Below the pieces are notes generated by a model, which saw only the letters and a list, made by a program, of their open reading frames with translations, did no database searches and was not told the origin of the DNA. From the NCBI GenBank assembly GCA_900299235.1, contig OMIZ01000142.1, positions 1 through 61,281 of the forward strand: DNA of 61,281 nt, given 5' to 3'. The translations under genes and the position numbers were made by a program. Shown here one piece after another: positions 1 to 61,281 of the stretch (positions within the stretch are counted from its first letter, which is position 1; every line of letters begins with the position of its first letter). The stretch comes from Actinomycetota bacterium. GTDB taxonomy: Bacteria; Actinomycetota; Thermoleophilia; Gaiellales; Gaiellaceae.

Positions 1-966
1 GCGTGGATTGACGCGGTCTCGGGCTCCGACGACGAGTTCGTTGAACGCGCGTGGCGCTTGGTGCTCCGACGACCGCCCGAAGAGGCCGGACGGACGCGTG
101 CGCTGACACGTCTCGCTGACGGCACACTCTCGCGCGCAACGCTGCTGCGCGAGCTCACAAGCGACGATGAGTTCACCCGCGTGACGTTGCTCGACGACGG
201 CCTCGCCCTTGCTGCAGGGGCCCGACGCTCCGGCGCGCGCCCCCGGGGGCTCGTTGCTCCGACGGGAACGGACGAGCGACTCGTCGAGATCCCGTGGTGC
301 CTTAGCCGGTACGCCGCTGAGCGTCGCGTGCTCGATGCCGGGTACGCGTTCGCGGAGCCGTCCTACCTCTCAGGCCTCGTTGGACTCGGTATCCCCGAAC
401 TCACGGGCGTCGATCTCGCCGAGGCGTCGGTGCCAGGCGTGAACGGTGTCGTTGCTGACCTACGCGAGCTTCCGTTCGCCGATAGCTCGTTTGACCTCGC
501 TTTCTGCATCTCAACCCTGGAGCACATCGGCCTCGACAACCAGGTGTACGGCCTGGCCGCAGCGCATGGACCCGAAGGTCAGCTGCGCGCGCTGAAGGAG
601 TTCCGACGCGTTCTGACAGGGAGCGGGCGACTCCTGATCTCCGTTCCGGCAGGCGAGCATCAGGAGCTCGGCTGGCAGGTACAGCGTCCACCGGCTGCGT
701 GGATCGAACTCTTCGAGAAGGCCGGCTTCCTGGTTTTCGAAGATGAGGTGTACGAGCTCCGCGACGATGGCTGGCGTTCGACGTCGAGCTTCGTGCCCGA
801 TGGCGCGCGCTACGGCGAGCGCGGCCCAGCTGCATCGGCGGTGCTGTGTGCCGAGCTACGACCGAAGAGCTTGGGCGAGACTGTGCGGCTCGCCGTACGC
901 GACTTCCGCCATCGCGATGAGCCACGTCGTTCCACGCGCGGCGACGGTGCAGGAGACGCTGCATGA
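1..966 (+). CDS. DUF4214-like / SAM-dependent methyltransferase (5' partial)
   Basis: The reading frame is open from base 1, so the gene starts outside the window; the TTG at 58 used by the ORF track is probably not the start. The first ~55 visible residues (DDEFVERAWRLVLRRPPEE... then SDDEF) resemble the DUF4214 repeat often found in surface or glycan proteins. A class I methyltransferase follows: LDAGYAF as a weak SAM motif I, GVDLAEA, and a Methyltransf_11-like core DLAFCISTLEHIG. The motif I glycine pattern is poor, so activity is uncertain. The stop overlaps the next start (ATGA), so it belongs to the glycan cluster running to 5734. A sugar or lipid-linked glycan substrate is likely but inferred. 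Confidence 0.75.
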   Translation, partial: AWIDAVSGSDDEFVERAWRLVLRRPPEEAGRTRALTRLADGTLSRATLLRELTSDDEFTRVTLLDDGLALAAGARRSGARPRGLVAPTGTDERLVEIPWCLSRYAAERRVLDAGYAFAEPSYLSGLVGLGIPELTGVDLAEASVPGVNGVVADLRELPFADSSFDLAFCISTLEHIGLDNQVYGLAAAHGPEGQLRALKEFRRVLTGSGRLLISVPAGEHQELGWQVQRPPAAWIELFEKAGFLVFEDEVYELRDDGWRSTSSFVPDGARYGERGPAASAVLCAELRPKSLGETVRLAVRDFRHRDEPRRSTRGDGAGDAA

Positions 967-2180
967 GCCGAACCGTGCTCTTCGTCGGCGCTGGCAAACA
1001 CCAGCAGCGCGCGATCCTCTACGCGAAGTCGCTCGGCCTCACCGTGGCGGCCGTCGACGGCAATGCCAACGCGCCCGGTCTCACTGAAGCCGACGTGAAG
1101 TTCGTCGTCGACTTCGCCGATCTCGACGCGGTGCTCGAGGCGATCGATGGGTTTGAGTTCGATGGCGTGCTGACCGTGTCTGCCGATCGCGCCGTTCCAA
1201 TCGTCGCGGCAATCGCTGAGGCGCGCGGGCTCCCTGGAATCGGGACCGAGGCTGCGCACGCGATGACGCACAAGGTGACGATGCGACGGATGCTCGCCGA
1301 AGCGGGAGTTCCCCAGCCTCGGTTTGCTGGTTTGCGCACGATCTCTGAGCGGCGCCGAGCCGCCGACGAGGTCGGCTTTCCGGCCGTGCTCAAGCCTGCG
1401 AACTCCGGTGGGCAGCGTGGTGTGCGTCGTGTCGAGTCTCTCGACGACATCGACGCGCACCTGCACGAGGCAGTGAGCCTGTCACCGACGGGCGAAGCGA
1501 TCCTCGAAGAGTTCGTTGAGGGCACGGAGATGAACGGCATCGTGATCGGCCGCGAAGGGGAGCTGTCGGTGTTGACGCTCTCTGACCGTCTCCGCCCCCC
1601 AGGCAAGGGCTTTGGCGTTGGCTGGATCCACGTATATCCGGCAACGGTGTACGGCGATCAGCAGGAAGAGGCGGAGCGCGTCGCCGTTCACACGCCTCGC
1701 GCCCTCGGTATGAAGACGGGTATCGCCTTCCCCCAGCTGATCGCGACTCCTGACGGTCGCGTCGTCGTTGTCGAGTGTGCGGCACGGATCCCCGGCGGTC
1801 AGATGGCCGACCTCGTGCGACATGCGGTCGGCGTCGATCTGATTGACGTGCAGCTGCGCATGGCGCTCGGCGACCCCCTGACTGACGACATCGTGAAGCC
1901 GAAGTTCCGCCAACCGCTCGCGATTCGGTTCCTCACATCGTCACCGGGGCCGCTTCCCGCCGGACGCGTGACGCGGTTGGGTCCGCTTGATGCGGTACTT
2001 GCTGCACCGGGCGTCGTGGGTGCGGGAACCTACATCGAGGTGGGCGAGGTGATCCGACCGGTGCAGGTCGACAACGACCGTCGCGGGTACGTGATTGCGG
2101 TCGCCGACACGAACGTCGAGGCGCTTGAGCGAGCCGAGGCGGCAGCTGCGCTCATCGATATCGACGTGGAACCGGCCTAG
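963..2180 (+). CDS. ATP-grasp family carboxylate-amine/thiol ligase
   Basis: 405 aa. An N-terminal Rossmann-like preATP-grasp domain (VLFVGAGKHQQRAILYAKSLG) is followed by an ATP-grasp fold: the lid region AVLKPANSGGQRGV is the typical ATP-binding Lys/Gly loop, EEFVEGTEMNG follows, and VVVVECAARIPGG is the metal-binding Glu/Arg strand. The C-terminal part resembles PurK or L-amino-acid-ligase type enzymes. Members join a carboxylate to an amine through an acyl phosphate. The substrate cannot be read from sequence. It overlaps the upstream methyltransferase by 4 nt and the next ATP-grasp gene by 1 nt (TAGTG), so the three are probably co-translated. A role in amidating or peptidylating a surface sugar is inferred from the GT and flippase neighbours. 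Confidence 0.82.
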   Translation: MSRTVLFVGAGKHQQRAILYAKSLGLTVAAVDGNANAPGLTEADVKFVVDFADLDAVLEAIDGFEFDGVLTVSADRAVPIVAAIAEARGLPGIGTEAAHAMTHKVTMRRMLAEAGVPQPRFAGLRTISERRRAADEVGFPAVLKPANSGGQRGVRRVESLDDIDAHLHEAVSLSPTGEAILEEFVEGTEMNGIVIGREGELSVLTLSDRLRPPGKGFGVGWIHVYPATVYGDQQEEAERVAVHTPRALGMKTGIAFPQLIATPDGRVVVVECAARIPGGQMADLVRHAVGVDLIDVQLRMALGDPLTDDIVKPKFRQPLAIRFLTSSPGPLPAGRVTRLGPLDAVLAAPGVVGAGTYIEVGEVIRPVQVDNDRRGYVIAVADTNVEALERAEAAAALIDIDVEPA

Positions 2181-3217
2181 TGGCGCTTGCGCCCCTCACG
2201 ATCGTCGTGACTGCGTCGGGCGCACCCGGTACTGCCGCCCTGCTGCGGGCGCTGCGCGAGAACGGCGAACGCGAGGTGCGCCTCGTCGGCACCGACATGA
2301 GTGAGCGTGCGATCGGTCGCCACCTGTGCGACGCGTTCCACGTCGTGCCGCGCGGCTCAGACCCGAGCTTCCCCGAGGTGATCCGCGACATCGCCGAGCG
2401 CGAGGGTGCGCGCGCCGTGCTGCCCCAGTCGTCGTTCGACCTTGAGGGCCTCGCTGGCTCACGCGACACCTTCGGCGACGTTGCGGTGCTCGTCTCGTCG
2501 CCCGAAGCGATCCATCGCTGTAACGACAAGGCCGAGACATACGAACTGCTGCACCGACTTGGCCTGCCCGCGCCTGCATTCCGCCGTGTTGCTGGCGGAC
2601 TCGCAGTCGAAGCTGCGGCGCGGGAACTCGGGTACCCCGATGTGCCCGTCTGCTTCAAGCCAGTGTTCTCTTCTGGTTCGCGCGGCTTCCGGATCCTTGA
2701 CCCGACCGTTGATCGGGCACACCAGCTCTTGCACGAGCGACCCGGCTCGGTGGCGATGCGGCTTGAGGAGGCAGTGGAGCTGCTGCCGCCGGAGGGTGGC
2801 ACCGAGCTCCTCGTAATGGAGCTCGCGACGGGTGGTGAGCGCACAATCGACGGAATCGCCAATGGGCGGCGGGTGGTTCTTGGCCATCCAAAGACCCGCG
2901 AGGCGATGCGTGCCGGTCTCGCGATGTACTTCGAGACACTCGACGATCCGCAGCTGATGGAGATCGCCGACACGCTCGTTGGCGAGCTCGGAATCGAGCA
3001 CTTCTACAACATCCAGCTTGTCGGCGACTACGTCATTGAGATCAATCCGCGGATCTCGACGATCGTCTACCAGGAGGATCTGAACCTTCCGTACCTCGGT
3101 GTGAAGCGCGCTATTGGTGAGATCAGCGACGAGGAACTCGTTGGCCTGCGGAGCCGTATCCGACTTGGGCGCTCGGCGCTTCGGTACTTCGACCAGGTCG
3201 AATTTGATGTCCGCTGA
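2180..3217 (+). CDS. ATP-grasp family protein, CarB-like
   Basis: 345 aa with a GTG start sharing one base with the previous stop. The preATP-grasp domain (TIVVTASGAPGTAALLRAL) matches the CarB-like ATP-grasp proteins common in polysaccharide clusters. ATP-grasp elements are VCFKPVFSSGSRGF (nucleotide loop) and YVIEINPRIST (metal-binding Glu/Asn). It is unlike the preceding ATP-grasp protein in sequence, so the pair is not a recent tandem duplication and probably performs two different ligations. Substrate unknown. Confidence 0.82.
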   Translation: MALAPLTIVVTASGAPGTAALLRALRENGEREVRLVGTDMSERAIGRHLCDAFHVVPRGSDPSFPEVIRDIAEREGARAVLPQSSFDLEGLAGSRDTFGDVAVLVSSPEAIHRCNDKAETYELLHRLGLPAPAFRRVAGGLAVEAAARELGYPDVPVCFKPVFSSGSRGFRILDPTVDRAHQLLHERPGSVAMRLEEAVELLPPEGGTELLVMELATGGERTIDGIANGRRVVLGHPKTREAMRAGLAMYFETLDDPQLMEIADTLVGELGIEHFYNIQLVGDYVIEINPRISTIVYQEDLNLPYLGVKRAIGEISDEELVGLRSRIRLGRSALRYFDQVEFDVR

Positions 3218-3376
3218 GGGCGGCTGGCTGACGACGCACCCCCGACGGTCCCATCCCGAACCCCCACCCGCCCTGGGGAAGAGGAAGCAACGCTACGCGC
3301 TGTCAAGGGCAGTGGACAGTGTCCGAAGGGATGATTCTTCGCCCACCGGCGGCCCGTATAGCGCGGAGAGCACCCG

Positions 3377-4309
3377 ATGACGCTTCGCGTCACCCACTGC
3401 CCCGTCAACATCGCAGGCATCCCCTGGGAAAACACGTTGGCGCTGCGTCGTAAAGGCATCGACGCACGGCTTGTCGTCTTCAACCGCGGCCAGCTCCACC
3501 ACGAGGCCGATTGGTCACTGGACCGCCATGGCAACCTGCCGCGCCGCCTCGTCACACAGTTCGCGGCGCTCGGCCGCCTGTTGCCGCAGACCGACATCTT
3601 TCACTTCTACTGGGGACTCACGCTCGTCCCGAAGTCAGTCCAGTTCCCGATCCTGCGGGCGCTCGGCAAGAAGAGCGTCTTCCACTACCTCGGCTCGGAC
3701 ATCCGCGGCAAGACGCCCGCCGAGCTTGCGTACGGCAAGAAAGCGAACGCTGAGATCGTCGGGTCGTACAACGCGATCCGTTGGGTTCCCGAAGCGAACG
3801 TCATTCCACCGGGCCTTGACCTCTCACCGTTCACGCCGGTTCCGCCAAGCGACCGCGCACGCCCGCTTGTCGTGCACGCACCGTCGAACCGATCGAAGAA
3901 AGGCACCGAGTTCGTGATCGAGGCTTGCAGCAAGCTCCCAGTCGATCTCGACCTTGTCGAGGGTGTCCCTCACGAGCTCGCCCGCGAGCGGTACGCGAAG
4001 GCCGACATCATCATCGATCAGCTGCTCGTCGGTTGGCATGGCGTGTTCGCGCTTGAAGCGATGGCGCTTGGCAAGCCAGTGGTCACCTACCTCGATCCTG
4101 AGGTCGTCGAGCGCAGCGCTGCCGGTTTTGGAATCCGCGTCCCGATCGTTTCGGCGACGCCCGACACGCTCGTTGATCAGCTCCGCCCCCTCGTCGAGAG
4201 CCCAGCGTTGCGGCGCGAGGTCGGCGCTGCCAGCCGCGCCTACGTCGAACAGGTGCATGACATCGACCGCATCGCCGATCGGCTGATCGACCTCTACCGT
4301 TCGCTGTAG
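3377..4309 (+). CDS. Glycosyltransferase family 4-like protein
   Basis: 310 aa. It has a GT-B fold with a short N-terminal acceptor domain and a C-terminal donor-binding domain; GWHGVFALEAMALGKPVV is the typical EX7E nucleotide-sugar motif. The ATG start has a GGAG box 8 nt upstream and a possible -10 (TATAGC) before that. A 159-nt gap precedes it, so it may start a second transcript of the glycan cluster. Its stop abuts the flippase ATG directly (TAGATG). Probable role: sugar transfer to a lipid-linked surface glycan; donor and acceptor unknown. Confidence 0.85.
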   Translation: MTLRVTHCPVNIAGIPWENTLALRRKGIDARLVVFNRGQLHHEADWSLDRHGNLPRRLVTQFAALGRLLPQTDIFHFYWGLTLVPKSVQFPILRALGKKSVFHYLGSDIRGKTPAELAYGKKANAEIVGSYNAIRWVPEANVIPPGLDLSPFTPVPPSDRARPLVVHAPSNRSKKGTEFVIEACSKLPVDLDLVEGVPHELARERYAKADIIIDQLLVGWHGVFALEAMALGKPVVTYLDPEVVERSAAGFGIRVPIVSATPDTLVDQLRPLVESPALRREVGAASRAYVEQVHDIDRIADRLIDLYRSL

Positions 4310-5734
4310 ATGATCGGCCGCGAACTCAAGCGCCTCGGGAACCAGTCTGTTCTGTACGGGCTTGGCGGGATCATCTCCCGCGTCATCGCGTTCTTCTTGC
4401 TGCCCGTCTACACCGTCTATCTCGGCCGTGTCGGGCTCGGGAAGATCGAGACGATCGTGGCGCTCACAGCGGTGCTTGCCGTCGTGTTGCGACTCGGTGT
4501 GACGAGCGCGTTCTTCCGCTTCTACTTCGACGCTGAGGATGACGCCGCCCGGATCCTGATTGTCCGCACGGCCTTCTGGTTCACGATGGTCGCCGCCACC
4601 GTCGGCCTCGCCATCGGCTTCATCACTGCCGCACCGATCGCGCGTTGGCTCGGCTTGGACGATCCGTGGCTTGTACGGGCCGGCTTCGTTGGGCTGTGGG
4701 CACAGATGAACTACCAGCAGATGAGCGCCGTGTTCCGCGTTGAGCAGCGCCCCGTGGGCTACGCAATCGCGAGCGTCTCAAACGTCCTGATCACGATCGG
4801 CTCGACGATCGTGCTCGTTGTCGGCCGACACGAGGGAGCTATGGGTGCGGTCGTCGGCAACTTCCTCGGCACCCTGAGCGTGTACGCCGTTCTCCTCGCC
4901 TACCGGCGCTACCAGCTCGGGCTCGCGTTCGACCGATCGCTCTTCCGCGAGATGAACCGCTTTGGTCTGCCCCTCGTCCCAGCGGCACTCGCGCTCTGGG
5001 CGATCAACTTCATCGACCGCGTGTTGATCCAGCAGTTCAAAGGGCAGAGCGAGGTCGGCGTCTACTCGCTTGCGGTACGAATCGCCTCGGTACTCGTGTT
5101 TCTGATGACCGCGTTCCAGCTCGCTTGGCCCGCGTTCGCCTACTCGATCAAGAACGACGACCAGGCAAAGCGAACGTACGCATTCGTCCTCACGTACCTG
5201 ATGTTCCTGTGTTGCTGGCTATCGCTCGCGCTCGGCTCGCTAGCGCCATGGCTCGTGGATGTGCTTGCCACCGGATCGTTCAAGCGCTCAGCGATCGCCG
5301 TGCCGGTGCTCTCGTTCGCGACCGCCGCCTATGCGGGCTACAGCGTGCTCGCGATCGGGGTAGGTCGGGCACGCCAGACGCAGGCGAACTGGATTGTTAC
5401 CGGATTGGCCGCATTCGTAAACATCAGCCTTAACCTCGTTTTGATCCCCGCCTACGGGATGATGGGGGCGGCAATCGCCACCCTCGCAGCCTACGTCGCG
5501 CTCTTTGTCGCCATGTGGTACCGATCGGATCAGGTGTTCCCCGTTCCCTACCAATGGCGCCGAATTCTGATGCTTTCGCTCGTTGCGCCAGCACTCACGA
5601 TTGGGGCCTGGCAGGCCCATTCGCTGATCGTGTCGCTCGTCGTCACCGCGGTCTTCCCACTCGTGCTGCTCCCCCTTCGCTTCTACCTCCCGGCTGAGCT
5701 TGCGCGCCTTCGCAAACTCGCTCCCGGGTGGTAG
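4310..5734 (+). CDS. Oligosaccharide flippase (Wzx/MATE-like)
   Basis: 474 aa, hydrophobic throughout with roughly 12-14 membrane segments. The N-terminus (GNQSVLYGLGGIISRVIAFFLLPVYTVYL) is typical of polysaccharide transporter family 2 proteins, which flip undecaprenyl-linked oligosaccharides across the membrane. The start codon follows the glycosyltransferase stop with no spacer, so the two are translationally coupled. It closes the + strand glycan cluster. Confidence 0.88.
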   Translation: MIGRELKRLGNQSVLYGLGGIISRVIAFFLLPVYTVYLGRVGLGKIETIVALTAVLAVVLRLGVTSAFFRFYFDAEDDAARILIVRTAFWFTMVAATVGLAIGFITAAPIARWLGLDDPWLVRAGFVGLWAQMNYQQMSAVFRVEQRPVGYAIASVSNVLITIGSTIVLVVGRHEGAMGAVVGNFLGTLSVYAVLLAYRRYQLGLAFDRSLFREMNRFGLPLVPAALALWAINFIDRVLIQQFKGQSEVGVYSLAVRIASVLVFLMTAFQLAWPAFAYSIKNDDQAKRTYAFVLTYLMFLCCWLSLALGSLAPWLVDVLATGSFKRSAIAVPVLSFATAAYAGYSVLAIGVGRARQTQANWIVTGLAAFVNISLNLVLIPAYGMMGAAIATLAAYVALFVAMWYRSDQVFPVPYQWRRILMLSLVAPALTIGAWQAHSLIVSLVVTAVFPLVLLPLRFYLPAELARLRKLAPGW

Positions 5735-5773
5735 CTTGGCCGCGGGGACTCAGAGACAACGGAGGGAGAACAC

Positions 5774-7210
5774 ATGACTTCGCACGACCACCGGCGGCGG
5801 TGGATCGCGCTCGTCGTCATCTGCGCCGCGCAGTTCATGGTGGTGCTTGACGTTTCGATCGTGAACGTCGCGTTGCCGTCGATCAAGACGGCTCTCAACT
5901 TCAGCGAGGCGAACCTGCAGTGGGTCGTCAGCGCCTACACCCTGGTCGCCGGCGGCTTCCTGCTGCTCGGAGGCCGGATTGGCGACATCATGGGTCGACG
6001 TCTGCTCTTCATCTCGGGCCTCGTGCTGTTCACCGGCGGGTCGCTGATGTGCGGTCTCTCGTGGACGCACGGCGCACTGATCGCATTCAGGGCTGTCCAG
6101 GGCCTTGGTGCTGCACTCGTCGCACCGTCGGCACTGTCGCTCATCACCGCACTGTTCGACGAGGGCTCCGAGCGCAACAAGGCACTCGGCATTCTCGGCG
6201 CGATCTCTGGCTCGGGCGCCGCATTTGGGGTTCTGCTCGGCGGCGTGCTCACGAGTGCGTTCTCGTGGAAGTGGATCTTCTTCGTCAATGTTCCGGTCGG
6301 CACAGCAGCCGTCATCGCGACGCTGCTGATCATTCCGGAGAGCAAGGGCGAACTCGGCCACCGCAGGTTTGATGTGGCAGGCGCACTGACGATCACCGCG
6401 AGCCTGACGTTGCTCGTGTACGCAATCGTCAAGGCCTCCGACTACGGCTGGGGATCCACGAAGACGATCGGCATGATCATCGTCGCGGCAGCCGGCCACG
6501 GCCTGTTCCTGCTGATCGAATGGAAGTCAAAGGCGCCGCTGATGCCGCTGCGCATCTGGCTCAACCGAACACTCACCGGAGCGAATGTCGTCGGCTTCAT
6601 GGTGGGTGCGGCGATCTTCGCGATGTTCTTCGTCCTGTCGCTATACATGCAGCAGGTGCTCGGCTTCTCGGCCCTCAAGGCCGGGGTGTCGTACCTCGCC
6701 TGCGCCCTGAGCGTCGTGTTCGCAGCCGCCCTCGCCGGGCAGCTGGTGACGAAGCTCGGTGTCCGCAACGTGTTGATCACGGGAACGATCATCACGGCGA
6801 TCGGCCTGTACTACTTCACGCACGTCTCGGCGCACGGCACCTACTGGGGCGACCTCTTCCCCGGCCTTGTCGTCGCTGGGGTCGGCCTCGGCTTCTCGTT
6901 CGTACCCGTGACGATCGCGGCACTCTCAGGCGTCTCGAATCAGGATGCGGGTCTTGCCTCAGGCCTGATCAACACGTCCCAACAGATCGGCGGCGCACTC
7001 GGGACGGCAATCGTGACGACTGTCTACGTCGCACGGTCGAACACGCTCGTCAAGCACGGCGACACGGTGCAGGTCGCGCTCACAAGCGGCTTCCAGCGTG
7101 CATTCCTGATCAACCTCGGCTTCGCAATCGTGGGCTTGATTGCGACGCTCGCGGTGATCAAGCGGGTGGCACTTCCCACCGAAGGTGCCCCAGTAGCTGG
7201 GGGCATCTAG
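5774..7210 (+). CDS. MFS multidrug exporter, DHA2 (14-TM, EmrB/QacA) family
   Basis: 478 aa. The first helix carries FMVVLDVSIVNVALPSI, the DHA2 D-x-(S/T)-x-V-N-x-A-L-P signature, and GGRIGDIMGRRLLF is the cytoplasmic loop 2-3 motif A. Motif C-like glycines follow in SGSGAAFGVLLGGVL. Length fits the 14-helix family. A strong GGAGGGAG ribosome site lies 7 nt before ATG, and a bidirectional terminator follows the stop. It appears monocistronic. Substrate not predictable; proton-driven drug or metabolite efflux is the family role. Confidence 0.9.
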   Translation: MTSHDHRRRWIALVVICAAQFMVVLDVSIVNVALPSIKTALNFSEANLQWVVSAYTLVAGGFLLLGGRIGDIMGRRLLFISGLVLFTGGSLMCGLSWTHGALIAFRAVQGLGAALVAPSALSLITALFDEGSERNKALGILGAISGSGAAFGVLLGGVLTSAFSWKWIFFVNVPVGTAAVIATLLIIPESKGELGHRRFDVAGALTITASLTLLVYAIVKASDYGWGSTKTIGMIIVAAAGHGLFLLIEWKSKAPLMPLRIWLNRTLTGANVVGFMVGAAIFAMFFVLSLYMQQVLGFSALKAGVSYLACALSVVFAAALAGQLVTKLGVRNVLITGTIITAIGLYYFTHVSAHGTYWGDLFPGLVVAGVGLGFSFVPVTIAALSGVSNQDAGLASGLINTSQQIGGALGTAIVTTVYVARSNTLVKHGDTVQVALTSGFQRAFLINLGFAIVGLIATLAVIKRVALPTEGAPVAGGI

Positions 7211-7219
7211 ACACAGGCG

Positions 7220-7266
7220 AAACGGGCGGGTCGGCGTCGGACTGTTCCGCGTCGACCCGCCCGTTT
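7220..7266. terminator. Bidirectional rho-independent terminator
   Basis: Perfect 14-bp inverted repeat AAACGGGCGGGTCG / CGACCCGCCCGTTT around a 19-nt loop, between the convergent ends of the MFS gene and leuA. The arms supply A and T runs on both outer sides (TTTTCGTTT on the + strand), so it should work in both directions. Confidence 0.9.
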
Positions 7267-7278
7267 TCGTTTAGTCGT

Positions 7279-8976
7279 CTAACGATTGTCGAACAGCGCG
7301 GCGGCAGTTGCAACTGCCTCGCGCGCCGCAATCGCACGGTTGACCGCGTTGAGCACAGCGCGCAGGGAGGCCGTGACGATGCTCGGGTGAAGACCGACTC
7401 CCCAGAACGCCTCGTCGTCGACATCGGCCTCGATATACGCGGCAGCGGTCGCGTCGGCAGACGCAGCCATGGTGTGCTCGTGGTAATCGCGAATCCGTAC
7501 GTTGATCCCGAACGTTGTTGAGATCGCATCGACAAGCGCCGCAATCGGCCCATTGCCGTTGCCGACGATCTCCTGCTCCTCGCCGTTCACGCGCAACTTG
7601 GCGGTGATCGTGTCGTGATCGTTCGCGCTCATGTGCGTGTACGAGACGATCTCGTACGGCCTCGTGTGGGAGAGGTAGTGATCGTGGAAGGCGGCAAGAA
7701 GCTCGTCGGCGGTCAGCTCGTCACCGCGGGCGTCGGTGATCGATTGCACCTTCTGCGCGAAGTCGACCTGGAGGCCGCGGGGCAGATCAAGGTGGTGCTC
7801 TGTCTCCATCAAGTAGGCGACGCCACCCTTGCCCGACTGCGAGTTGACGCGAATGATCGCCTCGTAGGTGCGGCCGAGATCCATCGGGTCGATCGGGAGA
7901 TACGGAACGTCCCACACGCCCGTCTCCGAGCGCTGCTGCGCGTACATCCCCTTCTTGATCGCGTCCTGGTGTGATCCGGAGAACGCCGTGTAGACGAGCT
8001 CTCCGACATACGGGTGGCGCGGGTGCACGGGCAGCTCGTTGCACTCTTCGACGATCCGCTTGGCCTCGTCGATCTGCGAGAAGTCGAGCTCCGGATCGAC
8101 GCCCTGCGTAAGCAGGTTGATCGCGAGCGTGACGATGTCGACGTTGCCGGTGCGCTCGCCGTTGCCGAAGAGCGTCCCTTCGACCCGGTCGGCACCAGCC
8201 ATGAGGCCAAGCTCGGCAGTTGCGACAGCGGTACCTCGGTCGTTATGGGGATGAACCGAGAGCAGGAAGGCGTCGCGATCGGACACATGGCGCTGGAACC
8301 ATTCGAGCCGGTCGGCGTAGATGTTCGGCGGAAATGCCTCCACGGTCGTCGGCAGGTTCAGGATCATCTTGTCCTGCGCCGTCGGGCCCCACTCGGCCAT
8401 GACGGCCTCGCAGATCTCGAGCGCGTAGTCGAGTTCGGTGCCGTGGAAGCTCTCGGGGGAGTACTGGAACATGATCTTCGTGTCGGTCTTCGCAGCGAGC
8501 TGCTTGCAGAGGGCGGTTCCGCGGACGGCGAGGTCGGTGATGCCCGACTTGTCGAGGCGAAAGACGACGCGCCGCTGCGTCTCGGACGTCGAGTTGTAGA
8601 GGTGCACGATCGCCTGGCGAGCACCTTCAATTGCCTCGTAGGTGCGCTCGATCAGCTCGGGGCGCGCCTGCGTGAGAACGGCGATCGTCGTATCGGCCGG
8701 GATCAGATCTTCCTCAATCAGCTTGCGAACGAAGTCGAAGTCGGTCTTCGACGCCGAAGGGAAGCCAACCTCGATCTCCTTGACTCCGAGCTGCAGCAGC
8801 AGGTCAAACATCTTCTGCTTGCGCTCAGCATCCATCGGCTTGACGAGGGATTGGTTGCCATCGCGCAGGTCGGTGGAGCACCAGATCGGCGCATGGTCGA
8901 TCACCGTGTCGGGCCACGTTCGATCGGGCAGCGAGACGGTGGTGTAGGGACGGTATTTCCAGGACGGCATCGGCAT
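7279..8976 (-). CDS. leuA: 2-isopropylmalate synthase
   Basis: 565 aa. Condenses acetyl-CoA with 2-ketoisovalerate, the first committed step of leucine synthesis. The DRE-TIM catalytic barrel begins with CSTDLRDGNQSL, and the metal-binding HPHNDRGTAVA lies mid-barrel; the C-terminal ~130 residues form the LeuA dimer/regulatory domain that binds leucine. Length and the WKYRPY N-terminus match the longer actinobacterial (type II) form. AAGGAG lies 7 nt before ATG and sits in a small CTCC-AAA-GGAG hairpin. The long leader with a leucine-rich ORF upstream suggests attenuation control. No other leu or ilv gene is in the window. Confidence 0.96.
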   Translation of the reverse strand: MPMPSWKYRPYTTVSLPDRTWPDTVIDHAPIWCSTDLRDGNQSLVKPMDAERKQKMFDLLLQLGVKEIEVGFPSASKTDFDFVRKLIEEDLIPADTTIAVLTQARPELIERTYEAIEGARQAIVHLYNSTSETQRRVVFRLDKSGITDLAVRGTALCKQLAAKTDTKIMFQYSPESFHGTELDYALEICEAVMAEWGPTAQDKMILNLPTTVEAFPPNIYADRLEWFQRHVSDRDAFLLSVHPHNDRGTAVATAELGLMAGADRVEGTLFGNGERTGNVDIVTLAINLLTQGVDPELDFSQIDEAKRIVEECNELPVHPRHPYVGELVYTAFSGSHQDAIKKGMYAQQRSETGVWDVPYLPIDPMDLGRTYEAIIRVNSQSGKGGVAYLMETEHHLDLPRGLQVDFAQKVQSITDARGDELTADELLAAFHDHYLSHTRPYEIVSYTHMSANDHDTITAKLRVNGEEQEIVGNGNGPIAALVDAISTTFGINVRIRDYHEHTMAASADATAAAYIEADVDDEAFWGVGLHPSIVTASLRAVLNAVNRAIAAREAVATAAALFDNR

Positions 8977-9002
8977 CGGAAAGCTCCTTTGGAGGCGGAC
9001 TA

Positions 9003-9066
9003 CTCCCTTGGGGCAGGGAGCGCGGACGGGTATGTCAAGCGGTCTCCTCCCCTACCGGGGAAGGAG
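9003..9066 (-). promoter_or_regulatory. Putative leucine-responsive attenuator structure of leuA
   Basis: On the - strand, CTCCTTCCC / GGGGAGGAG forms a 9-bp stem (one U-G pair, 5-nt loop CGGTA). Its 5' arm is the Leu-Leu-Pro codons ending the leader ORF, and the stop codon lies in loop and 3' arm. A second hairpin, CTCCCT-N6-AGGGAG (9003-9020), follows. There is no T-run, so control may act on translation rather than by termination: GGAGG of the first 3' arm can also pair with CCTCC just before the leuA AAGGAG site. Leucine attenuators upstream of actinobacterial leuA are known; this exact structure is my reading. Confidence 0.6.
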
Positions 9067-9186
9067 CAGGCCGAGGCCGAGAAGGTCCGCACCAAGCAGG
9101 GCCGAAAGGGCCGGGAGCTGCGAGGTATGGATCTCACCCATCCCCAAGAGCGTACCGAGAGGGGGCAGGCTTGGCAACGCGGACAC
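9052..9186 (-). CDS. Leucine-rich leader peptide of leuA
   Basis: 44 codons from GTG, ending LLGADLLGLGLLLPR then TAG, 75 nt before leuA. Fifteen of 44 residues are leucine, with a run of three just before the stop. The GTG was chosen because GGAGGA lies 9 nt upstream; a shorter version from ATG at 9141 (29 aa, 10 Leu) has only a weak site, and the 72-aa ORF-track version from 9270 would start at or before the proposed -10. Expected role: ribosome stalling when Leu-tRNA is scarce. It could instead be a chance frame, but its composition, ribosome site and position together make that less likely. Confidence 0.65.
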   Translation of the reverse strand: MSALPSLPPLGTLLGMGEIHTSQLPALSALLGADLLGLGLLLPR

Positions 9187-9259
9187 CGATTCGCGTCCTC
9201 CGACCCCAGGATCGGGCTCGTAGAGGGCGCGAGGCAGAACGAAGACTGGCCACGTCTCG

Positions 9260-9265
9260 AGTCTA
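9260..9265 (-). promoter_or_regulatory. Candidate -10 box for the leuA leader transcript
   Basis: TAGACT on the - strand, the same hexamer that precedes the genes at 24328 and 51839. It places the transcript start about 70 nt before the leader GTG. No good -35 is visible (GACACA at an 18-nt spacing at best). Confidence 0.4.
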
Positions 9266-9438
9266 GGCACGAGGCAAGGATCGTGTGTCGGGCTGCCCCG
9301 GCCGCAGCGATCCTGCGGCTAGCACCCGCTCAAAACGCCGACCTCCGAAACAACCGGCGCTCCGGCCCGAGGCTTTCCCACAACGCGTCGCAGAGAAATG
9401 GCTTGTTTCCTGGCCTCAGGCGCCGGCGGATGCCTGGG

Positions 9439-9450
9439 AACCCGAGAACA
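9439..9450. repeat. Direct repeat copy 1 (AACCCGAGAACA)
   Basis: Twelve-base unit shared exactly with the tandem pair at 9543-9566, 104 nt away. Followed by AA as in those copies. Confidence 0.6.
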
Positions 9451-9542
9451 AAGGCGGTTCGGGGAAAAACCCGCGAACACGAAGCCGAGTTTCGGGGAGA
9501 TTCTCGGAAACTGTCGTTTTGCAGGTTTTTTCTAACTGGTCG

Positions 9543-9566
9543 AACCCGAGAACAAACCCGAGAACA
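9543..9566. repeat. Tandem direct repeat copies 2 and 3 (AACCCGAGAACA x2)
   Basis: Two head-to-tail 12-nt copies just after the PIG-L gene stop. With copy 1 they look like a protein-binding array or part of the operon end; no known motif matched. Confidence 0.6.
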
Positions 9567-9574
9567 ACCGACCC

Positions 9575-10210
9575 TTACGTGACGACGCGGTAGACCTGGA
9601 ACACCTCGGCAAAGTCGCGTGCGACGTTCGTGCCGTGGGTGCGCGCCAGGCTCCAGACGTACTCGGCGTTCGCATAACGCCGGTGCATCTGGGAGGCGTA
9701 CTTCTCGAGTGCAGCGACCTTCTTCTCGAGGTGCCGCTCTTCAAGAGCAATGTAGGCCTGGTAGGCGAAGTCGAAGTTGTTCCAGGGGATCTCGTAGCCA
9801 AGGATCGTGGTGTGCTTGAAGGCACGGAGGCCCTCGGCCGCGATCGTCTGGTGATCCTGGTGCACGTCGTGATGCGACGGCTGAAACACGAGGTCGGGCT
9901 TGAACTCCTGCGAGACCTTGATCAGCAGCTCGAGAATGTCCTGCCGGAACTCGGGGAAGCGCCGCACATCGAAGTCGTGAACAGTCAGCTGCGACTCAGG
10001 AATGCCGAGCTCCCCTGTCGCCTCCCGCACCTCACGCGCCAGAGTGTCGGGCGGGAAGCCCGGCGGCAGCGAACGGGTTGCGATCGAGAACGCGATGTAG
10101 CGCACCTCCGCCCCAGCTTCGACGAGACGAGCCATCGTTCCGCCACAGCCGAACTCGCCGTCGTCGGTGTGGGGCGCGAGCACGAGGACTCGCTTGGCAC
10201 CGCCGATCAC
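9575..10210 (-). CDS. PIG-L / LmbE family N-deacetylase
   Basis: 211 aa. Zinc-dependent deacetylase family acting on N-acetylglucosaminyl substrates. The AHTDDGEFGCGG motif (HxDD zinc and base residues) lies near residue 13 and HHDVHQDHQ supplies the third metal ligand. The family includes MshB/BshB of low-molecular-weight thiol synthesis and cell-surface glycan deacetylases. The GTG start overlaps the O-antigen-ligase stop (GTGA). Neighbours favour a surface glycan substrate, but the sulfur operon upstream leaves a thiol role open. Confidence 0.88.
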   Translation of the reverse strand: MIGGAKRVLVLAPHTDDGEFGCGGTMARLVEAGAEVRYIAFSIATRSLPPGFPPDTLAREVREATGELGIPESQLTVHDFDVRRFPEFRQDILELLIKVSQEFKPDLVFQPSHHDVHQDHQTIAAEGLRAFKHTTILGYEIPWNNFDFAYQAYIALEERHLEKKVAALEKYASQMHRRYANAEYVWSLARTHGTNVARDFAEVFQVYRVVT

Positions 10211-11688
10211 GCGCGCTCCTTGAACGCGACGGGCACCAGGGCGAAGAGACTCCAGAAGATCGGGTCCTCAAAGAGCGAGTCGTAGAAGAGGCTGTGCGTC
10301 ACCATCGCTAGCAAGGCTAGTCCGTAGACGAGTCGGACGCGTCCGACAGCGGTTACAACTTCGGTTCCTCGGAACGCGAGACCAAACACGGTCACGAGCA
10401 CCCACGCGAAGATCGCGAGCAGTGGAATGCCACCTTCAGCAGCGATCGTGACCGGCGTGTCGTGCGAGGCGGCGGCCTTCGGCTCCTTGCCCTTGAGGTG
10501 CGTGACCTCCGCGTAGGCACGGCGGAAGCCTCCAGTACCTGCGCCGAAGATCGGACGATCGAACGCGACCTTGAGGCCATTCGACACAAGCTTCGAACGC
10601 CCGCCGGTCGCGTGCGACAGGCCGTGCGTGCCGAGAACCTTGTGACGCACGGCAGGCACGGCAAGCGACCCGAGCGCAAGCACGAGGGCGATTGCGACAA
10701 GGGGTGTCACAGCCCGACGGCCCCACACGACAACAAGGAGTGCCACGAGCACAACCGCGAGGGCGACAAAGCTCGACTGCGAAAACGAGGGTACGAGGCC
10801 CGCAAAGATGATCCCCGTCGCCGAGGCTCCGATCAGGGCGGTTCGGTTGCGGGTGAAGAGGGTCACGACCACTGTGACCGTGAGCGCGACGACAAGGAAG
10901 CGGCCGTAGATCGATGGGTCGTAGAAGACCGAGTTGACACGGTAGAACCAGCTGCTCGGTGCGTAGGCGTTATCGACGATCACCTTTGGATTCCAGAAGA
11001 CGTTGCGGGTGGCGTACTGCCAGAGGCCGATCGCACCGAAGATCGCCGCCATCAGCCCGATCAGCGCGGCGAGGCGGATGTTCCAACGCAGATGCCAACG
11101 AAGCCGTGTCAGCGCAACCGCCAACAGCCCGAACGGCAAGACGAAGAAGAGGAGGTAGATCGCGCCCTGGCGGGGATCGACAGTCCAGAGGTACGAGATG
11201 CCTGTCCACGCAATAAACGCGGCAAGCGGTGTCGAGAGCGCGCCGAGCGGTGGCCCTTCGGGCGTGGCCGGAAGGAGCACGGGCTCACCGTGGATCAGCT
11301 CGACGCTCTGCTCATCAAAGGCCTGCCACGCAAGCGCGAGCGCAGCTGATGCAACAACGAGGTAGAGCGGCAAGAGGAGGTTCGCTGTCGTGTGTCCGAC
11401 GCTCACCGGGATGCGTGCTGGCGCGCACAGCAGCACCGACACCGCAAGCAGCCACGGGCGTCGCACGTAGACCCAGGCGAGCAATGCAGCCACGATCGCA
11501 CCCACGACCGCGGCGGCCGCGTACGCACGGTGGTGACCGGCGGGGGCGAGGTAGAGCACGAGCATTCCCGAACCAATGGCCCAGGCGCCGAGTCCTGCAA
11601 TGCGCTCTCTGCGCCCTGGTCGAAGCACCATCAGCGCGACGCCGAGTGCCCCAATCGTGCCGCCGAACTCTGCGAAGCCCGCACTCAT
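10207..11688 (-). CDS. O-antigen ligase / polymerase-like membrane protein
   Basis: 493 aa with about 12 hydrophobic segments and a large external loop (approx. residues 360-410: GAGTGGFRRAYAEVTHLKG) typical of the Wzy_C / WaaL family. Family members transfer or polymerise undecaprenyl-linked glycans at the outer face of the membrane. Overlaps both neighbours by 4 nt. Confidence 0.82.
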   Translation of the reverse strand: MSAGFAEFGGTIGALGVALMVLRPGRRERIAGLGAWAIGSGMLVLYLAPAGHHRAYAAAAVVGAIVAALLAWVYVRRPWLLAVSVLLCAPARIPVSVGHTTANLLLPLYLVVASAALALAWQAFDEQSVELIHGEPVLLPATPEGPPLGALSTPLAAFIAWTGISYLWTVDPRQGAIYLLFFVLPFGLLAVALTRLRWHLRWNIRLAALIGLMAAIFGAIGLWQYATRNVFWNPKVIVDNAYAPSSWFYRVNSVFYDPSIYGRFLVVALTVTVVVTLFTRNRTALIGASATGIIFAGLVPSFSQSSFVALAVVLVALLVVVWGRRAVTPLVAIALVLALGSLAVPAVRHKVLGTHGLSHATGGRSKLVSNGLKVAFDRPIFGAGTGGFRRAYAEVTHLKGKEPKAAASHDTPVTIAAEGGIPLLAIFAWVLVTVFGLAFRGTEVVTAVGRVRLVYGLALLAMVTHSLFYDSLFEDPIFWSLFALVPVAFKERA

Positions 11689-12608
11689 CTGACGTTCACC
11701 ACTGTGCGGGCGGCGTGTGTGCCGACCTTCACGTAGAGGGTGTACGTCCCGGGCGTCGTCGGCGCAGTGAACGTCAGTTGACCGGCGGGGAAGTGCCCCT
11801 GCACTCCGGCAAACAGCCAGGCGACAGACTTTGCGTCGGTCTTCGCCGAGACGGAGAACGATCCGCCAGGCGCGACCGAGACGCTTGAGGGTGAGACGCT
11901 CACATACGCCACGCGAACCTCGCCGGCCGTGACCGGCTTGGTGTGATTGCCGGCAGCGTCCTCGGCCGACACAAGGAGCCGATAGAGCCCCGCACGGGCT
12001 GCTCGCTGGCCAAATCGTCCGTACCAGACGAGGCGCCCTCGCACAGGCTGGAACCGCGTGTATTCGACAGCGCCATGACCGGCGACGATCAGGATCGCGT
12101 GGGCAGCACCGTTCAGCCGATAGCCAACGTAGACCGCTGGATTCACGACGTCTCCGTCAGGCGAGATCGTCGCGGGAGCGACGCCGAGTGGCGTGATCTC
12201 CGGCGCCGTCGTGTCGAGCACGATCGGATTTGGCAGACGAATCGTGTCGTGTGCTGCAGCCAGGTGCACCACCGGGTCGTAGGTGCCGTCAGGAAGCGTC
12301 AAGCCATCCGCGGTTCGACCGCGAAACACAACCGACACGCGCCCTGCGCGGAAACGCCGGTTCTCGGCGAGCGTCGCGACGCGCTGGCCACGACGTTCGA
12401 TCCAGATGCTCACCCGTTGCGTCTTGCGTAGGTGAAATGCGATGTGCGCCACGTTCGTCGCGCACCTGCAGGTCGGCGAAAACGTCTTGTCAACCGCTGT
12501 GTCCGAGATCGGCGCCAGCTCAAGTTTCGCGCCCTGCGTCAACGCGAAGGCACCCGCCGTTGCTGCGAGGAGAACGAGAAGCAATGCGGTCGAAGACAGC
12601 CGGGCCAC
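11685..12608 (-). CDS. Secreted protein with FlgD/Ig-like domains
   Basis: 307 aa. Residues 1-25 form a signal peptide (LSSTALLLVLLAATAGAFA). The body has a FlgD-Ig-like repeat (RRGQRVATLAENRRFRAGRVSVVFRGR...LPDGTYDPVV), a second one after DTTAPEI, and a C-terminal Ig-like domain (VSVSPSSVSVAPGGSFSVSA...GTYTLYVKVG). No catalytic motif. Likely an exported structural or binding protein linked to the adjacent glycan polymerase. Start overlaps nothing upstream (12-nt gap); stop overlaps the next gene by 4 nt. Confidence 0.72.
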   Translation of the reverse strand: MARLSSTALLLVLLAATAGAFALTQGAKLELAPISDTAVDKTFSPTCRCATNVAHIAFHLRKTQRVSIWIERRGQRVATLAENRRFRAGRVSVVFRGRTADGLTLPDGTYDPVVHLAAAHDTIRLPNPIVLDTTAPEITPLGVAPATISPDGDVVNPAVYVGYRLNGAAHAILIVAGHGAVEYTRFQPVRGRLVWYGRFGQRAARAGLYRLLVSAEDAAGNHTKPVTAGEVRVAYVSVSPSSVSVAPGGSFSVSAKTDAKSVAWLFAGVQGHFPAGQLTFTAPTTPGTYTLYVKVGTHAARTVVNVR

Positions 12609-12620
12609 GGCCCGCGGATT

Positions 12621-13499
12621 CTACGCCTGGCTGGACGAGGTGACGGCCGGAGCCTGCGGACGTCGCAGCCACTTGACACCCCAGACCGCTAGAGCGATCG
12701 CCCCAACGGCGAGTGCGGCGACGATGATCCAGCTCGCATACGGCACGGCGACGAGCTTGATCCCGGACAACACGAGGATCACTCCGAACGCGACGCGTAG
12801 CTCCCGATCGGGCACGCGAACTGAGAGATGCGAGCCAATCAGCACTCCCGGGATCGAACCGACAAGCAGCCACCGCATCGCGTGCGTGTCCACGTCGCCA
12901 TGAATGAGGTGCGAGACGCCTGCGACCCAGAGGAGCGCCGCAGCGTGAAACATGTCGGTACCGACCATCCGACGCGACGTAATCGGATACGCGAAGAGCA
13001 TGGCCAGACCAAAAAACGTGCCCGACCCAACGGAGGTGAGGCCAACAACGAACCCGCCGGCTGCACCGATCGCAACCGCAATCACCTTGTCTCGCGTCGT
13101 GAGATAGACAAACGGGCGGTCACCCCGCGCTCGAACGAAGGTCTTTGCAAGGAAGCCGAGGCCGCCGACGACGAGGGCGCCGCCAACGACCTTCTGTAGC
13201 GTCGACATCGACGAGTCGCCGATCTCTCGGGCGGCCTCAACCCCGAGAAGCGAAAGTGGCGCCGACCCGCACAGCATCCAGAGCCCGAGCCTGGCGTGAA
13301 CCGTTCCGAGCTGGCGGTGCCGAATAGCACCGAGGGTCTTGAAGATCGCCCCATGGAGGATGTCCGTGCCGACTGCAACTTTCGCGTTGAAGTTGAAGAG
13401 CAGAATCAGGATCGGCGTCATCAGCGATCCGCCGCCCATTCCAGTCATGCCAACAAGGATTCCGACCAGGAGGCCGGCGAGCGAAAACTCCCAGGTCAC
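12621..13499 (-). CDS. TauE/SafE family anion permease
   Basis: 292 aa, about 8 membrane segments. GILVGMTGMGGGSLMTPILILLF and the internal repeat GLTSVGSGTFFGLAMLF are the paired glycine motifs of the TauE/SafE family, whose members move sulfite, sulfoacetate, taurine or related anions. It lies in the sulfate-assimilation run and overlaps the DUF4395 gene by 4 nt, so sulfite or sulfonate transport is the most likely role; direction cannot be told. Confidence 0.86.
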   Translation of the reverse strand: MTWEFSLAGLLVGILVGMTGMGGGSLMTPILILLFNFNAKVAVGTDILHGAIFKTLGAIRHRQLGTVHARLGLWMLCGSAPLSLLGVEAAREIGDSSMSTLQKVVGGALVVGGLGFLAKTFVRARGDRPFVYLTTRDKVIAVAIGAAGGFVVGLTSVGSGTFFGLAMLFAYPITSRRMVGTDMFHAAALLWVAGVSHLIHGDVDTHAMRWLLVGSIPGVLIGSHLSVRVPDRELRVAFGVILVLSGIKLVAVPYASWIIVAALAVGAIALAVWGVKWLRRPQAPAVTSSSQA

Positions 13500-13984
13500 G
13501 AACGAGGCGCACCCGGAATCGGGCAGGACACAAACGGGTGCCCACGGAGCCGACAGCTCAGCTTGTATGCCTCGCAGCCCGTGCAGAAGCCGGTGATCGC
13601 TGCAAGCAGTGCGAGCACTGCGACAAGGCCGCCGAAGACGATGCCCGCGGTCGTCCAGCCGACGGCGTAACAGATCGACGCGACCGTCAGTACCGCAAAG
13701 CCGACCATGTTCGCCACGCGCGGCGGGCGTGAATCCTCAAGCGGCCCCTCACCGAAGCGTGGCTGAATCACCTGAAAGTAGGTGACACACGGGATGCAGT
13801 AGCGGCGACCGAGCGTGAGACCGACGAGAAGCTGCAGTGCGAGCAGTGCCAGGAGGAACCACCAGCCAGTGATGAGGGCGACGACGGAGAGCACGCCGAT
13901 CACCGTTTGGTTGAACCGTGGCGCGCGCGAGTCGATCACGTCGAGATCGCGATATGGATGGGCGATGCGTGGGCGGTTGGTCAT
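13496..13984 (-). CDS. DUF4395 membrane protein
   Basis: 162 aa with about four hydrophobic segments. IDSRAPRFNQTVIGVLSV and GFCTGCEAYKLSCRLRG are DUF4395 hallmarks; a second cysteine pair lies in RYCIPCVTY. The CxxC pairs suggest thiol or metal chemistry, possibly sulfur transfer at the membrane; function unknown. Coupled by 4-nt overlaps to cysN upstream and the TauE gene downstream, which ties it to sulfur metabolism. Confidence 0.8.
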   Translation of the reverse strand: MTNRPRIAHPYRDLDVIDSRAPRFNQTVIGVLSVVALITGWWFLLALLALQLLVGLTLGRRYCIPCVTYFQVIQPRFGEGPLEDSRPPRVANMVGFAVLTVASICYAVGWTTAGIVFGGLVAVLALLAAITGFCTGCEAYKLSCRLRGHPFVSCPIPGAPRS

Positions 13985-15273
13985 GAAGCCTCCAGAATCA
14001 TTCCGGCCCCAACCGTCTCGTTCGTTGCCTCGTCGATGAGGATGAACGCTCCAGTGGCGCGATTGCGGCTGAACGCGTCGACAGCGAGCGGCTCGGAGAG
14101 GCGCAGCTTGACGACAGCCAGGTCGTTGAGTTCGAGCTTGCTCGGCGCCGGCTGATCGACGAGCGTGGTGATGTCGACGACGGAGACGAGCTCGTCGACG
14201 ATCGCGCGAACGTTGCGGGTCGTGTGCTTGATGCCGAGTGTCGCGCGCCCTTCGAGTGGGCGTTCACTCATCCAGCAGAGCTTGGCCGTAAGCTCGCGGG
14301 CAACGGTCGGAGGTCGGTCAGGATCGGCGAGCATGTCGCCGCGTCCGACGTCAACATCATCTTCCAGCCGGATCGTCACCGACTGTGGCGCCGCGGCCGC
14401 CTCGAGCTCACCATCAAGGGTCTCGACGGCGGCGACGCGCGAGCGACGGCCCGAAGGAAGCACAACCACGTCGTCGCCCGGCCGCCACACGCCGCCCGCA
14501 ACCTGGCCGGCGTACCCGCGGTAGTCGTGGAACTCGTCGGCCATCGGCCGAATCACCCATTGCACCGGGAAGCGCCTGTCCTCGAGGTTCTTGTCGGCCG
14601 AGATTTCGAGCGTCTCAAGGTGTTCGAGCAACGTCGGCCCACTCCACCACGGCATGCCGTCACCGGCTTCAACGACGTTGTCGCCGCGCAGTGCCGACAT
14701 CGGGATCGCCCGCATGTCGTGTAGGCCAAGCGCATCGGCGAGCTCGCGTAGGTCTGACTCGATCTCGGCGAAACGATCCTGCGAGAAGTCGACGAGATCC
14801 ATCTTGTTCACCGCAACAACGATGTGCGGGATCTCGAGCATCGCTGCGATGTAGCTGTGACGACGCGTCTGCTCGACCACGCCGTTTCGTGCATCGACAA
14901 GGATCACGGCAACGTGGGCAGTCGAGGCGCCCGTCACCATGTTGCGCGTGTACTGCACGTGACCGGGAGCGTCGGCGAGCTGGAAGCGGCGGCGCGGCGT
15001 CACGAACGAGCGATAAGCAACGTCGATCGTGATGCCCTGCTCGCGCTCGGCACGGAGACCGTCGGTGAGCAGCGCGAGGTTGACGTACCCGTCGCCACGG
15101 CGCTGCGAGGTCTCCTCGATCGCCTCCATCTGATCGGCGAGGATCTGCTTGGTGTCGTAGAGCAGGCGACCGATCAGGGTCGACTTACCGTCATCGACGG
15201 AGCCAGCGGTTACGAGGCGCAGGAGCTCCGCCTGCATCATCTCCTCGGAGATCGGATCAGAAATAGCCGACAC
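13981..15273 (-). CDS. cysN: Sulfate adenylyltransferase GTPase subunit
   Basis: 430 aa from GTG 15273. The ORF track extends to 15399, but GGAGGA lies 8 nt before this GTG and the extra 42 residues are cysD sequence in another frame. EF-Tu-like G domain: P-loop AGSVDDGKST, DAPGH and NKMD, then beta-barrel domains. GTP hydrolysis drives APS formation by CysD. There is no fused APS kinase; a separate cysC is present. It overlaps the cysD end by 17 nt. Confidence 0.95.
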   Translation of the reverse strand: MSAISDPISEEMMQAELLRLVTAGSVDDGKSTLIGRLLYDTKQILADQMEAIEETSQRRGDGYVNLALLTDGLRAEREQGITIDVAYRSFVTPRRRFQLADAPGHVQYTRNMVTGASTAHVAVILVDARNGVVEQTRRHSYIAAMLEIPHIVVAVNKMDLVDFSQDRFAEIESDLRELADALGLHDMRAIPMSALRGDNVVEAGDGMPWWSGPTLLEHLETLEISADKNLEDRRFPVQWVIRPMADEFHDYRGYAGQVAGGVWRPGDDVVVLPSGRRSRVAAVETLDGELEAAAAPQSVTIRLEDDVDVGRGDMLADPDRPPTVARELTAKLCWMSERPLEGRATLGIKHTTRNVRAIVDELVSVVDITTLVDQPAPSKLELNDLAVVKLRLSEPLAVDAFSRNRATGAFILIDEATNETVGAGMILEAS

Positions 15274-16177
15274 GCTTACGGTCCTCCATTGCTGCCTCGG
15301 AAACACGGTCGTCGGCGCGGGTTTCGCCACGCTCGGTGATGCGGGTTGCAGCGATCTCGGCGACAACCTGGTCGATCGTCGCGGCCGTTGACTCGACACC
15401 GCCCGTACAGGTCATGTCGCCAACGGTGCGGAACCGAACGTCGAGCTCAAATGGGTCTTCGCCCGGAAGCCGCTCAACGTACGGCGAAACGGCGTACAGC
15501 ATGTTGTCGCGGCGGAAGACCTCACGCTTGTGGGAGAAGTAGATCGACGGCAGCTCAAGGTTCTCACGTGCGACGTACTGCCACACATCGAGTTCCGTCC
15601 AGTTCGAGATCGGGAAGACGCGGATCTGCTCGCCCTTCCGGATGCGCGCGTTGTAGAGGTTCCAGAGCTCGGGACGTTGCGCCCGCGGATTCCACTGGCC
15701 GAAGTCGTCGCGGAAGCTGAAGATCCGCTCCTTCGCGCGGGCCTTCTCCTCGTCGCGACGCGCACCACCCATCGCTGCGTCGAACTGATGCTCCTGGATC
15801 GCGTCGAGCAAGGTGACGGTCTGGAGCTGGTTGCGTGACGCGCGCGGACCGGTCTGCTCGACGGCGCGGCCCTTGTCGATCGAGTCCTGAACGCTCGCGA
15901 CGATCAGACGCTCGCCTAGCTCGGCGACACGACGGTCTCGATACTCGATGACCTCGGGGAAGTTGTGGCCCGTGTCGACGTGCATCACCGGGAACGGGAA
16001 CTTGCCCGGACGGAACGCCTTCTCGGCGAGCCGCAGCAACACGATCGAGTCCTTGCCGCCCGAGAAGAGCAGGACGGGGCGCTCACGCTCAGCCGCGATC
16101 TCGCGAATAATGTGGATCGCCTCGGCCTCAAGCTCATCCAGATGGGAGAGCACGTGTGGCTGGGTCAAGGCGGTCAT
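15257..16177 (-). CDS. cysD: Sulfate adenylyltransferase catalytic subunit
   Basis: 306 aa. The PP-loop ATP pyrophosphatase motif LLFSGGKDSIVLLRL near residue 38 binds ATP; the C-terminal MEDRKRVGYF tail is typical of CysD. Forms APS from sulfate and ATP with CysN. The start overlaps the cysC stop by 4 nt. Confidence 0.96.
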   Translation of the reverse strand: MTALTQPHVLSHLDELEAEAIHIIREIAAERERPVLLFSGGKDSIVLLRLAEKAFRPGKFPFPVMHVDTGHNFPEVIEYRDRRVAELGERLIVASVQDSIDKGRAVEQTGPRASRNQLQTVTLLDAIQEHQFDAAMGGARRDEEKARAKERIFSFRDDFGQWNPRAQRPELWNLYNARIRKGEQIRVFPISNWTELDVWQYVARENLELPSIYFSHKREVFRRDNMLYAVSPYVERLPGEDPFELDVRFRTVGDMTCTGGVESTAATIDQVVAEIAATRITERGETRADDRVSEAAMEDRKRVGYF

Positions 16178-16725
16178 GCAGTCACCTCCGCAGGGTCGAG
16201 CAGATCGTTGTCAACGAGGTAGTCAAGGACGATTGCTGCCGCCTCGTCGGGCGTGCGGCCTTCGGTCGTCAGGACGATCTCGGCGTGCTCAGGCGCTTCG
16301 TAGGGATCGGAGACACCCGTGAACTCCGGAATCTCGCCCGCGAACGCCTTGGCGTACAGGCCCTTCGGGTCGCGACGGGCGCACTCCTCAAGCGACGTTG
16401 CCACGTAGACCTCGATAAACGGCACGTGCTCCTCGGCGAGCGCGCGAGCCTTGCGGCGAGCAGCGGCGTACGGGGAGATCGCGGAGACGACGACGCCACC
16501 GCCTGCGCGTGCGACGCGCGAGGCCACCCACCCGATGCGCTCGATGTTGAGATCGCGATCTTCCTTCGAGAAGCCAAGACCCTTCGAGAGATGCTCGCGT
16601 ACAACATCGCCGTCGAGTCGCTCGACCGTGATCCCGCGCGCCTCGAGCTCGGTCGCGACGATCCCGGCCACGGTCGACTTACCGGCTCCCGAGAGGCCGG
16701 TGAGCCACAGCACGAAGCCGCTCAC
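16174..16725 (-). CDS. cysC: Adenylylsulfate kinase
   Basis: 183 aa. P-loop LTGLSGAGKSTVAG at residues ~7-19 and FIEVYVATSLEECARRDPKGLY typical of APS kinases. Converts APS to PAPS. Stand-alone, in contrast to the CysNC fusion of mycobacteria. Next to an Fe-S type reductase that may use APS directly, so its PAPS could serve sulfation. GTG start overlapping cysH by 4 nt. Confidence 0.95.
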   Translation of the reverse strand: MSGFVLWLTGLSGAGKSTVAGIVATELEARGITVERLDGDVVREHLSKGLGFSKEDRDLNIERIGWVASRVARAGGGVVVSAISPYAAARRKARALAEEHVPFIEVYVATSLEECARRDPKGLYAKAFAGEIPEFTGVSDPYEAPEHAEIVLTTEGRTPDEAAAIVLDYLVDNDLLDPAEVTA

Positions 16726-17405
16726 GCCTCGACCTCAACCGGCTCGTCGACGTGCAATCCGCACTCGGTCTTGTCGAGACCCGCCCAGCGGCCCTCGCGA
16801 CCCTCGCCCGGGTTGGTGCAATGGATGCAGCCGATCGAGGCGTAGCCCTTGTCGTGCAGTTCGTTGTACGGCAGGTCGCGCGCGCGGACGTACTCCCAGC
16901 AGCGCGCGTCGTCCCAGTCGGCGAGCGGGTTGGCCTTCCACAGTTCGTGCTGCTCGTCCCAGCCAACCTTGGGCGCATTCGCGCGAGTCGGTGATTGATC
17001 TCGACGCAGACCTGTGATCCACCCATCGAGATCAGCGAGCGCACGGCCGAGAGGCTCAACCTTGCGGATCGCGCAACAGAGCGTTGCGTTCGACGCCCAC
17101 AGAGCGTCTCCGTGGGCTGCAGCCTGGCGCCCAAGCGACGGCCCCTCGTACACCTCGATCTTCGTGTTGTAGCGCTGCTCGACCTGGCGCCACACGGCGT
17201 AGGTCTCCGGGAAGAGGACGTGCGTATCGAGCGCGAACACGCGGGCCTTCGGCTCGATCGCAAAGAGCATGTCCAGCAGCACTGCCTCTTCCTTCTGGAA
17301 TGAGCAGGCGAGTGAGACGCGGCCCGGGAATGTCTCGAGGAACGTTGCGAGGATCTCCTCCGCCGTTGCCGTCTCCCAGTCGCGCTCAGGAAGCGTTGCC
17401 GCCAA
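16722..17405 (-). CDS. cysH: Adenylylsulfate (APS) reductase, [4Fe-4S] type
   Basis: 227 aa. PP-loop-like reductase reducing activated sulfate to sulfite. Cys110-Cys111 (ATLCCAIRK) and Cys193/Cys196 (GCIHCT) form the CC...CxxC set binding the [4Fe-4S] cluster of the APS-reducing class, and Cys215 in KTECGLH is the catalytic thiol. Electron donor would be thioredoxin. It overlaps the phosphosulfolactate synthase gene by 20 nt. No sulfite reductase gene is in the window. Confidence 0.94.
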   Translation of the reverse strand: MAATLPERDWETATAEEILATFLETFPGRVSLACSFQKEEAVLLDMLFAIEPKARVFALDTHVLFPETYAVWRQVEQRYNTKIEVYEGPSLGRQAAAHGDALWASNATLCCAIRKVEPLGRALADLDGWITGLRRDQSPTRANAPKVGWDEQHELWKANPLADWDDARCWEYVRARDLPYNELHDKGYASIGCIHCTNPGEGREGRWAGLDKTECGLHVDEPVEVEA

Positions 17406-18159
17406 GGAGCACCTCCTTCAACGTGTCGCCGCGCAGCCCCAGCCGGAGCGTCTCGAGCGGAATGACCTCGTCGGGCGGGATGTTGCCGAGGTTGACCTCG
17501 GGCCCGAAGTGCTTGATGAACCACGCCTGGCTCGCCTTTGTCGGCGCCTCCCAGACGAGGTCGTGGAAATCGATTTCGTGCGCGATCTCGTCGACGAGCC
17601 CGGTGCGCATCTCACCCGACGGGCGGAAGATGCCGGCGGTGCCACCTTCGCGCGACTCGGTGATCACCTTCCAGGCGCCAGCTGCCTTCTCTTCCTTGAT
17701 CCACTGCACCCACTCGTAGGGGGCGAACACGACCTCGGCGTCCTTCGATCCGACCTCGGAGAGGACAGTGAAGTCGCGAGCAAAGTCGGCGATCAGCTCG
17801 AGCTTGCGCTCGCGCGGTATGTCGATCGTGCCGTCGGAGATCTCGACGTGCGTGAGGCCAAGGCTCGAGAGCCAGCGCTTGTAGTCATCGAGGCGATTCT
17901 TCGCGTAGACCACCTCGAAGAACGTTCCGCCGATGACGACGCGCTTCTCTTTCAGGACGTCGATCTTTGCCTTGAGATTTGGGGTGACGTACGACGTACC
18001 CCAGCCGAACTTGACGATGTCGATGTACTCACCGCTCGTCTCGAGAACGTCGGCCCAGCCGCGCGGGCCGAGCCCCTTGTCGATGACGTGCGTCAGCCCC
18101 GCCTCACGCGTGATGCCGAGGTCGAAGCCGTGGCCCGCGGCGGCACTAAAGCCGGGCAT
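17386..18159 (-). CDS. comA: Phosphosulfolactate synthase (ComA family)
   Basis: 257 aa, a TIM-barrel of the usual family length. The family adds sulfite to phosphoenolpyruvate to give (2R)-phospho-3-sulfolactate, the first step of one coenzyme M route and, in Bacillus, of spore sulfolactate. Recognised from DIVKFGWGTSYV, VVIGGTFFEV, HVEISDGTID, TVLSEVGSKD and ITESREGGTAGIF. It overlaps cysH by 20 nt and the hydro-lyase beta subunit by 14 nt, placing a sulfite consumer directly beside the sulfite producer. No ComB phosphatase or ComC dehydrogenase is nearby. Confidence 0.88.
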   Translation of the reverse strand: MPGFSAAAGHGFDLGITREAGLTHVIDKGLGPRGWADVLETSGEYIDIVKFGWGTSYVTPNLKAKIDVLKEKRVVIGGTFFEVVYAKNRLDDYKRWLSSLGLTHVEISDGTIDIPRERKLELIADFARDFTVLSEVGSKDAEVVFAPYEWVQWIKEEKAAGAWKVITESREGGTAGIFRPSGEMRTGLVDEIAHEIDFHDLVWEAPTKASQAWFIKHFGPEVNLGNIPPDEVIPLETLRLGLRGDTLKEVLLGGNAS

Positions 18160-18733
18160 AGAGCTCCTTCAGCTTCTCCTGGGCCGCCGCCTGCACGTCG
18201 TGGTAGAGCGAGTTCCCGTGCGCATCGATACCGACGGTGAGCGGGCCGAAGTCCTTGACCCGGAACTTCCAGAGACACTCGGGCATCAGTTCCTCCCAGA
18301 GCACCTCTTCGATCTCCTCGATCTGCGTCGTCTCAAGCGCGGCAGCACCACCGACGATCGCGAAGTAGACCATTCCGAGCCGCTGCATCGGCTCGATCGC
18401 GTCGTCCGGGAAGCCACCCTTGCCGCAGATCGCGCGGACGCCGTACTGCGCGCCAAGCCCCTCGGTGAAGCGCACCATGCGGGCGCTCGTCGTCGTGCCG
18501 ATACAGATCTTCTCGTACTTGCCCGGCCCGAGCTTGCGGACGTTGGGCGCGGTGTGGAGCAGGAACGCTCCTGAGAGATCCATCGGCGGCTCGACACCCT
18601 GGTCGAAGATCCGAATCTGCGTGCGGTCGCGAATGCCGATGATGTGACCCTGAACGGTGACCTCATCCCCCGCGCGGAGCTTGAGGATCTCCTGCGGATC
18701 GGTGATCGGGAACGTGACGGTATGCGAGGCCAT
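18146..18733 (-). CDS. Class I fumarase-type hydro-lyase, beta subunit
   Basis: 195 aa. C-terminal half of the Fe-S fumarase/tartrate dehydratase family. ICIGTTTSARMVRF and ICGKGGFPDDA are the family substrate-loop and glycine motifs. It pairs with the alpha gene 2 nt upstream. Ordinary call: fumarate hydratase (malate to fumarate). The family also dehydrates L-tartrate and related 2-hydroxy acids, and the next gene makes a sulfonated lactate, so substrate identity needs testing. Confidence 0.88.
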   Translation of the reverse strand: MASHTVTFPITDPQEILKLRAGDEVTVQGHIIGIRDRTQIRIFDQGVEPPMDLSGAFLLHTAPNVRKLGPGKYEKICIGTTTSARMVRFTEGLGAQYGVRAICGKGGFPDDAIEPMQRLGMVYFAIVGGAAALETTQIEEIEEVLWEELMPECLWKFRVKDFGPLTVGIDAHGNSLYHDVQAAAQEKLKELYARL

Positions 18734-18735
18734 CT

Positions 18736-19632
18736 CTAGAACTCCCGGTCGTAGTCGATGGAGCCGTCAGGGCCGATATGCGCGCTTGCACGACGTGCGG
18801 CCCAGCACTGGTAGTTGACGGCGACAGGATTGAGCGTCATGTGCGTGTCGGCGTGCTCGATGTGGCACTGAAGGACGGTGACGTCTCCGCCGAGCCCCAT
18901 CGGCCCGATGCCCGTCTCGTTGAGGAGCCCGAAGAGCTCATCTTCGAGCTGCGCGACGAGCGGGTCGGCGTTGCGCGTACCGATCGGCCGCATGATCGCC
19001 TCCTTCGCGAGGTGCATCGCGTAGTCGGCGGAGCCACCGATGCCGACCCCGACGATCCCGGGCGGGCACGGCTTGCCACCGGCCCCGACGATCGACTCAA
19101 GCACGAACTGCTTGATCCCCTTCACACCGTCAGCGGGGACACACATCTTCAGGAAGCTCATGTTCTCGGAGCCCGAGCCCTTGGGGACGCACTTCACGTC
19201 GAGCCCATCCCAGTCGGGGATGAACTCCCAATGCACGATCGGCAGGCGGTAGCCAATGTTCGCGCCGGTGTTCTCGCGGGTGATCGTGTGGACAGCATTC
19301 GAACGCAGCGGGTGGTCGATTGTCGCGCGCTCGGTGCCGTCGCGAAGCGCCTCGTAGATGCGTGCAGGGTGCAGCGGGAAGTGCTCACCCACGTTGCAGT
19401 GGTAGACGGCGATTCCCGTGTCCTGGCAGACGAGGTTCTTCTGCTCATCGGCGATGTTGACGTTGCGGTGGATGACTTCGAGGACGCGCTTTCCTGGCGT
19501 CGAGGTCTCCCGTTCACGTGCGGCTGCGAGCGCATCGCGCAGGTCCTGCGGGATGTCCTTGAGCGCCGAGACGTAGAGATTTGCCGCTGCGTCTTGGACG
19601 GACTTCTGGAGATCAGTGGCGACTGTGCTCAT
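18736..19632 (-). CDS. Class I fumarase-type hydro-lyase, alpha subunit
   Basis: 298 aa from ATG 19632, which overlaps the flavoprotein stop (ATGA); the 18 extra residues of the ORF-track version are not supported. Three cysteines in the positions expected for [4Fe-4S] binding: Cys69 (VCQDTG), Cys189 (KPCPPG) and Cys276 (NYQCWAARRA). With the beta subunit it forms the two-subunit oxygen-sensitive fumarase type, split as in MmcBC/TtdAB. No sequence feature I can see separates fumarase from tartrate or sulfolactate dehydratase. Confidence 0.88.
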   Translation of the reverse strand: MSTVATDLQKSVQDAAANLYVSALKDIPQDLRDALAAARERETSTPGKRVLEVIHRNVNIADEQKNLVCQDTGIAVYHCNVGEHFPLHPARIYEALRDGTERATIDHPLRSNAVHTITRENTGANIGYRLPIVHWEFIPDWDGLDVKCVPKGSGSENMSFLKMCVPADGVKGIKQFVLESIVGAGGKPCPPGIVGVGIGGSADYAMHLAKEAIMRPIGTRNADPLVAQLEDELFGLLNETGIGPMGLGGDVTVLQCHIEHADTHMTLNPVAVNYQCWAARRASAHIGPDGSIDYDREF

Positions 19633-20825
19633 GCGATCGCTTTCCCGGCAGCCGCTCGTCCGGCCCGCCGACCGAAGACCACGCACTCGAGCAGGCTGTT
19701 GCCCATCATGCGATTGCGCCCATGGGTGCCACCTGCGATCTCACCGCAGGCGTAGAGCCCTTCGAGCGTGGTCTCGGCGTCGGGGTCGATGACGAGCCCG
19801 CCGTTTTGGTAATGGAGTACCGGGTAGGTGAGAAGCTTCTCCGTGAGGGGATCGATGCCTGCGCCGCGGTAGCGCCGCAGCATGTACGGCAGCGACCGCT
19901 CGGCGTCTGCTTCGGAGATCCGGGTGGTGTCGAGGTAGACGGCAGGGCGCCCATCTTCGGTCTTCACGCCACGGCCGGCCTCGACCTCATCGAAGATCGC
20001 CTGGCTGACCTTGTCGCGCGGGCCGAGCGAGTCGGTGAACTCCTCACCGGCAGCGTTCAGCAGCACAGCACCGTAGGCACGAGTCGTTTCGGGGATCGAA
20101 TAGCCCTGCATCGTTGCGGGCCAGGCGCCACCGTTTGGGTGGTACTGGAGCGCGTCGAGGTCGCGCGCTTCGGCGCCGAGCTCGATCGCGAGCTTCGTCA
20201 CCTCGCCCGTCGCGTTCGGATGGTTCGTCGAGAGTTCGCCGCGCTCAAGCGCCTCGGCGTAACACCGGCCACCGGCAGCAAGGATCACGGTGCTCGCGTC
20301 GACGACCGAATCGCCACACACGGCGCGCCACCCGGAGGCGGTCGGTGTGAGCTCGTGCAGCGGTGCGTCTTCAAAGGTCAGACCATCGGCTGCGACCCAG
20401 GCCTCGCGGAGCGCCTTGGTCATCGCGTGCCCCGTGCGATCGCCGACCTGGAGGAGACGCTGGCGCGATGCCCCACCGCAGCGAGCGACACGATACGTAC
20501 CGTCGGCTTCACGATTGAACTCGACGCCAAGCTCTTCCAACCATGCAATCGCCGACGGCGCATCACCCGTGAGCGCTTCGACGAGCTGAGGATCGGCGGT
20601 CTCATGCGAGCTCTTCCAGACGTCCTCGGCGTGCAGGGCGGGCGAGTCGTCAGGAGCTACTGCTGCCTGAATGCCACCCTGCGCCTTTGAGGAGTTATTT
20701 GCCTGGAGCGATGCCTTCGTCGCGACGCCCGTACGGGCGCCCGCACGCTGCGCAGAGACAGCGGCCGCAAGGCCCGCGGCTCCGCTGCCAACAACGAGCA
20801 CGTCCAATTTGACCGGTGCGGTCAC
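19629..20825 (-). CDS. Short fumarate-reductase/aspartate-oxidase-like flavoprotein
   Basis: 398 aa. FAD Rossmann motif VVGSGAAGLAAA at residues 12-23, and SSKAQGGIQAA where SdhA has its flavin-linking histidine; the histidine is absent, so FAD is probably non-covalent as in NadB. The capping domain carries the substrate residues YHPNGG, ETTRAYGA, LHYQNGGL and HGRNRMMGNSLL. The helical C-terminal domain of SdhA/FrdA/NadB (usual length 520-600) is missing, and no Fe-S or membrane subunit gene is adjacent. First gene of the sulfur run. Candidates: soluble fumarate reductase, aspartate oxidase, or reductase of an unsaturated sulfonate. Confidence 0.82.
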   Translation of the reverse strand: MTAPVKLDVLVVGSGAAGLAAAVSAQRAGARTGVATKASLQANNSSKAQGGIQAAVAPDDSPALHAEDVWKSSHETADPQLVEALTGDAPSAIAWLEELGVEFNREADGTYRVARCGGASRQRLLQVGDRTGHAMTKALREAWVAADGLTFEDAPLHELTPTASGWRAVCGDSVVDASTVILAAGGRCYAEALERGELSTNHPNATGEVTKLAIELGAEARDLDALQYHPNGGAWPATMQGYSIPETTRAYGAVLLNAAGEEFTDSLGPRDKVSQAIFDEVEAGRGVKTEDGRPAVYLDTTRISEADAERSLPYMLRRYRGAGIDPLTEKLLTYPVLHYQNGGLVIDPDAETTLEGLYACGEIAGGTHGRNRMMGNSLLECVVFGRRAGRAAAGKAIA

Positions 20826-20847
20826 GCCTCCAGGCTACCAGAGCTGC

Positions 20848-20864
20848 CTAATCCCCGGCATTAG
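20848..20864. promoter_or_regulatory. Inverted repeat CTAAT-N7-ATTAG upstream of the sulfur operon
   Basis: Perfect 5-bp arms with 7-bp spacer 23 nt before the first gene of the 13-gene run, next to a second small palindrome TCTAC-TAGA (~20876-20884). A likely operator position for a sulfur-responsive regulator; the regulator is unknown. Confidence 0.4.
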
Positions 20865-20930
20865 CAACCCTTATGTCTACTAGATTGGTGGACAAGGGAT
20901 TCGCATGGCTCAGGTCGCCCGCAAACGGCC

Positions 20931-20964
20931 GTGGGGTGAGGCCATTGCTAAGGCCCCACCCCAC
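20931..20964 (-). terminator. Hairpin terminator after the MMPL gene
   Basis: GTGGGGTG-a-GGCC / GGCC-c-CACCCCAC, 12 bp plus one mismatch, loop of 8 nt, 20 nt after the MMPL stop. No long T-run, but strong enough to separate MMPL from the sulfur operon promoter. Confidence 0.7.
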
Positions 20965-20984
20965 GCGCGCAGCTCTTTTCGGAT

Positions 20985-23210
20985 CTACGCCGTCGCGGGA
21001 GCGTCAGCGTCAGCGGCCGGTACGGTCGTCTCGTGCACCGCGTGGAACTCGTGGCCAAACGAGCCCTCCGGCAGCCACTCAAGCCACCGCGGCAGGTACC
21101 AGTTCCAGTCGCCAAGCAGCTTCATCACCGACGGAAGCAGCACGCCACGAACAATCGTCGCATCGATCAGGATCGCCGCGGCGAGACCGAAGCCCATCTG
21201 CTTGATATCGATCGTGTGCAGCGTCATGAAGATCGCGAACACGGCGACCATGACGGCCGCAGCGCTCGTGACGGTTGACGCCGTCCCCTTGATGCCACGC
21301 GCAACCGCCTCGGGTGTCGACACACCGGCATCGACGAGCTCCTTCACCCTGCTCAGGATGAACACGTGGTAGTCCATCGAGAGGCCGAACAGGATCACGA
21401 ACAGGAACAGTGGGAGCCACGAGGCGATCGCCCCGTTTGAGTGGAAGCCGAGAATCCCCTCTGCCCAACGGTGCTGGAAGACGAGCACGAGCAGGCCGTA
21501 GGCAGCGCCGACCGACAGGAGATTGAGCAGCACCGCCTTGATCGGAATCACGATCGACCGGAACGTGACGAGCAGCAGGACGAAGCAGAGTGCCAGCACG
21601 AACCCGAACACAAGCGGGGCGTGCGACTTCATCTGATTGTTGAAGTCATGCGTACCTGCTGTCTGCCCGGTAACCGGAGCGCTCACGCCGGGCAGCCTTC
21701 CGATCGTTGCGGGAATCACCGTGTTCCGGAGCGTCTCGAGCGCATTGACCGAGACCTGGTTTGACCCGTCACCGGCGAGCGAGATCGAGATCCGCTCGAC
21801 GTTCTTCGCCGGGTTGATCTCACTGTGAATCGGCTCGGTCATCTGCCCGGTCGCGAGCGCCTGCTTCTCCATCGCAGTGATTGCCGCCTGAACATCGGGG
21901 GTCGTCACATCGGGTGCAGCAACGACGACCTCGGCCGGCGTCTGAGCACCGGGGAACGCCTTCTGAATCTGCTCGTACGTCCGCACGATCGGCAGCGACT
22001 TCGGCAGATCAGTGAAGCTCGGCAGCTGCGTGTGCAGTGTCATCGTCGGCAACGCGAGTGCGAAGAGCGCCCCGCCCGACGCGACAGCGGCAATCACCGG
22101 GTGGCGGAGCACACGATCGAGGATGAAGCCCCAGACGCGTGACTCCTTGTGCTCCCTGCGCCCGAGCAGCGGGATGCGCCCCTTGTTGATTCGATCACCG
22201 AGCTTCGACATCAGCGCCGGGAGGATCGACAGCGAGCCGATCAGCGCCACCGCCACCATCAACATCGCACCGACCGCGATCGACGTGAAGATCGCGTTGC
22301 CGGTGAAGAGCATCCCGGCCATGGCGATCAGCACCGTCGCGCCGGAGATCAGCACGGCGTAGCCCGATGTTGCAGCGGTGCGCAGAAGCGCTTCCTTCGA
22401 GCTCAGCCCGGACGCCCGCTCTTCACGTTCGCGCCGGATATAGAACAGCGAGTAGTCGACCCCGACAGCCATGCCGATCAGCAGGATCACCGACTGGGTC
22501 GCATCACCCGCAGGGACGAGGTGGCTCGCGAGCGCCGAGAGACCGATCGTCGCGAGCACGCCCGAGAACGCGAGCAGCACCGGCAGACCGGCAGCGACGA
22601 GCGCCCCGAACGCGACGAGCAGGATCACGAGCGTCACGGGCAACGACGAGTACTCCGCTCGCTTGAAGTCGTCACCGATCGTCTTCGACAGGATGTGGTT
22701 GGCGCTCGCCTCACCGAACTCCGAGACAACGAAATCCCTGTGTGCCGCCTGCACCTTCGCGACGGCGTCGAGCGTCGGCTGGATCTTGTCCATCGCCTTC
22801 GTGGCGTCGCCCGCCACGTCGAACTGGACGAGCACGTCGCTGCGGCTCGCAGCGATCTGGCCGACGTTGGCCGGATCGAGCGGCGAGCGTACGTTCTCCA
22901 TGTTCGGAACAGCGGAGACCGCTTTCACCACGTCATTGACGACGACCTTGAACGCAGCGTCAGAGATCGTCTGTGTCTTCGACGAGATCAGCACGCTCTC
23001 GCCCGCGCGACCGCCGAAACCGGCAGTCGCGAGAATCTTCTCGGCCTTCTGCGTTCCACCCGATGCCGTGTCGGCCTCGGTGACCTTCTTCGTGCCAGCC
23101 GCTCCCCCGATGACGGCAGCGCCGATACAGAACACGATCCATGCGATCAGCGCGCTCTTCCAATGGGCCGCGCTGATTCGCCCGGCCCGTGCCGCAAGAT
23201 TGCTATTCAC
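20985..23210 (-). CDS. MMPL/RND family transporter
   Basis: 741 aa from GTG 23210 (the ORF track adds 29 arginine-rich residues upstream that look non-coding). Duplicated RND layout: one N-terminal helix (SALIAWIVFCIGAAVIGG), an extracytoplasmic domain, five helices, then repeat. GMAVGVDYSLFYIRR and ILFGLSMDYHVFILSRV are the two MMPL proton-relay helices with the Asp-Tyr pair. Exports lipids or hydrophobic compounds in actinobacteria; substrate unknown. Likely monocistronic. Confidence 0.9.
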   Translation of the reverse strand: MNSNLAARAGRISAAHWKSALIAWIVFCIGAAVIGGAAGTKKVTEADTASGGTQKAEKILATAGFGGRAGESVLISSKTQTISDAAFKVVVNDVVKAVSAVPNMENVRSPLDPANVGQIAASRSDVLVQFDVAGDATKAMDKIQPTLDAVAKVQAAHRDFVVSEFGEASANHILSKTIGDDFKRAEYSSLPVTLVILLVAFGALVAAGLPVLLAFSGVLATIGLSALASHLVPAGDATQSVILLIGMAVGVDYSLFYIRREREERASGLSSKEALLRTAATSGYAVLISGATVLIAMAGMLFTGNAIFTSIAVGAMLMVAVALIGSLSILPALMSKLGDRINKGRIPLLGRREHKESRVWGFILDRVLRHPVIAAVASGGALFALALPTMTLHTQLPSFTDLPKSLPIVRTYEQIQKAFPGAQTPAEVVVAAPDVTTPDVQAAITAMEKQALATGQMTEPIHSEINPAKNVERISISLAGDGSNQVSVNALETLRNTVIPATIGRLPGVSAPVTGQTAGTHDFNNQMKSHAPLVFGFVLALCFVLLLVTFRSIVIPIKAVLLNLLSVGAAYGLLVLVFQHRWAEGILGFHSNGAIASWLPLFLFVILFGLSMDYHVFILSRVKELVDAGVSTPEAVARGIKGTASTVTSAAAVMVAVFAIFMTLHTIDIKQMGFGLAAAILIDATIVRGVLLPSVMKLLGDWNWYLPRWLEWLPEGSFGHEFHAVHETTVPAADADAPATA

Positions 23211-23296
23211 CTGCTTGTCCCTTCGTTGTCCCTGGGGTCGCAATGTGCGTCCCTCACACTGCCCTGACCGTAGCTGCCGGGTTTGAGGCTGCGCCA

Positions 23297-23333
23297 TCGG
23301 GGGATCCCCCGAGCGCCCCCTGAGTTCTCGGGG
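23297..23333 (-). terminator. Overlapping hairpins after the LysR gene
   Basis: Six nucleotides after the LysR stop, CCCCGAG-N13-CTCGGGG can form a 7-bp stem, and its far arm is also part of a perfect 16-bp palindrome TCGGGGGATCCCCCGA (23297-23312). Probably a terminator; the palindrome could also be an operator for the MMPL gene whose start is 87 nt further on. Confidence 0.5.
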
Positions 23334-23338
23334 TCGGG

Positions 23339-24235
23339 TTAGTCCTGGACGCGTTCGCGGGCGAACGCAAGGAACTCGCGGGCAAGCCGGGATTCGGCAC
23401 GGCCCGTCGCTCGCACCAGGAAGAGCTCGCGCTCAAGCTCCAGACCCACGACGTTCGCCTCGGACACAGCACCGCTCGCGAGATCGTTCGCAACCGAGGC
23501 GCGCGAGATGAACGTCACGCCATGACCTGCCCGCACCGCCGTGAGCACTGACTCCTGCAGCCCAAGCTCGAGCCGGACGTTCAGATCACGCAGGCGCAAG
23601 CCCGATCCGCGAAGTTCGTCCTCGATCATCTGGCGGACGCCGGCACCTTCCTGCATGACGATCAGGTTGGCTGACCGAAGCTCGTCGATCGTGATGTCAC
23701 GGCCGGCGAAGGGGTGGTCGGGCGGGCAGGCGAGAACGACACGGTCGTGTGCAAACGGCTCGAAGGCGACGCCACGATGGCGCCGCGCCGCCCCGACGAC
23801 CCCGAGCTCAAGCTCGCGATCGGCGACCTTCTCGACGACCGTCTGGGTATCGAAGACGCGCAAGGAGATATGGAGCAGCGGATTGCGCTCGGCGAACTCC
23901 GGCAAGAGGTGCGCGAGCACGATGCCGCCGGGGCCTGTCGAAGCGCCAAGCTCGAACGTGCCCGCAAGCTCGCCCTCGCTCTCGTCCGCCACCTCCGCGA
24001 CGACCTGCTCTTCGAGTGCGAGCAGTCGCTGCGCGCCGCGATAGAGCCGAAGCCCCGCCTGCGTGGGCTCTACGCGACGCCCTGAGCGGTCAAGCAGCTG
24101 GGTGCCGAGGCGCTTCTCGAGCGCCCGCACCTGCAGGCTGACCGCGGGCTGCGTGACACCGAGCTTCTCGGCGGCCTGAGAGAAGCTTCGCCGTTCGACG
24201 ACCTCACAGAATGCGGCGAGCTGCCTCGTATCCAT
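23339..24235 (-). CDS. LysR-family transcriptional regulator
   Basis: 298 aa from ATG 24235 (MDTRQLAAFCEVV), the usual LysR start and length; the 23 extra ORF-track residues are promoter sequence. Helix-turn-helix SFSQAAEKLGVTQPAVSLQVRALEKRLG, then a periplasmic-binding-like effector domain from about residue 90. Resembles the CbbR/CysB-like group broadly; the effector is unknown. Divergent from the DUF354 gene, and upstream of MMPL in the same direction, so either may be a target. Confidence 0.9.
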   Translation of the reverse strand: MDTRQLAAFCEVVERRSFSQAAEKLGVTQPAVSLQVRALEKRLGTQLLDRSGRRVEPTQAGLRLYRGAQRLLALEEQVVAEVADESEGELAGTFELGASTGPGGIVLAHLLPEFAERNPLLHISLRVFDTQTVVEKVADRELELGVVGAARRHRGVAFEPFAHDRVVLACPPDHPFAGRDITIDELRSANLIVMQEGAGVRQMIEDELRGSGLRLRDLNVRLELGLQESVLTAVRAGHGVTFISRASVANDLASGAVSEANVVGLELERELFLVRATGRAESRLAREFLAFARERVQD

Positions 24236-24314
24236 AAGCAATACATATACCGGTCGCGGCACTCCCCCGGGGGTTCGGAATCCCCGTTCGATCGAAGCCG
24301 TCACGGCCCGGGGA

Positions 24315-24320
24315 TAGACT
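24315..24320 (+). promoter_or_regulatory. Candidate leaderless -10 box for the DUF354 gene
   Basis: TAGACT exactly 7 nt before the ATG at 24328 with no ribosome site between, the spacing expected for a transcript starting at the start codon. Confidence 0.5.
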
Positions 24321-24327
24321 CGCCCGA

Positions 24328-25347
24328 ATGCGCGTCTGGGTCGACCTCACCGCGAGCGCGCACCCGCTCGTCTTTGCACCACTCGTGCGACTCCTCGAAG
24401 CCGATGGCCACGAGGTTGAGATCACGACGCGGGCATACGCCCAGACGACACAGCTGATCGAGAGCCACGGGATGACTGCGACGGTCCTCGGCCATCACGG
24501 GGGAGCGTCGGCGCTCGGCAAGGCCCGCCAGCTCACGTCACGCTTGCAAGCGCTCCACCAGTTCGCGAAAGGTCGCGACTTCGACCTGGCGCTCGCGCAT
24601 GGCTCCCATGAGCTGACGCTCACCGCGCGCCGCCTTGGCATCCCGAGCGCCACGACATTCGACTACGAGTGGGCGTGGCTCCAGCACCAGCTCGGCTGTC
24701 GCGCCGCAACACGCGTCGTTGTTCCGGCATCAATCCCGGAAGAGCGCTGGCGCCGCTACGGCGTGCACCGCCCGAAGCTGGCAACGTACGAGGGACTCAA
24801 GGAGGAGTACTACCTCGCGGGGTTTGAGCCGAACGCGGCGGTGCTTGACGAGTTGGCGATCGACCGTGCGCGCATTCTCGTCGTGCTGCGCCCGCCCCCC
24901 GAAGTGTCGCTCTACCACCGGCATGGCAACCCCCTGTTTCTTGAGACGCTCCGACGGATCGGATCGCGGGGCGACGCTCATGCGGTCGTCATTCCGCGCA
25001 CCGAGGAGCAACGGGATTTCATCCGGTCGCTCGACCTTCCCTCGGCCATCGTCCCCGAGCGCGCGGTCGACGCACAGAGCCTGATCGCCTTTTCCGATCT
25101 CGTCGTCTCGGCAGGCGGAACGATGAACCGCGAGGCGGTCGCGCTTGGCGCGCCCGTGCTTACGACGTTTACCGGGCGGCTCGGAGGTGTCGACGAATGG
25201 TTGATGCGCGAGGGGCGACTGCGCCCGCTCACCGACCCCGACGATCTCGACCTACGCAAACGCGATGCAACCGTACGGCCGCCTGCTCGAGATCCGCGAA
25301 CGATGCTTGAGCTATTGCTTGGTGCGCTCGAGCTGAAGCGCCGCTAG
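24328..25347 (+). CDS. DUF354 family GT-B-like protein
   Basis: 339 aa. The whole length matches DUF354, a GT-B fold family related to UDP-GlcNAc 2-epimerase and MurG-type enzymes: MRVWVDLTASAHPLVFAPLVRLLEADGHEV, GLKEEYYL, and VSAGGTMNREAVALGAPVLT as the nucleotide-sugar binding region. Biochemical role unproven in the family. Likely leaderless. It ends 4 nt from the convergent gene at 25352. Confidence 0.8.
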   Translation: MRVWVDLTASAHPLVFAPLVRLLEADGHEVEITTRAYAQTTQLIESHGMTATVLGHHGGASALGKARQLTSRLQALHQFAKGRDFDLALAHGSHELTLTARRLGIPSATTFDYEWAWLQHQLGCRAATRVVVPASIPEERWRRYGVHRPKLATYEGLKEEYYLAGFEPNAAVLDELAIDRARILVVLRPPPEVSLYHRHGNPLFLETLRRIGSRGDAHAVVIPRTEEQRDFIRSLDLPSAIVPERAVDAQSLIAFSDLVVSAGGTMNREAVALGAPVLTTFTGRLGGVDEWLMREGRLRPLTDPDDLDLRKRDATVRPPARDPRTMLELLLGALELKRR

Positions 25348-25351
25348 CGAC

Positions 25352-25819
25352 CTAGACGAACTCAGGGTCGTGCTGGAGGCCGGCCCAATCGCCGAGCCGT
25401 TCCAAACTGACGATCCACACGCCCGCATGACGACGCAGCGTGACCGTGCGGTCGTCGGCGAGGCAGAGCGCCGGTGCGATCTCGTACCCACGCTGACCCG
25501 AGAGAACCCGCGCCCGCATCGTGATCGCAGCAAGATCGCGTGAGGTGTATGCCGCCTCACGTGCCTCGAAGAGAAAGCTTCCGGCGGGCGTGTGAACGAG
25601 GTGACCGTGCTGGTCGGCGTGCTGCTCGATGTCGAGCTCGACGTCGAGGTCGCGGTAGGTCAGTTCCTCGATCGCGTCACGCACGGCACGCTCGATGCGT
25701 GCAGTACCAACGGCGGCGAGACCGCGGAACATCTTCCCGGTCAGGGCACGACGTGGGGTGAGTGGAAATGTCGCCATCGCAGAGTTGGTGGATACCGGAA
25801 AGGCCGCAGGGGTATCCAC
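25352..25819 (-). CDS. Hypothetical protein
   Basis: 155 aa, not recognised. No signal peptide or membrane segment; the C-terminal half looks like a compact alpha/beta domain (GSFLFEAREAAYTSRDLAAITMRARV, RTVTLRRHAGVWIVSLERLGDW). The GTG start at 25819 has no clear ribosome site; ATG at 25777 is an alternative. Codon use matches its neighbours. A short stem (TCCGTA-N9-TACGGA, 25857-25877) lies upstream. Confidence 0.55.
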   Translation of the reverse strand: MDTPAAFPVSTNSAMATFPLTPRRALTGKMFRGLAAVGTARIERAVRDAIEELTYRDLDVELDIEQHADQHGHLVHTPAGSFLFEAREAAYTSRDLAAITMRARVLSGQRGYEIAPALCLADDRTVTLRRHAGVWIVSLERLGDWAGLQHDPEFV

Positions 25820-25914
25820 TGCGGAAAGTACCGGGGTCCATCAGGTAGGAAAAGGCTCCGTAGGGGTTTCATACGGAATTCCTCCTAACCCTTCCGGGGC
25901 CCAACCGGGGTAGA

Positions 25915-27795
25915 TCAGTGCAGCGTGTCTTCAAGGACGGCCGAACCGCTCCGCACGGGAGCGGCGACCATCGCCGAAAGGTGCGACACAACACCGGTCA
26001 CATCGCCCGAGCCTGCAAGGCGTTCAAGCACGGCAAGCTGCTCGTCGAGCCATTCCGCATTGATCGGCGCACGAGCGGCACGCGAGATCTTTGGGTGGGA
26101 GGTCGGGCCGACTGCCTCACCCTCGTTCCAGAGCTCCTCATGCATCTTCTCGCCGGCGCGAGAGCCGACAAAGGCGATCGGGATCTCCTCCTCGGTATGT
26201 CCTGAGAGCTCGATCATCTGACGGGCGAGTTCAAGGATCTTCACCGGCTTACCCATATCGAGGACGTACACCTGGCCGCGGCCGCCCATCGCGCCTGCCT
26301 GAACGACAAGCGATGAGGCCTCGGGGATCGTCATGAAGAAGCGCGTCATCTCAGGATGGGTCACCGTGATCGGACCGCCGCGCTCGATCTGACGACGGAA
26401 GATCGGGATCACGGAGCCAGACGAGCCGAGCACGTTCCCGAACCGCACCGCCACGAAGCGCGTCTCGACATCGTCACGGTGCGCGAACGACTCGACGATC
26501 CACTCGCAGATCGCCTTTGACTGGCCGAGCAGATTCTTCGGCTTCGCTGCCTTGTCGGTCGAGATCATGACGAAGCGCTTGACGCCGAACTCGACCGCAA
26601 CCTGCACGAGCGCGCGTGTTGCGAGCACATTGTTTGTCACGGCCTGCAGCGGGTTCGCCTCAAGCATCGGCACATGCTTGTACGCCGCAGCGTGGAAGAC
26701 GACATCGGGGCGGTACCGCTCGAAGACACGGCGCATCCGCTCGCGATCGCCGCAGTCGGCAAGCACGGGAGCTGCGGCGGGGAAGTCGCGCTCGTCGACG
26801 AGCTCACGCTCGATCTCGTAGAGGGGCGTCTCGCCCTGCTCGACGAGCACGAGCCGGGCGACTCCAAGTCGCGCAAGCTGGCGACAGAGCTCCGAACCGA
26901 TCGAGCCGCCCGCGCCGGAAACGAGCACGGTGCGGTCGCGCACGTACGCCGCGACCGCGTCGAGGTCGACCTCGACCTGCTCGCGACCAAGGACATCCTC
27001 GACCTGGACGGGGCGGATCTGGCGAGCCAGGTTGATGTCGCCCTTGATGAGCTCGTGAAGGCCGGGGAGCGTCTTCACCGGAATGCCTTCGGCGCGCGTG
27101 AGGTCGACGACCTTACGCCGTACCTCGCCAGGAGCAGACGGCATCGCGATCAGCACTTCGTCGGGCCGGTTGTCACGAAGGAGTCGTGGCATCTCGTCGG
27201 TCGTCCCAAGGACGCGCACCCCATGAATCCGCAGGTTCTTCTTGCGTGGGTCGTCGTCGATCAGGCCGATCGGCGTGTACGCGAGGTAGGGGTTGCGCTG
27301 AATCTCGCGGAGCAGCAGCTGCGCGGCGTCGCCCGCACCAACGATCAGCACCTCACGACCGCGCGCGACGATCGTCCCTTGCGGCCGCTCGATCAACGAT
27401 CGTGCAAGCAGGCGTGTACCGGCGACGAACGCGAGCAAGAGGAGCAGGTCGAGGGCGGCGATGCGTCGCGGCAGATGCGACGTCGCCTCAGGTGGAAATG
27501 CGTAGAGCGCGAGGTAGGCGAGCAGCGAGCCGGTGATCACACCGCGGGCCGCGCCCCACATGTCGCGCGTCGACACGTACCGCCACCAACGGTTGTAGAA
27601 GCCGAACAGCACGAACGTTGCGAGCTTGATCGCAACGACGGCGGCGACGACGCGCCAGCCGAGCAGGTGCCGGTAGAACGGCGGGATCTCGCGATCGAAC
27701 GTGAGGAAGAACGTGATCCGCCAGGCCGCCGCAATCAGGACAGCGTCAGCGAGGAGCTGCCAGATCCGGTGTCGGGTGATCGGGAACGAGATCAC
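25915..27795 (-). CDS. Membrane nucleotide-sugar 4,6-dehydratase (FlaA1/CapD/WbpM type)
   Basis: 626 aa. Four N-terminal membrane helices (to about residue 110), a CoA-binding-like Rossmann domain (VLIVGAGDAAQLLLREI), then an SDR domain with LVSGAGGSIGSELCRQL near residue 290 and the catalytic MISTDKAAKPKNLLGQSKA, where the usual SDR Tyr is replaced as in WbpM. Makes UDP-4-keto-6-deoxy-HexNAc. Overlaps the aminotransferase by 4 nt, which would add the amino group: together they make a diamino- or amino-deoxy sugar for surface glycans. Confidence 0.92.
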   Translation of the reverse strand: MISFPITRHRIWQLLADAVLIAAAWRITFFLTFDREIPPFYRHLLGWRVVAAVVAIKLATFVLFGFYNRWWRYVSTRDMWGAARGVITGSLLAYLALYAFPPEATSHLPRRIAALDLLLLLAFVAGTRLLARSLIERPQGTIVARGREVLIVGAGDAAQLLLREIQRNPYLAYTPIGLIDDDPRKKNLRIHGVRVLGTTDEMPRLLRDNRPDEVLIAMPSAPGEVRRKVVDLTRAEGIPVKTLPGLHELIKGDINLARQIRPVQVEDVLGREQVEVDLDAVAAYVRDRTVLVSGAGGSIGSELCRQLARLGVARLVLVEQGETPLYEIERELVDERDFPAAAPVLADCGDRERMRRVFERYRPDVVFHAAAYKHVPMLEANPLQAVTNNVLATRALVQVAVEFGVKRFVMISTDKAAKPKNLLGQSKAICEWIVESFAHRDDVETRFVAVRFGNVLGSSGSVIPIFRRQIERGGPITVTHPEMTRFFMTIPEASSLVVQAGAMGGRGQVYVLDMGKPVKILELARQMIELSGHTEEEIPIAFVGSRAGEKMHEELWNEGEAVGPTSHPKISRAARAPINAEWLDEQLAVLERLAGSGDVTGVVSHLSAMVAAPVRSGSAVLEDTLH

Positions 27796-28871
27796 GTCGG
27801 GAGAAGCGTCGACGCCTTCCGCAGAACGTCGACAACCTCTGCCTGCTGCGCCTCAGAGATGCCACCCCACATTGGGAGGCAGAGGTTCTCGAGCGAAGCT
27901 TGCTCGGTGACCGGAAGGTCGCCGGGCTTGTACCCGAGATAGGTGAGCGCAGGCTGGAGATGAAGGGGCGGGTCGTAGTAGACGGCGAAGCCGATACCCG
28001 CGGCGCTGAGTGCAGCAGCGAGCTGATCGCGCTCGGTGCTTCGCACGCAATACATGTGGTAGACGTGGCCCGCCTCATCGACCGGCGGCTCGACAAGCTC
28101 GCCGAGCCCGAGCTCTGCGTACCGCGCGGCCGCCTCGCGACGCTGCGCGTTCCACATCGGCAGGTGCGGTAGGAAGATCCGCAGCATCGACGCCTGCACG
28201 GCATCGAGCCGCGAGTTGTAGCCGACGTACTCGAACGTCTTTTTCGCGCGCGACCCGTGGAAACGGAGCATGCGCAGACGCTCCGCAATCTCGGGGTCGT
28301 TGACGCCAATGAGACCGCCATCGCCGAGCGCGAAGAGGTTCTTGGTGGGGAAGAAGCTGAAGGTCGAGACGACGCTCGTCGCGATGCCGGCAGCGCCAAA
28401 CGCCTGCGCGGAGTCCTCGATCACCGGCAGGCCGAACGCCTGAACCTCGGCGAGCGGAGCAGGGCGACCAAAGAGGTGCACCGGCATGATCGCCTTCGTC
28501 TTTGCGGTGATCTTGCGCTCAACGTCGGCCGGGTCGATGTTCAGTGAGACGGGGTCGATGTCAGCGAAGACTGGGGTCGCGCCTCGGCGGGCGATCGCCT
28601 CGGCGGTGGCGTAGAACGTGAACGCTGGGCAGATGACCTCATCGCCGGGGCCGATCTCCATCGCGTCCATCGCGAGCACAAGCGCGTCGGTTCCGTTCGC
28701 GCAGCTCACCGTCTCGGCACAGCCAAGGGCAGCCGCAGCTTCGCGCTCAAACGCCTCTACTTCGGGGCCAAAGATGAAACGGCCGGTCTCAAGGGTCTCG
28801 GCAAATGCCGCCTTGAGCTGGTCCATGAGGGGCGCGTACTGCGCCTTGACGTCAACGTGTGGGATTCCCAT
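27792..28871 (-). CDS. DegT/DnrJ/EryC1/StrS sugar aminotransferase
   Basis: 359 aa. PLP enzyme transferring an amino group to keto-sugars. CANGTDALVLAMDAM binds phosphate and FFPTKNLFALGDGG carries the Schiff-base lysine; VIEDSAQAFGA has the PLP-ring Asp. The stop overlaps the dehydratase start. Product could be UDP-4-amino-4,6-dideoxy-GlcNAc or a relative. Confidence 0.92.
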   Translation of the reverse strand: MGIPHVDVKAQYAPLMDQLKAAFAETLETGRFIFGPEVEAFEREAAAALGCAETVSCANGTDALVLAMDAMEIGPGDEVICPAFTFYATAEAIARRGATPVFADIDPVSLNIDPADVERKITAKTKAIMPVHLFGRPAPLAEVQAFGLPVIEDSAQAFGAAGIATSVVSTFSFFPTKNLFALGDGGLIGVNDPEIAERLRMLRFHGSRAKKTFEYVGYNSRLDAVQASMLRIFLPHLPMWNAQRREAAARYAELGLGELVEPPVDEAGHVYHMYCVRSTERDQLAAALSAAGIGFAVYYDPPLHLQPALTYLGYKPGDLPVTEQASLENLCLPMWGGISEAQQAEVVDVLRKASTLLPT

Positions 28872-28874
28872 AGG

Positions 28875-29498
28875 TCAGGACATGCTAATGGAGCGACGCT
28901 TCCGAACCACCCAATACGCCGCCCAGATGACGATTCCCGCTACGACCGCAACTTCGACGTACTTGAACGCGTGGTCGAAACGCGACCAGTTCGACCCGAG
29001 CCCCCAGCCCACCGCAGCGAGCGCAAACGCCCACACGGCGCTGCCGATCGCCGTCAGGACGATGTAGGAGGCAAGCGGGGCGCGGAAGAGACCTGCGGGG
29101 ATCGAGATGAACGAGCGGGCGACCGGGGTGACGCGGCCAACCAACACCGCCCACGAGCCGAAGCGCGCGAACCACCTCTCGGCGCGTGCGACGCGGTCGG
29201 GGCCAAGGTGCAGTCCACGGCCGTACCGCTCGACGAACGGATGCCCGCCGTACCAGCCGATCGCCCAGCCAGCGATCGAACCGACGAGGTAGCCGACAGT
29301 TCCCGAAAGAGCGATCGCGATGTACGCGCCCGTTCCTGTCTCGTGGGAGCCAAAGACGTCGACCTGTGACGCAAGCGCACCTGAGGCGAGGGCTCCGCCA
29401 TAGACCATGACAAGCTCGCTGAACGCGGGGAATACCGCGTCGATCGCCATCAAGATGAACACGGCAAGCACACCGTTCTGGGCGAGAAAGCTCGTCAT
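28875..29498 (-). CDS. DedA family membrane protein
   Basis: 207 aa from ATG 29498 (the ORF track begins 30 residues earlier, inside mqnC). Family core: FPAFSELVMVYGGALASG, GYLVGSIAGWAIGWYGG, FGSWAVLVGRVTPVARSFISIPAGLFR with the conserved Arg/Pro re-entrant loop. DedA/VTT proteins scramble or recycle lipids such as undecaprenyl phosphate, consistent with the glycan genes that follow. Confidence 0.88.
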   Translation of the reverse strand: MTSFLAQNGVLAVFILMAIDAVFPAFSELVMVYGGALASGALASQVDVFGSHETGTGAYIAIALSGTVGYLVGSIAGWAIGWYGGHPFVERYGRGLHLGPDRVARAERWFARFGSWAVLVGRVTPVARSFISIPAGLFRAPLASYIVLTAIGSAVWAFALAAVGWGLGSNWSRFDHAFKYVEVAVVAGIVIWAAYWVVRKRRSISMS

Positions 29499-29508
29499 CG
29501 CGCGGCTG

Positions 29509-30615
29509 CTAGTTCCAGACCTTGACGTCGCGGTACAGCGTGTCGCGCTGAACGGGCGTCTTGCCCAGCGCGCGGATCGTCCGTGCAAAGTCCTCTGCTG
29601 AGGCGCGGTAGGTCGTTCCGGCGGCCGAGACGACGTTCTCCTCGATCATGATCGAACCGAGGTCGTCGGCACCGAACTCGAGCGCAACCTGGCCGACCTT
29701 CATGCCCTGGGTCACCCAGCTCGACTGGATGTGGTCGACGTTGTCGAGGTAGAGCCGCGAGACCGCCTGGGTCAGCAGGTAGTCGAAGGAGGTCGGGCGC
29801 GTCTCTGGCGGAACGAGCGCTGCCACCCGGTTGCCGTCGTCCTGGAACGTCCACGAGATGAACGCGCGGAACCCCCGCGTCTCGTCTTGCAGCTCGCGGA
29901 TCTTGCGCATGTGCTCGACCCGCTCCTCAAGCGTCTCGACGTGTCCGTACATCATCGTCGCGGTCGTCGACATGCCAAGCCGGTGCGCCTGGCGCATCAC
30001 GCCAAGCCACTCGGCCGACTTCGTCTTCTTCGGGGCGATGATCGCGCGTACGCGGTCAACGAGAATCTCGGCGCCACCACCGGGGATCGAGTCGAGCCCT
30101 GCGTCGCGGAGGCGGCTCAACACGTCGGGCACGGCGAGCTTCGATGCGCGCGAGATGTGCTGGATCTCGGGCGGCGACAACGCGTGCAGGTGGATCGGGT
30201 AGCGCTCCTTGATCGATTTGAAGAGATCCTCGTAGTAGTCGATCCCGAGATCAGGATGATGGCCGCCCTGCATCAGCACGCCGGTACCGCCGAGCGCGAG
30301 CGTCTCCTCGATCTTCTTGAAGATGATCGGCTTCGGGAGCAGGTACCCCTCGCCCGTGTCGCCTGGCGCTCGGTAGAAGGCGCAGAAGTCGCAATCGGTC
30401 TTGCAGATGTTCGTGTAGTTGATGTTGCGATCGATAATGAAGGTGATCCGGGACGGGTCGACCTTGCGCGAGCGCAGCTCATTCGCGGCGCGGCCGACGG
30501 CGATCAGGTCGCGTGAACGAAGCAGCGCAATCGCGTCGTCGTCGCTCAGCCGCTCGCCCGAGAGGACTCGGTCGAGGATCTCGGCCGTCTGCGAGCCGGT
30601 CGCAACCGCCATCAC
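29509..30615 (-). CDS. mqnC: Cyclic dehypoxanthinyl futalosine synthase
   Basis: 368 aa radical-SAM enzyme. The CKTDCDFCAFYR motif (CxxxCxxC) near residue 72 binds the [4Fe-4S] cluster. ITFIIDRNINYTNIC upstream of it separates MqnC from the related MqnE and CofG. Closes the futalosine carbocycle in menaquinone synthesis. ATG overlaps the mqnA stop by 4 nt. mqnB and mqnD are not in the window. Confidence 0.94.
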   Translation of the reverse strand: MMAVATGSQTAEILDRVLSGERLSDDDAIALLRSRDLIAVGRAANELRSRKVDPSRITFIIDRNINYTNICKTDCDFCAFYRAPGDTGEGYLLPKPIIFKKIEETLALGGTGVLMQGGHHPDLGIDYYEDLFKSIKERYPIHLHALSPPEIQHISRASKLAVPDVLSRLRDAGLDSIPGGGAEILVDRVRAIIAPKKTKSAEWLGVMRQAHRLGMSTTATMMYGHVETLEERVEHMRKIRELQDETRGFRAFISWTFQDDGNRVAALVPPETRPTSFDYLLTQAVSRLYLDNVDHIQSSWVTQGMKVGQVALEFGADDLGSIMIEENVVSAAGTTYRASAEDFARTIRALGKTPVQRDTLYRDVKVWN

Positions 30616-31373
30616 ACGACCGCCGGGGTGGTCGCAAAACGGAGCTCCGGCACCTCGTCGAGCTCGCCAACCTCATGCGCAAGCTCGAGGAAGGTGTAGA
30701 GGCCTGCACGCTCGCGCGGACCGAAGCGGTAGCGGAGCTTCTCGAAGTAGCGCGCGAGGAACCCGGCAGGGTAGCCGTACAACGCGGCCGCCTCGTAGGC
30801 GAGCGTCTCGGGCTCGGCACGCGCTGCCCGCAGCGACGCAACGAGTGCGTCTTCGAGCGACGCGAGATCGGGATGAAGCGGCTCTGGTGCCGCCCACACG
30901 GCGAACACCATCGGCAGCCCCGTGCGCTCAAGCCAGAGACGGCCGAGATCGTGGTGCGGTGTCGGATCTTCGAACGCCGACTTCAGCGCGGCGTCGCCGA
31001 TCAGGAGGGTCGCCTCGGCGTCTTCACCAAGCGGCACCTGCTCGGCGTCAGGCAGCAGGATCTTCGTCAGCACCACCGACGTCGCCGACTCCGGCGTGAC
31101 AGCGACGGTGCGGATGCGATCAAACGGGGTGCGCGAGACGAGCTGAATCGAATCGACGGCACCTTCCGACGAGACGCAGAGGCGTGGCAGCAGCCGCAGT
31201 GAGTCGGCGTTGCGCGCATACTCGATCGACGAGATCGGCGCGGTGTCGAGCTCGCCCGCAACGAGGCGGCGGTTGAGATCGGTCGGGACTCCCGTCACTT
31301 CTTCGTACTCGGCGTCAACCCGAAAGAACACCGGCGCCATGTTGGCGTAGGAGATCCGGCCGAGGCGAATCAC
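30612..31373 (-). CDS. mqnA: Chorismate dehydratase
   Basis: 253 aa from GTG 31373; the ORF track adds 58 residues that overlap mqnE out of frame. VIRLGRISYANMAPVFF and AGELDTAPISSIEYARNAD match MqnA, a periplasmic-binding-like fold that removes water from chorismate to give 3-enolpyruvylbenzoate, the entry step of the futalosine route. Lies 1 nt after mqnE. Confidence 0.93.
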   Translation of the reverse strand: MIRLGRISYANMAPVFFRVDAEYEEVTGVPTDLNRRLVAGELDTAPISSIEYARNADSLRLLPRLCVSSEGAVDSIQLVSRTPFDRIRTVAVTPESATSVVLTKILLPDAEQVPLGEDAEATLLIGDAALKSAFEDPTPHHDLGRLWLERTGLPMVFAVWAAPEPLHPDLASLEDALVASLRAARAEPETLAYEAAALYGYPAGFLARYFEKLRYRFGPRERAGLYTFLELAHEVGELDEVPELRFATTPAVV

Positions 31374-31374
31374 G

Positions 31375-32484
31375 CTACGACTCCCACCGGCGAATCTCGT
31401 TGTAGAGCGTGTCGCGCTGCACCGGAATGCGGCCGGCCTCCTGCACGACGCGCACGAGCTCGGCGATCTTCTGCTCGGTGCCCGTGGTCGCCCCCGCAGA
31501 GTGGAAGATCGACTCGCGCACGACCGTGCCCTGCACGTCATTTGCACCCATGTGGAGTGCGATCTGGGCGACCGGCATCGTCAAGCTGATCCAGTAGGCC
31601 TTGATGTTTGCGATGTTGTCGAGCATCAGCCGCGAGACGGCGAGCATCTTCAGATCCTCGGCACCCGTCTGGAACGTGAAGCCGCGACGCTCGAACACCG
31701 TGTTCTCGGGATGGAACGCGAGCGGCACGAACGCGAGGAACCCGCCCGTCTTGTCCTGCTGGTCGCGCAGACGAATCAGGTGGTCGATCCGCTCCTCGTA
31801 GGTCTCAACATGGCCGTAGAGCATCGTGCAGTGCGTCGGAATTCCCAGCTTGTGCGCGGTGTCGTGCACGTGGAACCAGATGTCCGGGTGCTCCTTGCCT
31901 GGGGTCACGAGTCGACGAACGCGATCGGCGAAGATCTCCGCGCCACCACCCGGCAGCGAGCCAAGACCGACGGCTTTCAACTCGCGCAACACCTCCTCGT
32001 GGGAGAGCCCCGAGAGTGTCGTCATGTGGTGGATCTCAGAGGCCGTGTAGCACTTGAGGTGCACGTCGGGCATCGCGTCGTGCAGGCGGTGGATCGTGTC
32101 GCGGTAGAACTCGAAATCGACGTGCGGGTTCTCGCCGTTCACCATGTGGATCTCGGTGAACCCCGTGACCTCGCGCTGCGCGAGCGCGTCGGCGACGAGT
32201 TCCTCGGGCGTCGTTGTGTAAGCCTGCTCCTGCTTCTGCGTCGCGGCGAAGGCACAGAACTTGCACTTCACGCGGCAGACGTTCGTCTGGTTCAAGTACA
32301 GGTTCTGGACGAAGTAGACCCGGTCGTCGCCGCCACGTACGCGACGTGAGAGGTCGGCGAGCTCCCCGAGCGCGAGCAGGTCATCTGATTCGAGGAGCGT
32401 GAGACCGTCCTCGAGATCGAGACGGACGTTCGCCTCCACCTTTTCGCGGATCTGGTCCAGCGCTCTGTCGACTGCAATTGCCAT
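31375..32484 (-). CDS. mqnE: Aminodeoxyfutalosine synthase
   Basis: 369 aa radical-SAM enzyme. CRVKCKFCAFAATQKQEQAYT gives the cluster motif (first 12 residues CRVKCKFCAFAA). Joins 3-enolpyruvylbenzoate with SAM-derived adenosine. Similar in layout to mqnC but clearly distinct in the region after the cluster (HMVNGENPHVDFEFY). Start shares one base with the polyprenyl synthase stop (TAATG). Confidence 0.94.
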   Translation of the reverse strand: MAIAVDRALDQIREKVEANVRLDLEDGLTLLESDDLLALGELADLSRRVRGGDDRVYFVQNLYLNQTNVCRVKCKFCAFAATQKQEQAYTTTPEELVADALAQREVTGFTEIHMVNGENPHVDFEFYRDTIHRLHDAMPDVHLKCYTASEIHHMTTLSGLSHEEVLRELKAVGLGSLPGGGAEIFADRVRRLVTPGKEHPDIWFHVHDTAHKLGIPTHCTMLYGHVETYEERIDHLIRLRDQQDKTGGFLAFVPLAFHPENTVFERRGFTFQTGAEDLKMLAVSRLMLDNIANIKAYWISLTMPVAQIALHMGANDVQGTVVRESIFHSAGATTGTEQKIAELVRVVQEAGRIPVQRDTLYNEIRRWES

Positions 32485-33398
32485 TAGCTCACTCTGTCGA
32501 CGACGGCGTAGGTCAGGGCTTCCAACTCCTCGCGGTGCGCACCGGCAACAAGATGGGCGCGCGCCTTTGCAGCGTAGTCGAGCGCGGCCTCCCGGGAGCG
32601 GGCCAGGGCATCGGTCGCGGCAACGCGCACGAGAGCGCCATCGACCGGCCCGCCGGCGAGAGCGGCGCGAACGACCTCATCCTGCTGCGCAGCAAGCAGC
32701 AGCGGCAGCGTGGGCGTGCCCTCACGGAGGTCCGTTCCAGGAATCTTCCCGGTGTCGTGACTCTCGCCCGCGCAGTCGAGGATGTCGTCGGCGATCTGGA
32801 AGGCGATCCCGAGCGCAAGACCGTAGGCACCGAGATCTCTGTTGCCGCCCGACCCGAGGAGGCAGGCCGCCTCAAAGAGCTTCCCTGTCTTGAGGGCGCA
32901 GCGCTCGAGGTAGGCATCGACGGTCGTATCGGGCTGGCGTACCTGTAGCCGCTGCATCGCCTCGCCTCGGGCGAGCGCCAGGCTGGCCTCGGCGAGTGTT
33001 GCGACGGCATTGGCGTCACCGGTCGCAGCGAGTTCCGCGAAGGCGCACGAGAAGAGGTAGTCGCCAGCGCCAAGTGCCGCTTGGGCGCCAAATACCGACC
33101 ACGCCGCCGGAGCGCCACGCCGAACGCGAGCGCCATCGACGAGATCGTCGTGGACGAGCGTCGCCATGTGGACGAGCTCGACTGCAACCCCTGCAGCGAC
33201 GAGCGGCGGCTCGGCGGGATCGGAGACGAGAAAGCAGAGCAACGGCCGAAGACGCTTGCCACCGGCCGCGAGCACCTCGCCAGAGACCTCGGCTGCGAGC
33301 CCCGGTCGACGCTCGACGGCACGTGCAAGACGCGCCTCGAGTTCGCCGAGATAGGCGGCGAGACCCGGAACTGTGTCAAGCGCCTCGATCTGACTCAC
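32484..33398 (-). CDS. Polyprenyl diphosphate synthase (menaquinone side chain)
   Basis: 304 aa. All-alpha isoprenoid synthase with both aspartate-rich motifs: LVHDDLVDGARV (first) and FQIADDILDCAGE (second). Likely makes the C35-C45 side chain for menaquinone given its place between menG and mqnE. Another ORF at 32513-33379 is a frame shadow. Overlaps menG by 4 nt. A catalytically empty relative may be encoded at 38987 (see findings). Confidence 0.92.
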   Translation of the reverse strand: MSQIEALDTVPGLAAYLGELEARLARAVERRPGLAAEVSGEVLAAGGKRLRPLLCFLVSDPAEPPLVAAGVAVELVHMATLVHDDLVDGARVRRGAPAAWSVFGAQAALGAGDYLFSCAFAELAATGDANAVATLAEASLALARGEAMQRLQVRQPDTTVDAYLERCALKTGKLFEAACLLGSGGNRDLGAYGLALGIAFQIADDILDCAGESHDTGKIPGTDLREGTPTLPLLLAAQQDEVVRAALAGGPVDGALVRVAATDALARSREAALDYAAKARAHLVAGAHREELEALTYAVVDRVS

Positions 33399-34075
33399 TC
33401 CGCCTCCTGAGCGACACCGGTGTGCAGCGCAACGATGCTGCCACCGAAGAGCGTAAACCGAACGTGGGCGAAACCCGCCGCCTCAAGACGTAGCGCGAGT
33501 TCCTCGGCGCCAGGGAACCGCTTCACGGACGCAGGCAGGTACGTGTACGCGCTCCCACCCGGAAGCACCTTGCCGAGCAACGGCACGATCCGGTCGAACC
33601 ACAGCGAAAAGAACGGACGTACCAACCCGCGAGGGGTCGTGATCTCGAGAATCGCCAACCGGCCGCCAGGGCGGAGGATTCGCCGAAGCTCGCGCAACGC
33701 GAGGTCGAGATCGGCGACGTTGCGCACTCCGAACCCGACCGTCGCGGCGTCGAATGAGGCGTCAGGAAACGGCAAGGCGAGCAGGTCACCCTGTACCCAC
33801 TCAAGCTCAGGCGCCTTTGCGCGGGCACGCGCGAGCATCTGCGATGAGAAGTCGAGACCGATCACCTCGCCCGCTCCCGCACGTCGATCGGCGAGCGCGA
33901 AGTCTCCCGTCCCGCAGGCGCCGTCGAAGACACGGTCACCAAGTGAGACCACAGCCTCGGCTGCGTGGCGCCGCCACCGCACGTCGAGCCCTGCAGTCAT
34001 GACGCGATTCATCACGTCGTACACAGGTGCAATCCGGTCGAACATCGACCGCACCGCGTCGGGCGCGAGCGTCAC
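33395..34075 (-). CDS. menG: Demethylmenaquinone methyltransferase (UbiE/MenG)
   Basis: 226 aa from GTG 34075, which overlaps the ubiX stop (GTGA); the ORF track starts 9 residues earlier. MFDRIAPVYDVMNRVMTAGLD is the UbiE N-terminal signature; SAM motif I is FDGACGTGDFALA, then VIGLDFSSQML. Adds the ring methyl in the last menaquinone step. Confidence 0.93.
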   Translation of the reverse strand: MTLAPDAVRSMFDRIAPVYDVMNRVMTAGLDVRWRRHAAEAVVSLGDRVFDGACGTGDFALADRRAGAGEVIGLDFSSQMLARARAKAPELEWVQGDLLALPFPDASFDAATVGFGVRNVADLDLALRELRRILRPGGRLAILEITTPRGLVRPFFSLWFDRIVPLLGKVLPGGSAYTYLPASVKRFPGAEELALRLEAAGFAHVRFTLFGGSIVALHTGVAQEAE

Positions 34076-34674
34076 GCCTGCTCCGCCGCCGATTCGCCCC
34101 AACGCGGCACGAGGGTGTTCTCGACCCCAAGCTGATCGAGGATGCGCGCCACAACGAAGTCGACAAGATCGGCAATCGTCTGGGCGCCCGAGTAGAAGCC
34201 CGGCGAGAGCGGCAGGATCGTCGCACCGGCACGCTTGAGCGTGAGCATGTTCTCGAGGTGGATCAGCGAGTACGGCGTCTCACGCGGGCAGAGAATCAGC
34301 TTCCGCTCCTCCTTCAACGCAACCGCGGCCGCGCGGTGAATCAGGTTTTGACTGCCACCCGACGCGATCGTCCCAAGCGTGCCCATCGAACACGGGCACA
34401 CGACATACGCGTCGATCTTCGCCGAGCCTGACGCGTACGGTGAGCGCCAATCCTTGTCGTCGACGGCCGTGACGCCGTCGATACCGACGGTGAAGCGAGC
34501 GAGCGTCTCATCACGTGAAAGGAGCGCGTCGCTGTAGATCTCGGTCGCGATCACCTCAAGCGCAGCTGCCGAAACGCACAGTCCAACCTCAGCGCCCGCG
34601 CCGCTCAGCGCCTCAAGGAGACGCGCAGCGTAGGGGGCGCCTGAACCACCGGTGATACCGAGAAAGATGCGCAT
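34072..34674 (-). CDS. ubiX: Flavin prenyltransferase
   Basis: 200 aa. ITGGSGAPYAARLLEAL near the N-terminus, CPCSMGTLGTIASGG and CPRETPYSLIHLENM are UbiX signatures. Makes prenylated FMN for the UbiD decarboxylase encoded at 37372. In the futalosine route this pair decarboxylates the prenylated naphthoate. 49 nt downstream of qcrC. Confidence 0.94.
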   Translation of the reverse strand: MRIFLGITGGSGAPYAARLLEALSGAGAEVGLCVSAAALEVIATEIYSDALLSRDETLARFTVGIDGVTAVDDKDWRSPYASGSAKIDAYVVCPCSMGTLGTIASGGSQNLIHRAAAVALKEERKLILCPRETPYSLIHLENMLTLKRAGATILPLSPGFYSGAQTIADLVDFVVARILDQLGVENTLVPRWGESAAEQA

Positions 34675-34723
34675 GAGAGTGGGAGCTACAGCCTAGTTCC
34701 GGCACGGTCGCCGGGGGCGAACG

Positions 34724-35587
34724 CTACTTCGGGCCCTGCGAGGCTTCGAGGAACTCCGCGAGGAGCGTCAGGTTCGCCTGGCCCTGGCTTGCGAAGGACG
34801 GCATCGGGCTGCCCTTCGTGACGCAGCTCGGGCACTTGAGGTGCTCAACCTGGAAGAGGATGCCGCGATGCTGTGCACCCTCCGCAGTGAGCTCTGGCGC
34901 ACCGAGGTTCGCGGCACCGCTGCCGAGGTAGACATGGCAGTTCATGCAGCCGGCGACCGCGAAGAGCTTCGCGCCAGCGATCGCTTTGGGGTTATCGGCA
35001 AAGCCCTGCTTCGCCGCCCACTCGGGCACCTTGCCGATCAGCTCCGAGCCAAGCGACTCCTTCGCGGTCGCGCCACGGTAGGTCATCATCCCCATCGAGA
35101 AGATCACGAGCACACCCGTGACCATCGCGACCGGTCGATGCAGGGGCCGCCGCTCCGCACGGGTATCGAGGAACGGGATCGCGATCAAGAGCAGCACGCA
35201 GATCGTCGGAATACCGATCGTGCCGAGGATCACCGACTCCGGCCACTTGAAGATCCGCAGGAGATAGAAGAGGAAGTAGAAGTACCAATCAGGCCGCGGG
35301 GTGAAGCTGATCGTGCCGGGGTCGGCAGGATCGTCGTTGAGCTTCCCGAGCCAACCCGAGGTGCCCTCGGTCGACGCAACACCGTTGTGCATGACGATGC
35401 CCGTGTGGTCGCCCGGGGTCGTCCACTTCCAGATCGTTGCGAGCGCGATGATCACGCCGACGACCATCAGCGACATGATCGAGTCGTGGAGCATGACGTA
35501 CGGGTAGAAGGGCTTTCCGCGCTTCTTGACGTCGGACTTGTACTGCTTGAACTGGCGCTCCCGGAAGACTCGACGATCCTCAGCCAT
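34724..35587 (-). CDS. qcrC: Menaquinol:cytochrome c reductase, cytochrome b C-terminal/cytochrome c fusion
   Basis: 287 aa. The N-terminal 180 residues form subunit IV of a split cytochrome b, with three helices and FTPRPDWYFYFLFYLLRIF, where PDWY is the Qo-site PEWY equivalent seen in menaquinol enzymes. The rest is a c-type cytochrome: AGCMNCHVYLGSG binds heme and GSPMPSFA supplies the axial Met. An extra CPSC pair sits between. Matches the Bacillus-type fused QcrC. Overlaps qcrB by 8 nt. Confidence 0.92.
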   Translation of the reverse strand: MAEDRRVFRERQFKQYKSDVKKRGKPFYPYVMLHDSIMSLMVVGVIIALATIWKWTTPGDHTGIVMHNGVASTEGTSGWLGKLNDDPADPGTISFTPRPDWYFYFLFYLLRIFKWPESVILGTIGIPTICVLLLIAIPFLDTRAERRPLHRPVAMVTGVLVIFSMGMMTYRGATAKESLGSELIGKVPEWAAKQGFADNPKAIAGAKLFAVAGCMNCHVYLGSGAANLGAPELTAEGAQHRGILFQVEHLKCPSCVTKGSPMPSFASQGQANLTLLAEFLEASQGPK

Positions 35588-36320
35588 GCGTCTCCCCGTC
35601 AGCTCCCTGCTCCGGATCGCCCGACCCAGCGGCCTCCTTCGACCACGGCGGCGACGTCACGCCGAGGCGAATGACGAGATAGAGGTGCAAGCCGATCAGC
35701 CCCGCGATCATCGCGGGCAGAAGCAGCATGTGGATCGCATAGAAGCGGCTGAGCGTGTCGGTGTTGATGAACTCACCGCCCTGCAGGAACTGCGCGATGA
35801 ACGGCCCGAGGAAGGGCGCTGTGCCGTTGATGTTGATGCCGACCGTCGTCGCCCAGTACGCCGTCTGATCCCACGGCAGCAGGTAGCCCGTGAAGCCTTC
35901 GGCAAGGCCAAGCGCGACGAGGATCACACCGACGATCCAGGTGAGCTCGCGCGGGTACTTGTAGGCACCAAAGAGGAACACGCGCCCCATGTGCATGAAC
36001 ATCAAGATGATGAACACCGAGGCGCCCCAGCGATGCATGCCGCGGACAAGCCAACCGGCGAAGAGGTCGTTCGTGATGTGCTCGATCGACGGATAGGCGC
36101 TCTTCGCGTCGGGCTTGTAGTACATCGCGAGCATCACGCCCGTCGTCGCCTGCACAAGGAAGGCGGTGAGCGTTGCCGCACCGAGCGTCTGGAACCAGTT
36201 GACGTCGCCCGGCACCTTGCGGAACAGGAAGTACTTCATCCCGCCAACGAGGCCCGACCGCTCTTCGAGCCAGTCGACCGGGTACATCAGGTGCTCGTAC
36301 TTTGAACGCTGGTTCGCCAC
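35580..36320 (-). CDS. qcrB: Cytochrome b N-terminal (b6-like) subunit
   Basis: 246 aa, four-helix diheme cytochrome b. Heme ligands are the paired histidines in HRWGASVFIILMFMH and HMLLLPAMIAGLIGLH; GYLLPWDQTAYWATTVG is the Qo-site region. It lies 8 nt from qcrA and overlaps qcrC, giving the order Rieske-b-b/c. Confidence 0.94.
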   Translation of the reverse strand: MANQRSKYEHLMYPVDWLEERSGLVGGMKYFLFRKVPGDVNWFQTLGAATLTAFLVQATTGVMLAMYYKPDAKSAYPSIEHITNDLFAGWLVRGMHRWGASVFIILMFMHMGRVFLFGAYKYPRELTWIVGVILVALGLAEGFTGYLLPWDQTAYWATTVGININGTAPFLGPFIAQFLQGGEFINTDTLSRFYAIHMLLLPAMIAGLIGLHLYLVIRLGVTSPPWSKEAAGSGDPEQGADGETHG

Positions 36321-36328
36321 GGTCTCGC

Positions 36329-37234
36329 TTAGTTGGGAGGCTGGATGGGATAGAGCCAGGACTCGATACCCGACGCCTGCTCGCCCGGGAACGAGTAGGA
36401 GTTCTTGTGGATCTTCGCGGCGGCACCTTCGCCCTCGACCTTCGCGACGGAGTACGGAGCACCGACGTAGAGGTGGCCGTTGCGGATCGAGAACGAGTAG
36501 CGGTCGAGGGCCCGAACGGGTGGGCCGGCGACACGGTTACCTTCCGAGTCGTACTGGCCGCCGTGGCAGGGGCAGCCGAAGCCTGACGGCTTCGCGGGAA
36601 TCAGCGTCACATCGCCGTACGTCTTCGACTGCTTGTCATAGACCGGGCCGTTCGGCTGAACCGGGCAGCCCAAGTGAACGCAGTGGTTCGAGATGATCGT
36701 GAAGCTCGGCTGCGAGCCGAGCAGGCCGTTGTAGCGAACGAACGCCGTGCGACGCGACACCTCACCCTGGGCGGGATCGGACATGTAGGTCGCGACGACA
36801 AACGCGTCCTGCGGGAAGTTCTCGACCGGCCCGAGGTCGTGATCCTTGACGCCCTGCTTGAGGAACGCCGGGCCGATCATGAACCCGAGCGCGGGGAGCG
36901 TGACGAGACCGCCGATGATCCCGCCGACGCCGAGCGTCGAGAGTTCAAGGAAGACGTTGCGGGAGTACTTATCACGCGTCGAGGGCGGCGGAATCGTCGG
37001 CCCGGGGTGGCCAGGGCCGTACTCCGACTCAACCTCAGCGACGTCGGAGATGCCGCGCCGACCCGCCGCGTCGCGAATCCAGAGGATTCCGAAGATCAGC
37101 GCGATGACGATGCCGAGGGCGATGATCTGCCAGCGCACAACGAGGCCGAGCAGGGCGACAGCGACGCCGATGGCGAAGCCGACAGGCCACAAGCTTGGGC
37201 CGGGGACGTGCGGGGTTTTCCGTCTGGGATCCAT
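36329..37234 (-). CDS. qcrA: Rieske iron-sulfur subunit
   Basis: 301 aa from ATG 37234; a TTG 15 nt earlier is the ORF-track start. Three N-terminal membrane segments (two before residue 70, one near residue 115), as in actinobacterial QcrA. The Rieske cluster is bound by CVHLGCPV and CPCHGGQYDSEG. TATCTA ends 6 nt before the ATG with no ribosome site, so the transcript is probably leaderless. Confidence 0.93.
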   Translation of the reverse strand: MDPRRKTPHVPGPSLWPVGFAIGVAVALLGLVVRWQIIALGIVIALIFGILWIRDAAGRRGISDVAEVESEYGPGHPGPTIPPPSTRDKYSRNVFLELSTLGVGGIIGGLVTLPALGFMIGPAFLKQGVKDHDLGPVENFPQDAFVVATYMSDPAQGEVSRRTAFVRYNGLLGSQPSFTIISNHCVHLGCPVQPNGPVYDKQSKTYGDVTLIPAKPSGFGCPCHGGQYDSEGNRVAGPPVRALDRYSFSIRNGHLYVGAPYSVAKVEGEGAAAKIHKNSYSFPGEQASGIESWLYPIQPPN

Positions 37235-37240
37235 GGGCGA

Positions 37241-37246
37241 TAGATA
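37241..37246 (-). promoter_or_regulatory. Candidate leaderless -10 box of the qcr operon
   Basis: TATCTA (extended as TTTGTATCTA) 6 nt before the qcrA ATG, in the 137-nt gap after ubiD. No clear -35. A small TGCCG-TT-CGGCA hairpin nearer ubiD may end that transcript. Confidence 0.45.
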
Positions 37247-37371
37247 CAAACGTCACGAACGCGGAACGCGGAGCCTACCGAACTGCGCAGAAATCGTGTG
37301 GGAGAACCGATGCAACAACGCCATTTTCGGGGCGTTCCTCCTGCCGAACGGCAAAAAGCGTCGAGATTTCC

Positions 37372-38811
37372 CTATAGGTCGATGCCGTACTCGGCCCAGC
37401 GCCCATCGACGAGGCGGACGATCTCGTCGCGCATCTCGATCTCGGGCGGCCACGGACGCGCGCCTTCGTCAGGCCCCTTCGCCGTTGCATCGATGCCGAT
37501 CTTCCCCGAAATGAACGGCAGCGTCGACGCATGATCGAGGTGATCGGTTGGGCCGTCGGCAAGGACGACGTCGCGCGCCGGATCAACGTTCGCTCCGACG
37601 TAGAAGAACACCTCGCCGTAGTCGTGAACGTTCACGTGCTCATCGACAACAACGACGCCTTTCGTCAGCGAGAGCAGCCCGAGCCCCCAGATAGCGTGCA
37701 TCACCTTGCGTGCGTGGCCGGGATAGGCCTTCCGGATCGAAACAATCGCACAGTTGTGGAACGTTCCCGCGACGGGTAGGTCGTAGTCGACGATCTCGGG
37801 AACACTCGCTTTGATCGCGGGCAGGAAGATCCGCTCGGTCGCCTTGCCCAGCCAGGCGTCTTCCTGGATCGGCTTGCCGACCACGATTGACGGGTAGATC
37901 GCCTCGCGGCGCATCGTCATCGCCGTGACGTGGAAGACCGGAAACTCCTCGGGAGGCGTGTAGAAGCCGGTGTGGTCACCGAACGGCCCTTCGACCGCAA
38001 CGTCGCCACGCTCGACGTACCCCTCAAGAACGATCTCGGCGTTCGCCGGTACCTCGATGTCAACGGTAACGCCCTTCACGAGCTCGACAGCCTCACCGCG
38101 CAGATAGCCCGCAAACATGAACTCGTCGATGTGCTTCGGCAGCGGCGCCGAGGCACTGTAGGCCGTGATCGGATCAAGGCCAAACGCGACGGCGACCTCC
38201 ATCCGCCCCTCACTGAACATGAAGTCGGCCCGGCCGTCCTTATGGATCTGCCAGTGCATCCCGGTCGTGTTCTTCGAGAGCACCTGCATGCGATACATCC
38301 CGACATTGCGCGAGCCGTTGCGTGGATCGCGGGTAATCACCGCAGGAAAGGTCATGAAGGGGCCGGCATCGTCAGGCCAACACGTCTGTACCGGCAGCAG
38401 CGAGAGATCGACCTCATCGCCACGGAGAACGACCTCCTGGCATGCCCCGCGCTTCACGACCTTGGGACGAGAGTCGGCGATCGACTTCAGCTTCTGGAGA
38501 CCACGGATCTTGTCGACGAGCCCCTCAGGCGGCTGCATCTCGAGGACATCGGAGAGCTTCGCTGCCACCTCGTCAAGGTCGTTCACCCCGAAGGCGAGGC
38601 AGGTGCGCTTCAACGTCCCAAACTGGTTGACGAGTAGCGGGTGCGCGCTCCCCTTGGGGCGCTCGAAGAGCAGTGCTGGGCCGCCCGCCTTGACGGTGCG
38701 ATCGACGATCTCGGTCATCTCGAGATACGGGTCGACCTCAACCGAGACGCGACGGAGTTCACCCTCGCGTTCGAGGAGCGCAATCCACTCGCGGAGATCA
38801 GCGATGGCCAT
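37372..38811 (-). CDS. ubiD: UbiD family prenyl-FMN decarboxylase
   Basis: 479 aa, full family length. IADLREWIALLEREGELRRV at the N-terminus and VDEHVNVHDYGEVFFYVGANVDP near the C-terminus are UbiD signatures. Needs the cofactor made by UbiX. In this setting it most likely removes the carboxylate from the prenylated 1,4-dihydroxy-6-naphthoate of the futalosine route (MqnL role); the matching UbiA-type prenyltransferase is not in the window. Confidence 0.92.
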   Translation of the reverse strand: MAIADLREWIALLEREGELRRVSVEVDPYLEMTEIVDRTVKAGGPALLFERPKGSAHPLLVNQFGTLKRTCLAFGVNDLDEVAAKLSDVLEMQPPEGLVDKIRGLQKLKSIADSRPKVVKRGACQEVVLRGDEVDLSLLPVQTCWPDDAGPFMTFPAVITRDPRNGSRNVGMYRMQVLSKNTTGMHWQIHKDGRADFMFSEGRMEVAVAFGLDPITAYSASAPLPKHIDEFMFAGYLRGEAVELVKGVTVDIEVPANAEIVLEGYVERGDVAVEGPFGDHTGFYTPPEEFPVFHVTAMTMRREAIYPSIVVGKPIQEDAWLGKATERIFLPAIKASVPEIVDYDLPVAGTFHNCAIVSIRKAYPGHARKVMHAIWGLGLLSLTKGVVVVDEHVNVHDYGEVFFYVGANVDPARDVVLADGPTDHLDHASTLPFISGKIGIDATAKGPDEGARPWPPEIEMRDEIVRLVDGRWAEYGIDL

Positions 38812-38825
38812 AGGCCGACGCGTTC

Positions 38826-38990
38826 CTAGAGGGGACGGGTGCGCTTGCGCTCGTGGCGGCGGTGGTTCGACGTGCGAACGAACTCACCGATGCCGATCAC
38901 GGCCAAGAAGAACAGGCCCACGAGCAGCATTCCAACAATCACGTTGCGGCCGTCAGAGGCTGCATCGAGGAGGATCGAGTCAATTGTCAC
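38826..38990 (-). CDS. Small single-pass membrane protein (54 aa)
   Basis: Absent from the ORF track (below 60 aa). GTG start overlaps the upstream stop by 4 nt (GTGA), the same coupling used throughout this operon. Layout: short acidic N-terminus (MTIDSILLDAASDGR), one helix (NVIVGMLLVGLFFLAVIGIG), then a basic tail rich in Arg/His/Lys. It ends 14 nt before ubiD. Predicted N-out/C-in by charge. Function unknown; could be a small subunit or anchor for a neighbouring complex. Confidence 0.7.
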   Translation of the reverse strand: MTIDSILLDAASDGRNVIVGMLLVGLFFLAVIGIGEFVRTSNHRRHERKRTRPL

Positions 38991-39433
38991 GAGGCGACTC
39001 TAGCGGAGTGTCGTTCAATCGCGACGGAGATCTGTGTGGCCTCGGGCACACCGCCGAGGCCTCGCACCGCCTCGATCCACGCAGCACCGTCGTCGGTCTC
39101 GCCCGCAGCCCGAAGCGCCGCGCAGGTCGAGATCAGCTCGGCCATCACGGCCACCGCCTCAACACCACCCGCCTCGGCGATCCGCACAAGGCCGTGCGCA
39201 TAGAGGTAGTCACCGAGCAGCACCGCCTCGTCAGGATCGTCCGGCGCAAACAGGCGGGCACGGCCGTAATGGACGAGGTAGGCCTCGTACACCGTCTCAA
39301 GCCCAAGAGCGATCGCCTCGGGTACAAGGTCGCCGAAGATCGGCTCCCACTCGGGCTCGCGCCGAAGCGAGGCCGCCCACAACGGACTCTCACTGCGTGC
39401 GCCCGCGGTGATCGCGTCGACAGTTGCCGTCAT
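38987..39433 (-). CDS. Hypothetical protein, possible degenerate isoprenoid-synthase-like
   Basis: 148 aa, probably all alpha-helical and soluble. LLGDYLYAHGLVRIAEAGG and the following AVMAELISTCAALRAAGET look like the GDxLxA helix region after the first Asp-rich motif of polyprenyl synthases, but no DDxxD is present. If real, it would be a non-catalytic partner; resemblance could be chance. Overlaps both neighbours by 4 nt. Confidence 0.6.
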   Translation of the reverse strand: MTATVDAITAGARSESPLWAASLRREPEWEPIFGDLVPEAIALGLETVYEAYLVHYGRARLFAPDDPDEAVLLGDYLYAHGLVRIAEAGGVEAVAVMAELISTCAALRAAGETDDGAAWIEAVRGLGGVPEATQISVAIERHSARVAS

Positions 39434-39764
39434 GGCTGGAACCCGAGGCTACGAACCATCAGGAGCATCTCCGCGTCGGCGACCGCAACAGAGAAGTCAA
39501 CGACGTAGTCGACGCTCAACTCCTCGCCGGTGCGCTTCCATACCAGTCGCTCATCCGACTCGGTCGCTCGGAAGCGATCGAAGAGTGGCGGCAGCCCGTA
39601 GAGCTCCGACATGCCCTCACGGCGAATTCCTATCGAGCGTTCCGACACGATCTCGATCACGCCTCGCACCTGGAAGTGGTCGATCTCCTGGCCCCCAGGT
39701 GACGTGCATGTGACGTCAACGAGGACAGACCTGCCGCGCAGCACCGTTGGCTCGATCACGGCGC

Positions 39765-39768
<4 letters not shown>
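39430..39768 (-). CDS. Hypothetical protein
   Basis: 112 aa, not recognised. Predicted beta-rich first half (SVLVDVTCTSPGGQEIDHFQVRGVI), then a helical C-terminus. No signal peptide, membrane segment or Cys cluster. Coupled by 4-nt overlaps to hemL upstream and the 148-aa gene downstream, so it is almost certainly translated with them. Confidence 0.65.
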
Positions 39769-41014
<1,246 letters not shown>

Positions 41015-41024
<10 letters not shown>

Positions 41025-41962
41025 GCTGCAAGCTCCTTGGCCCAGTAGGTGAAGATCACGTCGGCGCCAGCGCGGCGCATCGCGGTCAGCGACTCAAGCA
41101 CAGCACCGCGCTCATCAAGGTCACCCGACGCGGCCGCGGCGCGGATCATCGCGTACTCGCCCGAGACGTTGTAGGCCGCGAGCGGCAGATCGAAACGATC
41201 GCGCATCGAACGAAGCACATCGAGGTAGGCAAGTGCCGGTTTCACCATCAGCATGTCGGCGCCCTCAGCAATGTCGAGCTCACACTCGCGGAGCGCCTCG
41301 CGATGGTTGGCGAAATCCATCTGGTAGCTCCGCCGGTCGCCGAACGACGGGGTTGACCCGGCTGCTTCACGGAACGGCCCGTAGAACGCTGAGGCGTACT
41401 TGGCCGCGTAGGAGATGATCGGTGTGTCGGGGAGCGCAGCACGGATCGCGCCAACGCGACCGTCCATCATGTCGCTCGGGCAGACGACGTCAGCACCCGC
41501 TTCGGCGTGCGAGACAGCTGTGCGCACGATCCGCTCAAGCGAGGCGTCGTTGTCGATCTCGTGGCCATGGAGGACACCGCAGTGCCCGTGCGACGTGTAC
41601 TCGCAGAGGCACACGTCGGTCATGACGAGGAGCTCCGGGAACCGCGCCTTCACGGCACGAAGCGCCTGCTGGACGATCCCGTCGGCGATCCACGCACCGG
41701 TTCCCTCGTCGTCCTTCTCTTCGGGGATACCGAAGAGAATCACGCCGGGAATCCCGAGCCGCGAGAGCTCCTCGCACTCGTGCAACAGACCGTCGATCGT
41801 GTGCCGAGACATTCCGGGCAGCCGGTCGTTGCGCAGCGGCTGCGGTGCGACGAAGAGCGGCATGACGATGTTCTCGAGCGAGAGCGAGGTCTCGCGAACG
41901 AGCGAACGCAACGCCGGGGTGCGTCGCAGGCGACGCAGGCGGACTGCGGGGAACTCCGTCAT
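41015..41962 (-). CDS. hemB: Porphobilinogen synthase
   Basis: 315 aa from ATG 41962; the 45 extra ORF-track residues are upstream non-coding sequence. Condenses two 5-aminolevulinates. DVCLCEYTSHGHC is the cysteine-type zinc site; SYAAKYASAFYGPFREA and LMVKPALAYLDV hold the two active-site lysines. Forms a pair with hemL. Confidence 0.95.
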
Positions 41963-42014
41963 GAGGTCAAGGGTAGACGGAAGCTCGTCGTGGGTCGTCG
42001 AGAGGACGACCGGA

Positions 42015-43211
42015 TCAGTCGTTCGCGGGCGTCTCGATCTCGACTTCGACCGGGATCGTTCCGGTACGCCAGCGTTCAAACTCCACACGCTCGCCAAAGA
42101 ACTCCCACGTGGCCCGTCCCACGGCGAGAAGCGGCAGCGCCATCAGCACACCGACGAGCCCGTCGATATCGATTCCCGCGAGCAGACCGAAGATCACGAG
42201 CAGCGGGTGCAGCCGCAGCGCATTCGCCATCACGTTTGGCACCACGATGTGGCCTTCGATCTGGTGGATGATCAGGAAGAGGGTCGTGACCCAGATGACC
42301 GCAACCGGATGCACGACCGCGGCGAAGATGAGTGGCGGAATCGCGCCGATCCAGGGGCCGACGTACGGCAGCAACTCGGTGACCGCGACCCAACCGCCAA
42401 AGAGCAGTGCGTAGGTATCGCCGCCGGGCAAGAGGCCGGTGACTCCAAGCAGATAGAGACCGAGTCCTGCCGACGCACCCATGATCAGGCTGAGGAGGAC
42501 CTGACCCCGGAGATACGAGACGAGCGCGTCTTCGGCTCGCCGAAGCAGCGGTGGGCCTGTGTGCGGTGGGAAGCGGCGATCGAGAGCGGCGCCGAAGCGT
42601 CGGAGGTCGAGCAGCATGTAGACGGAGACAACGATCACCAGCACGGTCGAGAAGAGCGCCTTACCGATCGAGATCGCGGCACCCTCCACGAAGCTCACCG
42701 CACGCGAGGTGTACTTGCCGACGTCGCGCTTGCGAATCGAGTCGACGAACTTGTGCCCTGGCTTCGAAATCTGAATGCCACGCAGGTGGTGTCCGTCGAG
42801 CCACCGCTGCAGCCGATCGACGTCGCGGGAGGCGTCGGTCTTGTGGGTCCGTCCGTTCGCGACTGTGAAATACGAGTTGAAGCGGCTTGCAGCCGTCTTT
42901 GTCTGACCGACAACGACGGTCGTGAGCGCACCGATGATCACGACGAGCGCAGCGAGAAACGCCAGGTATACGAGCGCGACCGCGAGGCCGCGTCGAAGCC
43001 CCACCTTCTCGACTGCTCGCACGAGCGGATCCAGAAACAGCGCGATCAGTCCCGCGACGACGAAGAGCACGAGCGTATGACCGACCGTCTGCGCCAGCCC
43101 GAACGCGAGGAACGCAATGAGCGGCAGCCCTACGAGCTGAATCCATCGAGGGATGCGTACGCGGGGCGGGAGCCCGGACGGAGCGTCCACCTGGCCGGAC
43201 GGAGCTTCCAC
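42015..43211 (-). CDS. AI-2E family transporter
   Basis: 398 aa from GTG 43211; the longer ORF-track start would run into the divergent gene. Seven to eight membrane helices with the large central loop of the family; IGALTTVVVGQTKTAA and GWVAVTELLPYVGPWIGAIPPLI are characteristic. Members export AI-2, act as Na+/H+ antiporters or carry other solutes. Likely leaderless: TACGAT lies 7 nt before GTG. 52 nt upstream of hemB, so it may share its transcript. Confidence 0.85.
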   Translation of the reverse strand: MEAPSGQVDAPSGLPPRVRIPRWIQLVGLPLIAFLAFGLAQTVGHTLVLFVVAGLIALFLDPLVRAVEKVGLRRGLAVALVYLAFLAALVVIIGALTTVVVGQTKTAASRFNSYFTVANGRTHKTDASRDVDRLQRWLDGHHLRGIQISKPGHKFVDSIRKRDVGKYTSRAVSFVEGAAISIGKALFSTVLVIVVSVYMLLDLRRFGAALDRRFPPHTGPPLLRRAEDALVSYLRGQVLLSLIMGASAGLGLYLLGVTGLLPGGDTYALLFGGWVAVTELLPYVGPWIGAIPPLIFAAVVHPVAVIWVTTLFLIIHQIEGHIVVPNVMANALRLHPLLVIFGLLAGIDIDGLVGVLMALPLLAVGRATWEFFGERVEFERWRTGTIPVEVEIETPAND

Positions 43212-43218
43212 GCATCCG

Positions 43219-43224
43219 ATCGTA
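43219..43224 (-). promoter_or_regulatory. Candidate leaderless -10 box of the AI-2E/hem run
   Basis: TACGAT on the - strand, 7 nt before the GTG at 43211. No -35 match. Confidence 0.45.
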
Positions 43225-43325
43225 CCGGCGCCCTCGGCGGCGATCGAACCCCGGCGTGGGACTGGTCGTTTGCGGACGACGGTGCACTGGCCCTCGATCC
43301 CGATGCCTGGGAAGACAACGCTCGG

Positions 43326-43354
43326 TTGCCCGGCCGGAGGGGGTCCGGTACGGT
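43326..43354 (+). promoter_or_regulatory. Leaderless promoter of the M23-like gene
   Basis: TTGCCC, 17-nt spacer, TACGGT, then 7 nt to ATG 43362. The best-formed promoter of the window; a GGAGGGGG run between the boxes is too far from the ATG to act as ribosome site. Confidence 0.6.
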
Positions 43355-43361
43355 CACCCCC

Positions 43362-44141
43362 ATGCCGCTGCGCCCCGGTACTCGGCGCGGCGTCTCGCAA
43401 CCCGGCCCCAACCGTGTTGCGGAGATCCGCCGCCGCCGCATCGCTCTCGTCCTTGCGATTTCGCTGATCGCGATGGTTGCGCTGCTCGTGAGCGCCTTCG
43501 GCGGTGCGGGAACGGCCCAGACCATCTCGGCGCCGTCGAGCCCAACCCGTCTTCTGCCCGCTGGCCCACCAACACCCGAGGTCATTGCGCGCCTCGGCAG
43601 CCTACGGCTCCAGCTTCCGGTCAATCAGCGGCGTCTCACGGCGATCGGGTACCTAGGCGGCACCGACGGCTCGCTGGCTCTCGCGCCACTCGGTACGCAG
43701 GCAAACGCCGGCCTGCTCACCCGCCTCTTCCACAAGCTGATCGGGGGCGGCGGCGCGTCGCCGCGCTGGTACGCGCTCGGCGGTGGCCCAGGCCCCGCAC
43801 TCTCGGCCCTCGCCGTTGGCGCTCCGTCTGGATCGGACGTGTACGCACCGGTTGATGGAACGATCGTCGGGATCAACGATGTGATCCTCAACGGCTCGGT
43901 CGCCGGTCAGCGGATCGACATTCAGCCCACTGGCTCGCCCTCCCTCGTCGTGTCCGTGTCACGCGTCGGGGTCGACCCGTCCCTCCGCGTCGGATCGGCG
44001 GTCATCGCATCGGTATCGAAAGTCGGAACGATCCTCGACCTCTCTCACGTCGAGCAACAGGCACTCGCGCACTACACGAATGACACCGGCAACCATGTGC
44101 TGATCGAAGTGCACACGGCTGCGACGCTCCAAGTTCCGTAG
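43362..44141 (+). CDS. Secreted/anchored degenerate M23 (LytM-like) protein
   Basis: 259 aa, the real part of a 908-codon open frame. One N-terminal membrane segment (IALVLAISLIAMVALLVSAF) after a basic stretch, then a linker and a C-terminal LytM-like beta domain: DVYAPVDGTIVGIND, ending NHVLIEVH. The zinc-binding H-x3-D is not present ahead of YAPVDG and the HxH pair is altered, so it is probably a non-catalytic peptidoglycan-associated or regulator protein. Confidence 0.75.
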   Translation: MPLRPGTRRGVSQPGPNRVAEIRRRRIALVLAISLIAMVALLVSAFGGAGTAQTISAPSSPTRLLPAGPPTPEVIARLGSLRLQLPVNQRRLTAIGYLGGTDGSLALAPLGTQANAGLLTRLFHKLIGGGGASPRWYALGGGPGPALSALAVGAPSGSDVYAPVDGTIVGINDVILNGSVAGQRIDIQPTGSPSLVVSVSRVGVDPSLRVGSAVIASVSKVGTILDLSHVEQQALAHYTNDTGNHVLIEVHTAATLQVP

Positions 44142-44166
44142 GCGCTGCGGTACCGTCCGCACCGGT

Positions 44167-44931
44167 ATGCGGATCCTCTTTCTCGCTGACGTCTTTGGTG
44201 CTCCCGGCCGCCGGGCGGTGGAGGCACATCTGCCCGCGATCAAGGAAGAGCTCGCGATCGACTTCTGCATCGTCAATGGCGAAAACGCCGCCGACGGTAG
44301 GGGGATCACGGCGCGACTTGCCGAGAAGATCCTCGCGTCCGGCGCTGACGTGATCACGCTCGGCAACTGGGTGTGGGGGCAGCGGGGGTTTGCGCCGTAT
44401 CTCTCCGGAACCGACAGGGTGATTCGGCCCGCGAACATGTCGCCAAGCTCGCCTGGCCGCGGACTCACCGTTCAGGACGGCGTAGCCGTGATCAACCTGC
44501 TCGGCAGCATGATGCTCGACCCGTGGGAGAGCGCGTTCGGCGCCGCCGACCGCCTCGTCGAGGAGGCTCGCCGTGAGACGCCCGTGATCGTCGTCGACTT
44601 CCACGCCGAGGCGACGAGCGAGAAGATCGCACTCGCGCACTACCTCGACGGTCGTGTCACGGCGGTGCTTGGAACACACACGCACGTTCAGACAAACGAC
44701 GCACGCGTGCTTGCGGGTGGCACCGCAGCGATCACGGATGCCGGCATGACCGGCCCGCACGACTCAGTGATCGGCAGCATTCCCGAGCTCGCAATCCGCC
44801 GTTTCACAAGCGGCATGCCCGTGCGCCTAGAGCCTGCTGAAGGTGGCGTACGTATCGAGGGGGTCGTGATCGAGTGCGGCGACGACGGCCGCGCGACGAG
44901 CTGCGAGCTCTTCAGGCGCGCGATCGACTGA
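44167..44931 (+). CDS. YmdB-like metallophosphoesterase
   Basis: 254 aa, family TIGR00282 length. Metal ligands appear as FLADVFGAPGR, VNGENAADG, VDFHAEATSEK and GTHTHVQTND. In relatives such as YmdB and DR1281 these hydrolyse 2',3'- or 3',5'-cyclic AMP. The usual GNH motif reads LGNWVWG here: the catalytic His is Trp. The last 20 nt overlap the 3' end of the convergent glycosyltransferase gene. Confidence 0.88.
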   Translation: MRILFLADVFGAPGRRAVEAHLPAIKEELAIDFCIVNGENAADGRGITARLAEKILASGADVITLGNWVWGQRGFAPYLSGTDRVIRPANMSPSSPGRGLTVQDGVAVINLLGSMMLDPWESAFGAADRLVEEARRETPVIVVDFHAEATSEKIALAHYLDGRVTAVLGTHTHVQTNDARVLAGGTAAITDAGMTGPHDSVIGSIPELAIRRFTSGMPVRLEPAEGGVRIEGVVIECGDDGRATSCELFRRAID

Positions 44932-46057
44932 CCGCACTGGCGCTCAGTGCGGCAGCGAGCGCGACAAGCGTCAGGTCCCGCAACACGACGACCCACGCAA
45001 GCTGCCGCTGCTCGACGTAGTCGAAGTAGCGCTGCGGGAAGAAGACGAGGGTCAGGCCAAGGGCCGTCGCAAGCAGCCCACAGGCGACAGCCAGTCGGCG
45101 CCCCTCAAGCAGCGCGACGAGCGGCACAAGCCAGATCAGGTACTGGGGCGAGAGCACCTTCCCGCACGCGACAAAGATCGCGACGCTCGCCGCAGCGCCT
45201 TGCACAAAGCGCTCCCGATCGACTGTCCCTCGCGTGAGTGCGAACCACAGCGCGGCAAACGCGAGCAGCTCAACGACTGAAAGGCAGGCGGCGACCGCAT
45301 CGAGATGGATCAGGTTGAACGACCCGTGCGTGTTCGCGACGGTCGGGTGCCCGACGAGCATCGCCACGGCTGCGGGAAGTGTTTCGATCTGCAATGGCCG
45401 CGAGAACTGACCCGACACCGACTGCCACAGGCCGCTCGGGCTTTCGGCGAAAAACGGTGCGACAACAACCGCGACCACGCCCGCGAAGATCGCCGCGGCC
45501 TGAATCGTTGCCGCACGGCCGCGACGTCGGTAGACCCAGATCAGCGCGACGGGCAGAACGACCACCGGAAACGCCTTCACGACAGTTGCTGCGCCAAGCA
45601 GCGCAAAGCCCAGCCGATCGCGTCTCCCTGCGAGCGCCACGACCGCAGCACCAAGCAGCGCCACCGGCCAGAGGTCGAAGCGCGTCGGGTAGAGCGACCC
45701 GACGAGGAGCGGCGAGATCGCAACGAACCCCAACGCGAAGCGGCTGCGGGTTGCGGCTGCGACGACGAGCACCATCGCGACCCCACATGCCGCCATCAGC
45801 CAGCCGAACACGAACGCGTAGTTCGCGAAGAAGGCCGGCGCGAGAAATACCGGAAGCGCACCCGGTGGGTACTCGACCCGGAAGTCGCGGTACGGAACGT
45901 GCCCGTGCCGCATCTGCTCGCCGTAGGTCGTGTAGGTCGGGAGATCGGTGAGCACCCCATTGGAGTAGAAGCCGTGGTGGATCAGACCCCAGCAGGCAAA
46001 GAAGAGACCCGCAGCGACGAGCGCAGGCGCGGTGTTAGCCGGGAGCCGAGACCGCAT
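44912..46057 (-). CDS. GT87/DUF2029-like membrane glycosyltransferase
   Basis: 381 aa from ATG 46057; earlier ORF-track residues overlap the upstream gene. About ten membrane helices with an early external loop (PTYTTYGEQMRHGHVPYRDFRVEYPPGA) typical of polyprenyl-phosphate-sugar-dependent GT-C enzymes of the DUF2029 family. Probably adds a mannose-like or arabinose-like sugar outside the membrane. Confidence 0.8.
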   Translation of the reverse strand: MRSRLPANTAPALVAAGLFFACWGLIHHGFYSNGVLTDLPTYTTYGEQMRHGHVPYRDFRVEYPPGALPVFLAPAFFANYAFVFGWLMAACGVAMVLVVAAATRSRFALGFVAISPLLVGSLYPTRFDLWPVALLGAAVVALAGRRDRLGFALLGAATVVKAFPVVVLPVALIWVYRRRGRAATIQAAAIFAGVVAVVVAPFFAESPSGLWQSVSGQFSRPLQIETLPAAVAMLVGHPTVANTHGSFNLIHLDAVAACLSVVELLAFAALWFALTRGTVDRERFVQGAAASVAIFVACGKVLSPQYLIWLVPLVALLEGRRLAVACGLLATALGLTLVFFPQRYFDYVEQRQLAWVVVLRDLTLVALAAALSASAVSRSRA

Positions 46058-47870
46058 CGGTCGCAACGGGCGGGGGCGCTTCCGCGCTCGGGCCGTCGTC
46101 CGGATCGGTGGGTGAAGGCGGGCGAGGGATGAGCAGTGTGATCGCCACAAACGGATACATCCACACGAGGTAGGGGTAGTACCAGTGGGTCAACACCATC
46201 TCGAAGCCAACGAGCAGCACCGCCGAGAATGCCGCGAGGCGCAAGGGAGAGCGGCGCCGCGGCCAGCGCCCAAGCGCAACGGCGCCGGCGAGCAGGATCG
46301 CCTCAAGCAGGTACTGCACCCGATGGAGATCAGGCAGCCCCTTTGCGTGGTACTGGCGGTAATCCCAGATCGAAAACGGTGAGTCACGTCCGCTCTGCCA
46401 GATCACCGTGCGGTCGACGAACACGCGTGCCGCGTGGAACGGCGACGGCTCAAGGAGCAGCACGAAGAACGCCAGCCCTGTCGCGAAAAGCGCGCCGCAG
46501 ATGAACGCCATCCGCCCGCGGAAGGCGCGTGCCTCTGGGTAACCGGCCCAGAGCGGCAGGAGCAGCAACGACCCGAACTTCGTCCAGCCCGCGAGCGCCG
46601 AGAAGACGCCCCGCTGGAACGACGAGGTGTAGAAGAGGAACCCGAGGGTCAGGAGGGCCGGCCCGATCATGTCGTTCGTGTTCGAGCTCGAGGCGTACTG
46701 CGTGAACGGCCACGCTGCCCACGCAAATGCGAGCGTCGCCCCGAGTTTGGGGCCGCCGAGCCTGCGCCCGACAAGGCCGAGCGCGACAAGGGCGAGGAGA
46801 TCCCACACGATCGAGGTGAAGTGCACCGAGGGGAGCGAATCCCACTTCCCGCTCCACCCGAAGAGGAGGTAGCCCGGGATGTAGGCCTCGTACGCCACCG
46901 GCCCGTATGTGTCGCCCCGTTCGTTGGCACTTTCACAGCGGCCGTTGGTCTGAATCCGATCGCGGATCTCACCGTTTGCATCGGCAGGGCCACACGCCTT
47001 GCGTGTCCGCTCGACCGGGAAGTGCGCGTATGGGCTCTGGCCATTCCAAATGCGGTCGGCACCGATCACGCCCGAGTAGCCAACGTCGATCACATTTGAA
47101 TCGCGCACGTTGAGGCCAACGCGAAAGCCGGCGAGGAACACGGTTGCCGCGAGCAGAAGCCATACCGGCCAGACCACGTTCCCCTTCGACGGGCGGTCGC
47201 GCGCGCCGATCCAGAAGCACCGCAAGAGCAGCCACAGGAATGGCGGGTACACGAGCGGTGCCGACATGAGCACGTCGCCCTTGTTGAACGCGAAGAGCGA
47301 TACCGAGAACGAGAGCAACGCGAGCAGGTCGAGCGTGCGTACCGAGAACGGACGCCGCCAGTCGACAAGTCCGAGCAGGAAGATCACGCAGAACGCGACC
47401 CACACCGGTGTGCTGTTGATCTTCTGGCCGCCGAAAGCGCCGCGCTGACCGCGAGCCATCGTCCAGGCAACCTGTGGCCCCGTCCATGCTTCCGTCGTCA
47501 CGGCGAGTGCGTCGTCGACCTTGCCGGTTGAGATCTCCCCGGCGGCGCCCGACCACACGTTCACCGTCCACGACCCATCCTTGAAGGTCGCGGCCGTCTG
47601 CGGATCTTTGGGATAGCGCTTGAGCCATGAGGCGACCTTGGCGTCCTCAAGAAAGATCCGGGTCGCGGACGCCTCGGTCAGGCGGTGCTTGATCCCCAGC
47701 GCTGGAGGGGCCGGAACGCCGCTCCCAGGAGAGCCTGGGATCGTCGTGGCCGTCGCCGTTGCCGCAGTCCGGCCGTTACCGGTCGCACCTACGGCAGCAT
47801 CCACCGCGATTGCCGCCGACGCGATAACCGCGACGAGAGCGACCAGCCGTGCTATTGCCGGAACGACCAA
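46035..47870 (-). CDS. Large polytopic membrane protein, GT-C glycosyltransferase-like
   Basis: 611 aa. Residues 1-25 are a signal-like helix, then a ~130-residue extracytoplasmic segment (KHRLTEASATRIFLEDAKVASWLKRYP), then ten or so helices. The loop around YSGVIGADRIWNGQSPYAHFP resembles the GT87 acceptor/donor loop of the gene downstream. It overlaps that gene by 23 nt and GtrA by 19 nt: the three form one operon for surface sugar transfer. Confidence 0.72.
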   Translation of the reverse strand: MVVPAIARLVALVAVIASAAIAVDAAVGATGNGRTAATATATTIPGSPGSGVPAPPALGIKHRLTEASATRIFLEDAKVASWLKRYPKDPQTAATFKDGSWTVNVWSGAAGEISTGKVDDALAVTTEAWTGPQVAWTMARGQRGAFGGQKINSTPVWVAFCVIFLLGLVDWRRPFSVRTLDLLALLSFSVSLFAFNKGDVLMSAPLVYPPFLWLLLRCFWIGARDRPSKGNVVWPVWLLLAATVFLAGFRVGLNVRDSNVIDVGYSGVIGADRIWNGQSPYAHFPVERTRKACGPADANGEIRDRIQTNGRCESANERGDTYGPVAYEAYIPGYLLFGWSGKWDSLPSVHFTSIVWDLLALVALGLVGRRLGGPKLGATLAFAWAAWPFTQYASSSNTNDMIGPALLTLGFLFYTSSFQRGVFSALAGWTKFGSLLLLPLWAGYPEARAFRGRMAFICGALFATGLAFFVLLLEPSPFHAARVFVDRTVIWQSGRDSPFSIWDYRQYHAKGLPDLHRVQYLLEAILLAGAVALGRWPRRRSPLRLAAFSAVLLVGFEMVLTHWYYPYLVWMYPFVAITLLIPRPPSPTDPDDGPSAEAPPPVATDAVSAPG

Positions 47871-48262
47871 AGCTTGTTGCCGAGGAAGTTCACCGGCGTG
47901 ACGAACACGATCGCAATGGCTGCCGCCACGAGCTTCCCGAAACCAGCGAGGTCAAGGAAGACGTACAGCCACACCTGGTTGGTTGCGAAGGCCGCAAGCG
48001 AGACGACGAGAAAGCGCAGTCCCTGCATGCCGAAGTGCCCCTTCTGCTTGGCAAACGTCCAGTGACGGTTCCACCAGTAGTTGTTCGCGGCCGAGATGAC
48101 GAACGCCACCGCGGCGGCGGTATGAGCCCCAAGTCCAAGCAGCACGGCATAGATGCCAAGGTAGATCACGTACCCGCTCGCACCGACGACACCGAACTTG
48201 GCTAGTTGCAGCCAATTCTCGGCTTTACGCAGGGCCTGCATGGCACGATCGGAAGCGGCCAA
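47852..48262 (-). CDS. GtrA family membrane protein
   Basis: 136 aa, four helices. FGVVGASGYVIYLGIYAVLL and NYWWNRHWTFAKQKG are family signatures, with a second copy of the motif in VNFLGNKLWSFRQ. GtrA proteins are thought to help flip or present polyprenyl-phosphate sugars, matching the two GT-C enzymes downstream. The start may be TTG 48262 or ATG 48241. Confidence 0.88.
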   Translation of the reverse strand: MAASDRAMQALRKAENWLQLAKFGVVGASGYVIYLGIYAVLLGLGAHTAAAVAFVISAANNYWWNRHWTFAKQKGHFGMQGLRFLVVSLAAFATNQVWLYVFLDLAGFGKLVAAAIAIVFVTPVNFLGNKLWSFRQ

Positions 48263-48310
48263 GACGCGCCGACGCTATCACCCCGGAGGCCGCGCCGGGT
48301 AACGAGGGTA

Positions 48311-49546
48311 TTACGGGCGCTGCGTTGCGAAGTGCGCGACGATCGTCTCCTTGATCCCAAGGATCGACGCGGGTGGCTCGCCAAGGCCGACGCTCAGCAT
48401 CGGCACCTCGGAGTCAGAGGCCGCAAGCGACCCATGGCTCCCACCGCCGGCGTGGTGGCCTCCACCGAGATCGATGAACTCAAAGCCGTCGGCGGCGGTG
48501 AAGATCACCTCACCCGCGTTCGGGTTGACGAGTGCGCGCCGCACACGCTCGTGACCGTCGAGGTAGTCGTCGAGTATTGCCGTATCCTCGTCGCCTCCGC
48601 GCCGCACCACGATGTTGCCGTCTTCGAGGAACGTCACGACATCGATCGACGGCTCGTCAGCGAGCGCCTCGGCAAGGGCGCGTGGATCGTCGCCGTACAC
48701 CATCCCTGCACGATTCGATGCGGTGACCAGCGCTCCCGGGACCTCGATCTTCGCGGGCGTATGCACCGCGGTCTGCCCGTGATCGGAGCAGAGCAGCACG
48801 GCGTAGCGTTCGAGGAACGCATCGGGGCCACCCGCCGCATCCATCAACGCCTGCACTGCCGCGTCGCTTCGCGCCAGCGCTTCGTGTGCCACACCCGGGC
48901 CCTGGGCGTGGGAGGCGAAGTCGTAGTCGGGGAGGTAGTACACGAGGAAGTCGAAGCCGTCGCGCGTCACGAGCCAACGGCCAACCGCGGCGGCGTACGC
49001 GTCAACCGAGCCCTGGTTGCGATTCGGAATCAGGATCGGTGCGCCCGTGCGGTCGGACTCGTAGACGCTGAAGAAGAACAGCCGCTTCGGCCCAGAGATC
49101 ACGGGCAGACCTGGGATGACCGCCCGGTGCTGCGTCCGTCCGCGATAGGTCGTGATGTTGATCGCTGCGGCGGTGTGACCCTGATCCTCGAGCGTCTCGT
49201 AGATCGTCTCAACGTTCGACGAGAGGTGCACCTCGTTCAGGTTGACCATCGTGTCGCGAATGCCCTGGGCGAGCCCGGCGGCGCGCACTGCACCAAACGA
49301 CGAGCCATACTCGACAAGACGCTGCTCGGCACGGTTCCACCACACAAGATGCGGGATGTGGTGTTCGTCGGGCCCAGCTCCCGTCGCGATCGAGGCGAGA
49401 CACACCGGGGTGAGCGATGGGAAGGTCGACACAGAGCGTCGGTAGATGCCGTGATCGAGCAGGAACCGCAGCGCCGGCAGGTCGGTCGCTTCGAGCATCG
49501 CGGGCGTCAGCCCATCGATCACGATCAGCACGACCGGGCGACTCAC
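48311..49546 (-). CDS. Alkaline phosphatase superfamily phosphodiesterase
   Basis: 411 aa. Type I phosphodiesterase/nucleotide pyrophosphatase fold: VVLIVIDGLTPAML (metal Asp), STFPSLTPVCLASIATG (nucleophile Thr/Ser), YYLPDYDFASHAQGP and LLCSDHGQTAVH (metal His/Asp). GAGGTGA ribosome site 5 nt before GTG. Substrate unknown; relatives cut phosphodiesters in lipids or nucleotides. No signal peptide. Confidence 0.87.
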   Translation of the reverse strand: MSRPVVLIVIDGLTPAMLEATDLPALRFLLDHGIYRRSVSTFPSLTPVCLASIATGAGPDEHHIPHLVWWNRAEQRLVEYGSSFGAVRAAGLAQGIRDTMVNLNEVHLSSNVETIYETLEDQGHTAAAINITTYRGRTQHRAVIPGLPVISGPKRLFFFSVYESDRTGAPILIPNRNQGSVDAYAAAVGRWLVTRDGFDFLVYYLPDYDFASHAQGPGVAHEALARSDAAVQALMDAAGGPDAFLERYAVLLCSDHGQTAVHTPAKIEVPGALVTASNRAGMVYGDDPRALAEALADEPSIDVVTFLEDGNIVVRRGGDEDTAILDDYLDGHERVRRALVNPNAGEVIFTAADGFEFIDLGGGHHAGGGSHGSLAASDSEVPMLSVGLGEPPASILGIKETIVAHFATQRP

Positions 49547-49572
49547 GTGGTCACCTCGGGTCGCACGCAGCC

Positions 49573-49983
49573 CTAATCCTTCGCGAGCGTGCGCAGCCCG
49601 GCGTACCGCTCAGGCGCACGAGACCGAAGCCGCAACGCGAGCGCTGGTAGCGCAACCGCCTCGAGATACCCGACGACGGGAATGAATGCGACTGCAGCAG
49701 CGGCGACTGCTCCACCCACGGCGAAGACCGCGAGCCCTGAACGCGTGCCCCCACGACGCAACGCACCCGAGAGGATCGGCTCAGCGCCGAAGCCGCCAGC
49801 GACACCACCGACTGCACCGGACACTGCATCGCTCCAATCACCGACGAGCACACCGACGACGGCACCCACAATCGCCCCGGCAACAACGGTGAGTGCCACA
49901 CGCGGGATCACGGCCGCCGCAGCAATGCCAACCGCGACGCCGACTCCAGCGAGCAATCCGATCGTGTACCAGGCTCCCATCAC
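49573..49983 (-). CDS. Small Gly/Ala-rich membrane protein
   Basis: 136 aa with about four hydrophobic stretches built of Gly/Ala/Val and glycine-zipper-like spacing (VVAGAIVGAVVGVLVGDW, VGGVAGGFGAE). Not assigned to a family with certainty. A TACACT box lies 5-8 nt before the two possible starts (GTG 49983, ATG 49980), suggesting a leaderless transcript. Confidence 0.6.
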   Translation of the reverse strand: MMGAWYTIGLLAGVGVAVGIAAAAVIPRVALTVVAGAIVGAVVGVLVGDWSDAVSGAVGGVAGGFGAEPILSGALRRGGTRSGLAVFAVGGAVAAAAVAFIPVVGYLEAVALPALALRLRSRAPERYAGLRTLAKD

Positions 49984-50003
49984 GTGCCAGTGTAGGCGAC
50001 GTG

Positions 50004-50906
50004 TTAGCTGACGACGGTGAGCGCAGCGCGCTCCGCAAGGAACTCAACCTCGGTGACGTCGCCGAGGTCTTCGCCGTCGACCTGGAACGGCTGGGGAGAG
50101 TCGCAGCGAACAACGACGCGGTCGTCATCGACACCAGAGAGCACCCCACGCGCCGACGTCGCCGTACCGCGAAATGCCCGATAGACGAGCGTCCCGGCCG
50201 AGAGGGCCGAGACCGAACGGGGAGCTACCCAGGCAAGGCCGTCCTCGAAGCGAGACTCTCGCGCCAGCCGAAACCGCAACGAACCGGCGTAGGTGTAGGG
50301 AGCACCATTCGCGACGAGGACGAAGGCGGCTCGACCGTGGCCCTCAATCTCCATCGAGGCCCCGAGGTGGAGGCCGTTTCCTGCGAACGCGCCAAGGGCC
50401 GCCGCGACGAACGCCGAGTTGGCAGCACGGCGACCATCCTCACGGCGACCTCGGCGATCGACACGCCGTACGACGTCGGCGTCGAACCCAACTCCAGCGG
50501 CGAACGAGAACAGTCGCCCGTTCGCTCGTCCGAGTGAGATCGTGCGCGTACCCCCAGCTCGGATCGCCTCGCCGATCCGCTCGGCGGCGAGGATCGGGTC
50601 GCGGGGGAGCCCCAACGCCCGCGGCAGCACGCTCGTGCCGCCACCCGGAATGAAGGCGTATGTGGCCTTACCTGCGGCACCGTTGATCGCCTCGTTGTAG
50701 GTGCCATCACCTGCGAAGACGACGACCGTGTCTCCACGCGCTGCCGCCTCACGAGCGAGTTCGGTCGCGTGATCGCGAGCCTCGGTGAAGCGAATGTTCA
50801 GGTCGCCGACGTAGTAGCGCAGCATGCGCTCAACGTCCTCAACGAGGTCGCGTCGAACCCCACTCGAAAACGGGTTGACGATCAAAGCCACGCCCACCGC
50901 GGCCAT
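50004..50906 (-). CDS. Diacylglycerol/sphingosine kinase-like protein (DAGKc)
   Basis: 300 aa. ALIVNPFSSGVRRDL at the N-terminus, VVFAGDGTYNEAINGA (GDG nucleotide motif) near residue 80 and FIPGGGTSVLPRALGLP, then a C-terminal beta-sandwich. Phosphorylates a lipid such as diacylglycerol or an isoprenoid/mannolipid carrier. The usual GTxNDFAR reads GTSVLPRA. Confidence 0.88.
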   Translation of the reverse strand: MAAVGVALIVNPFSSGVRRDLVEDVERMLRYYVGDLNIRFTEARDHATELAREAAARGDTVVVFAGDGTYNEAINGAAGKATYAFIPGGGTSVLPRALGLPRDPILAAERIGEAIRAGGTRTISLGRANGRLFSFAAGVGFDADVVRRVDRRGRREDGRRAANSAFVAAALGAFAGNGLHLGASMEIEGHGRAAFVLVANGAPYTYAGSLRFRLARESRFEDGLAWVAPRSVSALSAGTLVYRAFRGTATSARGVLSGVDDDRVVVRCDSPQPFQVDGEDLGDVTEVEFLAERAALTVVS

Positions 50907-50932
50907 CGTAGAGCGTTGTCGCGGTATTCGGG

Positions 50933-51712
50933 CTACTCGGTCGCAGGCTGACCGTCGAAGGTCGGCTCCCGACCCTCGGCGAACGCCATGCGGCCTTCGA
51001 CGTAGTCACGCGTGCGCCCAAGCGCTCCCTGTGCGCGGGCCACATCGTCGAGGTGGAGCGCAAATGTCGTGTCCTCTGCAGCGTCGAGGAGACGCTTCAT
51101 CTCCCACACGGCTCGCGTCGGCAGTGCCGCGTACTGTGCCGCCACCTCCGTGGTGCGCGCCTCAAGCTTCTTGTCGGGCACGACCTCGTTGACGATGCCC
51201 CAAAGCCGAGCGTCGGCGGCACTCAGCCGCGCTCCCGTCGCAAGCCACTCGAACGCGCGCGCCGTACCGAGCATCCGTCGGAGAAACCACGTTGCGCCTG
51301 CGCCCGGCGCGAGCGCGATCTTCCCGTACGCCGGCACGAACGTCGCCGACGCAGCGGCAAGGCGGACGTCGCAGGCGAGCGCGAGCGACAACCCAGCTCC
51401 CGCGGCTGGACCGTTCACCGAAGCGATGACGGGCTTCTCGAGTTCGCGTACGAGCAGGACGATCGGGTGGTAGTGCTCCCGCAGCAGATCATCGAGCGGC
51501 GTGTGATCTTCAAGGCGGCCGAGATCCTGACCAGCGCAGAAGCCGCGGCCAGCGCCCGTGATTACGACGGCTCGGATCGCCGGATCGGCAGCAGCCGCGA
51601 GCGCAGCCTTGAGCTCGTCGGCCATGGCCACGTCGAGGGCGTTCAGCCGATCGGGACGGTTAAGCGTCAGCGTAAGGACAGCGTCTGCACGGGAGATCTC
51701 AACGAGCGCCAC
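50933..51712 (-). CDS. Enoyl-CoA hydratase/isomerase family protein
   Basis: 259 aa crotonase fold. LNRPDRLNALDVAM, GAGRGFCAGQDLGRLED (oxyanion hole) and SVNGPAAGAGLSLALACDVRLAA are family motifs; GQDL and LGTARAFEWLATGARLSAADA resemble PaaG-type isomerases. The second catalytic Glu position (FVPAYGKIALAPGAGATWFL) carries no Glu, so isomerase or another activity is likelier than hydratase. TAGGGT lies 6 nt before the GTG start (leaderless). Confidence 0.85.
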   Translation of the reverse strand: MALVEISRADAVLTLTLNRPDRLNALDVAMADELKAALAAAADPAIRAVVITGAGRGFCAGQDLGRLEDHTPLDDLLREHYHPIVLLVRELEKPVIASVNGPAAGAGLSLALACDVRLAAASATFVPAYGKIALAPGAGATWFLRRMLGTARAFEWLATGARLSAADARLWGIVNEVVPDKKLEARTTEVAAQYAALPTRAVWEMKRLLDAAEDTTFALHLDDVARAQGALGRTRDYVEGRMAFAEGREPTFDGQPATE

Positions 51713-51757
51713 GCCCGCACCCTAGTTGAGGCGGCGAGCGTAGACGACCCTCACGCG

Positions 51758-51763
51758 TAGACT
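51758..51763 (+). promoter_or_regulatory. Candidate -10 box upstream of the DMT pair
   Basis: TAGACT about 75 nt before GTG 51839. The short leader that follows contains a hairpin CCAGCGC-TGC-GCGCTGG close to the start. Not matched to a known riboswitch. Confidence 0.35.
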
Positions 51764-51838
51764 CGCAGGGCACTTCCCGATGCACGGCCACCCCGCACCT
51801 CAAGCTCATCTCACCAGCGCTGCGCGCTGGCCGGAGCT

Positions 51839-52285
51839 GTGCGCGTGAACGCGGTCGCTGCTCTCTTCGCCGTCCTCGCCGGTCTCGCGGGTGGAATTCA
51901 GGTGGCTGTGATGGGACGGTTCGGTGGCCGCATCGGGGTCGTCGAGGCGCTCGTCGTGGCAACGAGCATCCAGCTGCTCCTTGGCCTCTGCGTGCTCCTC
52001 GCTGTTCGCGGCGGTATCGGCCAGCTGACGAGCTTCACCAAGACGCCACCGTGGATGTGGCTCGGCGGCCTGATGGGCCTGATCGTCGTTCTGGCCATTA
52101 CGGTTGCGCAGCCACGCATTGGCGCCGCAGCCACGATCGGCATCTTGATCGCAGGCCAGCTCGTGATGGGCGCTCTCATCGACCGGTTCGGGCTCTTCGG
52201 GGTTGAGCAGGTTGGGATCTCCTGGCCGCGCGCCGCCGGGATGCTCCTCCTCGCAGCCGGTGCAGCACTGTCACTCTCGCGGTGA
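51839..52285 (+). CDS. DUF606 (YdcZ-like) half-size DMT transporter
   Basis: 148 aa, five helices, half the size of EamA proteins. AVLAGLAGGIQVAVMGRFG and IGILIAGQLVMGALIDRFGLF match DUF606. Likely pairs or dimerises; substrate unknown. Overlaps the following EamA gene by 4 nt. Confidence 0.82.
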   Translation: MRVNAVAALFAVLAGLAGGIQVAVMGRFGGRIGVVEALVVATSIQLLLGLCVLLAVRGGIGQLTSFTKTPPWMWLGGLMGLIVVLAITVAQPRIGAAATIGILIAGQLVMGALIDRFGLFGVEQVGISWPRAAGMLLLAAGAALSLSR

Positions 52286-53154
52286 GCGTCAAGGCCAAGA
52301 CCTGGGTCGCGCTCTGGATCGTCTACATCATCTGGGGCTCGACGTACCTCGGGATTCAGATCGCAGGCGAGACGATCCCGATCATGCTCGCGGCGTCGAC
52401 ACGCTTCCTCGCAGCTGGCGCGCTGATGGCGCTGATCGTCATGCGCAGCAAGGGCTCGCTGCGCATGCGGCGCCGGGAGCTGCTCTCGTGCGCGCTCGTC
52501 GGTGCTCTGCTACCGGGCGCGAATGCCGTGCTCTTCTTCGCCGAGCAGCACATTGACATCGGGATCGCGTCGCTGCTGATCGCCTCCGTGCCGCTGTGGG
52601 TCGTCGTGATGCGGCTCGGGTTGCGCGAGCACATGCCGACATTGGCAATCGGCGGTGTGGTGATCGGCTTCGCCGGGATCGCGCTGCTGCTGCGCCCCCA
52701 CGGTGGCGCCACGGGACTGGGCATCGGCCTCTGCGTTCTCTCGGCCGTGATGTGGGCCGTCGGCTCGCTGCTCTCAAGCCGCCTGCCAATGCCTGCGAAC
52801 TCGCTTGCCGCGACGACCTGGGAGATGCTGATTGGCGGTGCGTTGATGCTGCCGTTCGCAGCGTTCACGACCCACCACTTCGCGCCGTCGACAAGCTCGA
52901 TCGTCGCGTGGATCTATCTCGTCACGATCGGGTCGATCGTCGGATACAGCGCCTACACCTGGCTGCTCGTGAACGCGCCGATCGGACTCGTGTCGACCTA
53001 CGCCTACGTCAATCCTGTGGTCGCGATCGCCCTCGGCATCGCGTTCCGCGGTGAGCACCTGACGGTGCTCGCGATCATCGGTGCGGCGATTGTCGTCGGG
53101 TCGGTGGCCGTCGTCGTGCGCGAAGAGCCGCCGGCGACTCCGACACCCGAATAG
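52282..53154 (+). CDS. EamA family DMT transporter
   Basis: 290 aa, ten helices as two EamA repeats: YIIWGSTYLGIQIAGETIP at the start and a second repeat from ~150 ending VNPVVAIALGIAFRGEHLT. Metabolite exporter family (YedA/RhaT-like). Its stop abuts the convergent xanthine dehydrogenase stop with no spacer. Confidence 0.88.
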   Translation: MSVKAKTWVALWIVYIIWGSTYLGIQIAGETIPIMLAASTRFLAAGALMALIVMRSKGSLRMRRRELLSCALVGALLPGANAVLFFAEQHIDIGIASLLIASVPLWVVVMRLGLREHMPTLAIGGVVIGFAGIALLLRPHGGATGLGIGLCVLSAVMWAVGSLLSSRLPMPANSLAATTWEMLIGGALMLPFAAFTTHHFAPSTSSIVAWIYLVTIGSIVGYSAYTWLLVNAPIGLVSTYAYVNPVVAIALGIAFRGEHLTVLAIIGAAIVVGSVAVVVREEPPATPTPE

Positions 53155-55374
53155 CTAGAGACCGATGAGGGCTTCCGGAGTGACGGGCACGCGTGTGAGT
53201 GCCTGACCGGACGCGGCCCGAAGCGCCGACGCGACTGCCGCGGTCGCGGTGACCGTTGGCGGCTCGCCGATTCCCTTCGCCCCAAACGGCCCGTCAGGAT
53301 CAGGGTCTTCGACGAGCACCACGTCCATCGCTGGCATGTCGAGGGCGGTCGGGATCAAGTAGTCGGTGAAGCTCGCATTGGTGATCAAGCCGTTGCGTGT
53401 CTGGATCTCCTCCATCACGGCGAGGCCCATCCCCTGCGCGGCACCGCCCTGCACCTGCCCTTCGGCGGCGAGCGGATTGATCGCGCGGCCGACGTCCTGC
53501 GCCGCACCGATCCACACGATGCGCGTAAGTCCAAGCTCGACATCAACTTCGGCGACGACCTTCATCGCGCACACCGAAAAGGCAACGTGAGCCCGCTCGC
53601 CGGTGATCTGCCCGTTCTCGGGAGCGAGCGGCGTCGTCTCGGCATGGCGGTAGACGATCTCGACGTCGACCTCTGACTCGCCCGCGTCACGGCGCTCGAT
53701 CGCAGCGCGACAGGCATCGCGCACCGCGCTTGCCGCCATCCATGTCTGGCGCGAGGCAGACGTCGAGCCTCCCGAGCCAACCGTGGCGGTCGACTGCGGC
53801 GCGAGCCGAACAAGATCGCTACCAAGCTCCGTGCGCGCGACTTGCAAGATCACGTCGGAGACGCCCTGGCCGACCTCGGCCGATGCACAGTGCACCTCGG
53901 CTGAGCCGTCCGCAAAGAGCTTCACGCGTGCGGCCGTCGAGTCATCGAAGCCCTCCGAGAACATGATGTTCTTGAAGCCGACGGCGAAACCAACCCCGCG
54001 CTTCACACCTTCGCCGCGCGTCGTATTGCCCGCCCCGCCCGGTAGACGCAACGGGTCGCGCGGCAGCGGCTCGGGCGCGGGTGGCTCGAGTGCAGCCGCA
54101 GCGCGAATCGTCTCGGCGACCGGAAACGACCCCTCGATGCGTTGGCCGGTCGGCAGCACGTCTCCTGGCGCCGCGGCGTTCAGCAGACGCAGCTCGACGG
54201 GATCGATCCCGAGCTCTTCGGCGAGCTTGTCCATCTGGGCCTCGCCTGCGAAACAGGTCTGGACGGCACCGAAGCCACGCATCGCTCCGCACGGCGGGTT
54301 GTTGGTGTAGACCGCGGTCGCCTCAAGGAGGGCGTTCGCGACGGCGTACGGCCCGATCGCGAACGACGCAGCGTTTGCCGCTACGGCCGTCGAGCTCGAG
54401 GCGTAGGCGCCGCCGTCGAGGAGGATCCGCATCTTCACGCAGACCAGGCGGCCCTCACGCGTCGCACGATGCTCCGCCCAGATGCGAGCCGGGTGGCGAT
54501 GGACGTGGCCAATGAACGACTCCTCCCGGTTGTAGACGATCTTCACCGGACGGTTCGTGTGCAACGCGAGCAGCGCGGCGTGGATCTGCATTGAGAGGTC
54601 TTCGCGGCCTCCGAACGCACCGCCGACCCCGGCGAGGTGCAGCCGCACCTGCTGCTCGGGCAGATTGAGGCACGGGGCGATCTGACGACGATCGACGTGG
54701 AGCCACTGCGTTGCCGCGTAGATGTCGATGCCGCCCTCACCATCAGGAACGGCGAGGCCCGACTCCGGGCCAAGGAACGCCTGATCCTGGATGCCGAGCT
54801 CGTAGGTGCCGGTGACGGTGATGTCCCCTTCGACATCGGGGTCGCCATGGCGAATGACGACGTGACGCACGACGTTTGGACGATCGTCGTCGCGATAGCC
54901 GTGGCCAGCCGTGGGCTTGCCTGCATGCAGAGGCACCGACTCAAGCGCGCGCTCCATGTCCGTGATCGGCTCAAGCTCGCGATAGGTCACCTTCACGCGC
55001 TCGGCCGCGCGGCGTGCCTGCTCGGGATGCTCCGCAGCAACGAGTGCGACGGCCTCGCCGAAGTAGCGCACGCGGTCGATCGCGAGCACTGGCTGATCGG
55101 CGAACTCAAGGCCGTAGGTCTTTGCACCCGGCACGTCGGTATGCGTGAGCACGGCGTGCACGCCGGGCATCGCGACCGCCTCGCTGATGTCGACCTCGAC
55201 GATCTCTGCGTGCGCGTGCGGACTACGCACCGTGTGCCCCCACAACATGCCCGGCGCGATCAGGTCGCTCGCAAACGCGAACTGGCCCTGCACCTTCGGC
55301 GTACCGTCGGAGCGAAGCGCGCGGTCACCGATGCGGCCAACGCCGAGCTTCCCCGGTGTCAGGAGAACGCTCAT
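53155..55374 (-). CDS. Xanthine dehydrogenase-type molybdopterin subunit
   Basis: 739 aa large subunit of the xanthine oxidase family. [29 protein letters not shown] and the C-terminal [21 protein letters not shown] (catalytic Glu) are molybdenum-pocket motifs. Oxidises hypoxanthine/xanthine to urate, inferred from the divergent purine genes. Coupled by 4 nt to the Fe-S subunit gene. Confidence 0.92.
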
Positions 55375-55847
55375 GCACCCATCCTTTGCGCTGCCGCACG
55401 TCGCACTGCCTCGAAGATCTTGACGTACCCCGTGCAGCGGCAGAGGTTGCCCGAGAGCGCCTCGCGGATCTCATCGTCACTCGGGTCGGGAATGCGCTCA
55501 AGCAGGTCAGCGGCAGCGACAACAAGGCCGGGCGTGCAGAACCCGCACTGCACCGCACCTGTTTCGACAAAAGCCGTCTGCACTGGGTGAAGCTCCTCGT
55601 CAGTTCCAAGTCCCTCGATCGTCGTTACCTCGTGACCATCGGCCTGGGCAGCAAGCACGAGGCATGCGCACACGAGCACACCGTCGAGAAGCACCGAGCA
55701 CGAGCCACACTCGCCTTGCTCGCAGGCGTTCTTTGATCCAGGGAAGCCGAGCTTCTCGCGGAGCGCGAAGAGGAGCGACTCGCCCTCCCAGCAGTCGGCC
55801 TCGCTCGGCACACCGTTCACGCGCAGGTTGATCCTCACGCGAGGCAC
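55371..55847 (-). CDS. Xanthine dehydrogenase-type [2Fe-2S] subunit
   Basis: 158 aa. Plant-type ferredoxin domain with [15 protein letters not shown], then a four-helix [2Fe-2S] domain with [12 protein letters not shown] and CRCTGYVKI. Passes electrons from molybdenum to FAD. Overlaps the FAD subunit by 13 nt. Confidence 0.95.
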
Positions 55848-56617
55848 CGCTCAAGGGCACGGCGCGTGAGCACCTCGATCGCGTGGCGACGGTAGGCGGC
55901 GCTGCCGCGCACATCGTCGATCGGCGTGGCTGCTGCTGCGACCTTCGCCGGGAAGCTTGCGGCATCGCCTCGCGGTGCCGTCACGAGCACCGGACGGGGC
56001 GCGGCTGAGCCGAACGCGGCACGTAGCTCGTCTCCGGCCGACACGGCAAGCGAGCACACGGCGATCACCATCGCGTTGCGCGGTCCGACCTTCAAGAACG
56101 TCTCCGGGCCACCCGATGGCCGCAGGTGGATAGCGGTGATCAGCTCGTCAGCCGCAAGCGCGTTGCGCTTGACCCCCGTCACGAACTCGGCCACGGGAAC
56201 CCGGCGGGTGCCGTGGAGAGATGTGCATTCGACCTCAGCGCCACCCACGACGAGTGGCGGAATTGAGTCACCCGCAGGCGATGCCGTAGCGAGGTTGCCG
56301 CCGATCGTGCCGCGGTTACGAATCTGCGGCGAGCCAACAGTGCGGGATGCTTCGGCAAGTGCCGGAAACTCTGCGGCGAGCGGGCCGCTCATCACCTCGG
56401 CGTAGGTCACCCCGGCACCGATCCGATAGCCATCGGCCGTCGGCGCCCACTCGCGCAGCTCAGCAACCTCGTTGAGGTTCAGGAGCGCGGCAGGGCGTGC
56501 ACGGTCGAAGTTCAGCCCGACCATTACGTCGGTGCCTCCCTGAATCGGAAGTGCCTCCGGGTGCGCCTCGCGCAGAGCGAGCGCCTCCGAAAGCGAGCGC
56601 GGAGTCAACACATCCAT
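55835..56617 (-). CDS. Xanthine dehydrogenase-type FAD subunit
   Basis: 260 aa from ATG 56617 (MDVLTPRSLSEAL); the ORF track adds 31 residues that run into the divergent gene. PIQGGTDVMVGLN and TIGGNLATASPAGDS are the FAD-binding motifs of CoxM/XdhB proteins. TACAGT lies 6 nt before ATG, so the xdh transcript is likely leaderless. Confidence 0.92.
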   Translation of the reverse strand: MDVLTPRSLSEALALREAHPEALPIQGGTDVMVGLNFDRARPAALLNLNEVAELREWAPTADGYRIGAGVTYAEVMSGPLAAEFPALAEASRTVGSPQIRNRGTIGGNLATASPAGDSIPPLVVGGAEVECTSLHGTRRVPVAEFVTGVKRNALAADELITAIHLRPSGGPETFLKVGPRNAMVIAVCSLAVSAGDELRAAFGSAAPRPVLVTAPRGDAASFPAKVAAAATPIDDVRGSAAYRRHAIEVLTRRALERCLA

Positions 56618-56621
56618 GGCG

Positions 56622-56635
56622 GAACTGTACGGTTC
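56622..56635. promoter_or_regulatory. Palindromic operator candidate between xdh and ade
   Basis: GAACTGTACGGTTC: arms GAAC/GTTC around GTAC, 14 bp with one mismatch pair. It covers the -10 boxes of both divergent genes (TACAGT on -, TACGGT on +), so one regulator could repress both. It is not the actinobacterial SOS box, which has a 4-bp spacer. Confidence 0.5.
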
Positions 56636-56642
56636 TCGTTCT

Positions 56643-58346
56643 ATGTCAGTAGACCTTTCTCGGCGTCTCGCGGTTGCCCGTGGAGACGAACCCGCCGACC
56701 TCGCGATCAAGGGAGGTCAGGTGCTCTCGGTGTTCACGCGAGAGTGGCTGAAAACAGACGTCGCGATCGTCGACGGTGTCATTGCCGGCCTCGGTGACTA
56801 CGAGGGGAAGCGAACCCTCGACGCGACCGGGCGATATCTCGTGCCGGGCTTCGTCGACGCACACCTCCACCTCGAATCGTCGAAGCTGCTCGTCGATGAG
56901 TTCGCCCGGCTCGTGCTGCCGTTCGGCACGACAGCCGTCGTCGCCGACCCGCACGAGATCGCCAACGTTCTCGGTACCGACGGCGTCCATTGGCTGCTCG
57001 ACCTGTGCAGCGACATCCCGCTTGATGTGTGGTTCATGGCGTCGTCGTGCGTGCCTGCGTCGGGCTTCGAGAGCCCTCGGCGGCGTCTCAGCCCGGGCGA
57101 CCTCGACGCACTGATGCGGCGGCGGCGCGTGATCGGGCTTGCCGAGATGATGAACTTCCCCGGCGTCATCTCGGGCGACCCGGCCGAGCTTGAGAAGCTG
57201 ACGCTCTCGACGCATGTCGACGGTCACGCCCCTGGCGTCCGGGGCAACGCGCTGAACGCCTACGCCGCGGCTGGAATCCGTTCCGACCACGAAGCGTCGG
57301 ATCTCGAAGAAGGTCGGGAGCGTCTACGCAAGGGCCTATGGCTCCTGATCCGCGAGGCCTCGGCTGCGCGCAACCTCCACACGCTGCTCCCGCTGCTTGC
57401 CGAGTACGGCCCCGGCCGGATCGCGTTCTGCACCGACGACCGTGAGCCAGAGCACATCGCTGAAGACGGCCACATCAACAGCATGGTGCGGGAGGCCGTT
57501 GCTGCAGGCATCCGCCCCGAAGACGCAATCGTCGCTGCAACGCTCAGCCCGTGCCTCTGGCACGGGCTGAGCCACATCGGTGCGGTCGCACCGGGGTACG
57601 AGGCCGACATCCTGGTGCTGCCCGACCTCGTCGAGTTCGTGCCCGAGGTGGTGCTGAAGTCGGGCGTCCCGATCGGCGAGATTCCACGCCCACCCGTGCC
57701 CGACTGGGTCAAGCACACGGTGCGAATCGGCGCGCTCGGACCGGAGCAGTTCCGCATCGCGTGGAATGAGGCGCCGGGCACGAAGGCCCGCATCATCGGG
57801 CTGATCCCCGGGCAGATCGTCACGGACCTCATGCTTGAGGAGCCAGTGACGCGCGGTGGTGAAGTGATCGCCGATACAGGTCGCGACCACGCAAAGATCG
57901 CGGTGATTGAACGCCACCTTGGTACGGGCCGCGTGGGCCTCGGGCTCGTGAAGGGCTTCGGCCTCTCGCGCGGCGCCATCGCCTCGACGGTCGCCCACGA
58001 CGCACACAACCTGGCGGTCGCGGGCATGTCCGATGCGGCGATGGCGTTTGCCGTACGCCGCCTTGCGAACATCGGCGGCGGCATCGTCGTCGTCGATGGC
58101 GCCGATGTCCTCGCCGAGCTTCCGCTTCCCGTCGCCGGCCTCCTCTCCGACGCACCGCTCGACGAGGTGCTCGAGCGAAGCCACGCAGTGCTCAAGGCTG
58201 CCGCCGACCTCGGCTGCGAGATCGAGTCGCCGTTCCAGCTGCTTGCGTTCCTCGCACTTTCGGTGATCCCGAGCCTGAAGCTCACCGACCGGGGCTTGAT
58301 CGATGTCAACCGATTCGAGATCGTTCCTCTGGCGGTGGAAGCGTGA
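56643..58346 (+). CDS. ade: Adenine deaminase
   Basis: 567 aa from ATG 56643; ATG 56616 is possible but overlaps the divergent xdh start. Amidohydrolase fold: GFVDAHLHLESS (metal His pair), VADPHEIANVLG, and the Ade-specific GHAPGVRGNALNAYAAAGIRSDHE and AFCTDDREPEHI. Converts adenine to hypoxanthine, the substrate of the adjacent dehydrogenase. Stop overlaps the next start (GTGA). Confidence 0.93.
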   Translation: MSVDLSRRLAVARGDEPADLAIKGGQVLSVFTREWLKTDVAIVDGVIAGLGDYEGKRTLDATGRYLVPGFVDAHLHLESSKLLVDEFARLVLPFGTTAVVADPHEIANVLGTDGVHWLLDLCSDIPLDVWFMASSCVPASGFESPRRRLSPGDLDALMRRRRVIGLAEMMNFPGVISGDPAELEKLTLSTHVDGHAPGVRGNALNAYAAAGIRSDHEASDLEEGRERLRKGLWLLIREASAARNLHTLLPLLAEYGPGRIAFCTDDREPEHIAEDGHINSMVREAVAAGIRPEDAIVAATLSPCLWHGLSHIGAVAPGYEADILVLPDLVEFVPEVVLKSGVPIGEIPRPPVPDWVKHTVRIGALGPEQFRIAWNEAPGTKARIIGLIPGQIVTDLMLEEPVTRGGEVIADTGRDHAKIAVIERHLGTGRVGLGLVKGFGLSRGAIASTVAHDAHNLAVAGMSDAAMAFAVRRLANIGGGIVVVDGADVLAELPLPVAGLLSDAPLDEVLERSHAVLKAAADLGCEIESPFQLLAFLALSVIPSLKLTDRGLIDVNRFEIVPLAVEA

Positions 58347-59656
58347 TCCTCACCAATGCCTGGGTCGTCACGATGGACGACGCCGGCACGGAACACCCAA
58401 ACGGCTGGGTGCAGATCGAGGACGGACTGATCGTTGCGACCGGCTCGGGCGAACCGCCTGCCGGCCCGCGCGAGGATCTCGGTGGCGCGGTCGTCACACC
58501 CGGCCTGATCAACACGCACCACCACCTCTACCAGACGCTCACGCGCGCACGAGCAGTCGACGCCGACCTCTTCACGTGGCTGCGCACCCTGTATCCCCGG
58601 TGGGCGCGGATCGACGCTGAGATGGAGTACGCCGCCGCGCGCACCGGCCTCGCCGAGCTCGCACTTTCGGGCTGCTCAACCGTGTTCGACCACCACTACG
58701 TCTTCCCACGAGGCGTCTCGGGTCTCGTTGAGGCCGAGCTGCAGGCGGCACGGGAGCTCGGCGTACGGATCGTCGCCTCGCGCGGCTCGATGGATCTCGG
58801 CGAATCAGATGGCGGCCTCCCGCCCGACAACCTCGTCGAGTCGATCGACGACGTGCTGGCCGATACACAGCGCCTCGCTGGCATCGCCGATGGTGCGTGG
58901 ACGCAGGTCGTCGTCGCACCGTGCTCGCCGTTCTCTGTGACCACTCGCCTGATGGAAGAGTCGGCGGCGCTTGCCCGCACCCTCGGGCTGAAGCTGCACA
59001 CCCACCTCGCCGAGACCGTCGAGGAGGAGCAGTACTGCAGGGAGATCTATGGCTGCACACCCGTCGAGTACCTCGACCGCGTTGGCTGGCTCGGCGGCGA
59101 TGTCTGGTGCGCCCACTGCATCCATCTCTCCGACGCCGAGGTGCAGACGTTTGCCCACCACGGCGTTGGGGCCGCCCACTGCCCCACCTCAAACCTTCGG
59201 CTGGGCGCGGGTATCGCACCGATACGCGAGATGATCGACGCGGGCGTGAAGGTGGGGCTGGGCGTCGACGGCTCCGCGTCCAACGAGCGCAGCGACCTCT
59301 TCTTCGAGGTCAAACAGGCGTTGCTGATGGGCCGTGGCCGTGGTGGTGGGCGGTGGATGACCGTCCGCGAGGCCCTGCGGCTCGGCACACGTGGCGGCGC
59401 CGAGGTGCTTGGCCGCGACGACCTCGGGTCGCTCGAGCCGAGGAAGCGCGCCGACCTCGCGATCTGGCGCACGGATGGGCTTGAGCTCGGGGGTGCGGAG
59501 GATCTCGTCGCCGGCCTCGTTCTCGGCGGACCGATGCGTGTCGATCGCCTGATCGTCGGGGGCGAAGACGCGGTGCGTGACGGCCAACTCGTGCGAGCGA
59601 GCGAGCAGGAGATCGCCCGCGAGCACCGCATTCAGGCCGCAAGATTGTGGGCATGA
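58343..59656 (+). CDS. 8-oxoguanine deaminase-like amidohydrolase
   Basis: 437 aa. INTHHHLYQTLTRA (HxH), LHTHLAETVEEEQ, WCAHCIHLSD and GLGVDGSASNERSD are metal and catalytic residues of the TrzN/AtzA/8-oxoguanine deaminase group; the SCSPFSVT-type loop (VVAPCSPFSV) fits 8-oxoguanine deaminase. Would give urate from 8-oxoguanine, matching the cluster. Guanine deaminase is an alternative. Confidence 0.88.
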   Translation: MILTNAWVVTMDDAGTEHPNGWVQIEDGLIVATGSGEPPAGPREDLGGAVVTPGLINTHHHLYQTLTRARAVDADLFTWLRTLYPRWARIDAEMEYAAARTGLAELALSGCSTVFDHHYVFPRGVSGLVEAELQAARELGVRIVASRGSMDLGESDGGLPPDNLVESIDDVLADTQRLAGIADGAWTQVVVAPCSPFSVTTRLMEESAALARTLGLKLHTHLAETVEEEQYCREIYGCTPVEYLDRVGWLGGDVWCAHCIHLSDAEVQTFAHHGVGAAHCPTSNLRLGAGIAPIREMIDAGVKVGLGVDGSASNERSDLFFEVKQALLMGRGRGGGRWMTVREALRLGTRGGAEVLGRDDLGSLEPRKRADLAIWRTDGLELGGAEDLVAGLVLGGPMRVDRLIVGGEDAVRDGQLVRASEQEIAREHRIQAARLWA

Positions 59657-59937
59657 CCCTTTCCACCCACGTGCTCGACACCGAGCGCGGCGTGCCGGCC
59701 GCGGGCGTTCGCGTGGAGCTCTGGCACGACGGCGCGCTGGCCGCGTCGGGCGTGACCGACAGCGACGGGCGCATCCGCGATTTCGGGGCAGGCGAACCTG
59801 GCACCTACCGGGTCGCGTTTTACCCCCCGTCACCATTCTTCCGCCGCGTCGAGCTTGAGGTTGAGCTTGGCGAGGGGCACTTCCACGTTCCGCTGCTCTT
59901 CTCGTCGTACGGATGCGCGAGCTACCGCGGCAGTTGA
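59653..59937 (+). CDS. 5-hydroxyisourate hydrolase (transthyretin-like)
   Basis: 94 aa from ATG 59653, coupled by 4 nt to the amidohydrolase. LSTHVLDTERGVPAAGV at the N-terminus and the C-terminal YRGS tetrapeptide are diagnostic. Opens the HIU ring after urate oxidation. Slightly short for the family. The last 25 nt overlap the next gene. Confidence 0.93.
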   Translation: MTLSTHVLDTERGVPAAGVRVELWHDGALAASGVTDSDGRIRDFGAGEPGTYRVAFYPPSPFFRRVELEVELGEGHFHVPLLFSSYGCASYRGS

Positions 59938-60353
59938 GCGTCGCCGAGCTCTCCGAGCTCTTCGAGGGCCGCACGCGTTTCGTCGAACTCCTTGCGGAGG
60001 TCGAGAACCCGCTCGCCCATGCGCGCGAGATTGCCGTGACACTGACTGACACCGAGAAGCGCGAGGTGCTCGATGCCCACCCGCCGATCGGTGCGCGCCG
60101 CAACCTCAGTGCACGCTCACAGGCCGAGCAGGGATCTGACGACGACCCGGCGGTGCTCGAAGAACTCGCTTCACTCAACCGCACCTACGAAGACCGCTTC
60201 GGCTTCCGCTTCATTGTGTTCGTGAACGGACGCCCACGACGTGCAATAGTCCCCATCCTCAAAGAGCGCCTTGAGCGCAGCCGCGAGGAGGAACTCGCGA
60301 CCGCCCTCGACGAGCTCGTATCGATCGCGGAGGCACGATGGCGCAGCTCCTAG
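59913..60353 (+). CDS. OHCU decarboxylase
   Basis: 146 aa helical enzyme. HPPIGARRNLSARSQAEQ holds the catalytic His and the conserved SxxEQ; FGFRFIVFVNGR is the second motif. Converts OHCU to S-allantoin. The start (ATG 59913) was placed inside the HIU hydrolase gene because the in-frame sequence ELPRQLSVAELSELFEG fits the family N-terminus. Confidence 0.9.
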   Translation: MRELPRQLSVAELSELFEGRTRFVELLAEVENPLAHAREIAVTLTDTEKREVLDAHPPIGARRNLSARSQAEQGSDDDPAVLEELASLNRTYEDRFGFRFIVFVNGRPRRAIVPILKERLERSREEELATALDELVSIAEARWRSS

Positions 60354-61281
60354 CATTGAGCGACTACTGGTGGAGCTGGGCGAACATGCTCGTTCGCGGT
60401 CTGCACGTGGTGGCGGCGATCGGCTGGATCGGCTCGTCGTTCTACTTCATCGCGCTCGACAAGCACCTGGCACCACCCGCCGACCCGAAGGACGCCGAGC
60501 GTGGCGTCGGCGGCGAGGTATGGGAGGTGCACGGCGGCGGCTTCTATCGCGTCGAGAAGTTCACCGTGACACCGCATGAGCTGCCAAACCCGCTCTACTG
60601 GTTCAAGTGGGAGGCCTACACCACCTGGCTTAGCGGCTTCGGTCTGCTGATCGTCGTGTACTTCGCCCACGCGAAGACGTTCCTCGTCGACCCGACGCTC
60701 TGCAACCTCTCGACGACCGCGGCCGTGTGTCTCGCGGTAGGCGGGATCATCCTCGCCTGGGTCGTCTACGACTCGCTCTGCCGCATCTTTGCGAAGAACG
60801 AACTCGTGCTCGCCCTGTCGGTGCTCGTGTTCCTTGCCGCTGCGTCGTACACCGCCTGCCGGATCTTCGCGGGCCGCGCGGCGTTCGTTGAGGTCGGCGC
60901 AATGATCGGAACGATGATGGCGGCCAACGTCTTCTTCGTAATTATCCCGGCCCACTGGGAACTCGTTCGCGCGAAGGAGGCAGGTCGCGTACCCGACCCG
61001 CGCTGGAACAAGAAGGGCAAGCAGCGGTCGGTTCACAACAACTACCTGACGTTGCCGGTCGTGTTCGCGATGCTCTCGAACCACTTCTCGTTCACCTACA
61101 CGAGCAAGCACGCCTGGATCGTGCTCGTCGTGCTGATGGCGCTCGGCGCGCTGACCCGCCACTTCTTCAACCTGCACCACGAAGGGAAGGACGTGTGGTG
61201 GATCCCCGCCCTCGTCGTCGTTGGTCTTGCCGCGATTGCCCTGTGGCTGCGTCCCGCCCCGTTGAAGGTCGTTCCCGTAGC
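60338..61281 (+). CDS. puuD: Membrane-bound urate oxidase PuuD (3' partial)
   Basis: Open to the window end (about 314 codons), so it is missing from the ORF track. ATG 60338 overlaps the OHCU gene by 16 nt. Eight membrane helices of the DUF989/urate oxidase N-terminal family: RGLHVVAAIGWIGSSFYFIALD and VHNNYLTLPVVFAMLSNHF. In known PuuD a cytochrome c domain follows; that part is beyond the window. Starts the urate to allantoin steps completed by the two genes before it. Confidence 0.92.
   Translation, partial: MAQLLALSDYWWSWANMLVRGLHVVAAIGWIGSSFYFIALDKHLAPPADPKDAERGVGGEVWEVHGGGFYRVEKFTVTPHELPNPLYWFKWEAYTTWLSGFGLLIVVYFAHAKTFLVDPTLCNLSTTAAVCLAVGGIILAWVVYDSLCRIFAKNELVLALSVLVFLAAASYTACRIFAGRAAFVEVGAMIGTMMAANVFFVIIPAHWELVRAKEAGRVPDPRWNKKGKQRSVHNNYLTLPVVFAMLSNHFSFTYTSKHAWIVLVVLMALGALTRHFFNLHHEGKDVWWIPALVVVGLAAIALWLRPAPLKVVPV

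Follow-up and report, generated by a model that had tools for sequence, protein, structure and literature searches.

A leucine-rich leader upstream of leuA in Thermoleophilia, with a probable role in the control of translation initiation

The leuA gene, which encodes the first committed enzyme of leucine synthesis, is in an uncultured actinobacterium of the family Gaiellaceae preceded by a short reading frame rich in leucine codons and by a hairpin at its stop codon, and the question is whether, and through which RNA pairing, translation of this leader could control that of leuA. The locus lies on the minus strand of a contig of 61,281 nucleotides (OMIZ01000142.1, assembly GCA_900299235.1), the whole of which is called the window here. 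The original prediction for this DNA was leucine-dependent ribosome stalling that acts on leuA initiation without a terminator; the type of control fits the comparative evidence described below, and two of its parts, a GTG start with a GGAGGA ribosome site and a switch made by the hairpin 3' arm and a CCTCC motif, do not fit it. The features needed to follow the argument as far as the start of the transcript are these:

7279-8976, minus strand: leuA, 2-isopropylmalate synthase, 565 amino acids, of the TIGR00970 type by profile scores (TIGR00970, 791 bits, cut-off 697; NF002991, 862 bits)
8974-9087, minus strand: the whole leader element as modelled by R1, a covariance model of 20 leaders (90.5 bits, E 4e-16, the window being one of the model's own sequences)
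9052-9186, minus strand: the reading frame of 44 codons first proposed, present with its GTG and GGAGGA, its 5' part probably untranscribed
9052-9141, minus strand: leader peptide gene in its likeliest reading, a leaderless ATG at 9141 and 29 codons, MGEIHTSQLPALSALLGADLLGLGLLLPR and stop; the ATG and the C-terminal LLLPR are kept in relatives, and the geometry is that of a leaderless start
9172-9177, minus strand: -35-like hexamer TTGCCA, found with the same 17-nt spacing in L033, L034 and L005, and as TTGCCG in L126
9149-9154, minus strand: -10-like hexamer TACGCT, with a transcription start predicted at about 9141 from the comparison of loci

The longer frame, which runs from GTG 9186 to TAG 9054-9052 and leaves 75 nt between its stop and the leuA ATG at 8976, holds 15 leucines as had been described. 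The enrichment is not due to chance, whether the 15 of 44 codons (binomial p about 2e-6) or the 10 of 29 in the shorter frame (p about 9e-5) are set against the leucine frequency in LeuA, and leucine makes up 82 of the 180 residues encoded by the last 12 codons of the leaders. The GGAGGA is absent from both relatives with a 96% identical LeuA; in one of them (L128) upstream homology starts only at TTGCCA, with no counterpart of GTG 9186 and unrelated sequence farther upstream. The start codon and ribosome site first proposed are, by this comparison, probably wrong. The TTGCCA-N17-TACGCT pair sits within the frame that was proposed, and a TAnnnT hexamer stands 6-10 nt ahead of an in-frame ATG or GTG in 20 of 20 non-redundant loci, as against one of 23 out-of-frame ATG or GTG codons in the same stretches (Fisher p 2e-11). 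From this geometry the window transcript is predicted to begin at ATG 9141. A stricter promoter consensus scan left the TACGCT promoter of the window unscored (8 of 12, threshold 9), so that the leaderless assignment rests on the comparison of loci. A transcription start near 9253 had been expected, and one downstream of 9186 had been named as evidence against the proposal; the promoter-like pair points instead to about 9141, and with it the GTG/GGAGGA start falls, whereas the regulatory core stays. Upstream of this promoter lie three exact copies of ACCCGAGAACAA (9440-9451, 9544-9555 and 9556-9567, two of them in tandem), and as many copies within one mismatch occurred in 1 of 100 shuffles.

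Conservation in related genomes, the lack of which would have spoken against the original prediction, was found: the leader is kept in at least 21 other leuA loci of Thermoleophilia, and precedes leuA in relatives whose LeuA shares 96%, 78-81% and about 60% identity with that of the window. Altogether 22 leuA loci from three families carry it, or 20 after two near-copies are dropped; most derive from metagenome-assembled genomes, and the record titles of the relatives read Actinomycetota or Thermoleophilia. Within the family the search pattern (CCCC-NS-TAR-GGG ... ACATA) matched 17 of 103 genomes, against zero control matches, and within the class 20 of 399, against five; three further loci came from LeuA homology. 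Directly behind the leader, 19 of the 20 pattern-matched genomes have leuA or, in L129, a leuA cut off by the end of the contig; the matches in genome G579 (L136 and L137) have no LeuA behind them and were set aside as false positives. As judged from these searches, the leader form appears specific to the class. The Rfam search of the leader returned no family, its two miRNA hits being below the gathering scores and on a different stretch, and no curated covariance model of leader or T-box families matched it.

Between the Leu codons and the leuA start codon, the following RNA elements come into play:

9044-9066, minus strand: stop hairpin over the last leader codons and the stop, its UCCCC/GGGGA core kept in nearly all of the 20 loci
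9061-9067, minus strand: 5' strand of the base stem, GCUCCUU, made of the CTC and CTT Leu codons and the last base of CTG
8983-8989, minus strand: 3' strand of the base stem, AAGGAGC, which includes the leuA Shine-Dalgarno (SD) GGAG, placed by self-match tests and the window fold
9003-9020, minus strand: internal hairpin CUCCCU-GCCCCA-AGGGAG, seen by inspection and given no score by RNAalifold
8991-8995, minus strand: CCTCC beside the SD, predicted to form the weak local hairpin CUCC-AAA-GGAG with it once the base stem is open
9031-9035, minus strand: ACAUA box, mostly unpaired, in all 16 same-type leaders found by LeuA homology alone

The stop hairpin (9066-9044, CUCCUuCCCC-GGUA-GGGGAGGAG) has the nine pairs that had been claimed, with one bulged U, and contains the Leu-Leu-Pro codons and the stop. 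Together with the Leu tail it recurs in the 22 leuA loci and it is chiefly this hairpin that RNAalifold recovers from the sequence alignment; since its core is nearly invariant, it offers little covariation evidence. The internal hairpin is, by inspection, constant in position and variable in sequence (CGCACC/GGUGCG in G049, GCAGG/CCUGC in G133, CGCCC/GGGCG in G158). The ACAUA box is invariant in the window's group amid varying flanks, its conservation being scored solely on the 16 leaders found by homology because the search pattern itself includes ACATA. A pairing of the box with the leuA start codon ranked among the top pairs when 761 region pairs were scanned in an exploratory way (z about -3) and fails on multiplicity; for a role as antisense -10 or internal promoter, no partner hexamer was seen by eye.

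Which of the possible pairings carries signal was assessed from duplex energies, each Leu tail (taken as the last 36 nt ahead of the stop) being paired with the SD region of its own locus and with the SD regions of the other loci, a procedure that preserves the base composition of each side, not phylogeny, and whose energies ignore intramolecular competition. Own pairs are the more stable (-19.7 versus -17.7 kcal/mol; p = 0.0002, n = 20 loci), and the preference persists when the set is thinned for relatedness to 15 loci (p = 0.0013), where two control region pairs gave p values of 0.29-0.79. The pyrimidine-rich Leu codons pair somewhat with any SD, and the signal lies in the margin by which own pairs surpass cross pairs; under synonymous shuffling of the Leu tail it amounts to a z of only -2.45, with nearly all single loci non-significant. 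The stop-hairpin arms, too invariant in the window's group for this procedure, gave p values of 0.54 and 0.26. As far as comparison and modelling go, the pairing of the Leu codons with the SD is the one that carries the evidence.

Folding with a ribosome represented by masking, which is a crude model of it, points the same way. In the free window leader the SD GGAG is predicted to be paired with the Leu codons at 0.80 (base stem, 80%), a value that goes to 0 when a ribosome is masked onto these codons. With the A site at CUC or CUG the SD would lie mostly in a weak local hairpin, CUCCAAAGGAG; with the A site at CUU it would pair with another leader segment. On average over the 20 loci, opening the SD costs 7.3 kcal/mol in the free leader, 4.9 kcal/mol when the ribosome sits on the Leu codons and 8.0 kcal/mol with an early stall (Leu versus early, p = 3e-5); in six of the 20 masking lowers the cost by no more than 0.5 kcal. 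A ribosome at the stop codon also opens the stem, at an intermediate cost of 5.6 kcal/mol, and discrimination must therefore come from the dwell time of the ribosome.

The leader is a real feature, from which we infer the mechanism: a leucine-responsive element that probably controls the initiation of leuA translation. Transcription would begin at or beside the ATG of the 29-codon leader, which would be read leaderless. With enough leucine, ribosomes would clear the terminal CTG CTC CTT codons and depart, leaving these to pair with AAGGAGC and prevent initiation. Under a shortage of charged tRNA-Leu, a ribosome waiting on the Leu codons would cover the 5' strand of the base stem and free the SD, leaving it just in the weak local hairpin noted above, which a 30S subunit could open. 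The stop hairpin and the internal hairpin, both inside the base stem, probably hold its two strands near each other. This course of events is supported by the conservation of the leader, the base-stem self-match, the leaderless geometry, the absence of a terminator and the modelled effect of masking; stalling, the role of leucine and the direction of control are what we infer from them. The main reason for restrained confidence in the mechanism lies in Streptomyces coelicolor, where mutations of the leuA leader were described as 'not consistent with classical attenuation' (PMC1262725).

The same kind of leader also stands before a second type of LeuA. When R1 was used to search the class, it found further copies ahead of proteins with about 25-33% identity to the window LeuA; the three that were scanned reach 522-682 bits against TIGR00973 (one, incomplete, below the cut-off) and 109-117 bits with TIGR00970. 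One such locus, L022 (1347-1482), belongs to the window's own genus; the others are L014, L015, L018, L019, L020, L021, L079-L082, L084-L086, L088, L140, L142 and L143. Leaderless geometry is found in 15 of 18 second-type leaders, in which the ACAUA box is swapped for a GACACCC-like sequence or missing. Their base stem shows self-preference (p = 0.0034), reduced to p = 0.042 in a set thinned to 14, in which one control reached p = 0.043; with a control as strong as the signal, the second set is supportive and no independent proof.

Other readings of the same RNA have to be set against the proposed mechanism. According to the original prediction, a stalled ribosome would free the 3' arm of the stop hairpin, which would pair with CCTCC and so expose the SD. 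The GGAGG/CCUCC complementarity that this takes is present, and CUCC is able to pair with the SD GGAG, but the partners show no self-match (p = 0.20 and 0.31) and CCTCC is not conserved in the relatives; moreover, in the window fold the pairing (0.34) coexists with the SD-blocking stem only and is at about 0.01 with the ribosome on the Leu codons, which makes such a switch quite improbable. That a Leu-rich frame in GC-rich DNA merely happens to lie among unremarkable hairpins would agree with the modest strength of single pairings and with the unremarkable fold of the 111-nt core (z -0.9), but is hardly credible given the strict conservation of position, C-terminus and promoter geometry over 22 loci and a z of -2.9 for the folded 241-nt leader.

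Transcription attenuation, by which leader translation would decide on intrinsic or Rho-dependent termination before leuA, finds its arguments outside the window. In the sister genus g11 (L059 1433-1450, L060 and L061), a Leu leader ending in SLA[AT]AG (...SQTLLLSLATAG and stop) is followed by a hairpin and a T run before leuA, and an intrinsic terminator was scored in L059; on its sequence, the g11 leader is an instance of transcription attenuation within the window's family. Short Leu leaders (MNRRELLLLT, for instance) whose stop lies at a hairpin likewise precede leuA loci (L107-L116) of Acidimicrobiia type, a label taken from leader and LeuA sequences alone. A T-run terminator was scored in the two leaders scanned, L059 of g11 and L109 of the Acidimicrobiia type. 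The leuA-leader RNA of Mycobacterium tuberculosis also gives short bands, which were read as attenuation (PMC3526491). However, as the original prediction had it, there is no T run: no terminator-like site was found on the leuA strand of the window, and none was seen in the other same-type loci, so that attenuation is unlikely here. Across the phylum, Leu-leader control of leuA thus appears to act on transcription in some lineages and on translation in others. Two of the Acidimicrobiia-type leaders carry CACATAYYC, which resembles the ACAUA box, in a hairpin loop. Outside the phylum, Leu-rich leaders (MQFINILLLLLPALLRDSTVVEIGEF; MMCAKNLLSFLLLTLLRELTVARPGVF) were seen before leuA of Deltaproteobacteria/Desulfocapsa (L038 1265 and L057 1263), followed, by eye, by an apparent T-run terminator. 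Finally, a protein or another ligand might bind the folded leader, perhaps at ACAUA, and set access to the SD, the Leu codons then mattering as sequence. The invariance of the box amid changing surroundings agrees with this, and a regulatory protein was favoured for LEU elements by Seliverstov et al. in 2005 (PMC1262725), the helicase ML1624 being a candidate LEU binder; yet the Leu run is retained immediately ahead of the stop in peptides that otherwise differ, and in the frame of a leaderless start, features for which a site acting purely as RNA would have no use, and the box is missing or altered before the second LeuA type. A binder of this sort is accordingly thought very unlikely to account for the element.

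If control of initiation by pairing of the Leu codons with the SD is retained, leucine-leader control of translation would extend to the largely uncultured class Thermoleophilia, and a covariation-type argument would be at hand for the Leu codons as the anti-Shine-Dalgarno proper, a question that has accompanied the LEU element since 2005. A broader proposal is put forward tentatively, at less than even chances: the leaders would form one control cassette throughout Thermoleophilia, whose RNA architecture, with the Leu codons as anti-SD and the stop placed within a hairpin that hardly varies, would be unlike that of the LEU element as published. The cassette would serve either of two non-orthologous 2-isopropylmalate synthases (of the TIGR00970 and TIGR00973 types), the leader being kept or moved as the enzyme was swapped; sister lineages would use a transcription terminator instead, and the ACAUA box would be a further recognition site of the cassette. 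With the same leader type before two unrelated LeuA proteins and terminator versions in sister lineages, a switch between translational and transcriptional attenuation becomes testable by comparison.

Among known systems, the closest is the LEU element described upstream of leuA in Actinobacteria, with a Leu-run leader, a pseudoknot and a base stem between the Leu codons and the leuA SD (Seliverstov et al. 2005, PMC1262725). The window leader shares with it the place upstream of leuA in an actinobacterium, the Leu-run leader peptide, the lack of a terminator and the base stem, which overlaps the translation start site; with leader and base stem both found, it is read from comparison and folding as working like a LEU element. 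The Thermoleophilia form differs in that the Leu run stops directly inside a CCCC-N4-GGGG hairpin and in its invariant, mostly unpaired ACAUA, LEU elements being described as having no conserved unpaired nucleotides. When a pseudoknot was looked for by the scan of 761 region pairs, the base stem stood out coherently and no clear crossing helix was seen. R1 had no significant match on Streptomyces- and Mycobacterium-type leuA leaders, labels given from the leader peptides and the resemblance of LeuA, and stayed below threshold on Acidimicrobiia leaders (E 0.7-5.7). The leuL1 leader of Streptomyces lividans (MRFGLLLLSCRGEGL) is likewise a Leu leader before leuA, reported as leaderless by RNA-seq and without a typical Rho-independent terminator (PMC8079986), but its peptide runs several codons past the Leu run and the downstream RNA is different. 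Ribosome-mediated transcription attenuators (leuL, trpL, ilvL) have in common with the window a leader peptide enriched in the amino acid that regulates and hairpins at the control codons, but in the window there is no terminator before leuA and the SD is the sequestered element. The mycobacterial polycysteine attenuators (Canestrari 2020, cited in PMC13236596), likened here by title alone, are also leaderless actinobacterial short reading frames with amino-acid-sensing codons, for cysteine and not leucine. From its sequence, the window leader is best described as a variant of the known actinobacterial leucine switch.
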